Virus record (IMG/VR): IMGVR_UViG_3300023296_000874
Span: 1 to 31,593 of that record
Reading direction: 5' to 3' (one strand)
DNA from: a virus
Length of the DNA stretch: 31,593 nucleotides
The notes beneath the pieces were generated by a model, which saw only the letters and a list, made by a program, of their open reading frames with translations, had not been told where the DNA came from and searched no databases. The translations under genes were made by a program, and so were the position numbers. Positions 1 through 31,593 of the stretch are shown here, in pieces (the stretch's first letter is position 1; the number at the start of each line of letters is the position of its first letter).

Positions 1-204
1 GATGAGATTCGGTGGGGCACACGCGGCGAGATGAACGAGCCCGGATCAGAGACCCTGACCGCCACGTTCGACACCCGAGGCGACGCTGAGAAGTTCAGGC
101 GGCTCGCCATTCGGTTCGGCTTCGCGGCAGACGTTGTGGAGCAGACCAACGTCACTGAGTACGAAGGAATGGACTTCGTAGTGACAATTCGCCACCTCAC
201 CTGA
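1..204 (+). CDS. Hypothetical protein, 5' end outside the window
   Basis: The first reading frame is open from base 1 to a TGA at 202-204 and gives 67 residues ending in VVTIRHLT. The upstream end is not visible. An internal ATG at 31 could be the start, but the frame is open before it and no clear ribosome-binding site precedes it, so I treat the gene as cut by the window edge. The visible part alternates charged and hydrophobic residues as a small soluble alpha/beta domain would. I recognise no family. The next gene begins 20 bases downstream on the same strand. Confidence 0.6.
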   Translation, partial: DEIRWGTRGEMNEPGSETLTATFDTRGDAEKFRRLAIRFGFAADVVEQTNVTEYEGMDFVVTIRHLT

Positions 205-211
205 TTCTCAT

Positions 212-225
212 TGTCCGAAAGGACA
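212..225 (+). promoter_or_regulatory. GNRA-capped hairpin over a ribosome-binding site
   Basis: TGTCC (212-216) and GGACA (221-225) pair around a GAAA tetraloop. The 3' arm contains the GGA of the Shine-Dalgarno sequence and the first base of the ATG at 225. The stem is only 5 bp, so it could be chance, but GAAA is a stable GNRA loop and the placement is exactly over the start site. If it forms it would reduce translation of the gene at 225 or serve as a protein-binding operator. Confidence 0.35.
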
Positions 226-554
226 TGATTGACCCCCGCCAGCTTGACCTTGTTCAACTCTCCACCCTTCCGGAGGAGACTTGGATGGGGTTGTTCGTGT
301 ACCACCCCATGCTCCAGATGGGTGACACGCCCTACTGGCACACAGGTGACTACACCGGCATCAATGCCGAGCTGCTCGATGACGATGAACGTGACATGCT
401 TGCCTACGATGAAGGCACAGTGTTGAGCACGTTCTATCAGGACTTCGAAGGGTGGCCCAAGGAAGACCTACTCCGTGTACGTTTCGGAGACGGTTCTTGG
501 GCAGGGCTGCATTACAGTCCTTGCAACATTTGGACCCTACGACCTGGAGCCTGA
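225..554 (+). CDS. Hypothetical acidic protein
   Basis: This gene encodes 109 residues from an ATG with AAAGGA just upstream. The product is acidic (an LLDDDERD run near residue 51) and rich in Trp and Tyr, which suggests a compact soluble domain. There is no signal peptide or membrane segment. The next gene starts 1 base after the stop, so the two are probably co-transcribed and translationally coupled. I do not recognise the family, and no function can be assigned from the sequence. Confidence 0.75.
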   Translation: MIDPRQLDLVQLSTLPEETWMGLFVYHPMLQMGDTPYWHTGDYTGINAELLDDDERDMLAYDEGTVLSTFYQDFEGWPKEDLLRVRFGDGSWAGLHYSPCNIWTLRPGA

Positions 555-555
555 T

Positions 556-798
556 ATGCCTTTCGCCACATCCCCCCGTGACCGTGTTGTCGTCGAGCAT
601 ACGCAGATCGACACCATCTACGAGCTGACCGAACGCCGGATCGAAGCCCTGGGCGGCTTGCTTGCCGGTGAGCAGCCCGCGTTCATCTCGGATGTTCAGT
701 GGGGTTTGCTACAGCAGCAGCGCCCCATCATGGAGAACTGCTCAGTAGACCTCCTCGAGTACCGTGAGGTTCTCGAGGCCCGCCTCAATGCCTGGTAG
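556..798 (+). CDS. Hypothetical small protein
   Basis: The frame is open further upstream, but I chose the ATG at 556 because it lies one base after the previous stop and leaves 80 residues of coherent sequence. The earlier in-frame ATG at 475 lies inside the neighbouring gene. Residues 15-75 look largely helical, with an acidic and glutamine-rich surface. No motif or family is recognised. The 3' end overlaps the convergent gene at 785-961 by 14 bases, so there is no room for a conventional terminator between them. Confidence 0.7.
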   Translation: MPFATSPRDRVVVEHTQIDTIYELTERRIEALGGLLAGEQPAFISDVQWGLLQQQRPIMENCSVDLLEYREVLEARLNAW

Positions 799-961
799 GG
801 TCAGCCGCTTCCCGCCGCTGCTCCTTCTCTGACACTCGAGCCTTCTTCTCCTGATTCGTCTGGTGAGTGAGAGATCCCTTGCATCCGTTGGCCTTGTGGG
901 GCTTACAGAGCAGGCATCCGCCTCGACGGTTCTTGGGACGACGGCGCTTGTGGTTTGCCAT
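785..961 (-). CDS. Small basic Cys/His protein (MANHKRRRPKNRR family)
   Basis: This encodes a 58-residue, very basic protein beginning MANHKRRRPKNRR and containing CLLCKPHKANGCKG. From memory it resembles a small family seen in bacteria and phages that shares the KxxRRRPKN...GC-x2-CKPHKANG pattern; its function is unknown. The Cys and His spacing could bind one zinc and the basic tail could bind nucleic acid, but both are inference. The ATG at 961 has AGGTGA upstream. An in-frame extension (TTG-type start near 982) is less likely. The start region is buried in the inverted repeat at 958-1024. Confidence 0.8.
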   Translation of the reverse strand: MANHKRRRPKNRRGGCLLCKPHKANGCKGSLTHQTNQEKKARVSEKEQRREAADPTRH

Positions 962-1024
962 GACGATCACCTCTATGTTCACCCCGTCGCGTAGTTGCGG
1001 CGGGGCAGAGTATGATCGTCATGG
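958..1024. promoter_or_regulatory. Nested inverted repeat between divergent genes
   Basis: CCATGACGATCA (958-969) is perfectly complementary to TGATCGTCATGG (1013-1024), giving 12 bp. Between them a second stem pairs 982-990 with 997-1005 (9 bp with one G-T wobble, 6-base loop). In the minus-strand transcript the copy at 958-969 carries the start codon of the 785-961 gene and part of its Shine-Dalgarno sequence, so folding would hide that start. The element also fills the divergent intergenic gap, so it could instead be a DNA operator or a cruciform. Confidence 0.6.
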
Positions 1025-1058
1025 TGATGTACCTCTATAACGCATAGGACATACGACA

Positions 1059-1403
1059 ATGAATGACGCTGAAAGTGTAGAAGTCACCTGGCAAGGTGAC
1101 GAAGTAATGGGATGGACCGGGTACATCAACGGCAGTGTTGTAGCCCGCGTAGGTCGGATTGAGGACACTGCTTGGGGCAAAGACCCCGACCTGGTGTGGG
1201 GTTGGCGCGTGGACTACGCAGGCGACAACATTCAGGCTCTCCATCTCCTCATCTCGCCCGATGCCGCTCGGGAAAAGGCGGCGAAGCGGTTGGGAGACCT
1301 CATCCGGAAGGTAGACTCAGGACATGCCTCAAGACCATTCAGAGCGACGGGTTCGACTCCTATGGGGGGAATCCATAGCTCCTTCCATTACCTGGGCCGG
1401 TAG
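1059..1403 (+). CDS. Hypothetical protein, paralogue of the next gene
   Basis: This encodes up to 114 residues from the ATG at 1059, with AGGA upstream. Residues 7-90 form a Trp-rich domain (TWQGD, VVARV, WGWRVDY, REKAAKRL) that aligns with the following gene around TW-x-G and VARV. A C-terminal helix begins near residue 75. The last 25 residues look unlike the rest and overlap the next gene by 80 bases in another frame, so the true C-terminus is uncertain; see the separate finding on a possible frame change. No known family is recognised. Confidence 0.7.
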   Translation: MNDAESVEVTWQGDEVMGWTGYINGSVVARVGRIEDTAWGKDPDLVWGWRVDYAGDNIQALHLLISPDAAREKAAKRLGDLIRKVDSGHASRPFRATGSTPMGGIHSSFHYLGR

Positions 1404-1668
1404 CCCGGAGCGTGGGTACGAATTCAGGTACCGAGGCGAGCGCGTAGCTCGTGTGTGGCGTTCTGCGCCTCCGAGAGCCCGTCAGCCCGGCACGCTCTCA
1501 GGCCACTTCCCAGGCGCTAACCGAACTGTGACGGTGCGAACCGCGTGTTGGTGGTGGGAGATTCGGTGGAACGGTGAGCACATCATTGCGAAGAATGCAA
1601 TGGGGTCAGCGGACCAAGCTCGAGACCGTGCAACTAACAAGCTGACTGCTATGTCCTGGGACACATGA
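1324..1668 (+). CDS. Hypothetical protein, paralogue of the preceding gene
   Basis: This encodes 114 residues if it starts at the ATG at 1324. The recognisable domain begins only around residue 18 (APSITWAG) and includes VARV, CWWWEIRWNG and a final helix DQARDRATNKL. It matches the domain of the 1059 gene in order and spacing, so the two probably arose by duplication. The first 17 residues lie in the overlap and look atypical, and the start codon has no well-placed Shine-Dalgarno sequence. The stop overlaps the ATG of the next gene (ATGA). Confidence 0.65.
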   Translation: MPQDHSERRVRLLWGESIAPSITWAGSPERGYEFRYRGERVARVWRSAPPRARQPGTLSGHFPGANRTVTVRTACWWWEIRWNGEHIIAKNAMGSADQARDRATNKLTAMSWDT

Positions 1669-1910
1669 ATCGTAAGAAGCTCCTTGAGCACATCCGCAAA
1701 ATCGTCTACAAGCAAGCGCAGCTCGCTCAGACCGGTGCGGACGGCACTGGATCGGTTGAGGTGAACCGGGACTGGCTTGTGGAGCTGTCTAAAGAACTCG
1801 GCGTGCTTGCCCGTGATCTATCCACACTGCTTGAAACCGACAGCAAGGGCAGCGAGGAGGTTGATACCTCGCGCCTGACCATGTTGATGGATGATGAGGC
1901 TGACGGATGA
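1665..1910 (+). CDS. Small helical protein with C-terminal SRLTMLMDDE motif
   Basis: This encodes 81 residues, predicted mostly helical with a basic N-terminus (NRKKLLEHIRK) and an acidic C-terminus. The last residues, SRLTMLMDDEADG, form a motif that recurs at the C-terminus of other proteins in the window. The gene starts inside the previous stop (ATGA) and is itself overlapped by the start of a paralogue. The paralogues share LSTLL, a GSE-x-VDTSRLTMLMDDEA tail and length, but little in their first 40 residues. The function is unknown; the tail looks like a docking or sorting signal. Confidence 0.8.
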   Translation: MNRKKLLEHIRKIVYKQAQLAQTGADGTGSVEVNRDWLVELSKELGVLARDLSTLLETDSKGSEEVDTSRLTMLMDDEADG

Positions 1911-2145
1911 AGCGTGCAGAGTTGTTGAAGATGATACGGACCATGTCACGTCTGGGAGGGAACCTATCCGCCCACGGAGGGAACGGAGAGGGCAACTTCA
2001 CCACGACAAAGTCGTGGATGAAGTCTCACGGCAAGTCACTCGATGAGTGGGCGGAGAACCTCTCGACCCTCCTCGACCAAGACTCCGTAGGCAGCGAGGA
2101 CGTTGATACCTCACGTCTGACCATGCTGATGGATGATGAGGCTGA
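1848..2145 (+). repeat. 56-bp direct repeat encoding the shared C-terminal motif (copies 1848-1903 and 2090-2145)
   Basis: By my alignment the two 56-base copies differ at four positions. The rest of the two genes is much more diverged. Each copy encodes the GSE-VDTSRLTMLMDDEA tail of its gene. Either the duplication is recent and the N-terminal parts have changed quickly, or the tail cassette is being conserved or converted. Confidence 0.8.
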
Positions 2146-2161
2146 AGAGGCCGGATCCTAA
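1907..2161 (+). CDS. Small helical protein, tandem paralogue with SRLTMLMDDE motif
   Basis: This encodes 84 residues from an ATG overlapping the preceding stop. It begins with a basic amphipathic helix (KRAELLKMIRTMSRL), followed by a Gly-rich linker, a second helix and a C-terminal SRLTMLMDDEAEEAGS. The tail is almost identical to that of the 1665 gene at both protein and DNA level. Tandem position and overlap imply co-expression. It ends facing the convergent gene at 2158. I know of no family match, and the function is unknown. Confidence 0.8.
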   Translation: MKRAELLKMIRTMSRLGGNLSAHGGNGEGNFTTTKSWMKSHGKSLDEWAENLSTLLDQDSVGSEDVDTSRLTMLMDDEAEEAGS

Positions 2162-2487
2162 GAGTGCATGGAGTCGAAGCCCACGTAGGGTCTCAAGTAC
2201 TCCTTCTCATGATGGTCGCCGCATAGCGGGGCGATACCCATAGGGAAGAACGTAGCTGCGAGGTGAGTGTCTTCGCCACACTCCCGGCACTTCATAGCCC
2301 GCTGCATCTCAACGCCGAAGCGCGCCCGGTCCAGAACGTAGTCCCGGTAGTGCTCCCGAGCTTCATCAGCGGTGGCATGTCCCTCACACTCTTCAGCGCA
2401 GTTGCCGATGGGGCGAATGACCTTGTCGTTCATGGTGGTGAAATGCCACTTGCCGTCAGCCTTCTGTCGTGGTTCGTCGTAGTTCAC
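2158..2487 (-). CDS. Cys/His-rich hypothetical protein
   Basis: I place the start at the GTG at 2487, which has GAGG five bases upstream and lies just past the endolysin stop at 2495. This leaves 109 residues; a longer open frame would run over the endolysin gene. The middle contains GNCAEECEGHATADEAREHYRD and the C-terminal third contains CRECG with a later LCGDHH, a possible CxxC...CxxH zinc site. The C-E-x-GHAT-x-x-E-A pattern resembles conserved hypothetical proteins of phages, but I cannot name the family. The stop overlaps the convergent 1907 gene by 4 bases. Confidence 0.75.
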   Translation of the reverse strand: MNYDEPRQKADGKWHFTTMNDKVIRPIGNCAEECEGHATADEAREHYRDYVLDRARFGVEMQRAMKCRECGEDTHLAATFFPMGIAPLCGDHHEKEYLRPYVGFDSMHS

Positions 2488-2494
2488 AATCACC

Positions 2495-3352
2495 TCAGCG
2501 TAGTAGAGCAGCCCATGTGTTCCCGCCAACCCATCCGTCAGGGGTAAGGCCCGCCGCCTTCTGAAACTGTACAACGGCAGCAGAGGTTCCCCCACGCCAG
2601 TCTCCATCAATCCCGGTGGCTACGCCCTTCGCCTTGAGCAGACGCTGTAGCTCTGCAACCCAGCCGTTCTTCATCCCCATCACGAGGGTCGGGCGGTAGT
2701 CCCAGCCGTACTGCACGAAGCGGAAGAGGTCGATTGCGCGCCAGATCGTCACTCTGACGGCTCGCTTGTCTTCGGAGTGGATGTTCACAAGCTGAATGAA
2801 CTTCTGGTAGTTGGAGCCGTCGAAGCCGCCCGCGATGTTGATGCAGCCCGCGCTCCACCGTCCCACGTACATCGTCTTGCCGCCCGCATGTACGTTCACG
2901 CCTGCGTAGCTCTGAACCACTGACTCGCCGATGTCGGGCTGGAAGTTGCCGTTGCGGTCACGCCACAAGCGGTTCAACTCATTGAGGGAGCGCAGGGCGG
3001 GGTAGCCCTTGTGCTGTCCCGCCGTGTAGAGATGCTGTCCGAAGGTGAGGTGGGCAGCACCGTCACGTCCCATGGGGTTCTCGGTGTAGTAGCGTCCGGG
3101 GTCAGTCGTTCCGGGGGCGAGGATCACGCCCTTCCGAAGGTCTTCGCCACGATGCACCAACGCGACGGTGTCGTTGTAGATGTCGGGGGCATTGTTGTTG
3201 AGGGCCAGTTGTCCGAGCTCGTCGGGCAGTGCGCCTTGGAGGCAGAGCAGGTTCAAGTCACCGGCTTCGGTGTCTGCTCCTACCTTGAGGAACGAGAGGA
3301 ACTCGGTCGCGAGGTCGTAGGTCAAGTTGACCCGCGTCGGAAGTGAGGACAT
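2495..3352 (-). CDS. Endolysin: L,D-transpeptidase-like Cys domain plus peptidoglycan-binding domain
   Basis: This encodes 285 residues. Residues 60-210 contain the pattern VNVHAGG (His155) followed by GRWSAGCIN (Cys170), as in the His...S-x-GC active site of the YkuD-type L,D-transpeptidase/carboxypeptidase fold and related phage lysins. Residues 229-285 match a PG_binding_1 repeat (ELQRLLKAKG, VVQFQKAAGL, DGWVGGNTWAALL). The likely role is cleavage of host peptidoglycan at lysis; the bond cut is not decidable here. There is no signal peptide, so a holin or similar would be needed for release. The ATG at 3352 has AGGAG upstream. A divergent dNMP kinase gene lies about 80 bases away. Confidence 0.8.
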   Translation of the reverse strand: MSSLPTRVNLTYDLATEFLSFLKVGADTEAGDLNLLCLQGALPDELGQLALNNNAPDIYNDTVALVHRGEDLRKGVILAPGTTDPGRYYTENPMGRDGAAHLTFGQHLYTAGQHKGYPALRSLNELNRLWRDRNGNFQPDIGESVVQSYAGVNVHAGGKTMYVGRWSAGCINIAGGFDGSNYQKFIQLVNIHSEDKRAVRVTIWRAIDLFRFVQYGWDYRPTLVMGMKNGWVAELQRLLKAKGVATGIDGDWRGGTSAAVVQFQKAAGLTPDGWVGGNTWAALLR

Positions 3353-3373
3353 GTTGACTCCTGATTTGGGGTT

Positions 3374-3407
3374 CCCGCCGCAAGTTGGCCGTCCTACTCA
3401 GGGCGGG
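3374..3407. repeat. Inverted repeat in divergent intergenic region
   Basis: CCCGCC (3374-3379) is complementary to GGCGGG (3402-3407), with 22 bases between, in the gap between the endolysin and the dNMP kinase genes. It does not cover either ribosome-binding site. It may be part of a promoter or operator region, but a 6-bp GC-rich match can also be chance. I could not identify convincing -10 or -35 boxes for either gene. Confidence 0.25.
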
Positions 3408-3448
3408 GCTCTTACGCGGGCCACAAAAGAATCATGACTGGAGGCAAT

Positions 3449-3991
3449 GTGATCGTAGGAATTACCGGGAAAAAGGGCCACGGCAAGGATACCGTCGGCG
3501 AAGTGTTCACCAAAGCGGGGTACCTTCGGGACTTCTTCGCGGCACCCATCAAGGAAGCAGTGAAGCTTGCCTTGAACATGACGGACGAGCAGGTACACGG
3601 CACCGTCGACGTCAAGGAAACCATCGACCCGCGCTACGGCATCACTCCGCGCTGGGCGATGCAGAGCATGGGGACGGAATGGGGACGGAACCTCATCAAC
3701 AAGGACGTCTGGGCCATCGCGTGCCTCAGCCGCATTGAGAACTCCGGCGCACTGAACTGGGTCATCACCGACACCCGGTTCACCAACGAAGCAGACATCA
3801 TCAAGGAGAAGGGAGGCATCATCGTCAAGGTGGTCCGTCCCAACGCAGACACTGGATCGTTCGAAGACCACCCTTCCGAGCTACAGATCGATCTCATCGA
3901 GCCCGACTACACCATCACCAACGACGGCACGCTTGACGAGCTTGTGACTCAAGTGAAGGCGTTGGTGGAGCAGCTCAAGAGCAGACCATGA
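3449..3991 (+). CDS. Deoxynucleoside monophosphate kinase
   Basis: The product phosphorylates dNMPs to dNDPs to feed phage DNA synthesis. Just after the start, GITGKKGHGKDT is a P-loop, followed by MGTEWGR and DTRFTNEADIIKEKGG, which are characteristic of phage dNMP kinases (T4 gp1-like) within the P-loop kinase fold. I prefer the GTG at 3449 (180 residues), which has GGAGG four bases upstream. The ATG at 3434 would add five residues encoded by the Shine-Dalgarno sequence itself and lacks a good site. The stop overlaps the methyltransferase start (ATGA), so they form one operon with the MazG-like gene. Confidence 0.9.
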   Translation: MIVGITGKKGHGKDTVGEVFTKAGYLRDFFAAPIKEAVKLALNMTDEQVHGTVDVKETIDPRYGITPRWAMQSMGTEWGRNLINKDVWAIACLSRIENSGALNWVITDTRFTNEADIIKEKGGIIVKVVRPNADTGSFEDHPSELQIDLIEPDYTITNDGTLDELVTQVKALVEQLKSRP

Positions 3992-4563
3992 ACTACTACG
4001 AATCGGAAGCCTACACCTACTTCCAGAACACTGTGGACATCAACGTGAGCGCCGTGCTCTCGCCGTTCACTGATCTACTCCCTGACAGGGCGCGGGTACT
4101 GGATGCAGGGTGCGGCAGTGGGCGCGACGTGCGGTTCTTCAAGCAACAGGGCTTCAGGGTAGACGCGTTTGACGCGAGCTTTGCGCTGGTGGCTTTGGCA
4201 TCTGATCACAGCGGGGTGACCGTCACCCGTCAGAGGTTCCAGGACTTCCACTACGACCACCTGTTCGACGGCATCTGGTGTTGTGCTTCTCTGCTCCACG
4301 TACCCAAGGCCGAGCTGAATCACATCATGGCGAGGCTGAGGGAGCAGCTTGTTCCAGGTGGCGTGCTGTACGTGTCGTTCAAGCACGGCGACTTCGAGGA
4401 GCGTTTGGATGGCTACCGGGTGTTCACCGACATGAACGAGGTCAACCTCGAAATCATGTTTGAGAGGCTCCGCATGGACGTCGTCCGCATGTGGCAGACC
4501 CCCGACTACCGTCCAGACAATGACACACAGTGGCTCAATGCCGTAGCCCGGAGGGAGCTCTAA
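3988..4563 (+). CDS. Class I SAM-dependent methyltransferase
   Basis: This encodes 191 residues with the class I methyltransferase order: motif I VLDAGCGSGRDV (about 37-48), the acidic end of strand 2 VDAFDAS (about 58-64), DGIWCCASLLHV (motif IV region, about 94-105) and LVPGGVLYVSFKHG (about 122-135). It resembles TehB/UbiE-like small-molecule methyltransferases more than DNA methylases, as no DPPY-type catalytic motif or target-recognition domain is visible. The substrate is unknown; a metabolite or a modified nucleotide are possibilities given its position between dNMP kinase and a MazG-like gene. Confidence 0.85.
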   Translation: MNYYESEAYTYFQNTVDINVSAVLSPFTDLLPDRARVLDAGCGSGRDVRFFKQQGFRVDAFDASFALVALASDHSGVTVTRQRFQDFHYDHLFDGIWCCASLLHVPKAELNHIMARLREQLVPGGVLYVSFKHGDFEERLDGYRVFTDMNEVNLEIMFERLRMDVVRMWQTPDYRPDNDTQWLNAVARREL

Positions 4564-4925
4564 TGGGATCACGTACCGTAGACGTGCTGGCTGACGTAGG
4601 TCACGAGCGCGTGAAGCAGGATGCGAAGTGGGGCAGGTCTGATCACGCAGACGGCACACACGCCAACTACATGTCCAAGGCTGAGGAGCTCAAGTCACTC
4701 GCCACCGAACAGGCGATGCAGAACAACATCACCTGGAACACCATCCTCCAAGAGGAAGTCTTTGAAGCTCTGTCCACTGGCGAGCCTGACATCCTACGGG
4801 CTGAGCTGGTGCAGGTAGCGGCGGTCGCGGTCGCTTGGATTGAGGCTCTCGATGCTCGCCAAGCTGAGTACGACGAGCTGCATCCATCAGTCGATGAGGA
4901 TCTCGACCCGGCTGATGGTGGGTAG
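4563..4925 (+). CDS. MazG-like nucleotide pyrophosphohydrolase
   Basis: I use the ATG at 4563, which overlaps the methyltransferase TAA, giving 120 residues. The pattern HERVKQDAKWG, then ILQEEVFEAL (an EExxE metal site) and LRAELVQVAAVAVAWIEALD is typical of phage MazG-like proteins of the all-alpha NTP pyrophosphatase superfamily. The usual ExxD of the second helix is ELVQ here, as in many members of this phage subgroup as I remember it. It probably hydrolyses NTPs or dNTPs, or an alarmone, to adjust pools. The last 39 bases overlap the convergent gene at 4887. Confidence 0.75.
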   Translation: MGSRTVDVLADVGHERVKQDAKWGRSDHADGTHANYMSKAEELKSLATEQAMQNNITWNTILQEEVFEALSTGEPDILRAELVQVAAVAVAWIEALDARQAEYDELHPSVDEDLDPADGG

Positions 4926-5621
4926 CTGAACAACCTCCTGCTCTACGAACAGAGGGAGCAGCGGATCTCCCTGTCCAACCCGCCGCCTCACCTTCGCGGG
5001 TAGGTCTGGTAGGTCTTCCAGCAAGAGAAGCATTCGGTTGATGCGGTAGGGGTAAGCACATGCCCACTCAACGTTCATTCCACTCCACACAAGACGATAG
5101 TCGAGTGGGGTGAAGTGGCCGGAGTGCCTACCGATCAGAGCAGGCTCACCGACTCCAAGGTTCCCAAGCGCCGCGATGAACTGGTCGAACCGGATCAGGT
5201 ACCGCGTGAACTGCTCGTCCCCCGCGATGCCAAGTTCAGCCAGGAACTGGTAGTGCGCCCGGAGCTTCACACGGTTGCGACCTCTACGGTCGGCCAGCCC
5301 TTGGACAAGTCGGGTCTCGTCCTCCTGCCACAGGATGTTCCCACGCGGCACACGGGCGAGGTACGCCATGAGGTTCTCAAGCATCACCTCGTGGTCTACG
5401 TCCAGCTCACGCATATGGGATTGAGCTACGAACTCCCGTGCTCCCATCTGCCAGATGTTTCGCTGCTCCCCAGCCAGAATGATCACAGATTCGGGAGGGG
5501 GAGCCGTACCATCCATCAGCGCCGGGATGATTGCTGTCACAATCCCTGTCGCGACGTACACATCACCAATCGACGCAATGCCGTGGTCACTGACGTATCG
5601 TAGATGGCCGTAATCGCTCAT
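4887..5621 (-). CDS. Hypothetical protein ending in SRVEILID
   Basis: The ATG at 5621 overlaps the TGA of the phosphatase gene, with AGGTG upstream, and gives 244 residues. The protein is soluble and mostly helical in its middle, with a proline-containing loop near residue 40. The last residues, ISRVEILID, are a looser version of the S-R-hydrophobic-x-M-L-M-D motif seen at other C-termini here. I do not recognise a family. It is translationally coupled to the phosphatase, so they may act in the same process. Confidence 0.75.
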   Translation of the reverse strand: MSDYGHLRYVSDHGIASIGDVYVATGIVTAIIPALMDGTAPPPESVIILAGEQRNIWQMGAREFVAQSHMRELDVDHEVMLENLMAYLARVPRGNILWQEDETRLVQGLADRRGRNRVKLRAHYQFLAELGIAGDEQFTRYLIRFDQFIAALGNLGVGEPALIGRHSGHFTPLDYRLVWSGMNVEWACAYPYRINRMLLLLEDLPDLPAKVRRRVGQGDPLLPLFVEQEVVQLPTISRVEILID

Positions 5622-6352
5622 CACACCTGTATGATCTCCCTACTGGGTAGCACGATGGCGGTCAACGTGTACGGCGGTTTGGTGCCGCAACCGGTGTCCA
5701 ATGCTATCCACCTGTCTTCCAGCATAGGCTGCTTCAGGCATTGATGTCCAAAGACCTGTGTACCATTCTCGAACTCATATAGCTCTCCGCGCTTGAGGTT
5801 CGGGTAGCCGAAATATACCTGATCAGGATGCCAGGTGATGAGGTGTCCGATGATCTGTTCGTCAGTCTGGACCTCGATGCCCTTGACTCCCTCAGCGGCT
5901 TGCGTGGAGATGCCGGAGTGGGTGATCCAGTACCTGTTGCCGTCTACGTCCACCCGCAGGCAGTACTGGAAAGCATTCTCGAAGTAGTCCTTGTGGTGTT
6001 GCGGCATGTTGGCGCGCATGGAGAAGAACACGCGGCTGGGGTCCTTGGTCTTGCACCCGTATGAGCGTACCGTTGCCCAGGCTCCCCAGATGGGGCTCCA
6101 CACATCTGCCACCTTGCCCGTCTGGAGCATGTTGATGACCCAGAAGTCGTGGTTGCCCACGCAGGGTACGACGCCCTCCTTGATGCAGAGCTCAATCACG
6201 CCCTTGCTGTCGGGACCACGGTCAATCAGGTCACCAACGCTGACAATGTCCACGTCGGTTCCGAACCGGTCTCTGATGAGGGCGATGAGCTTCTTGAGCT
6301 TCTTGAGATCGCCGTGTACGTCACCGAACACGACACAAGGGTTGTCTGACAT
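5621..6352 (-). CDS. PPP-family metallophosphatase (first copy)
   Basis: This encodes 243 residues with GDVHGD (10-15), GDLIDRGPDS (40-49), GNHD (66-69), a later ITHSG and FGHQ. This is the complete two-metal signature of PPP phosphatases, the group containing lambda phosphatase, PrpA/PrpB and ApaH-like enzymes. It would remove phosphate from Ser/Thr/Tyr or hydrolyse dinucleoside polyphosphates. I chose the ATG at 6352, which has GGAG five bases upstream, over a GTG at 6382 without one. A second, distinct copy lies at 27137-27913. Confidence 0.88.
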   Translation of the reverse strand: MSDNPCVVFGDVHGDLKKLKKLIALIRDRFGTDVDIVSVGDLIDRGPDSKGVIELCIKEGVVPCVGNHDFWVINMLQTGKVADVWSPIWGAWATVRSYGCKTKDPSRVFFSMRANMPQHHKDYFENAFQYCLRVDVDGNRYWITHSGISTQAAEGVKGIEVQTDEQIIGHLITWHPDQVYFGYPNLKRGELYEFENGTQVFGHQCLKQPMLEDRWIALDTGCGTKPPYTLTAIVLPSREIIQV

Positions 6353-6393
6353 ATAGGCTCCAGGGCTACTCTCGATAGACACCGGAGTATGGG

Positions 6394-6984
6394 TCAGTAG
6401 GCCAAAATCCGCTTGAGATGATCTCGTCTTTTGCCCCAGCGAGTACCGAACTCTTCGATACTGTCCGGTGCGGGGTCTGTCATCAGCTCGAGCCAGTGGT
6501 CCTCAACCCCCGCCCCGAAGTTTCGGATGTGTCCGTCCTCGATGAGTTGTCGTGCGAACAGTAGGGTCCGAAGGCTGTGCCACACCTTCTTCCGGGCCTT
6601 GTCTGGGTCCGCTTGTATCAGCTTGACACCCTTGGCGAAGTCAGCATCGCTTGACGCCACGACACGGGCCTTGAGCTTGTCGCCGTTCAGGGTCCATGCC
6701 CACGCCCGCGTACATACCATCCGGTGCGACTCGGGTGCCCAGAGCGCCTCCAGTGCGTAGAGACTCTGCTCGTTGAGGGCAAGCTGGTATTCCAACGGGT
6801 TGTAGAGCGTGACGTTGTAGTCCCTGCCGAACAGAAGGTTCTTGATGACCGGCTCTTCGACCACCGCCACGAAGTCCGTGTCACTCCCTTGCGTGGAGCA
6901 GCCGTACACCTGTGAGCCAACCCGCGCCGCAAAGACGATGGTCTTCCCAAAGAGGATCCGCTGTAGGTCAGTCGTCGTCAACAT
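6394..6984 (-). CDS. Nucleotidyltransferase-fold protein
   Basis: This encodes 196 residues. Near the N-terminus, VGSQVYG (22-28) followed by GSDTDF (33-38) is the GS...D-x-D core of the DNA polymerase beta superfamily, most like the phage and bacterial predicted nucleotidyltransferases linked to RNA repair. The C-terminal part is helical (KKVWHSLRTLLFARQLIEDG). The substrate could be tRNA ends, another RNA or a small molecule. Its last 17 bases are coded within the overlap at 6968 and its own 3' end is followed 41 bases later by the phosphatase start. Confidence 0.75.
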   Translation of the reverse strand: MLTTTDLQRILFGKTIVFAARVGSQVYGCSTQGSDTDFVAVVEEPVIKNLLFGRDYNVTLYNPLEYQLALNEQSLYALEALWAPESHRMVCTRAWAWTLNGDKLKARVVASSDADFAKGVKLIQADPDKARKKVWHSLRTLLFARQLIEDGHIRNFGAGVEDHWLELMTDPAPDSIEEFGTRWGKRRDHLKRILAY

Positions 6985-7693
6985 CGAACAAAATGTCCCA
7001 GATGGTCAGGGGTGGAGGTGGTAGTAGGCTACACGGTGTTCCAGGTCCAAGGCTGATCTCGCCACAAGGGTTTCCACCGGGTCCACTCACGTAGCTGACT
7101 CTCGGAGGTCCGCCAAGGACGCCCCAGTTGTTTGTCCTCTGCCGCTCCCTCAGCCTTTGGACAAAGGATGCGCGCTCGTTCTGGTCGGCTGCCTCCTCTG
7201 CCCGTGCCTCCTGCGTGATCCTCATCTCTTCGAAGCGCTCGCTGAGGCTTACTTGGTGCGCGGGCATGTCACGGTTCATGAGTGGCTGGATGTTCAGAGC
7301 CTCTCGTATCCCCTCAAGGGTCAGGGGTTCGTGCTCTTCATTCGACACCGTGTTGTTCCAGGGGGAGTCCTCCCCCGAAGGGGTGACGGTGTTTTCCCAC
7401 GAGCTCCCCACATCTACGTCGACGTTGATGAAGGCCTCCGCATACCTCTCCATCTCGTCGTGTAGGGCCGCGAAGTTTGCTTGCACGTCGATGGTCGCTT
7501 CAACCAGCGCCTCCATCCTATTGCGGATCAGTGCCGCGACCTCCTCATCCGCTGAGCGAGGGCTGAGATCAACCCAGTAGGCTATCTCGTCATGGACGGT
7601 GGAGGCGATTGGGGTGATCTCAACGGTAGCTGGGTCGTAGAACCCATTGAGTCCGTAGCCGTCGTCTACGTCGTCATCACCCGGCATCGTCAT
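6968..7693 (-). CDS. Acidic hypothetical protein
   Basis: This encodes 241 residues starting at the ATG at 7693 (an in-frame ATG at 7687 is an alternative); 17 bases overlap each neighbour. The protein is acidic at both ends (PGDDDVDDG and FDVDDD), with a helical middle. Around residues 98-118 the hexapeptide SWENTV recurs as PWNNTV, coded around two competing GC hairpins (7361-7383). The end, TIWDILFDVDDD, weakly recalls the C-terminal motif of other proteins here. A Pro- and Gly-rich stretch precedes it. No family is recognised. Confidence 0.7.
   Translation of the reverse strand: MTMPGDDDVDDGYGLNGFYDPATVEITPIASTVHDEIAYWVDLSPRSADEEVAALIRNRMEALVEATIDVQANFAALHDEMERYAEAFINVDVDVGSSWENTVTPSGEDSPWNNTVSNEEHEPLTLEGIREALNIQPLMNRDMPAHQVSLSERFEEMRITQEARAEEAADQNERASFVQRLRERQRTNNWGVLGGPPRVSYVSGPGGNPCGEISLGPGTPCSLLPPPPLTIWDILFDVDDD
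7361..7383 (-). repeat. Two mutually exclusive GC hairpins inside a coding region, one with a UUCG loop
   Basis: On the minus strand CCCC (7383-7380) and GGGG (7375-7372) pair around TTCG, a C(UUCG)G tetraloop. Alternatively GGGGGA (7376-7371) pairs with TCCCCC (7366-7361) around a 4-base loop. The two share bases 7372-7376, so only one can form at a time. The segment lies between the SWENTV and PWNNTV repeats of the 6968 gene. Confidence 0.5.
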
Positions 7694-8435
7694 TCATCAG
7701 CATTCCCAGGCGCGAGCCGGGCAGTGGGTCGGCGTCGGGGTTCATCACCCGGTGAGCGTAGTTCTCCTTCATGCGGCGGATGGATGCTGCTGAGCACTCG
7801 TCCGGGTGGCGTCCGGCGAGCAGCTCACCTTCCATGTTGAACACCTCGGTGTTCCAGGCTTCGAGCTCTGCCTGGCTACGGGTCTCGTGTCCACGGTACT
7901 CAGCGGGGACGTAGTCGAGGGCGAGGAAGAGGCGGTTGCGGGTCTTCACGATGGCCTTGTGGAACTCAGCGAAGCGCATGAGGAAGCGGAAGAGCATGAT
8001 GTTGCCGATGCCCCAAGCAACCACCATCGCCACAACCCAGCCGTAGCTCTCAGGCTGGGCGGTCGTCATCAGGTAGGCTTCCGCAACAATGACGCCGATG
8101 TCGATCACCTTCTTGACGTAGTAGCCCACGGTGTAGAGCTCGTAGCGGCTACGCCATTGGATGATGTTCTCGTCGTACACCATGTTGATGCGCCACGGAC
8201 GTCCACGTTCGGCGAGGAGCGGAAGGATCCACTCCTTCACCATGCTGTTCTTGACTCCGTCGTTGAGGTATCGCTCGGCGGCGTCCCACTGCTCCCGGTC
8301 GAACAGGCTACCCAGATCGTTGGACACCTTCGTTGGATCGATCTTGGTGATGGCGAGGATGAGTGCCAAACACGCGATGATCAATACGTGCATGACCACG
8401 TAGAACTTAGCGACGGTGATGAAGGTGATGACCAC
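7677..8435 (-). CDS. Three-helix membrane protein with C-terminal SRLGMLMNDD motif
   Basis: This encodes 252 residues from a GTG at 8435 with GGAGA eight bases upstream. A hydrophobic segment covers about residues 2-30, and two more lie near 102-122 and 129-150, with a soluble domain between and a charged C-terminal tail of about 100 residues. The protein ends GSRLGMLMNDDAG, a close match to the tails of the 1665 and 1907 genes. No enzyme motif is visible. It would sit in the host inner membrane; superinfection exclusion or lysis control are guesses only. Confidence 0.8.
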   Translation of the reverse strand: MVITFITVAKFYVVMHVLIIACLALILAITKIDPTKVSNDLGSLFDREQWDAAERYLNDGVKNSMVKEWILPLLAERGRPWRINMVYDENIIQWRSRYELYTVGYYVKKVIDIGVIVAEAYLMTTAQPESYGWVVAMVVAWGIGNIMLFRFLMRFAEFHKAIVKTRNRLFLALDYVPAEYRGHETRSQAELEAWNTEVFNMEGELLAGRHPDECSAASIRRMKENYAHRVMNPDADPLPGSRLGMLMNDDAG

Positions 8436-8528
8436 GATGTACTTCTCCGATTGAGGGCTTGATTACTGGAACACGATGATGAGCCCATTCATGCAGAGGC
8501 TTCGACACTTCAGAATCCTTTTATAGTT

Positions 8529-8562
8529 CTTGATGGTGCCTATCGTGGCGAGCCCAATCAAG
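8529..8562 (+). promoter_or_regulatory. Hairpin beside the ribosome-binding site of the 8571 gene, with upstream -10-like box
   Basis: CTTGAT (8529-8534) pairs with ATCAAG (8557-8562), which runs into the AAGGAGA Shine-Dalgarno sequence, and an inner GCC/GGC pair can extend the fold. TATAGT at 8522-8527 resembles a -10 box, but no matching -35 is visible. If transcription started from that box the 5' arm would be only partly present, so the two interpretations compete. Confidence 0.3.
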
Positions 8563-8570
8563 GAGAAGGC

Positions 8571-8885
8571 ATGGCTGAAGACAAGACATCGACAGGGGTA
8601 GTGATTCCCAAGTGGCTCTTCGGCATTGTGACCTCCGTGGGTACGGTTGTGTTCCTCGCCCTTGGAGGCTGGGTAGTAAATACCTGGGACAACCCCGCCA
8701 AGATTGAGAGCCTCGAAGCCCGTATCGTTGTGCTGGAGTCTGACCGGACGGAGGCAAAGCTCGAGCGCCAGGCCTCGTTGGGCAAGCTGAACACCACCAT
8801 CGCCCTCATGCAGAGTGACGTGAACAGGCTGGCTGAATCCAACGCCGAGCTCCGTCCGCTCATCTTGGAGGCGATTGCACGATGA
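8571..8885 (+). CDS. Membrane-anchored coiled-coil protein
   Basis: This encodes 104 residues with a strong AAGGAGA site. A single transmembrane segment (about 12-35, WLFGIVTSVGTVVFLALGG) is followed by a predicted coiled coil (about 44-98, with heptad Leu/Ile/Val). The topology is probably N-in with the coil in the periplasm. It overlaps the start of an exported protein gene (ATGA), and such an inner-membrane coil plus exported partner resembles Rz-type spanin pairs. The endolysin gene is about 5 kb away and no lipobox is present in the partner, so that is a weak suggestion. A holin accessory role is equally possible. Confidence 0.75.
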   Translation: MAEDKTSTGVVIPKWLFGIVTSVGTVVFLALGGWVVNTWDNPAKIESLEARIVVLESDRTEAKLERQASLGKLNTTIALMQSDVNRLAESNAELRPLILEAIAR

Positions 8886-9289
8886 GAAACGTACTACCGC
8901 TTGCTCTGTTGGCCCTCATGCTGACCTCCTCAAGCGTGAGAGCACAGGAGGAAACCCCTCCCGCATACGCCGAGCAACGTGAGCAGGTTGAGGCGGTCGC
9001 AGAACAGACCAAGGTGGTCGCAGAACAGACCAGCGCTCTCATCTGCTACCTGAAGGACAAGCGTGCCATCGACCTGAAGGAATGCGACATCCCTGACGGA
9101 TGGGTCCAGCCCGTGCTCGACGTCTACGACGTTGAGGGAGCTACCTGCTCACAGATCCCTGCCCGCAAGGCTTCAGAGCTGATTGCCCGTGCTGCCATCG
9201 AGGCTGACATCGTAGCGGTTCAGGCAGCCTGGACCGTAGAAGAGATCTGGAACAATAAGGGTGGACCGCCGCCCGTACTGCCCGAATAG
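8882..9289 (+). CDS. Exported protein with signal peptide and heptad repeats
   Basis: This encodes 135 residues. Residues 1-21 form a classic Sec signal peptide (MRNVLPLALLALMLTSSSVRA) with cleavage likely after VRA. The mature part starts with a repeat of seven-residue units (VEAVAEQTKVVAEQTS) encoded by a 17-base direct repeat, consistent with a short coiled coil. Three Cys residues in the mature region could form a disulphide. There is no lipobox. It overlaps the upstream membrane coiled-coil gene by 4 bases, so the two products may interact across the inner membrane face. The family is unknown. Confidence 0.78.
   Translation: MRNVLPLALLALMLTSSSVRAQEETPPAYAEQREQVEAVAEQTKVVAEQTSALICYLKDKRAIDLKECDIPDGWVQPVLDVYDVEGATCSQIPARKASELIARAAIEADIVAVQAAWTVEEIWNNKGGPPPVLPE
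8995..9032 (+). repeat. 17-bp tandem-type direct repeat in coding sequence
   Basis: GGTCGCAGAACAGACCA occurs at 8995-9011 and again at 9016-9032, a period of 21 bases that equals one seven-residue unit (VAEQT). It lies just after the signal peptide coding part of the 8882 gene. The identical DNA suggests a recent slip-type duplication that lengthens a coiled coil by one heptad. Confidence 0.8.
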
Positions 9290-9299
9290 GAAGGACATC

Positions 9300-10091
9300 A
9301 TGATCTCAAAGGACATCCAGAAGCTCGCTCGCAACGTGACGGGTGGTGGAAGTGGAATCGACGGCTACGTGCCCATCAGCCGTGCCACATCGGCTGAGAA
9401 AGCTCATCGTCTACTGGTAGATGATGACCCCAACCGAGGGAGCTACTCGGGCGGGTGGTCCACGGTGAGCTACTACGGCAGGACTCACCGTGAGCCCATG
9501 ACGCTGGACGCTGCCCGAGACTTCTCCGAGCAGCGAATGGATCGGATGGACAAGGGGGACGCCGAGGGCATCAAGATCATCGAATCCTCGGTGGTAGATG
9601 AGCGCTCAGAGGTTGTCAAGGTGAAGGCTGGGAACGCGGGTGATGCCCGTATGCTGGGCGTTGCCAAGGTGAAAAAGAGCCTTCGCGCCCGCAAGAACGT
9701 GGTAGACACTCTCCACGCGGCTCATAGAGCTACGAAGCTTCGGGACGGCGGACGTACTCCCATGGTGGCAGCGGATTGGGGCAAGAGCGGATGGATTGTC
9801 CTGCACACCACTCACGGCTTCCGGTCCAACACCATCTCCGGACAGTTCCTCGCAGGCGGTGCTGTTTTGTCCAAGGCGAAAGCCAAGCAAGCAATTCAGG
9901 AGCACTACGAGACGGACCACTACGCAGGAAAGACCCAGTACCTGATGGTTGACGTGTATCCCGGTGCCGTACTCACGCCTTCAGGCACAGCATCCGCACT
10001 ACCCACCTGGGAAGTGACGGTGTACATCAAGCGAGTGAAGACGGGCACCAAGCCAATCGGCTGGTACATCTTCGGCATCGCTTCAACATAG
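9300..10091 (+). CDS. Hypothetical protein
   Basis: I start at the ATG at 9300, which has GGAAGG upstream; the longer frame to 9261 would run into the preceding gene. The 263 residues contain a Gly-rich N-terminal segment, a lysine-rich middle (VKVKAGN, VAKVKKSLRARKN) and a C-terminal half rich in beta-type sequence (GWIVLHTTHGF, WEVTVYIKRV). It is soluble. No domain is recognised. It lies 10 bases after the exported-protein stop and 10 bases before the next gene, so probably in the same transcript. Confidence 0.75.
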   Translation: MISKDIQKLARNVTGGGSGIDGYVPISRATSAEKAHRLLVDDDPNRGSYSGGWSTVSYYGRTHREPMTLDAARDFSEQRMDRMDKGDAEGIKIIESSVVDERSEVVKVKAGNAGDARMLGVAKVKKSLRARKNVVDTLHAAHRATKLRDGGRTPMVAADWGKSGWIVLHTTHGFRSNTISGQFLAGGAVLSKAKAKQAIQEHYETDHYAGKTQYLMVDVYPGAVLTPSGTASALPTWEVTVYIKRVKTGTKPIGWYIFGIAST

Positions 10092-10101
10092 GAAGACACA
10101 C

Positions 10102-10395
10102 ATGCCAATCAAGTACATTGATATCGCTGAGTTCACCCGGCTGGGCTACCTACAAGAGCTGAACCGTCAGTTCCTACATCCCCTGGGCATGGCCCTCGAG
10201 GTTGTGGTTGAGGATGACGGCACTGAGCGCCTGGGTGGTGTTTGGGACTACAGAGACGACCCGGACGGAATGGCCTACGGTGAAGTAGATTCCGGCAAGG
10301 TCGCAATGGTGGAAGCCATCCTCCGCGAGAAGCTCCCGAAGCGGATGGCCCGGATGGGCTTCGTAGTGCAGCCGCCAAGCGCCGTAGTCGATTAG
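10102..10395 (+). CDS. Conserved phage protein (GYLQELNRQFLHPLG family)
   Basis: This encodes 97 residues. The pattern EFTRLGYLQELNRQFLHPLG, then ALEVVVEDDGTERLGGVWDY and DDPDGMAYGEVD, is one I associate with a small protein found repeatedly in phages of high-GC bacteria, with unknown function. It is soluble and mixed alpha/beta. AGGAAGA precedes the ATG. The gene ends in a 4-base convergent overlap with the 10392 gene, leaving no space for a terminator. Confidence 0.8.
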   Translation: MPIKYIDIAEFTRLGYLQELNRQFLHPLGMALEVVVEDDGTERLGGVWDYRDDPDGMAYGEVDSGKVAMVEAILREKLPKRMARMGFVVQPPSAVVD

Positions 10396-10646
10396 GCCGA
10401 AGGCACCTCAGTCACTACAACACCGTCGGGGTCAATGGCCTCAACGACGGGTAGGTCGATCTCCACGAAGCGGATGCTCTGGATGGTGTCTTGGTACTTC
10501 TCCAAGCCAGCCGCAGCGATGACGGCCTTGCGCATGTGCTGTCCTTGGGTGTCGATGTCGGCCCCGTCCCAGCCCACAATGGCAAGGCGGATGTCATCGC
10601 CGTCGAGGTACTGAAGCACGCAGGTCAGAACGGTTACGGGTGCCAT
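10392..10646 (-). CDS. Hypothetical small protein
   Basis: I start at the ATG at 10646, which has GGAG six bases upstream; a TTG at 10658 is the next in-frame option. The 84 residues alternate beta-like segments (VTVLTCVLQYL, DDIRLAIVGW) with one helix (MRKAVIAAAGLEKY). It could be a small alpha/beta sandwich, but no family is recognised. It follows the 10667 gene by 20 bases, so it is probably the last gene of that minus-strand transcript. Confidence 0.7.
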   Translation of the reverse strand: MAPVTVLTCVLQYLDGDDIRLAIVGWDGADIDTQGQHMRKAVIAAAGLEKYQDTIQSIRFVEIDLPVVEAIDPDGVVVTEVPSA

Positions 10647-10666
10647 GGGAATCTCCAACTCGTCGA

Positions 10667-11164
10667 TTAGATCGTGAGGCCCTTGAGGCCCAAGGAGCGA
10701 GCAAAGCGGTTGAGGTCGCGCATGTCGCGGCGAAACGCACGCTCTTCCTTGTCACCGCGCCACACCGCTTCAGCGTGTGCCGGATCCCGCTTCACAAGCA
10801 GGCAACCCTTGGGGTGGAGGCGTACAGCCTCCGTGGGGCTCTTGGTGTCCGAGAGGCACCACATGGCGGCGAGGATCAGGATGTCCTCTTCGGCGGCGAG
10901 CTTCTCTGCGGCTTCCAACTCGCGGCGAGCCTGAGCAGAGGCAAGCTGGCGAGCTTCGATGTCGGCCATGGCGTTGAGCACACGCACCTGATCCTCACTG
11001 AGGTCAGCAGCGTCAACTTCATCGTCCATCTCTTCCCAGGCTTGCCCGTTGGGTACGGTGCGTCCAGTGGGAAGAATGAGTGCGCCGTCATCCAAGCTAA
11101 CAGCCATGAGGCCGCGCCGGTTGCGGTAGCCAATGATGCTGTCGATGTCTGCTGTAAGGGTCAT
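10667..11164 (-). CDS. Hypothetical protein with coiled-coil centre
   Basis: The ATG at 11164 has GGAGAGG three bases upstream and gives 165 residues; an in-frame TTG at 11185 is unlikely. The N-terminal 50 residues look like beta strands (GLMAVSLDDGALILPTG). Residues 55-95 are a charged helix with coiled-coil character (EARQLASAQARRELEAAEKL). The C-terminus is basic (DMRDLNRFARSLGLKGLTI). No known domain is recognised. A 6-bp hairpin lies just upstream of its ribosome-binding site. Confidence 0.72.
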   Translation of the reverse strand: MTLTADIDSIIGYRNRRGLMAVSLDDGALILPTGRTVPNGQAWEEMDDEVDAADLSEDQVRVLNAMADIEARQLASAQARRELEAAEKLAAEEDILILAAMWCLSDTKSPTEAVRLHPKGCLLVKRDPAHAEAVWRGDKEERAFRRDMRDLNRFARSLGLKGLTI

Positions 11165-11180
11165 GTTCCTCTCCGTGCTA

Positions 11181-11198
11181 CTCAACCAACGAGTTGAG
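11181..11198 (-). promoter_or_regulatory. Hairpin upstream of the 10667 gene
   Basis: CTCAAC and GTTGAG (11181-11186 and 11193-11198) form a 6-bp stem with a 6-base loop directly upstream of the GGAGAGG site. A CTCTC stretch beyond it could also pair with the GAGAG of the Shine-Dalgarno sequence. The element may stabilise the 5' end of the transcript or tune translation. Confidence 0.3.
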
Positions 11199-11229
11199 GG
11201 CAGAGAGAGTCAGAGCCTTTTGCAGAAAA

Positions 11230-11613
11230 TCAGTTGGACGTCGTTGCACTCACCGGGTCGGGTGCGGTCGCCGGGTGTACCGAACGGATCATGTCCGGGT
11301 AGAAGTCGTGCGTGGAGCCAGCCGGGTGCAGCTTCTTGGTGCCACGGTCCTCGAGCAGTTCCACCTTGACGCGCTTCTTGTTCACGGTGAGCACTCGGAC
11401 ACGGGTCTTCTGCCCGTGAGAGGTACCGATCATCAGCTCGTCGCCGGAGTTGATCTCAGCGAGGTTCACCGTGGGAGTTGCCTCCGCGCCGATGATGCCG
11501 GGGTGTCCCAAGGCGCGTAGCTTGCGGTCTGCCTTCTTGCAGATCTTCGCGAGCATGTCTTGGTCTTCGATGCCGCCGACGGCATACAGGATGCCTTCCA
11601 GAACCTTGTCCAT
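11230..11613 (-). CDS. Hypothetical protein with SH3-like C-terminal half
   Basis: I choose the ATG at 11613, eight bases after AAGGA; the ATG at 11622 sits directly on that site. The product is 127 residues. The first 40 residues are helical. Residues 57-100 (GDELMIGT, KTRVRVLTVNKKRVKVELLED) have the strand pattern of a small SH3-like or KOW-like barrel, which often binds nucleic acid, but this is only a pattern impression. The gene is preceded by a structured leader at 11638-11709, so it may be regulated at the RNA level. Confidence 0.72.
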   Translation of the reverse strand: MDKVLEGILYAVGGIEDQDMLAKICKKADRKLRALGHPGIIGAEATPTVNLAEINSGDELMIGTSHGQKTRVRVLTVNKKRVKVELLEDRGTKKLHPAGSTHDFYPDMIRSVHPATAPDPVSATTSN

Positions 11614-11637
11614 TGTCTTCATCCTTTTCGGGGGGTT

Positions 11638-11709
11638 GAGGCATTGTGCCTCTGGTCATGTCCATCAACACTCACATGATGGCTGGAGTGTGAGTTCGAG
11701 TCTCTCGAA
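11638..11709 (-). promoter_or_regulatory. Structured leader with overlapping hairpins
   Basis: Read on the minus strand this gap contains four inverted repeats in series. TTCGAG/CTCGAA spans 11695-11709 with a 3-base loop. ACTCACA/TGTGAGT spans 11670-11695. CCATCA/TGATGG spans 11662-11682. GAGGCA/TGCCTC spans 11638-11652 with a 3-base loop, just before the ribosome-binding site of the 11230 gene. The second and third interlock and the first and second share a base, so alternative folds compete, as in attenuators or riboswitches. A pseudoknot of the middle two would be sterically tight (2-base loop). Confidence 0.45.
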
Positions 11710-11711
11710 AC

Positions 11712-13259
11712 CTACGGAAGTCTGAGAATGTTGATGCCGTCGTCCGTGTGGCGCACCACCTCGTACCCGTGGCTGATGTAGTAGTCCTTCACCTTGCACA
11801 GGTCATGGGCAGCCACCGTGAGTCGCCTTGCAACAAAGGTCTCGGCTACGTGCTTGCCCACACCCATCCCACGGTAACCAGGTAGCAGGTACGCGGAGTT
11901 CCAGTCCTCATACTGAGCCACGAGCCCGGCGATTCTGCCCCATGCGATCACGGGCGTCAGCTTGCTCTCGGCAAGGATCTCTTCCTGTCCTACGTCACGG
12001 ATGTGCTGAGCCCATTCGAGCTTCACGTCTTCCCATTCCGAGCGCATGAACGCTACGTCACCATCACCGAACCCGATGAGCGTGCCGTGGTTCACAAGGT
12101 CCAGGGTCCAGCTCTGGGAGAGGCGGTACGGTCCGAGGCAGTGCAAGATCTCCTGCGCCTCTTGCACCGTTCCGCACGGGTACGGGTAGACGGTCTTGGT
12201 GTGCGGTACGACGTAGCCACCGTGGAAGTGCAGCAGCGCCTTGAGTCCCTTCATGTCGTGATAAAGGCGCGCGTGTACCGAGCAGTCGATGGAAGGCTTG
12301 ACAGTGCCATGAGCGCGCGTCAAACGATCAGAGATGTCAGCACTCGCAAAGATGAACTCGTCCGGCTTCACGTCACCCTTCTGCACACCGCGCGGGGTAG
12401 CCCAGAAGTGGGTGGGGATGGAGCTGATGAGCTGGGTCACGTTGCCGTCAGAGCTGTCAAGGAGGTTGGCCTCTTGAGCGAAGGCGAGCAGGGCTTGTGC
12501 CTCCTCCAAGGAGTCCACGAAGGTGTCCTTGGGGTCAACACCAGGGTAGAGCACGTCTTCGTCGTACAGCTCGGTCCTGCTCCACTGCACAGCTTGACGG
12601 TTGATGCAGAGGTCGACAATGGCTGCGGAAACATCCGTCTTGGAGCCTTCAAGCGGTATGGCCCCTCCCTCTGGGGTCACCGCGTAGCACGGATGCAGTC
12701 CCTTGTTCTCGGGGAGGCTGAGCTTGCTCCAATCGTTCGCGATGGTCAGGTTGATGCGACAGCTCTTCACCTGCGCCAGTGCCACGCTGATCAACTCATC
12801 GTCAGTCACGTCGCTCAGGAGCTTCCACCCTACGATGAAGGGACGGTTGGGCACCCACTCCCTCAGGTTGGCGAGGATCTTGGGCGTGCGCTTGAGGACG
12901 AGCGTCTGCTCGTCGTTCTTGGAGCGGATCTTCCCTTCCACGGGGACGGGAGCGTAGTCGCTGATGGCAGCGGGCATCAGGATGAAGTCGAAGTCACCCG
13001 TGTTTGCCAGGTCCTTCACTTGGTCGTAGAGCTCTTGGTACGTGCGGAACGTGTAGATGCCGCTCACGCCTCCGACGGTGTCCCCGTACATGCTCAAGGT
13101 GCGTTCAGCGGCGAGAAGCGTCACGTTGACACCCCTCGCCGCGAACAGATTGGCGACGGTACACCCGAACCGACCCTTGGAGCGGTTGGTGATGACGCGG
13201 ACGTCGTCGATGTCGACTTCCGTGCCTCCGGTCACGACAAGGGCTCTCAGTTCAGGCAT
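11712..13259 (-). CDS. CoaB-like ligase / class II aldolase-like / GNAT three-domain fusion
   Basis: This encodes 515 residues. Residues 1-220 match the DNA/pantothenate flavoprotein (CoaB) family: GGTEVDIDDVRVITNRSKG, then PAAISDYAP, KIRSK and IANDWSKLS, the regions that bind CTP and the acyl chain in phosphopantothenoylcysteine synthetase. Residues 255-400 match class II aldolase/adducin folds: DGNVT, ATPRGVQKGD, PSID, then zinc ligands HFH (344-346) and NHG (His391). The usual catalytic Glu of PSSE is Asp325. Residues 430-515 look like a GNAT acetyltransferase with the acetyl-CoA loop GYRGMGVGKH. No CoaC decarboxylase domain is present. The substrate is unknown. The ATG follows GGAGAGA, 14 bases after the 13274 gene. 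Confidence 0.82.
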   Translation of the reverse strand: MPELRALVVTGGTEVDIDDVRVITNRSKGRFGCTVANLFAARGVNVTLLAAERTLSMYGDTVGGVSGIYTFRTYQELYDQVKDLANTGDFDFILMPAAISDYAPVPVEGKIRSKNDEQTLVLKRTPKILANLREWVPNRPFIVGWKLLSDVTDDELISVALAQVKSCRINLTIANDWSKLSLPENKGLHPCYAVTPEGGAIPLEGSKTDVSAAIVDLCINRQAVQWSRTELYDEDVLYPGVDPKDTFVDSLEEAQALLAFAQEANLLDSSDGNVTQLISSIPTHFWATPRGVQKGDVKPDEFIFASADISDRLTRAHGTVKPSIDCSVHARLYHDMKGLKALLHFHGGYVVPHTKTVYPYPCGTVQEAQEILHCLGPYRLSQSWTLDLVNHGTLIGFGDGDVAFMRSEWEDVKLEWAQHIRDVGQEEILAESKLTPVIAWGRIAGLVAQYEDWNSAYLLPGYRGMGVGKHVAETFVARRLTVAAHDLCKVKDYYISHGYEVVRHTDDGINILRLP

Positions 13260-13273
13260 GTCTCTCTCCGTGG

Positions 13274-13951
13274 CTACTCGCCGTCCATGATCATGTCGAG
13301 CCGTGCGTGTCCGGGCTCAGGCCAGTAGGCATCGACGCTCTCCCAGTCCGGGTAGTTCGTGTCGAGGTACTCCTTGCACTGCCCCTTCATCCAGTCGTTC
13401 GTGGTCTTCTCGCGCTGGTACGCGGGGTCGCCGTAGGTGACGGTCAGGGGGATGTCGGGAGGGCACTCTGCACGGTTCACCGTGAGCAGCACCGTGTCAC
13501 CGTCCACCACCTTGCAGGTGAGGTCGTCGCTGTAGTCGTAGTCGATGCTGTAGCGACGGCAGAGGTTTCCACGGGCGTAGCGGTCGTAGGACGCTGCCTT
13601 GTAGAAGGTCGTGATGCGGGTGCGCCCGTCCTCGTCGACGATCTTGCCTGCTCGAGAGTCTTCTCCGCGCTCACGCTTCCACCCCGGAGGGAGCTGCGCA
13701 TCCTGGAAGATGGGGTCGCTGCCGGGGGACACCTTGATGCCCCACTTGGCGAGGGTCTTGAGTGCGTCGGCCCCACCGATGTCCACCGGGAGTTGAGTGG
13801 AGTTGAGGAACTCTCGGTTGCCTCGTGCTTCCTGAGCGAGGATGGCGTCCGAGCCCCTCCCGCCGATGAAGGTGTTGAGCATGGTCTCGCGGGCGAGCCG
13901 GGCTACTTCTTCCTTGGAGGTGGTGTCACCTACCTTGCGGTGTCCGGCCAT
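13274..13951 (-). CDS. Conserved hypothetical protein (PPGW...FYKAA...YDR) ending in RLDMIMDGE
   Basis: The ATG at 13951 overlaps the TGA of the small membrane protein gene and gives 225 residues. The middle contains LPPGWKRE, then GRTRITTFYKAASYDRYAR, a pattern I recall in conserved hypothetical proteins of phages and bacteria (PPGW...G..R...FYKAAFYDR). Its function is unknown. The C-terminus reads GHARLDMIMDGE, a further version of the shared C-terminal motif. It is soluble. The stop lies 14 bases before the fusion-protein gene start, suggesting one operon. Confidence 0.78.
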   Translation of the reverse strand: MAGHRKVGDTTSKEEVARLARETMLNTFIGGRGSDAILAQEARGNREFLNSTQLPVDIGGADALKTLAKWGIKVSPGSDPIFQDAQLPPGWKRERGEDSRAGKIVDEDGRTRITTFYKAASYDRYARGNLCRRYSIDYDYSDDLTCKVVDGDTVLLTVNRAECPPDIPLTVTYGDPAYQREKTTNDWMKGQCKEYLDTNYPDWESVDAYWPEPGHARLDMIMDGE

Positions 13952-14190
13952 CAGATCAGCCCCGCGTTGTTGAGCAACTCGTAGACGAGCCACAAGAAGC
14001 CGATGAAGCCTACGAGGCCTCCAAACGAGCCAACGCCAGCGATCTTGCCGTGACGCTTGAAGGTGGTGTCGAAGCTGGAAAAGGCGTCACCGCCCTTGGA
14101 GAAGCTCGAGGTGACGTTGCTGAAGCCAGCGATGCCTGCCCCGATGGCGATGAAGGCTCCAACAGCCATCAAGATAAAGGGTCCGATCAT
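13951..14190 (-). CDS. Small two-helix membrane protein
   Basis: This encodes 79 residues from an ATG with GGAGAG upstream. Two hydrophobic segments (about 3-24, PFILMAVGAFIAIGAGIAGF, and about 52-73, GVGSFGGLVGFIGFLWLVYE) flank a Ser/Lys/Asp-rich loop. Size and topology fit a class II holin, but also many small phage membrane proteins, and it lies 11 kb from the endolysin. Its stop overlaps the start of the 13274 gene. Confidence 0.75.
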   Translation of the reverse strand: MIGPFILMAVGAFIAIGAGIAGFSNVTSSFSKGGDAFSSFDTTFKRHGKIAGVGSFGGLVGFIGFLWLVYELLNNAGLI

Positions 14191-14234
14191 GGTGCTCTCC
14201 GTTCTTGGTTCATCACCTCAAACGTGAGATCAGG

Positions 14235-14258
14235 CCTCGAAGGTAAACCTATTCGAGG
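14235..14258 (-). terminator. Hairpin enclosing a stop codon
   Basis: CCTCGAA (14235-14241) and TTCGAGG (14252-14258) form a perfect 7-bp stem with a 10-base loop. The TAG stop of the DUF6283-like gene lies in the loop. No U-tract follows on the minus strand, so this is not a textbook intrinsic terminator; it may protect the transcript 3' end or slow termination of translation. Confidence 0.4.
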
Positions 14259-14812
14259 TCTTCCGCACAATGGTCACAAGTCCGCTCACCCTTGATGTCC
14301 TTGGAGCAGTTGCCGCACACGGGGTCACCACACCCATAGCAGGTGTAGTCAGCCGCTTCGGTACCGTCGATAACTCCACCGCCGCTCATGTAGCCAGCAG
14401 GGGCCTCGCAGCCATAGTTCACCACGTTGCACGGGTCGCCCACGGGCTCGAAGTCGCCCTGAGCCTCACGCATCTCCCGGAAGGAGTCGTACACGGGAGC
14501 GTCCATGTCGAGTTCGGAGGGTTTGTAGAGGCCGAGGCGCTCTGCGATCCGCATCATCTGGTTGGGCGCGTTGCTCTTCTCGAGAAGGATCATGGCACCG
14601 GCACAGTGCTGCGCGTTGGGGCCGTCCACCATGTTCGAGGAGCCGTCTTCGTCATCCTCGCCAGCGACGGTGGTCTTGTGGCAGGTGAATGAGCGCTGCT
14701 GCCCAATGAGCTCGGCCTCCATCTCCTGAACGCGTCCTACACGGAGGTAGGGCGTGACGTCAGTGCGGAAAGGGCAGTTACTGCACGGCTTCTTCAGGGA
14801 ATATTCGCTCAC
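14249..14812 (-). CDS. DUF6283-like zinc protein
   Basis: I start at the GTG at 14812, which has ACGGAGG four bases upstream; the only upstream in-frame start is a TTG at 14836 inside the hairpin loop. The 187 residues open with KKPCSNCPFR, then RSFTCHKTT and QHCAGAM, the CxxCPFR...CHKT...CAG signature of the DUF6283 family found in phages. The C-terminal 45 residues add a second Cys-rich unit (CYGCGDPVCGNCS, TCDHCAEDLE), a probable treble-clef or RING-like zinc site. The role is unknown. The ribosome-binding site is inside a perfect 12-bp stem. Confidence 0.82.
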   Translation of the reverse strand: MSEYSLKKPCSNCPFRTDVTPYLRVGRVQEMEAELIGQQRSFTCHKTTVAGEDDEDGSSNMVDGPNAQHCAGAMILLEKSNAPNQMMRIAERLGLYKPSELDMDAPVYDSFREMREAQGDFEPVGDPCNVVNYGCEAPAGYMSGGGVIDGTEAADYTCYGCGDPVCGNCSKDIKGERTCDHCAEDLE

Positions 14813-14847
14813 GTAGCCTCCGTCATATCGTATCAACGGAGGCTACG
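14812..14847 (-). promoter_or_regulatory. Perfect 12-bp stem-loop sequestering ribosome-binding site and start codon
   Basis: CGTAGCCTCCGT (transcript side 14847-14836) pairs without mismatch with ACGGAGGCTACG (14823-14812) around a 12-base loop. The 3' arm contains the whole GGAGG site and the G of the GTG start, and the 5' arm contains CCTCC, a copy of the anti-Shine-Dalgarno sequence. The stem begins 17 bases after the upstream stop at 14864. No U-tract follows in either direction, so translational control fits better than termination. Confidence 0.75.
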
Positions 14848-14863
14848 GGCAAATAGTCAGAGC

Positions 14864-15292
14864 TCAGTCTTCCTTGTCCTTGATCGCCTTGATGAGGTCT
14901 TTGGCGTCGTACACAGGGATGCCATTCTCTTCGAGCTCTTCCTCTGCAAGAGCCTCCGCAATCATGGCCTCTTCGTCCACAGGCTCGAAGATCACGTCAA
15001 GCTTCACCCGCACTTGGTAGACGCCGGGCATGAGGCTTTCATTGGCGAGGTAGGCAGTCTCTTCGTCGGCATCAACCCACAACGCAGTCAGAGCTGTCGC
15101 GCCGGACATCATCTGACGGAGAGTGGTACCCTCCATGAACTGTCCCTTGAAGGTGTAGCCGAGCTGTCCACGCTCGTGACCACCGATCACCTCTTCCTCT
15201 TCGTCCTCGTCGAGAATGGACTCTACGGCGGTGCGGAGAACGTACTTGGTCACACGATGGAACTGAGTCTTGATTAGATCTCGCAACTTCAT
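14864..15292 (-). CDS. Acidic hypothetical protein
   Basis: This encodes 142 residues from an ATG with GGAG upstream (the GAGTACTC before it is a palindrome). The N-terminal helix is basic (KLRDLIKTQFHRVTKYVLR). It is followed by a very acidic stretch (LDEDEEEEV), a probable beta region (YQVRVKLDVIFEP) and a Glu-rich C-terminal helix. The charge pattern suggests binding to a basic protein or to nucleic acid through the N-terminus, but this is inference. No family is recognised. Confidence 0.75.
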   Translation of the reverse strand: MKLRDLIKTQFHRVTKYVLRTAVESILDEDEEEEVIGGHERGQLGYTFKGQFMEGTTLRQMMSGATALTALWVDADEETAYLANESLMPGVYQVRVKLDVIFEPVDEEAMIAEALAEEELEENGIPVYDAKDLIKAIKDKED

Positions 15293-15346
15293 GAGTACTC
15301 CGGGGTTGGTGCTTACACACAGAAGAGTAGCCTCTGATCCTGCAGC

Positions 15347-15389
15347 CTCCGACCCGGAGATTCAATCAATGCGGGGTGTCCGCTCCCCG
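15347..15389 (-). terminator. Two adjacent hairpins between minus-strand genes
   Basis: CGGGG/CCCCG (15372-15389, 8-base loop) lies 11 bases after the stop of the 15401 gene. CTCCG/CGGAG (15347-15359, 3-base loop) lies just beyond it. ATTGATTGAATC between them is A/T-rich but not a clean U-tract. They may end or process the transcript before the 14864 gene. The 108-base gap holds no convincing gene. Confidence 0.35.
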
Positions 15390-15400
15390 AGCCGTGCAGC

Positions 15401-15694
15401 TCAACCCGTCGCTTCATCAGCGGCAACCTGAGGCTGTGCTGACATGCGAATGGCATAAGCGGGACTGATGAAGGGGCTGAACCCCGTAAGGTCCGCCAGA
15501 TTGATGCCCGCTCCGGAGCCGGACGTGAAGATGCGCGGTGGCGGCTTGTTGGGGATGCCGGTCATGCTTGCACGCTCGTTGCTCTCCCACTCATCGAGAG
15601 CTTCCCACGCAGTCAGGAGGTCCCGTCCCTCGTCGGTATCCATCTCGAAGAACCGTTGTGCGCCCGCTCTGTAGGTGGCTTGGTAGACTGGCAT
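15401..15694 (-). CDS. Hypothetical small protein
   Basis: This encodes 97 residues from an ATG with GGAGA upstream. The N-terminal half is helical (RDLLTAWEALDEWESNER) and the C-terminal half is rich in Pro, Gly and Ser (NKPPPRIF, SGSGAGINLADL) ending in a hydrophilic tail. No motif or family is recognised. It is flanked by 101- and 108-base gaps without genes, so it may have its own promoter, although I cannot point to one. Confidence 0.68.
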   Translation of the reverse strand: MPVYQATYRAGAQRFFEMDTDEGRDLLTAWEALDEWESNERASMTGIPNKPPPRIFTSGSGAGINLADLTGFSPFISPAYAIRMSAQPQVAADEATG

Positions 15695-15795
15695 TAGCTC
15701 TCCATCGTTGGTGACTGTGTGTCGACCTACAACACCAGACGCTCATCTTCGCCCGTTTGTGCTGATGGAGTGATTTCTAAATGCTCAAGTTTATC

Positions 15796-15990
15796 TCAGC
15801 GACGCCAAGGCTGTCGAGCCCCGTCCCGTCGCCCGTCTCGCTTGGCGTTGCCCTCGAGGGTCTGGATGAATCGCCACATCTCTTGAGCAGCTCCTTCACT
15901 CATGTCGTCGACGGCCTTGAGGAGCTCAGGCTTGCGGCCCGCACCTTCCCGCGCGATTTTTGCCTTGAGTGCTTGCTTGATGCTGCCCAT
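15796..15990 (-). CDS. Hypothetical small basic protein
   Basis: This encodes 64 residues from an ATG with CGGAGA upstream. Residues 1-47 are predicted helical (SIKQALKAKI, KPELLKAVDDMSEGAAQEMWRFIQTLE) and the last 16 are strongly basic (KRDGRRDGARQPWRR), which suggests nucleic-acid contact. It is the first gene of a minus-strand group, divergent from the metalloprotease gene across 112 bases. The family is unknown, and the short length keeps confidence moderate. Confidence 0.65.
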   Translation of the reverse strand: MGSIKQALKAKIAREGAGRKPELLKAVDDMSEGAAQEMWRFIQTLEGNAKRDGRRDGARQPWRR

Positions 15991-16102
15991 GTGTGTCTCC
16001 GTTGTTCAGGCAACGTAACGAACAGCTTGATAGTCAGAGTCCGTCTCGGGTTTGACCGTGGCCGGGGCTACTCTTGTCACCGAACACTCACGGAGGTGCC
16101 CA

Positions 16103-16714
16103 ATGTCACGATACAACAAGGAAGCCTGGGATAAGCTGGTTGAGACCATGAAGGCCGACATCCCCGGCTTTGAAGTAGGCTACAAGGACGAGAGCAAGCT
16201 CCAGAAGGTGATCGCCAAGATCTCGTTCTGGAACAAGTACGAGGACTACATCACCACGATGTACCCGAAGGTCTACTTCCCCAACAGGGAGTACGTTGAG
16301 ACGCATCTGCCCGTGCCCACTCTTGAGCACGAGTGGGTTCACCTCAAGGACCAGAAGACCTTCTTCGGGTTGCTGCCCAAGCTGCCCGCATGGCTCAACA
16401 TGACGCTGTTCAGCTTGCTCTACATCTCGCCGCAGATCTTCGCGCTTGGTGCCGTGCTCGCCGTGTTCAGCCCTTGGTGGCTACTATGCCTGCTGTTCCT
16501 TGCGCCTCTGCCCGCTCCGGGCCGCGCATGGGCCGAGGTCCGTGCCTACCGCCGCAGCCTCGAGCACGGTTCGGACATCGAGCGTATCGCAGACGCGTAC
16601 GTCGGTGCTGGCTACTACTTCATGTGGCCCTTCCGCAAGCACGTCCTGAAGTGGCTCGATGCCAAGCCTTCGCCCTACGTGCTGGAGATGGACACCTACA
16701 TCGCTAAGGACTGA
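16103..16714 (+). CDS. Membrane zinc metalloprotease, HExxH (M48-like layout)
   Basis: The ATG at 16103 follows GGAGGT and gives 203 residues; the longer frame to 16052 runs through the intergenic region. HEWVH (76-80) is an HExxH zinc motif. Two hydrophobic segments follow (about 97-120 and 123-138), then AWAEVRAY, where Glu145 could be the third ligand. HExxH, membrane hairpin, then E-x-x-A-Y is the order of Ste24/HtpX-type M48 proteases, but the protein is shorter and lacks an N-terminal helix. It would act at the inner membrane. It is the only plus-strand gene for several kilobases and overlaps the convergent 16696 gene by 19 bases. Confidence 0.7.
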   Translation: MSRYNKEAWDKLVETMKADIPGFEVGYKDESKLQKVIAKISFWNKYEDYITTMYPKVYFPNREYVETHLPVPTLEHEWVHLKDQKTFFGLLPKLPAWLNMTLFSLLYISPQIFALGAVLAVFSPWWLLCLLFLAPLPAPGRAWAEVRAYRRSLEHGSDIERIADAYVGAGYYFMWPFRKHVLKWLDAKPSPYVLEMDTYIAKD

Positions 16715-17010
16715 GGGTGGCTTTCCACCACGATGGCTCGGACGGAGTCCTCGTGGATGTAGATGTCAGAGCGTAGAGGGCCTGTACCCTTGCGCCGCCC
16801 ACACCAGTTCTGACGGATGTACCTGCCCTTGAAGGCGACGATCATGTCAAGACCGTTGCCTTCAAGGTGCCAGTCTTCTACGGCCTCCAGCTTGAGGCGG
16901 TTGCCCTTGAAGGTGACCCATATGTCCTCTTCCCCAGCCTCAAGACGGCGGATAGCGTCTGCCATGTTGGCACGCTCTCTACCCTTCAGAGGGTTCGCTT
17001 TCTGTCCCAT
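16696..17010 (-). CDS. Hypothetical protein
   Basis: This encodes 104 residues from the ATG at 17010 with GAGA upstream; an ATG at 16965 is a possible later start, since the first 31 bases overlap the preceding gene. The N-terminus is basic and helical (KGRERANMADAIRRLEAG), followed by beta-type segments (DIWVTFKGNRLKLEAVEDW, DMIVAFKGRYIRQNW) where the F-K-G unit repeats. A small RNA-binding or SH3-like fold is possible but unproven. No family is recognised. Confidence 0.68.
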   Translation of the reverse strand: MGQKANPLKGRERANMADAIRRLEAGEEDIWVTFKGNRLKLEAVEDWHLEGNGLDMIVAFKGRYIRQNWCGRRKGTGPLRSDIYIHEDSVRAIVVESHPQSLAM

Positions 17011-17368
17011 TGGATATCTCTCGGTAAGCGATCCGCTCAGGGTCCTCGAAGGAGGATGTCTCTCCGAGGGTATCTATGAAGCAGGTCCGGTGGACGGCTG
17101 TCCAATAGGAGCTATCAAGAGCGTGGTGGGGCATGACGGCAATCACATCCCCCGCCCGGAGCGTGGCTTGACAGTACAGGCACTCCCAAAACTCCAAGAG
17201 CGCGGGGTGCCCGTCTGCAAGCTGAACCGGGTGGAACCAACCGCCAGAGTGGTCCTCCATGATGACGGAGATCCACTCTGGCGTCACCAACACTCTCCCA
17301 GTTTCAGGTACAAGGAGGATGGGGTGAGGCTCCCTGATGCGCACATCGAGGGTAGCCTTCACTTTCAT
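16979..17368 (-). CDS. Hypothetical protein with possible zinc knuckle
   Basis: This encodes 129 residues from an ATG overlapping the AAA+ gene stop (ATGA), so the two are translationally coupled. The N-terminal 60 residues are beta-rich (VKATLDVRIREPHPILLV, VLVTPEWISVIMEDHSGGW). The second half contains CLYCQATL, then HH and a TAVHRTC, a plausible Cys2-His-Cys metal site. No known family is recognised. Coupling to the AAA+ ATPase suggests it may be a partner or substrate adaptor of that protein. Confidence 0.7.
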   Translation of the reverse strand: MKVKATLDVRIREPHPILLVPETGRVLVTPEWISVIMEDHSGGWFHPVQLADGHPALLEFWECLYCQATLRAGDVIAVMPHHALDSSYWTAVHRTCFIDTLGETSSFEDPERIAYREISNGTESEPSEG

Positions 17369-19659
17369 CCCACTGCCTGCCCGCGAGTGAACATCTGGTG
17401 GCTCTGCGCGTAGGTGGTGCGGCAGACGTTGATCTGCTGCCTGATGGCCGCGTTCCCGAGCGTGCTCGTCAGAGCCGCTTCCACGAGATCAGGAGTGACG
17501 CAAGTCTTCTCCGCAACGTGAGCCATCACGGTAGCCTTGACGCCGTCCTGCAAGTCGAACACGTTCATGCCGTCGAGCATTGCTACCGCCTCCTTGGCGT
17601 GCTCCGTGTGGTCCACGATGTAGTTCCGCATCATGGTGAGCCACACCTCGTCGATCACCTTCCGGATCACGTCGCCGCACGCACCTTCCAAGAGCTCAGC
17701 CCACAGCTCGTAGTGCTGGTCCAGGCCGTCCTCAACGGGGAGGAAGTTCTCGATGTAGTGCCGAAGGGTGTTGGTCCGGTCCTCGAGCGTCATCTCACCC
17801 ACGATCTCAACGCGGCTGAAGCGGCGCAACATGGGCGTCGGGATGCGCTGCGGGTGGTTGGTGGCTCCCCAGATCGTGATGCCGGGGTACGCAACCACAC
17901 CGTCCATGAGGTTCTGGAACTCCAGGCTCAGGTCAACGCGGCGGCTCAGGTCACCCTGGTCGCTCAGCACCATGTCGATCTCGTCAATCAGGATGTGAAC
18001 CTGCTTGCCGCTCTGCTTCCGGATCTTGATGGCGTGGTCGAAGAGCCGCTTCGGGTTCTTCTGCGCCTCGCCCATCCAGCAGGTCAGGAAGTCGGAGCCC
18101 ACCGCGAAGATCGAGATGCTGTCCTCGTGGGTAGCCATGGCCCGCATCACCTGCGTCTTGCCACAGCCCTGAGGGCCAACGAGAAGGATGTTGTTCTTGT
18201 CCGTGCTGCCGGAGGGCGAGGTGATGAGGAAGAGGTTGCCCCACTCGGTCGCGTCCTTCTGTCCTTCCACGAAGTCCCGTAGGTCGGCATAGCCGGAGCC
18301 CCAGATGTTCTCGAGGCTCACGTTGGGACGCTCGCCGGGGATCACCTCGAGTGCGCCGGGTGCTTCGCCGCCGAACTGGTTGCCAGTGCCAATCTTGCAC
18401 ACGAAGAAGCCGTTGGTGTCGTACAGGAACTTCCGCTCGTCCATCTTGAGGGTGAGTACCTGCTCCACGATGGCCTTGAGGTCGTCCCCGGTCCAGAGGC
18501 ACTCGGCTACGGCGCTGAGGCTCGTCTGGAGGTGCTCCTGGGCAAACAGGTCGGTCCGGCTGAGCATCTTGGTGCCTGGGCGTACCTGAATCTGGCTGAA
18601 GTCGAGCAACTCAAGCTCGTCCGCGAGGGTCCGGTACGACTCTCCGGTGCTCTTGCGGTGGATGCTCAGCCGGTAGAGGTCGATGCCGATGTTGTCCGCG
18701 CAAATCTTCGCCACCTCAGAGAGTGTGTCGAGGGTTTCGTGGAGCTGTCCGTAGAGCTGAAGCAGGGCGGCGATAGGCTCGAGCAGCAGGTTCCGGTTGA
18801 CGGGGTTGCGGATCGCTTCGCAGAGGTCAGCCAGCCGCTGCACGGTGAAGGCGGTCAGGTCCTCGCGGGAGGAGCCGTGGTCGATCTCACCCATCTTGTC
18901 GATGTTGTTCCACACCAGCAGAGCGAGGTCCGTGAGTACGGGGTCAGGGTCACGCCAAGTGGCCGTCACCATTGCGTGTCCGTCGGCGTGGCGCTTGCGG
19001 AGGAGCTGGAAGTAGTTGCTCACCGCCTGAGCAGTCTGCCGGGTGAGTCCGTCGTAGGCAGCCGGTGCCTGCAACAGCACGTGAACTCCCGCCACGAAGG
19101 AGGAGGTCGCGCCACGGTTGAGCTGCTGCTCAAGGGCGAGCTCTCGTAGAGCGTCACCACGTCCCTCGCCCAACTTCTTGAGCAGAGCGGCGGCGGTCTC
19201 TTCCTTGAGGCCCGCTTCGGCAACCTCGGTTCCGAGCTGGTCCATGGTGTCGTCGAAGCTGACGACGTTGGCACCGTTCATCAAGTCCACGGCGCGGATC
19301 ACACCGTCGTACATCACTTCCATGCCGGTGTACGCTTGGAGCAGGATGGACACGGGGCCGAAGGAGCTTGCGCCCGCACCCTTGAACATGTCCTCGGGCT
19401 CGCCGAAGGTCATCTGCTGGGTGCGTTGGGCGCTGCGGTTGTAGCTCTCGCTACCGAGCCGCTTGGCAATCGCCTCAAGGCTTTCCTTGCCGAGGCGGAT
19501 CTGGTCGACGGTGTTGGGCAGGTTGCCCAGCATGTCACGCAAGCCGCCCGCGATCCCCGACTTGATCACCTGAACGGTCCGGGCGTACCGGATGGGGTCA
19601 GAGATGGAGGCTTCGCGGGCCAGTACAGATGCGATGATGCTATCTACGTCGTTGTTCAA
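17365..19659 (-). CDS. Large AAA+ ATPase with long unique N-terminal domain
   Basis: This encodes 764 residues. The AAA+ module occupies about 445-700: Walker A GPQGCGKT (495-502), Walker B HILIDEID (555-562), sensor 1 ATNHP (599-603) and an arginine finger MLRRFSR (610-616). The first 440 residues are mostly helical and match nothing I know. The single AAA domain with PxxLRRF-type arginines is closest to the CDC48/FtsH/BCS1 clade, which remodels or unfolds proteins. The start is a TTG at 19659 with GGAG six bases upstream; the next in-frame Met is at residue 43. A remodelling or unfolding role is inferred from the clade. Confidence 0.85.
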   Translation of the reverse strand: MNNDVDSIIASVLAREASISDPIRYARTVQVIKSGIAGGLRDMLGNLPNTVDQIRLGKESLEAIAKRLGSESYNRSAQRTQQMTFGEPEDMFKGAGASSFGPVSILLQAYTGMEVMYDGVIRAVDLMNGANVVSFDDTMDQLGTEVAEAGLKEETAAALLKKLGEGRGDALRELALEQQLNRGATSSFVAGVHVLLQAPAAYDGLTRQTAQAVSNYFQLLRKRHADGHAMVTATWRDPDPVLTDLALLVWNNIDKMGEIDHGSSREDLTAFTVQRLADLCEAIRNPVNRNLLLEPIAALLQLYGQLHETLDTLSEVAKICADNIGIDLYRLSIHRKSTGESYRTLADELELLDFSQIQVRPGTKMLSRTDLFAQEHLQTSLSAVAECLWTGDDLKAIVEQVLTLKMDERKFLYDTNGFFVCKIGTGNQFGGEAPGALEVIPGERPNVSLENIWGSGYADLRDFVEGQKDATEWGNLFLITSPSGSTDKNNILLVGPQGCGKTQVMRAMATHEDSISIFAVGSDFLTCWMGEAQKNPKRLFDHAIKIRKQSGKQVHILIDEIDMVLSDQGDLSRRVDLSLEFQNLMDGVVAYPGITIWGATNHPQRIPTPMLRRFSRVEIVGEMTLEDRTNTLRHYIENFLPVEDGLDQHYELWAELLEGACGDVIRKVIDEVWLTMMRNYIVDHTEHAKEAVAMLDGMNVFDLQDGVKATVMAHVAEKTCVTPDLVEAALTSTLGNAAIRQQINVCRTTYAQSHQMFTRGQAVG

Positions 19660-19675
19660 GTGGTGCTCCGCACTT
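19658..19675 (-). promoter_or_regulatory. Hairpin presenting the Shine-Dalgarno sequence of the AAA+ gene in its loop
   Basis: AAGTG and CACTT pair (19671-19675 with 19658-19662) around an 8-base loop that contains GGAG, and the TT of the TTG start is in the stem. The non-ATG start and partial occlusion would both keep expression low. A 5-bp stem alone is weak evidence. Confidence 0.3.
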
Positions 19676-19722
19676 CAGGGTGTTGGCTCTATGACGCCAA
19701 GCAGTTCCTGATTCACGGTTTT

Positions 19723-20178
19723 CTATCTACGGGGGAGCCCCTGATAGAAGACAGCCAAGGGGCCAGTCAGCACGTCTGCTACATCGAACGCAGCCGAGGG
19801 TGGAGCAGGGAAGCCGTACATGCGCTCACGTAGGCAGGCATCCAACTCCGGCGACCAACGGCTTGTCACAATGTCCGCCATCTCCCTCCGGAGGTCAGCG
19901 TCAAGCGTGGGGTCGAGGATGGTGATGACGGAGTATAGAGCATTCTCTTGAAGCGACATGGTCTGCAAGGCAGCACCTACGTCCTCCAGGGTGTCGTACT
20001 CAAGGTCGTCAGTGACGAGCCTGTTGTGGGAGTTTGTCATGCGGATGTGCCGTGAGGCGGTCCGTTGGTCCACTCCACGCTCATACTCAACCACGCCGCT
20101 GCGGAGCCACACGAAGTCGAAGGTCTCACCTGTATCTACTACAGCGAGGCCACCGATCGCGTTGAAACCTGCCTTCAT
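19723..20178 (-). CDS. Hypothetical protein
   Basis: I start at the ATG at 20178, with GAGGTGA three bases upstream; that site overlaps the IF3 stop codon, so translation is probably coupled. The 151 residues begin with beta-type sequence (GLAVVDTGETFDFVWLRSGVVEYERG) and continue with acidic helices (LEDVGAALQTM, LDADLRREMADIVTSR). It has no membrane segment and no recognised motif. Its position directly after IF3 and before the AAA+ gene suggests a shared transcript. Confidence 0.72.
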   Translation of the reverse strand: MKAGFNAIGGLAVVDTGETFDFVWLRSGVVEYERGVDQRTASRHIRMTNSHNRLVTDDLEYDTLEDVGAALQTMSLQENALYSVITILDPTLDADLRREMADIVTSRWSPELDACLRERMYGFPAPPSAAFDVADVLTGPLAVFYQGLPRR

Positions 20179-20186
20179 CACTCACC

Positions 20187-20720
20187 TCAAGAAATGGGTA
20201 CCAACAGCGTACTCATGGAGTTGCCCTGGAACGAGATCTTGCTCTCCACCTTGGCAACGTCGGCCAGGGCCTCGATCACCTTCATCATCTGCGCTTGACC
20301 CACGTCGCGTCTACGCATCTCACGACGGCGGAAGCGTACTTCGACCTTCACCCGACTGCCCTCGCTGATGAACTGTCGGATCTTGCGGACCTTGGTGTCA
20401 AAGTCGTGGGTGTCCGTAGTGGGACGGAACTTGATCTCACGCACGGAGTTGGCAGCAGAGTTCCTCCGCTGCTCCTTCTTGGCCTTCTGGCTCGCGTACC
20501 GCATCTTCCCGAAGTCGACAATCTTGCAGACGGGCGGGGTGGCATCGGGGGACACTTCAACAAGGTCAAGCCCTGCGTCCTGCGCGCGGTTGTACGCGTC
20601 ACGGGTCATGAAGATGCCAAGTTGGCGTCCCGTCTCGTCAATGAGACGTACGCGGGTTGCTCGGATTTCTCGATTGCGGCGAGGCCCATTATCGGGACTC
20701 TTATCACGGCGAGGGGGCAC
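20187..20720 (-). CDS. infC: Translation initiation factor IF3
   Basis: This encodes 177 residues covering both IF3 domains. The N-terminal domain (13-82) has REIRATRVRLIDETG, GLDLVEVSPDATPPVCKIVDFGK; the C-terminal domain (90-177) has VREIKFRPTTDTHDFDTK, GSRVKVEVRFRRREM and a closing GNSMSTLLVP. IF3 binds the 30S subunit, checks the start codon and prevents early 50S joining. A complete IF3 in a phage would let the virus favour its own mRNAs. The start is a GTG at 20720 with AGGAG eight bases upstream; bacterial infC itself uses an unusual AUU start for feedback control, so the non-ATG start is noteworthy. Confidence 0.93.
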   Translation of the reverse strand: MPPRRDKSPDNGPRRNREIRATRVRLIDETGRQLGIFMTRDAYNRAQDAGLDLVEVSPDATPPVCKIVDFGKMRYASQKAKKEQRRNSAANSVREIKFRPTTDTHDFDTKVRKIRQFISEGSRVKVEVRFRRREMRRRDVGQAQMMKVIEALADVAKVESKISFQGNSMSTLLVPIS

Positions 20721-20802
20721 GAATTCTACTCCTATGTGTCCATCTCACACCCACAGGTGAATCCTGTCGAGTGGGGGATGGTTTTGGTGTGGTTGCAGTC
20801 TC

Positions 20803-21615
20803 TCACGAACTTGCACCAGAGAACACCTGCTGAGGGTTCTCGATGATGCGGCGTTGCCAGGGAGGGATGTGCGTAGCGGTTACCCAGTGAAGGGAGATCA
20901 TGATGAGGATTGCGCCGACGTCGTGTGGGCAAAAGTAGTGGATCCAATGTGGGTCCGGTACAGCATACCCGGCGAATATCGCACTCAGGCGGATCAGAGT
21001 AACGGCTATGAAAGAAAGTACCACGACAAACAGGAAGAAGGTGCGCTGTCCCACTGCGCCCCACACTACCTTCTGGTCTTTCTGACTGATCGCTCCGTTG
21101 TAGTTGGCCTCACCCTCATCCTCGAAGGCGCGGCGGTAGAGGTACCTCAGCTCGTCCTTGAGAATAATGGGCCAGATGATCATGGTGAAGATGGTCAGGC
21201 CCCGGACGTATGGCTCTGCACTGATTGACAGGGGTCCGAACACCCACAACAGCAGTCCAGTCACCAGCGTCCCGAAGGCAATCACCCACTTCGACAGTGT
21301 GGTCACCTTCTGGAGAAACGTCGCCACCTTGTCGAGCTGAACGTTGATCTTCACGTCCAGAGAAAGGACCGGCACCAACACCTTGAAGATGAAGAAGTAG
21401 AACGCCTTCTCGCGGAGAGTGTGCGGTACGAGCTGCTCTGTGCCGTTCTCAAGCAACAGGTACGGCTTCTCGCACGCCGGACACTCGAGTTTGATCGCGC
21501 GCACCTTGCCATCGGGTGCGCTGCCTTTGAAGGCTTCTGGACAGTCGAACTTGATCTGAACTTTGCACCGGGGGCACTCGGCCCCTACGTGTCCATCCTC
21601 GTGGAAGCGGAGCAT
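20803..21615 (-). CDS. Zinc-ribbon membrane protein
   Basis: The ATG at 21615 overlaps the histidine phosphatase stop and follows GAAGGTGA; the product is 270 residues. The N-terminal 60 residues carry CPRC and CPAC pairs, a zinc ribbon. Four hydrophobic segments follow: roughly 108-128, 137-155, 190-212 and 226-248. Between the second and third lies a charged loop. The ribbon would face the cytoplasm. No family is recognised. It is located between histidine phosphatase and IF3 genes; its 3' end is 82 bases from the IF3 start. Confidence 0.78.
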   Translation of the reverse strand: MLRFHEDGHVGAECPRCKVQIKFDCPEAFKGSAPDGKVRAIKLECPACEKPYLLLENGTEQLVPHTLREKAFYFFIFKVLVPVLSLDVKINVQLDKVATFLQKVTTLSKWVIAFGTLVTGLLLWVFGPLSISAEPYVRGLTIFTMIIWPIILKDELRYLYRRAFEDEGEANYNGAISQKDQKVVWGAVGQRTFFLFVVVLSFIAVTLIRLSAIFAGYAVPDPHWIHYFCPHDVGAILIMISLHWVTATHIPPWQRRIIENPQQVFSGASS

Positions 21616-22298
21616 CACTCACCTTCGTAGATGTAGCCCTTGTCCTGCTTGCCTTCGATCAGCCGAATGCCGCAGTTCTTGGGGTTGGGTTCGGCGTTGA
21701 GCCATTCAGGGGAGAGGTGCAGCCACATCATCACGAAACAGCGAAGCGTCGTGCCGTGACACACCACGATGATGTTGTCGATTCCGTGCCTGTCGCAGTC
21801 ACGGTGGAACGTGCCGAAGCTCTGATGCACACGAACTGCCACGTCGAAGCGGCTTTCACCACCCCAGGGGCGAGCGTAGAGCCTGCCTTCAGATGCGAGG
21901 CAGCGGTCGTAGTCGTCTGCGATGTGGGGGAAGTGGTCGCGGGTGCTCTCGGAGGCAATGCCGTTGAGGGCTCCGAACTGCTGCTCAACCAAGAGCAGGT
22001 TCTCACGTCGGTCGATGACGTGCTTGGGGTCAAGGCCGCGAACGATGGTGTCCGCCGTCTGACGGGCACGGGCGTAGGGGCTGTTCCACACGCGGTAGCG
22101 GTTGAGGTTGGGCCGCTCATCAAAGCCCTGGCTCTGAGGGTTCTCAGCAAGCCAGGTGTTCAGAGCAACACGGGCGCGCATAGCCTGAGCCACCCCTTCC
22201 TCACTGAGGTCGATGGCGTTGTCGGCAACTCGTCGATACAGCGTCGGGTCGACGTTGCCCTCTGATTCACCGTGACGGATCAGCAAAATACGCTTCAT
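21615..22298 (-). CDS. Histidine phosphatase (phosphoglycerate mutase-like)
   Basis: I start at the ATG at 22298, with GAGGAA upstream, giving 227 residues. LLIRHGESEGN carries the phosphorylated His9 and Arg8 of the histidine phosphatase superfamily. SPYARARQTADTI is the second Arg region, ARPWGGESRFDVAVRV contains the acid region and VVCHGTTLRCF the second catalytic His. Members dephosphorylate sugars, cofactors, nucleotides or proteins; the substrate cannot be told. A divergent group with dCMP deaminase starts 70 bases away. Confidence 0.88.
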   Translation of the reverse strand: MKRILLIRHGESEGNVDPTLYRRVADNAIDLSEEGVAQAMRARVALNTWLAENPQSQGFDERPNLNRYRVWNSPYARARQTADTIVRGLDPKHVIDRRENLLLVEQQFGALNGIASESTRDHFPHIADDYDRCLASEGRLYARPWGGESRFDVAVRVHQSFGTFHRDCDRHGIDNIIVVCHGTTLRCFVMMWLHLSPEWLNAEPNPKNCGIRLIEGKQDKGYIYEGE

Positions 22299-22368
22299 GC
22301 AAGTTTCCTCTTGTCGGAGCAACGAGTGGTCGCCGTGTGTACTCAGACACCGAACCCAAGGAGGAAGC

Positions 22369-22593
22369 GTGAAAAGCTCGAAACGTCTCGCAGTCGTACT
22401 TACCGATCTGGTGCCCCAACGGGTGTTCCTCTACAAGCTGGACGCCATCACCCTCGAGGTGAAGCAACAGCTCCGGGCAGACGTGCGCCTCCGCTTGGCT
22501 GAGACAGGACTCATCAGCTCCTTTGTGATCCCTACCAACATCTCCAAGATTTGCGACGACATCATGTACGTGAAGACCGAGGACATCCTATGA
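22369..22593 (+). CDS. Hypothetical small protein
   Basis: I start at the GTG at 22369, which has a perfect AGGAGG five bases upstream; the ATG at 22297 would read through the divergent intergenic region. The 74 residues include LAVVLTDLVPQRVFLYKLD and a basic helix KQQLRADVRLRLAETG. No motif is recognised. The stop overlaps the next ATG (ATGA), so it opens a three-gene set ending in dCMP deaminase. Confidence 0.72.
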   Translation: MKSSKRLAVVLTDLVPQRVFLYKLDAITLEVKQQLRADVRLRLAETGLISSFVIPTNISKICDDIMYVKTEDIL

Positions 22594-22913
22594 GAATCCC
22601 CCTGTTCGCCTTCCACACTCAGCCCGACTTCCCTCAACAGCAGCGCGATCTCGGCTACCCAGTGTTCGCGGCGGTTGTCCCCACGGACGTCGGCCTGGTT
22701 GTCGGACGTGGCTACCGCATCTACAAGGTGGGTGCGGGCAAGTTCCAGGGCACCTGGCAAGCCGTCAACTTTGTTGAGGGTGCCTGGCTCGAGGAGGGTG
22801 ACGAGCTCAGCCTCGGGAAGGCCGTCTGGAACGATGACCGGGACGTGTGGACGTGTGAAGACGAGCCACCCGACGTAGACCAACACCGCGCAGCAATGGA
22901 CGCCTCCGAATGA
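22590..22913 (+). CDS. Hypothetical protein
   Basis: The ATG at 22590 overlaps the previous stop and gives 107 residues. The sequence is beta-rich (VFAAVVPTDVGLVVGRGYRIYKVG) with a Trp-containing middle (GTWQAVNFVEGAWLEEGD) and an acidic C-terminus. It is soluble, probably a small beta barrel. No family is recognised. It overlaps the dCMP deaminase start by 4 bases, so the genes are translationally coupled. Confidence 0.72.
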   Translation: MRIPLFAFHTQPDFPQQQRDLGYPVFAAVVPTDVGLVVGRGYRIYKVGAGKFQGTWQAVNFVEGAWLEEGDELSLGKAVWNDDRDVWTCEDEPPDVDQHRAAMDASE

Positions 22914-23548
22914 AGCTCAAGCACATCCAGATTCGTATCGAGCAGTGCCTTGCACTCTCCAAAGCCTCCAACTGCCCACGCCGCAAGTTCGGAGCCCTCC
23001 TACTCGACCCTGAGCGCAATGTCATCCTGATGGACGGCTACAACGGTGCTGCTCGTGGCGGCGGCAAGCTGTGTGGGGGAGATTGGTGCCACCGAGACGG
23101 ACTCAAGCCCGAGGACCTGACAGTACACGGCAACGGCGGGGACGATGACATTGAAGACTGCTACATCAAGCAGTTCGGTGAGCACATCTGCCTTCCTGAC
23201 GGCCGTCCGATCTACTGGCGTAAGGACGCCAACGAGCACCGTGCCCATCTGCTCGAGAAGTACGCCCCCATCCAGTCGGGCACTCACATGGAAGTGGGCT
23301 GCCACCATGCAGAGATGAACGTCATCTGCAACTCGGCTGCGAGCGGTACGGCTTCCAACGGTGCCTGGCTCATCGTCACCGGGGAGCCCTGCCTGATGTG
23401 CAGCAAGCTCATCCACCACGCCGGGATCGCCAAGGTGATCGTCGTCGCGAATGGCTACATGGGAGCCAACGGGGTAGAGTACCTCAAGCAGCACGGTGTC
23501 GAAGTGCAGGCCGTTGAAGGACCGACCGACCCACGCTTGGAAACATGA
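22910..23548 (+). CDS. dCMP deaminase
   Basis: This encodes 212 residues. CHHAEMN (131-137) supplies the zinc His133 and catalytic Glu135, and PCLMCSKLIHHAGI (160-173) supplies the two zinc Cys. The long insert at 50-125 with CGGDWCHRDG matches the extended forms of the dCMP deaminase/ComEB family. The enzyme converts dCMP to dUMP for thymidylate synthesis, usually controlled by dCTP and dTTP. It complements the dNMP kinase at 3449. There is no thymidylate synthase in the window. Confidence 0.9.
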   Translation: MKLKHIQIRIEQCLALSKASNCPRRKFGALLLDPERNVILMDGYNGAARGGGKLCGGDWCHRDGLKPEDLTVHGNGGDDDIEDCYIKQFGEHICLPDGRPIYWRKDANEHRAHLLEKYAPIQSGTHMEVGCHHAEMNVICNSAASGTASNGAWLIVTGEPCLMCSKLIHHAGIAKVIVVANGYMGANGVEYLKQHGVEVQAVEGPTDPRLET

Positions 23549-23549
23549 C

Positions 23550-23957
23550 ATGAATGACGCGACGCTGGATGTCACCGTTGCCCACGTCTTCGAGACGTGG
23601 GGTGACAAGCTCCACTCCAGACACGGGGCGAAGCCCTGCTTCATCTGTAAGACGGATACCGAGTGGATCGACATCAGCTTCGAGTGTCGCTTGTGCTCCC
23701 CCGAGTGCGATCGGACCCTGACCCGCCAATGGGCAGAGGACTACAACGCGGCGACGGAGGAGTATGGTCCACCCACGATGGAGGACGCCTTCGACGCCCT
23801 GTTCGAGCTCACCGTGGAAGTGCTAACGGACGAGTCAACGGACCTCGATGGCGAGGCCGTAGACGTGCTGCCGTCCAGTCCACCCGTTGATGCCGCCCCG
23901 GTTGTTCCCAATCTGGAACTCGGCGTCACCGCCCCGGACACCCTTGATGAGGTGTAG
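23550..23957 (+). CDS. Hypothetical protein with possible zinc site
   Basis: The ATG at 23550, one base after the deaminase stop, gives 135 residues. Residues 25-55 include PCFICKTD, ECRLCSPECD, a pattern of Cys pairs suggesting one or two zinc ions. Then follows an acidic helical region (TMEDAFDALFELTVEVL) and a low-complexity tail. The last 123 bases are antisense to the 3' part of the convergent gene at 23835, whose sequence there looks more constrained, so the tail of this protein is probably free to vary. Confidence 0.68.
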   Translation: MNDATLDVTVAHVFETWGDKLHSRHGAKPCFICKTDTEWIDISFECRLCSPECDRTLTRQWAEDYNAATEEYGPPTMEDAFDALFELTVEVLTDESTDLDGEAVDVLPSSPPVDAAPVVPNLELGVTAPDTLDEV

Positions 23958-24149
23958 GTAGACCTTGCCCTTCACCTTGACGAGGACGATGTCGCCCTTG
24001 CTCAGCTCGGTGTCTGCCGTGATGGGGGTCAACTCCACCTCAGCTCCGTCCTTCACCTTCGGGTGCATGGAGCTACCGCGTGGATGAATGACGGCGTTGG
24101 CTCCCGTCCCCAGCTTCTCAATCGCTGCTTGTGCCCAATTCCTGCCCAT
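23835..24149 (-). CDS. Signal-peptidase/LexA-fold (S24/S26-like) protein
   Basis: This encodes 104 residues from an ATG with GGAGG six bases upstream. GSSMHPKVKDG matches the G-x-SMxPxIxxG nucleophile loop, LSKGDIVLVKV the following strand, and IGNNRGGINGW with VYGLAIEV the final strands of the S24/S26 fold. At the position of the LexA lysine the sequence reads VYLHLIK, so a His (65) may replace Lys, as in Sec11/SipW-type signal peptidases. There is no DNA-binding domain and no membrane anchor. It could be a UmuD-like or regulatory protease. Confidence 0.7.
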   Translation of the reverse strand: MGRNWAQAAIEKLGTGANAVIHPRGSSMHPKVKDGAEVELTPITADTELSKGDIVLVKVKGKVYLHLIKGVRGGDAEFQIGNNRGGINGWTGRQHVYGLAIEVR

Positions 24150-24864
24150 CTTCGTCCTCCTCTACACCCAACAGCAATGTCATGCGGTCGGGTGGGTCAG
24201 CTACGGGACCCTCGGCGCGTAGCACCTCAGCCAGTAGTCTGTTCAGTTCATGCGCCCCATCGTCAACGGGGGCCGATGTTGCCACTTCGTCAAGCAGTGC
24301 CGAGCTGATGTTCCTGAGCAGGTTGTTCGCCTGATCAGATCCAAGGTCGAACCTGTAGGTCTGCCCCTCAAGGCTCGCCGTGACGCGGTTGCGCTCATTC
24401 AGTACCCCATTGAGTCTTAGGATCTCTTCTTGGAAGCGGGTGTTGCGTTGACGTAGTCCTTGGTTCTCACCCGCATACCGCGCCAGTGCCTCAGCGTTCG
24501 GGGTAGCGTTCTCACGCAGCGATCTCACCTCTTCAGCAAGCTCATCACCGCGAGAGGCCTCAGCGTCAGCGCCGGAGACGTAGCCCCGTACCTCCATGGC
24601 GAGTCGTGCATCGGGAACGTTCCCGCCGAGTGCTTCACGCACGGCAGCGAGAGTCCCAATCGCCAACTGGGTCTCTACTACGGAGTCCTCATACCGGTTC
24701 ATCGCGGACTGAGCTTCCTCGGTCCACAGACTCAGCTCGCTCTGGTGGCGGGCCAGTGCTTGCGTGTGCCTTCGGTCTGAGATCCGGTACTTCACGTACC
24801 AGAACACCAACGCGCACGTCGCAATCCCGTAGATGATCCAGTAACCGTTAGACACCTCCTCCAT
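24118..24864 (-). CDS. Membrane-anchored coiled-coil protein with acidic C-terminal motif
   Basis: This encodes 248 residues. One transmembrane segment lies at about 7-26 (GYWIIYGIATCALVFWYVKY). It is followed by long helices with coiled-coil character (about 32-75 and 105-160, for example NQGLRQRNTRFQEEILRLNG). The C-terminal end reads PPDRMTLLLGVEEDEDG, a looser match to the shared R-hydrophobic-T-M-L-M-acidic motif. The ATG at 24864 is the third start in the tandem translation-start repeat at 24858-24890. Its 3' 32 bases overlap the signal-peptidase-like gene. No family is recognised. Confidence 0.78.
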   Translation of the reverse strand: MEEVSNGYWIIYGIATCALVFWYVKYRISDRRHTQALARHQSELSLWTEEAQSAMNRYEDSVVETQLAIGTLAAVREALGGNVPDARLAMEVRGYVSGADAEASRGDELAEEVRSLRENATPNAEALARYAGENQGLRQRNTRFQEEILRLNGVLNERNRVTASLEGQTYRFDLGSDQANNLLRNISSALLDEVATSAPVDDGAHELNRLLAEVLRAEGPVADPPDRMTLLLGVEEDEDGQELGTSSD

Positions 24865-24890
24865 ATCAGTCCTCCATATCAGTCCTCCAT
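24858..24890 (-). repeat. 13-bp tandem repeat forming successive translation starts with mini-ORFs
   Basis: The unit ATGGAGGACTGAT (minus strand) occurs twice in full plus a partial third copy (plus-strand copies 24858-24870, 24871-24883 and 24884-24890). Each unit reads ATG GAG GAC TGA, a complete M-E-D mini-ORF, while its GGAGG serves as the Shine-Dalgarno sequence, six bases ahead of the next ATG. The last ATG is that of the 24118 gene. This could be a slip duplication with no role, or a reinitiation device. Confidence 0.75.
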
Positions 24891-24932
24891 CAAGAGGGCT
24901 TCACGGCTCAAGGCCACAGGCTCTCTTGCGGG

Positions 24933-25088
24933 TTAGTACCCCGCGTCCTGGGTGTGAGGATATCGCACCATTCGGTAGTAGAGAATCAGGAAGACCGGAA
25001 CCCAGAGCGCTACCGTGCCAGCCGCAACCACAGGCCTCGAAGCGAGCTTCGCGCCTTTGCAAACAACCTTCCGAAGAGTCCGGACCAT
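24933..25088 (-). CDS. Small single-span membrane protein overlapping the exonuclease gene
   Basis: An ATG at 25088 with GGAGG four bases upstream opens a 51-residue frame ending in TAA at 24933. It begins MVRTLRKVVCKG and contains a hydrophobic segment AAGTVALWVPVFLILYY (about 22-38), then a basic, Tyr-rich end. The first 79 bases overlap the exonuclease 3' end in another frame. The strong ribosome-binding site and clear basic-hydrophobic-polar layout suggest a real product; no family is recognised. The remaining bases up to 24891 hold nothing else. Confidence 0.5.
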   Translation of the reverse strand: MVRTLRKVVCKGAKLASRPVVAAGTVALWVPVFLILYYRMVRYPHTQDAGY

Positions 25089-25642
25089 GTGTCCTCCATG
25101 AGATAGTCGTATACCTCAACCATGCGATCGACATCAGTAAGTGCGTCGTGCGCTCCATCATTGGAAACGCCGTAGTAGGCGCACACATTCCTCAAGGACA
25201 CCGACTTCATGCCGTTGGTGGAGTCGAAATACGGTACCCAGGCCAGAGTCACAGTGTCAATCTTGTGGTAGTCCCCGGTCCACTCTACGCCCTCGTGCCG
25301 GTCCCACTCCTTCTCGAGCATTCCCCAGTCGAAGGTGATGTTGTGGGCTACGAAGATTGCACCGGCAGTCATCTCGCAGTACTCACGCATCGCCGTCTCG
25401 TGGCTGACAACGCCGTGCGCTTCCCAAGCCGCGTGCGTGTACCCATTGATCTCCAGCGCCTTGCTGTCGGCCTTGTCCGGCCACCGAGGGTGCATGAACC
25501 ACTCCTTGCGGTGGAGCTGTTCACCGGAGGGTGAGCGGACTACTACGCCGATGCTGATGATCTCATGCTCGACCGGATCGAGGCCCGTGGTTTCAGTGTC
25601 TGTGAATGCAAGGTTGCGGTCCCGTGCAGCGATGTACGCCAT
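25010..25642 (-). CDS. DnaQ-type 3'-5' exonuclease (DEDDh)
   Basis: This encodes 210 residues. FTDTETTGLD (13-22, Exo I, Asp15 and Glu17), VAHNITFDWGML (98-109, Exo II, Asp105) and GAHDALTDV (163-171, Exo III, His165 and Asp170) give the complete DEDDh set, as in DnaQ, RNase T and oligoribonuclease. It may proofread for a phage polymerase, trim RNA or degrade host DNA. No polymerase domain is attached. The C-terminal 25 residues are basic and overlap a small membrane-protein frame. AGAGGA precedes the ATG. Confidence 0.88.
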   Translation of the reverse strand: MAYIAARDRNLAFTDTETTGLDPVEHEIISIGVVVRSPSGEQLHRKEWFMHPRWPDKADSKALEINGYTHAAWEAHGVVSHETAMREYCEMTAGAIFVAHNITFDWGMLEKEWDRHEGVEWTGDYHKIDTVTLAWVPYFDSTNGMKSVSLRNVCAYYGVSNDGAHDALTDVDRMVEVYDYLMEDTWSGLFGRLFAKARSSLRGLWLRLAR

Positions 25643-25650
25643 GTGTGTGT

Positions 25651-25672
25651 CCTCTTTGTTGTTTGAAAGAGG
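25651..25672 (-). promoter_or_regulatory. Hairpin over the exonuclease ribosome-binding site
   Basis: On the minus strand CCTCTTT (25672-25666) pairs with AAAGAGG (25657-25651) over an 8-base loop. The 3' arm is the AGAGG Shine-Dalgarno sequence of the exonuclease gene. The 7-bp stem is A/T-rich in its inner part and moderate in strength. It may repress translation until opened by a ribosome or a protein. Confidence 0.4.
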
Positions 25673-25703
25673 AACATGGAGTTTCAGCCGACCGCAGCGA
25701 TTC

Positions 25704-26144
25704 TTAGATCTCCGCTGCGCGTGGGTGGTTGCACACGAGCCTGTTCCCTGTCAGCTCAGATCGGAAGGGGCAGGAAGCACAGGTCAAGTCGACGAGTACA
25801 AACAAGGGTCGCCCGCTCTCTTCAGCGGTCTTGGGGCAGCGCACGCAGTGGAGGAGGGTCATGTCGGTACCCTCGCCTACCTCAAGCTGGCTCAGCTCGT
25901 CGAGGATCTGCTGCCTACGTTCGGAGCTCTCAGGGAACAGCACCGAGATGTCCACGTTGAGGCGGTCAGCCATACGCTGAGGAGCTGCCCGCCAGTTGCC
26001 GGTGGAGGTGATGGGGTCCTGCTCGCCAATCATGTAGCGCTCGACAGTGCCGTGCCCCGGTCGGGAGAACTTGCGGACGTAGTCCCGTGCGTTGAAAATG
26101 CCTTGCTTTTCCATCTCAAGAACCAGCGTGTTCTTATCCATCAT
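25704..26144 (-). CDS. HTH (XRE-like) regulator with Cys-rich C-terminal part
   Basis: I start at the ATG at 26144 (26141 is equally possible) with GGCGG upstream, giving 146 residues. Residues 3-70 (NTLVLEMEKQGIFNARDYVRKF, then GNWRAAPQRMADRLNVDISVLFPE) resemble the XRE/Cro-like HTH segment seen in phage and bacterial regulators, where it ends in LxxLFPE. The C-terminal part has CVRCPKTAEE and LTCASCPFRSEL, four Cys for a zinc site; the CPFR echoes the DUF6283-like protein. It may repress the structured intergenic region directly upstream. Confidence 0.75.
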   Translation of the reverse strand: MMDKNTLVLEMEKQGIFNARDYVRKFSRPGHGTVERYMIGEQDPITSTGNWRAAPQRMADRLNVDISVLFPESSERRQQILDELSQLEVGEGTDMTLLHCVRCPKTAEESGRPLFVLVDLTCASCPFRSELTGNRLVCNHPRAAEI

Positions 26145-26161
26145 GCAGCCGCCTTTTCGTT

Positions 26162-26175
26162 GGTGCCAAAGCACC
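26162..26175 (-). promoter_or_regulatory. Short hairpin upstream of the HTH gene
   Basis: GGTGC and GCACC flank a 4-base loop, 18 bases before the HTH gene start. It is symmetric enough to be an autoregulatory operator or a 5' stabilising hairpin. It is also the first of the inverted repeats in the 26145-26521 gene-free region. Confidence 0.35.
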
Positions 26176-26515
26176 GGGGTTTCCTCCTAAAACGCTGTCC
26201 GGCCCAGGTTCAGGTCCCAGAAATGGAGGAAAAGGCAGCGGGTGGAAAGTCAGACCCACAGCGACGAAACCTCACCGGAAAACCCATGAGGTTTGTACAT
26301 CACATGCCGAAGCACACGCTTTCCGGCACCTATACAGATGTATGAATATGGAACGGCCTGCGAGCGGATGTGACCTCTGATTAGTCATTCCAGAGGTCAT
26401 GTGCCGCGCCGATTGTAGCCGGTTCGTCGGGGAAGGACGGACCACGAACGCAGAAGCCGCTCCGTCCACCAGTGCAGGTGGGTTTCGGAGCGGCTTCTTG
26501 GGTATTTTGGGTTTT
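26176..26515 (+). ncRNA. Candidate structured non-coding RNA region
   Basis: The 377 bases between the HTH gene (start 26144) and the gene ending at 26522 hold no convincing gene, but many inverted repeats in series. TTTCCTCC/GGAGGAAA (8 bp) spans 26180-26232. AAACCTC/GAGGTTT (7 bp) spans 26267-26294. A 9-bp stem with a 2-base bulge and ACAC loop spans 26305-26328. ATACA/TGTAT spans 26332-26343. TGACCTCTG/CAGAGGTCA (9 bp) spans 26371-26399. GTTCGT/ACGAAC spans 26422-26449, and a 13-bp stem spans 26452-26498. The T-rich tail after the last stem favours a plus-strand RNA, antisense in direction to both neighbours. No match to tRNA, tmRNA, 6S or RNase P core sequence was recognised. It could instead be a replication or regulatory DNA site. 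Confidence 0.4.
26452..26515 (+). terminator. Strong hairpin with T-rich tail
   Basis: AGAAGCCGCTCCG (26452-26464) is perfectly complementary to CGGAGCGGCTTCT (26486-26498). Within the loop CCACC and GGTGG (26466-26470 and 26477-26481) pair as well. On the plus strand the stem is followed by TTGGGTATTTTGGGTTTT, an interrupted U-tract, so it resembles an intrinsic terminator of a plus-strand transcript. It also lies 23 bases after the stop of the minus-strand 26522 gene and could terminate that transcript, although no U-tract follows on that side. Confidence 0.65.
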
Positions 26516-26521
26516 CCCGGT

Positions 26522-26710
26522 CTACATCTGGATGGTGTAGTCAACTTCGGTGACGGCAGGCTTCTTGATGCGCTGCGTCTCTTCGTAGTCGTGGCGGCGG
26601 TCTTCCTGATCGATCCACCACTGAGGGGCGAGTGGGATCTGAATCTGAACAGGCGCTCTGCGGCTCTGCTCTTGCTTACGGCGCTGCTCGATGATGTAGG
26701 CGTCCAACAT
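26522..26710 (-). CDS. Small conserved protein (MLDAYIIEQRR type)
   Basis: This encodes 62 residues from an ATG with GGGAG upstream. It begins MLDAYIIEQRRKQEQSRRAPVQIQIP, a pattern I associate with a small widespread protein of Gram-negative bacteria and phages that starts MLDAYIIExIRR and continues with a basic, then a proline-containing segment. The function is unknown. The C-terminus is charged (RRHDYEETQRIKKP). The gene is followed by the strong hairpin at 26452-26498. Confidence 0.75.
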   Translation of the reverse strand: MLDAYIIEQRRKQEQSRRAPVQIQIPLAPQWWIDQEDRRHDYEETQRIKKPAVTEVDYTIQM

Positions 26711-26781
26711 GCTGTGCTCCCGTTCTAATGGGTCAACGTAGCCACGCGCTTCTATCTCAGATGGTATGTGTAGATGCCTGC

Positions 26782-26803
26782 CCTCCCTTTCAGTATAGGG
26801 AGG
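26782..26803 (-). terminator. 7-bp GC hairpin between minus-strand genes
   Basis: CCTCCCT (26782-26788) and AGGGAGG (26797-26803) form a perfect 7-bp stem with an 8-base loop, 10 bases after the stop of the 26814 gene. No U-tract follows on the minus strand, so it may be a rho-independent terminator of weak type, a processing signal, or a block to 3' exonucleases. The 103-base gap around it holds no gene. Confidence 0.4.
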
Positions 26804-26813
26804 TGATCTGTTG

Positions 26814-27140
26814 CTACGCCAGGATGAGAGCTGCTTTCTCTACCAGGCCCATCACCGGCAGAATCTCTTCTGGTACGACAATCACGTGGGAGAAGGGGTC
26901 GACGTCCACATAGGCGTGCTTCACCTTGCGCACCTGAATGTTCATGGCCTCACCGACAGGCACCTTGAAGTAGATCTTGTCGAAGTTGTTCTGGCAGATG
27001 ACACGCACGGTGAGCGCGTGGTCTTTCACTTCGACCACGCGCCCGAACCGTTGGCGTCCGTACTTCTTGCCTGATCCCGCCTTGGAGTAGAAGAGGATCC
27101 AAGCCCCAACACTCAAGGTGATGTCGTTGAAGCTCTTCAT
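26814..27140 (-). CDS. Hypothetical beta-rich protein
   Basis: This encodes 108 residues from an ATG overlapping the phosphatase stop (ATGA), so the two are coupled. The sequence is beta-rich: GAWILFYSK, GRVVEVKDHALTVRVICQ, KIYFKVPVGEAMNIQVRKV and DPFSHVIVVPEEIL. Basic residues cluster in SGKKYGRQRFGR. A small SH3-like barrel is possible, but no family is recognised. The coupling suggests a role linked to the second PPP phosphatase. Confidence 0.72.
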   Translation of the reverse strand: MKSFNDITLSVGAWILFYSKAGSGKKYGRQRFGRVVEVKDHALTVRVICQNNFDKIYFKVPVGEAMNIQVRKVKHAYVDVDPFSHVIVVPEEILPVMGLVEKAALILA

Positions 27141-27913
27141 CGGTTCTCTTCCGTTCGCAGGGTGTACTTGGAGTTGTAGGTGTCCTCAGCCTTCACCGTG
27201 ATGCAGTCCACCTCCGCGCCCGTCTCATCAACGATCACGGCGCAGAGCCACCCACCAAATGCACACGCCAGGTCGATGCCCGTTGCGTACACGTCGCGGA
27301 TAGGCTCAGGCTGCTTGTACGGCTGGTGGCCGTAGTACACATGTCCGAGGTAGCCGTCGTAGTTGATGGCCCAGAACTCCAGGCCCGGCTTCATGCTGAA
27401 CGTGCTGCCCACCATCTTGCCCGTTTCCGAGTCGATGTAGCGCACAAACCAGAGCTGGTTGTACTTGCCCTGACGCTTGCGGGAGTAGCCGTCGATGTCC
27501 CCTTGCGGAGGCAGGAAGGTCACGTCACGCGGCAGTCCGGCATGAACAACGAGCACGTTGCCCGGCAGCTTGATGTAGTGCGGGAAGGCAGCCATCCAGT
27601 CCTGGTCCTCTGTGGAGAGGGCAGCGGAGATGGTCGTGATCTCTTGGGAGTTGTGCTCGGGTGCCGGGCGTCCGTGCGCCACTTCCTGACGTCCTCGCCG
27701 AACGTGCCGAACATGCTTGTGGTCGTGGTTGCCCATGACGCACTCAGCTCCAAGGGAGCGGGCCAGCTTCACAACAGCGGGGCTGTCGGGGCCACGGTCT
27801 ACGAGGTCACCTGCGAACACGATCCGGCAGCCCTTGGGCAGCAGAGTGAGCAGAGTCTCGAGTTCGGCGATACATCCGTGGACGTCGCCAATGATTGCAG
27901 TGAGTTGTCCCAT
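27137..27913 (-). CDS. PPP-family metallophosphatase (second copy)
   Basis: This encodes 258 residues with GDVHGC (9-14), GDLVDRGPDS (35-44), GNHDHKHVRH (61-70), VVHAGL and a late YYGHQ. It has the full PPP metal signature but differs from the first copy at 5621 outside the motifs: the GNHD is followed by a His/Arg-rich stretch and an insert. It resembles bacterial and phage phosphatases of the PrpE/PNKP-phosphatase kind, which act on proteins or on dinucleoside polyphosphates. A hairpin covers its ribosome-binding site. Confidence 0.88.
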   Translation of the reverse strand: MGQLTAIIGDVHGCIAELETLLTLLPKGCRIVFAGDLVDRGPDSPAVVKLARSLGAECVMGNHDHKHVRHVRRGRQEVAHGRPAPEHNSQEITTISAALSTEDQDWMAAFPHYIKLPGNVLVVHAGLPRDVTFLPPQGDIDGYSRKRQGKYNQLWFVRYIDSETGKMVGSTFSMKPGLEFWAINYDGYLGHVYYGHQPYKQPEPIRDVYATGIDLACAFGGWLCAVIVDETGAEVDCITVKAEDTYNSKYTLRTEENR

Positions 27914-27916
27914 GTG

Positions 27917-27950
27917 TCTCTAACGCTCCGAGCTGGTCGGAAGTTAGAGA
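27917..27950 (-). promoter_or_regulatory. Hairpin over the second phosphatase ribosome-binding site
   Basis: TCTCTAAC (27950-27943 on the transcript) pairs with GTTAGAGA (27924-27917), 8 bp, and an inner TCCG/CGGA stem of 4 bp closes a 7-base loop. The AGAGA of the 3' arm is the only Shine-Dalgarno-like sequence ahead of the ATG at 27913. The fold sits in the 41-base gap before the gene and could act as a translational switch. Confidence 0.5.
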
Positions 27951-27954
27951 GGTT

Positions 27955-28182
27955 CTACAACTCTTCTTCCGTCGGCTCTCTAAAGAAATCGTCGTGGTAC
28001 CCGTACAGCACACGACCGTCCTTGAGGGCAATGATGTAGTGCCCCTTCATATTCTTGATCTCCCCCAGCACAAGAACCGTGTCCCCCGCCTTGAAGGGGT
28101 ACTTGTCCTCGTACCCCTTGGGGAGGGTGTCCACGATCATGAGCACCCGTTCAAGGGGCGGCGAGGTGCCTACGTGGCTCAT
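27955..28182 (-). CDS. Hypothetical small protein
   Basis: I start at the ATG at 28182, which overlaps the previous stop (TGATG), giving 75 residues; an ATG at 28140 is an alternative. The core, FKAGDTVLVLGEIKNMKGHYIIALKDGRVLYGYHDDFF, reads like a short beta barrel with an SH3-like G-D-x-V turn. The end is acidic (REPTEEEL). No family is recognised. The longer upstream frame is antisense to nothing but lies inside the neighbour, so I exclude it. Confidence 0.7.
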   Translation of the reverse strand: MSHVGTSPPLERVLMIVDTLPKGYEDKYPFKAGDTVLVLGEIKNMKGHYIIALKDGRVLYGYHDDFFREPTEEEL

Positions 28183-28925
28183 CAGGTCCCTACAACCACA
28201 ACAGCGTCGACGGAGGTGTCGATGTCGACATGCTTGTCGGTGGATGTTACGCGCCATCCATCCGTGGTCTCAGTGAGTCGGAGGGTCGCCCATCCAGTTC
28301 CAACCAGGATGCCGTCACCGTCTGCTACCACGCGGCTCGCGGTGCTGAACATGTGTCGTACAGCGCTCTGAGTGCATCCGAACTGACGCTTGACGCCCTT
28401 GCTTGCAGCGAACAGCTCGTACTGGCTTTGAACGGCAACAGCACGCGCCCAGGTCGCCGCAGGATCAAGCGGTGGGGCCTCGGGTGCCTCAGCGTGGCGG
28501 TAACGAGTTACGGTGGCCGGAGGGGCGTACTTCAGGTACTGGTTGAAGGCCCACTGCTCCATGTTGGTGGTCGGAGGCCAGTGCTTCCAAGCGAAGTCCT
28601 CTTGCTCCCCACCGAACCGGAGGTAGGTGATCACAACTGCAACCATCTCGCCTGTCTCGTTGTGTGGCGAGTGAACGCACACAAACTCACCACGTCGGTC
28701 ACGGGCAAGGCGGAAGTAGCTGGTACCTTGGTCCTGTCGTGTGGTCCAGAACCTGCCACACATGGCGCGGCCAATGTCCTCCCCAACGGGAACGGCGTCG
28801 ATGAATGCCATGCGGCACCCACGATAGCCTGCGTTGGGCTGATGGATTCGGAACTGGTCTCGTGCGTGAGCCGTGATGATCACCGACATCTCGTGCTCTT
28901 CTACGCTTCTTCCATCGTTGGACAT
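28182..28925 (-). CDS. Hypothetical protein
   Basis: I start at the ATG at 28925, eight bases after GGAGG, giving 247 residues; ATG 28889 is a less supported option. Residues 13-105 (VIITAHARDQFRIHQP, RFWTTRQDQGTSYFRLARDRRGEFVCVHS, MVAVVITYLRFG) resemble a small beta/alpha domain of the kind in phage proteins that start with HARDRFR and end with a VVTVL strand; I cannot name it. The C-terminal half has an Ala/Pro linker followed by VVADGDGILVGTGWATLRL and a final strand. No catalytic motif is visible. Confidence 0.72.
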   Translation of the reverse strand: MSNDGRSVEEHEMSVIITAHARDQFRIHQPNAGYRGCRMAFIDAVPVGEDIGRAMCGRFWTTRQDQGTSYFRLARDRRGEFVCVHSPHNETGEMVAVVITYLRFGGEQEDFAWKHWPPTTNMEQWAFNQYLKYAPPATVTRYRHAEAPEAPPLDPAATWARAVAVQSQYELFAASKGVKRQFGCTQSAVRHMFSTASRVVADGDGILVGTGWATLRLTETTDGWRVTSTDKHVDIDTSVDAVVVVGT

Positions 28926-28960
28926 TGACTTAGCCTCCCGTACCTCGAATTGTACCAGCC

Positions 28961-30172
28961 CTATGCGGCTGGAGCGACTGCCCATCCGATTTGCGGGGTC
29001 AGGTAGCGTCCCACAAACTCACTTCCCAGTACACCGGAGATCAGCTTCATGTTGCGTTCTGGAATTCCGGAAGGTCCGTCGGCATCGATGATGAACTCAA
29101 CCTGGCTCACGTTGGCCGGGTAGCTGTTGGCGACGTAGCGGAGATCTACTCCCTCTTGGACGTCGGGTACCGCGCGGTCGTACTGCTCGGCGTAGGCTTG
29201 AACCGCAGCCTCGTCGAAGGTCTGACGCATCTCGGAGGGGTACTGGGCCACGCCGGGGATCTGCCAGGGCTCGTCGGGGTTGTCGTAGCTGTAGTTGGGG
29301 TTCCGAACCATGGCGGTGCCGGGGCGCGGGGAGTGAGCGAAGAAGGCGTTGATCCATCCGGAGATGTACGGGCCACCCGATCCTCCGTGCTCCTTGAAGA
29401 AGGAGCGCCAGAAGGTCAGATCCTCTTCGCCGTTGGCCGCAGCCTTGAGCTTGGCAGTCACACCACCGAGGGTCTCTACCCACCGCGCGAGGCCGGGGAA
29501 CTTGGTCCCGATGGTCTTGACGCCGTCGTGGATCTTGTCCCAATCCTCGGGAGTTCCGCCAAGGTTGAAGGCCGGGATGCCGCACATGGTCCCGCCACGG
29601 TACTCGAAGTAGTCGCTGGCGACGTCCATGAAGGTGATGAGCAGAGCGGTCCGGCTCTCGTCGGTGTCGGTGCTGAAGGAGGGGAGCAGGTCATCGCTGA
29701 ACCCGCCCGGCACCTTCTCACGGAGGAGGTCACGGAACACGGGGATGGTCGCGGCCCAATCGGGCGTCAGGGTGCCGAAACTGTCGTCGAGCACCTTCAG
29801 AACCTGCTTCTCGCCGGGCTTGGTGGTGAAGAGGTGTGCGCAGGCCTCCGTGTTGAGGTGAACGTGGATTGCCACCTCGTGAAGGATCATGTACCACACA
29901 ACCTCGGGGTCGATGCCGAAGGGGATGTGTTGGTCGAAGGCGTGATGCGCGGCCTGCACGAACACGGAGGTCTTGGGGGCACCACGGTAGTGCTCACGGG
30001 CCTCGATGAAGGTCTGGTTCGGGCGGCTCACAAACACGGGCGTCAGGCCGGTGATGCCGTTGATGAAGTCTGCCGTCGACTCGGTCGCGGGCTTCCAGCT
30101 CTTCTCGTCTTCCCACAGAAGGGTCAGACGGGAGTCGGACTCAACGGATGGATCGGTGATCACTACGGACAT
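28961..30172 (-). CDS. DUF4419 family protein
   Basis: This encodes 403 residues. The stretch HHAFDQHIPFGIDPEVVWY, then HVHLNTEAC, SFSTDTDESRTALLITFMD, DYFEYRGGTMCGIPAFNLGG, EDWDKI and a closing GSGGPYISGWINAFF follow the DUF4419 pattern (H.PL.lsPDdIW, HVn.naE, FSTTt, YFeY...T.CGIP..LlGt.eDW, GSGg..i.GWI..FF). The family is known mainly from fungi, protists and bacteria and has no known function. An N-terminal SRLTLLWEDE (about 14-23) resembles the C-terminal motif of other proteins in this window. The ATG at 30172 has GAGG upstream. Confidence 0.82.
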   Translation of the reverse strand: MSVVITDPSVESDSRLTLLWEDEKSWKPATESTADFINGITGLTPVFVSRPNQTFIEAREHYRGAPKTSVFVQAAHHAFDQHIPFGIDPEVVWYMILHEVAIHVHLNTEACAHLFTTKPGEKQVLKVLDDSFGTLTPDWAATIPVFRDLLREKVPGGFSDDLLPSFSTDTDESRTALLITFMDVASDYFEYRGGTMCGIPAFNLGGTPEDWDKIHDGVKTIGTKFPGLARWVETLGGVTAKLKAAANGEEDLTFWRSFFKEHGGSGGPYISGWINAFFAHSPRPGTAMVRNPNYSYDNPDEPWQIPGVAQYPSEMRQTFDEAAVQAYAEQYDRAVPDVQEGVDLRYVANSYPANVSQVEFIIDADGPSGIPERNMKLISGVLGSEFVGRYLTPQIGWAVAPAA

Positions 30173-30232
30173 TAGCGCGCCTCGGTAAGTTGGGGTCTAC
30201 ATCCCTCCAACCACTATGAGCCCTAAGTCGTG

Positions 30233-30245
30233 CGGTTCGGAACCG
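30233..30245 (-). terminator. Short hairpin after the stop of the 30248 gene
   Basis: CGGTT and AACCG (30233-30237 and 30241-30245) pair around a 3-base loop directly after the stop of the 30248 gene on the minus strand. The 75-base gap holds no gene. The stem is short and not followed by a U-tract, so it is a weak terminator candidate at best. Confidence 0.25.
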
Positions 30246-30247
30246 AA

Positions 30248-30745
30248 TCAACCGTAGTCGAGCCAGTAGAGCTCAAGGGAGTCATCAGGGCAGAAGATCA
30301 CCCGCGCCGCTTCCATCTGAGCCACGTTCGAGCACCAGTGGTCGAAGTGGTAGTGGTACTGACACCGGAAGGTGTGGCGTGGCTGGTCGGGCTTGCACCA
30401 CTCGTTCCAGATGCGCGCTGCGTCCTCTACGGTCCCGTCTCCGTAGGCCACCTGACGGCTACGGTCACATCCACCATTGGTGAGGAGTCCTTTGGAATGG
30501 CCGTAGGGACAGACGTTGACGTACATCTTGCCGTCCACGATCTCGATGCCGATCCAGTAGGTGTGGGTCTCCCAATCCCACCACGCCATGAGGCAGCGCG
30601 GCCCACTGCCGGGGTCCTGGTCAGGCTTGTCCCACCGCTCCTGTAGATCCGCTCCCGTCATCAACGGGCGAGGCTTGATCTGTACCTTGTCGAACATCCA
30701 CTGCGGGGGTGCTCTGTAGGTCTCAGGCTCGGAGGTTTCTGCCAT
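30248..30745 (-). CDS. Cys/His-rich hypothetical protein
   Basis: The ATG at 30745 overlaps the Nudix stop (ATGA) and gives 165 residues. The N-terminal part is Trp-rich (MAWWDWETHTYWIG) and the C-terminal half has NVCPYGHSKG, GGCDRS, WCKPD, FRCQYHYHFDHWC, and IFCPDD: seven Cys plus His that could hold two zinc ions. There is no membrane segment. The overall pattern is not one I recognise. Coupling to a Nudix hydrolase suggests a role in nucleotide or RNA chemistry, as inference. Confidence 0.72.
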   Translation of the reverse strand: MAETSEPETYRAPPQWMFDKVQIKPRPLMTGADLQERWDKPDQDPGSGPRCLMAWWDWETHTYWIGIEIVDGKMYVNVCPYGHSKGLLTNGGCDRSRQVAYGDGTVEDAARIWNEWCKPDQPRHTFRCQYHYHFDHWCSNVAQMEAARVIFCPDDSLELYWLDYG

Positions 30746-31140
30746 CAGGACACAAGTTCCCGTACTCGCTGGTTGTACTGAGCGAAGGGGCCACGGGCCA
30801 ACACGTCCCAGCCAACCCAATCCACCTTCCCCTCGGAGGGGTCGGTGGGAATCCAGGTGGCACGCTTCAGGTCCAGGTACTCCACCCGGAAGGTGACGCA
30901 GTCGTAGTCCTGATCTCCCTCACACACCGCGCGGTACACCTCGGTCAGCTCGGTGTCGATGGGGAGTTGGTAGCCGGTCTCCTCAGCGGCTTCACGGAGT
31001 GCTGCCTGCTCGGGGGTCTCTCCGGGGTCCACCTTCCCACCAGGCAGTCCGAAGGCGGTGTGGTCGTTGCGTCGGCTACAGGCCAGCACCTCACCCTCGG
31101 GGTTGACAACGATGATGCAAACGGCAATCGGTAGGCTCAT
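30745..31140 (-). CDS. Nudix hydrolase
   Basis: The ATG at 31140 overlaps the previous stop and gives 131 residues. The Nudix box runs 34-56: [20 protein letters not shown] then ETG, with the REAAEET core intact (G-x5-E-x7-R-E-U-x-E-E-x-G-U). The flanking LPGGKV and [14 protein letters not shown] fit a small MutT-like enzyme acting on nucleoside diphosphate compounds; the exact substrate (8-oxo-dGTP, dNTP, NADH, capped RNA) cannot be read off. It lies in a three-gene overlapping set. Confidence 0.87.
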
Positions 31141-31439
31141 GGGGCGTCCTTCTTCTTCGGTGGGATCAAGCCCACCAGGTCCCAGTACACTGAATGTGTT
31201 CGGTTGTGGTTGATTTCCAGCCACACGCGGAAGCACTCAGTGTCCAGAGCGAATCGCCCTCCTCTGAGTACTTTCCCGTCGCGGGTGATCTCCATGGTAC
31301 GTCCACCCTTGAGCTTCCTACCCCGGCTCGCTGCCACACGACGCACGAACATGATGTCGCGCTCGGCCTTGAGTACCGTCTCGGTTCCCTTGGGTCCGTG
31401 GATGTAGAGGCAGTAGGAGTAGTTCTTGGGCACGCTCAC
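31137..31439 (-). CDS. Hypothetical protein
   Basis: I start at the GTG at 31439, which overlaps the preceding TGA (GTGA), giving 100 residues; a longer frame to 31478 would lie in the upstream gene and a second GTG at 31433 is possible. The sequence has beta-type segments ([36 protein letters not shown]) and a basic middle ([15 protein letters not shown]). It ends in [10 protein letters not shown]. No family is recognised. It overlaps the Nudix start by 4 bases. Confidence 0.7.
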
Positions 31440-31593
31440 CCCATAGGCTGTGGGTTGATGGTCGGAGGGCGGTCCCACTCGTCAGGCACGGTGCCCAACT
31501 GTTCCGTCCAATCAACGCCTCGAGCTATGCAGACGTCAGAGTAGTTCTTGAGGTAGTAGGGAGCCATCAGGGGGCTGATCCACGGAAGGTTGT
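31436..31593 (-). CDS. Hypothetical protein, 5' end outside the window
   Basis: One frame on the minus strand is open from the window edge to a TGA at 31436 and gives at least 51 residues ending in NPQPMG. An internal ATG at 31567 (MAPYYLKNYSDVCIARG) could be the start of a 43-residue protein, but no ribosome-binding site is seen before it, so I treat it as partial. The following gene starts inside its stop (GTGA), supporting that this frame is real. Confidence 0.55.
   Translation of the reverse strand, partial: NLPWISPLMAPYYLKNYSDVCIARGVDWTEQLGTVPDEWDRPPTINPQPMG

Follow-up and report, generated by a model that had tools for sequence, protein, structure and literature searches.

What does a giant phage make with a protein in which a CoaB-like ligase, a class II aldolase-like domain and an acetyltransferase-like domain follow one another in one chain? 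This question is raised by a gene of the window analyzed here, a stretch of 31,593 nucleotides that is the first 31.6 kb of the 257,533-base virus record IMGVR_UViG_3300023296_000874. The initial annotation had placed the gene at 11712-13259 without giving a strand. The coordinates hold and the strand is the minus one, with the ATG at 13259 and the stop codon at 11712-11714. The product, P0001, has 515 amino acids and the frame contains 0 internal stops. The GC content by codon position is uniform across the three segments of the gene and like that of other window genes, and the gene located upstream (13274-13993) ends 14 bases before the ATG. The single open frame, the uniform codon-position GC and the sequence GGAGAGAG in front of the ATG indicate that this is a real single gene. 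Together with the domain matches described below, this frame also bears out the proposal that the three domains stand in this order in one chain. An internal start yielding the third domain as a separate product is possible. A scan for promoters and terminators around the gene found none, and P0001 had no match among the models of known anti-phage defence systems of PADLOC. The features are collected in Table 1. Elsewhere in the window we found a complete gene for translation initiation factor IF-3 (20187-20720, minus strand) and a gene for an RlaP-like nucleotidyltransferase, of an RNA repair family, that scored slightly under the cut-off (6394-6984, minus strand).

Table 1. Location of the gene of P0001, of its predicted domains and of their principal residues in the window.
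Feature	Position	Strand	Basis
P0001, CoaB / class II aldolase / GNAT fusion, 515 aa	11712..13259	-	single intact ORF
Shine-Dalgarno-like GGAGAGAG, immediately upstream of the P0001 ATG	13262..13269	-	read from the sequence
Domain 1, residues 1-225, CoaB (phosphopantothenate-cysteine ligase)-like	12585..13259	-	Pfam DFP, PDB CoaB matches
R21-VIT-N25, equivalent of CoaB R207/N211 (M. smegmatis numbering)	13185..13199	-	alignment
D101 (cation Asp, D281 equivalent) to K110-I-R-S-K-N loop (K-X-K-K equivalent)	12915..12959	-	alignment
Domain 2, about residues 250-425, class II aldolase / AraD-like	11985..12512	-	Pfam Aldolase_II, family profile
Arg290, at Ser/Thr of the TPSG/TPTG anion-binding motif	12390..12392	-	alignment; FucA role from PMC11841055
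Asp325, at FucA Glu73 / native AraD Asp	12285..12287	-	alignment
H344-F-H346, metal ligands 1 and 2	12222..12230	-	alignment
H391, metal ligand 3, NHG motif	12087..12089	-	alignment
Domain 3, residues 426-515, probable short GNAT	11715..11984	-	Pfam Acetyltransf_7 E=0.0048, below cut-off
GYRGMGVGKH, residues 461-470, acetyl-CoA pyrophosphate loop motif	11850..11879	-	sequence inspection

The first domain is matched by Pfam DFP over residues 4-179 with E=2.3e-30 (106 bits, cut-off 22). The nearest NCBIfam models were those of monofunctional CoaB, the best match, and of the CoaBC-type CoaB, and the equivalog cut-offs of both were not reached by P0001 (103 versus 265 and 90.6 versus 219.7 bits, respectively). 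In CoaB, the second half-reaction depends critically on R207, the active site also contains N211 and the cation-binding D281, and CTP is contacted by a K-X-K-K loop (PMC7794376). We found that R21, N25, D101 and K110 of P0001 align with R207, N211, D281 and the first lysine of this loop, which in P0001 reads K-I-R-S-K and not K-X-K-K. The initial annotation had described a CoaB-like domain with its key residues, and both parts of that description stand. At the level of sequence, these data establish domain 1 as a CoaB-like ligase with a predicted intact set of active-site residues for CTP, cation and amine. During the searches a further CoaB match, in psiM100, was discarded; it lies in the host flank of a prophage record and is not a phage gene.

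Domain 2 was recognized by Pfam Aldolase_II (residues 259-355, E=3.7e-10, 40.4 bits, cut-off 22.2). By sequence, it is matched best by AraD and other classical members of this group, and AraD is also the best solved relative of the family profile (E=1.1e-7). The curated cut-offs for AraD were not reached, with 29.5 versus 251 bits for the best AraD-type model and 12.7 versus 389 bits for TIGR00760. The zinc aldolase-like domain with HFH and NHG ligands that had been proposed is confirmed by these matches and by H344, H346 and H391. Different is the case of Asp325, which had been read as a departure from the usual Glu. AraD itself has this Asp natively, in the motif KPSSD, so it is a feature of the AraD branch and not an oddity. 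Judging from the alignment, the real oddity of the domain is Arg290, found where Ser or Thr is normal. In FucA the phosphate is contacted by Asn29, Thr43, Gly44, Ser71 and Ser72 (PMC11841055). P0001 keeps Asn273 and Ser323 in the alignment and has Arg290 at the position of FucA Thr43 and of the AraD Ser. The equivalent of this Arg, as well as the His triad, was present in all of the 31 proteins that we compared. From an arginine at a phosphate-contact position of FucA, common to the whole set, we infer that domain 2 takes an anionic substrate, either a phosphate or a carboxylate.

The same fold also houses Fe(II)-dependent enzymes, and domain 2 could be an oxygenase or decarboxylase comparable to pyruvic oxime dioxygenase (POD) or NovR instead of a zinc lyase. 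Actually, the model of the class B relatives described below matches the structures of POD, TqaM and NovR with E values between 1e-6 and 1e-4, the family profile gives a weak match to NovR (E=0.0026), and POD provides a precedent, having lost Glu73 and the phosphate ligands and retained the three His alone (PMC11841055). We consider this reading unlikely, since at the sequence level classical members, AraD among them, give the best matches, and Asn273, Ser323 and the AraD-type Asp are kept by P0001 and not by POD. A second class II aldolase, stand-alone and canonical, is found in the same phage at G000:C1:194621-195250 (L030:5222-5851, minus strand), with a Pfam E value of 1e-30 and an intact TPSG motif.

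The third domain is a probable GNAT and the weakest of the three assignments. Within the full P0001 it scored E=0.06, and the C-terminal piece alone reached E=0.0048 with Acetyltransf_7 (17.7 bits, cut-off 27). The best solved match was a putative phosphinothricin acetyltransferase with E=0.088. The R/QxxGxG/A acetyl-CoA loop of GNATs is present as R463-G-M-G466-V-G468. Hence, of the GNAT domain with an acetyl-CoA loop in the initial annotation, the loop is there and the domain, being below the cut-off, is no more than probable. The AlphaFold2 model of whole P0001, from single-sequence input, had a pLDDT of 31, so the GNAT assignment is not confirmed by fold. No relatives of domain 3 were detected by tblastn across 50,697 phage records.

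The complete three-domain version was found in this phage only, and its first two domains recur elsewhere. By tblastn, a 485-kb phage was found to carry a CoaB-aldolase fusion without a GNAT, and scans of viral contigs yielded 13 distinct CoaB-aldolase fusions, here called class A. P0001 is co-linear with one of them (L058) across residues 4-400 (E=7e-13). All 13 class A loci have a SAM methyltransferase as partner, located with a profile built from the methyltransferases downstream of class A genes; it is encoded by the adjoining downstream gene in 12 and fused in one (L057/L101). With this profile no methyltransferase of the class A type was found in the window or in the rest of the record. 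A search for the order of the fusion in other phages had been suggested, and its outcome is that the CoaB-aldolase core recurs, in these 13 cases with a methyltransferase and never with a GNAT. No second GNAT-bearing version was found, viral contigs scanned for exact peptides of P0001 gave no match, and in the trees P0001 forms a long isolated branch, which leaves its grouping with class A or with class B unsure. It fits the CoaB-aldolase group by its co-linear CoaB-like and aldolase-like domains and by the invariant Arg. Altogether, the comparison demonstrates a predicted CoaB-aldolase core that is recurrent across giant phages, paired with a methyltransferase in class A and with the putative GNAT in P0001.

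The active sites of this core are not equally conserved. In 13 of 13 class A proteins, Lys replaces the CoaB Arg and Asn replaces the cation Asp, so these proteins may have a different ligase chemistry or none. P0001 is canonical at both positions and is thus the member most likely to keep ordinary CoaB-type chemistry in domain 1. At the Asp position of the aldolase domain, P0001 has Asp, class A has Asn and the divergent member L059 has Gly. These losses in class A, together with the variation (D, N, G) at the aldolase Glu/Asp position across the family, would suit a protein whose first two domains have degenerated into binding modules, such as a regulator that binds CTP or a metabolite, or an inhibitor of host enzymes. 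We regard this as very improbable. The metal ligands are invariant (31/31) and P0001 has kept all the listed catalytic residues of CoaB, and both facts favour catalysis over binding.

A second group of relatives, class B, comprises 16 sequences, including some from Lak phages of the gut, with a similar aldolase domain (motifs KPSVDTPVQ, HGH, YPCGD and NHG) after a shorter N-terminal domain. The latter, of roughly 150 residues, matched no family, and its profile-profile comparison with CoaB was not significant. In the class B model (pLDDT 86.5) the C-terminal part has the class II aldolase fold. The order of strands and helices in the model fits a CoaB minus its loop, and the fold search listed aldolase matches only. 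A reduced CoaB is therefore a suggestion for this N-terminal domain, taken from the model. A search of a viral structure library gave no significant match, and the class B genes have no conserved neighbours among phages. Two class B members (L034 and L037) come from Saprospiraceae bins, where they adjoin a glycosyltransferase and one or more methyltransferases, and possibly represent a cellular branch.

The presence of a CoaB homologue brings to mind CoA biosynthesis, in which case domain 1 would be an extra CoaB easing a bottleneck of the host, with domains 2 and 3 incidental or acting on CoA intermediates. CoaC is usually fused to CoaB or encoded in the same genome, although this is not obligatory. 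The initial annotation saw no CoaC partner, and we found none (PF02441) anywhere in the 257,533-base record. Specifically, the CoaC flavoprotein family was detected in 0 of the 27 records searched that have a member of the CoaB-aldolase family (19, including that of the window, plus 8 further class A records), against 4 of the 4 records searched as a contrast, in which CoaB stands alone (L003, L051, L054 and L056). With many of the records being fragments, little weight can be given to any single absence, but the contrast is still clear. Nor is the rule perfect, given that no CoaC was found in G010, which carries a class B gene and also a stand-alone CoaB. In favour of CoA supply are the key CoaB residues, every one of them intact in P0001 and not so in class A, the occurrence of CoaB together with CoaC in some giant phages, and the fact that acetyl-CoA is the substrate of GNATs. 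The missing CoaC (0/27), the score of 103 bits against an equivalog cut-off of 265, and the conserved aldolase core, which this explanation does not account for, make it improbable in our opinion. As a separate observation, CoaC is located near CoaB in six giant phages (L003, L045, L048, L051, L054 and L056), several of them with an extra gene within or beside the pair, and these phages apparently encode CoA biosynthesis of their own.

The neighbourhoods of the class A genes point in another direction. In 5 records, genes for NadE and/or NAPRT are found within about 6 kb of the class A gene, and in L059 the divergent CoaB-aldolase gene is overlapped at its start by an ADP-ribosylglycohydrolase gene (L059:2803-3702, plus strand). 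In the phage of the window there are likewise genes for PRPP synthetase and for NAMPT-like and NrtR-like proteins. A role in pyridine-nucleotide or ADP-ribose metabolism could be envisaged from this, such as the repair of the NAD pool or the removal of a nucleotide generated by a defence system. However, giant phages often carry NAD genes, those of the window's phage are about 40-50 kb away, and the probability of finding the neighbourhood by chance, 0.001 when records are taken as independent, rises to 0.14 with one record per clade. For this last reason the proximity is only a lead, and the role itself appears doubtful. Other gene groups of this phage were noted along the way. An NAD-salvage-like module (G000:C1:50987-67336, L023) contains PRPP synthetase, a weak NAMPT/NAPRT-family protein of 523 aa, and a NUDIX and NrtR-like regulator. 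The region G000:C1:68117-72719 (L023/L024), which resembles a second cluster for modification or biosynthesis, codes for two similar proteins, one matching LPG_synthase_C, together with a SAM methyltransferase, a sugar nucleotidyltransferase-like protein and a PLP-dependent enzyme. An aspartate/ornithine carbamoyltransferase gene is located at G000:C1:179070-180005 (L029:9471-10406, plus strand).

Our preferred reading, with a probability of about 0.45, is that P0001 is a biosynthetic enzyme in which a core of ligase and metal enzyme is combined with an exchangeable tailoring enzyme, the product being small and acidic or phosphorylated. From sequence comparison, systems of this type would probably produce a small metabolite, and not CoA itself. 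Domain 1 would activate a carboxylate with CTP as an acyl-cytidylate and pass it to an amine, forming an amide. Domain 2 would bind the same substrate or a linked one, acidic or phosphorylated, through Arg290 and the metal, for retro-aldol cleavage, epimerisation or elimination. As the last step, the GNAT of P0001 would transfer an acyl group, or the methyltransferase of class A a methyl group. We infer these steps, and also a common substrate for domains 1 and 2, of which the co-occurrence of the domains is no proof. Among the possibilities raised by the initial annotation, the synthesis of a small molecule seems the best reading, and nothing speaks specifically for the modification of either nucleobases or proteins. 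There is a small chance that the system represents a new CTP-ligase/aldolase-fold pathway, with methyltransferase and acetyltransferase as swappable parts, for a novel metabolite, either nucleotide-linked or resembling a cofactor, and perhaps connected with pyridine-nucleotide metabolism or with evasion of defence.

In the literature, covered mostly short of subscription papers, we found no description of a CoaB-aldolase fusion family, in line with the earlier remark that this architecture was not known from characterised phage enzymes. Taken singly, the domains are of known kinds, and it is the assembled family that is apparently undescribed. An undescribed enzyme system is indicated by the combination of domains, its recurrence over diverse giant phages, the invariant Arg specific to this family and the strict pairing of class A with a methyltransferase. 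Finding the reaction of this family would show what giant phages synthesise during infection. For annotation, the caution is that CoA biosynthesis does not follow from a CoaB match in a giant phage without CoaC.

With regard to known systems, domain 1 is similar over its whole length to the monofunctional CoaB of the streptococcal type (nearest solved chain PDB 2gk4), with which it shares the R/N/D/K active-site residues and the GG..DxVRxITN motif. It differs from CoaB by its score, far under the equivalog cut-off, and by an Arg as the third position of K-X-K-K, and P0001 differs in having no CoaC and in being joined to two further domains. The stand-alone proteins of the four contrast phages are CoaB homologues too, but they come with CoaC and lack the aldolase domain. 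Domain 2 and AraD (L-ribulose-5-phosphate 4-epimerase, PDB 1k0w and 1jdi) have the same His triad and the KPSxD motif with its native Asp, whereas domain 2 has Arg for the Ser of the KPSG motif, falls far under the araD cut-off and shows no clear match across the C-terminal half of AraD. Compared with the class II aldolases and dehydratases FucA, MtnB and DrdA, the fold and the His triad are alike and the changes are Glu73 to Asp, Thr43 to Arg and Ser72 to Ile. The Fe(II) oxygenases of this fold (POD, NovR and TqaM) are alike in fold and in the three-His metal site, and P0001 differs from POD in having kept an Asp, an Asn and a Ser, all three of them lost in POD.
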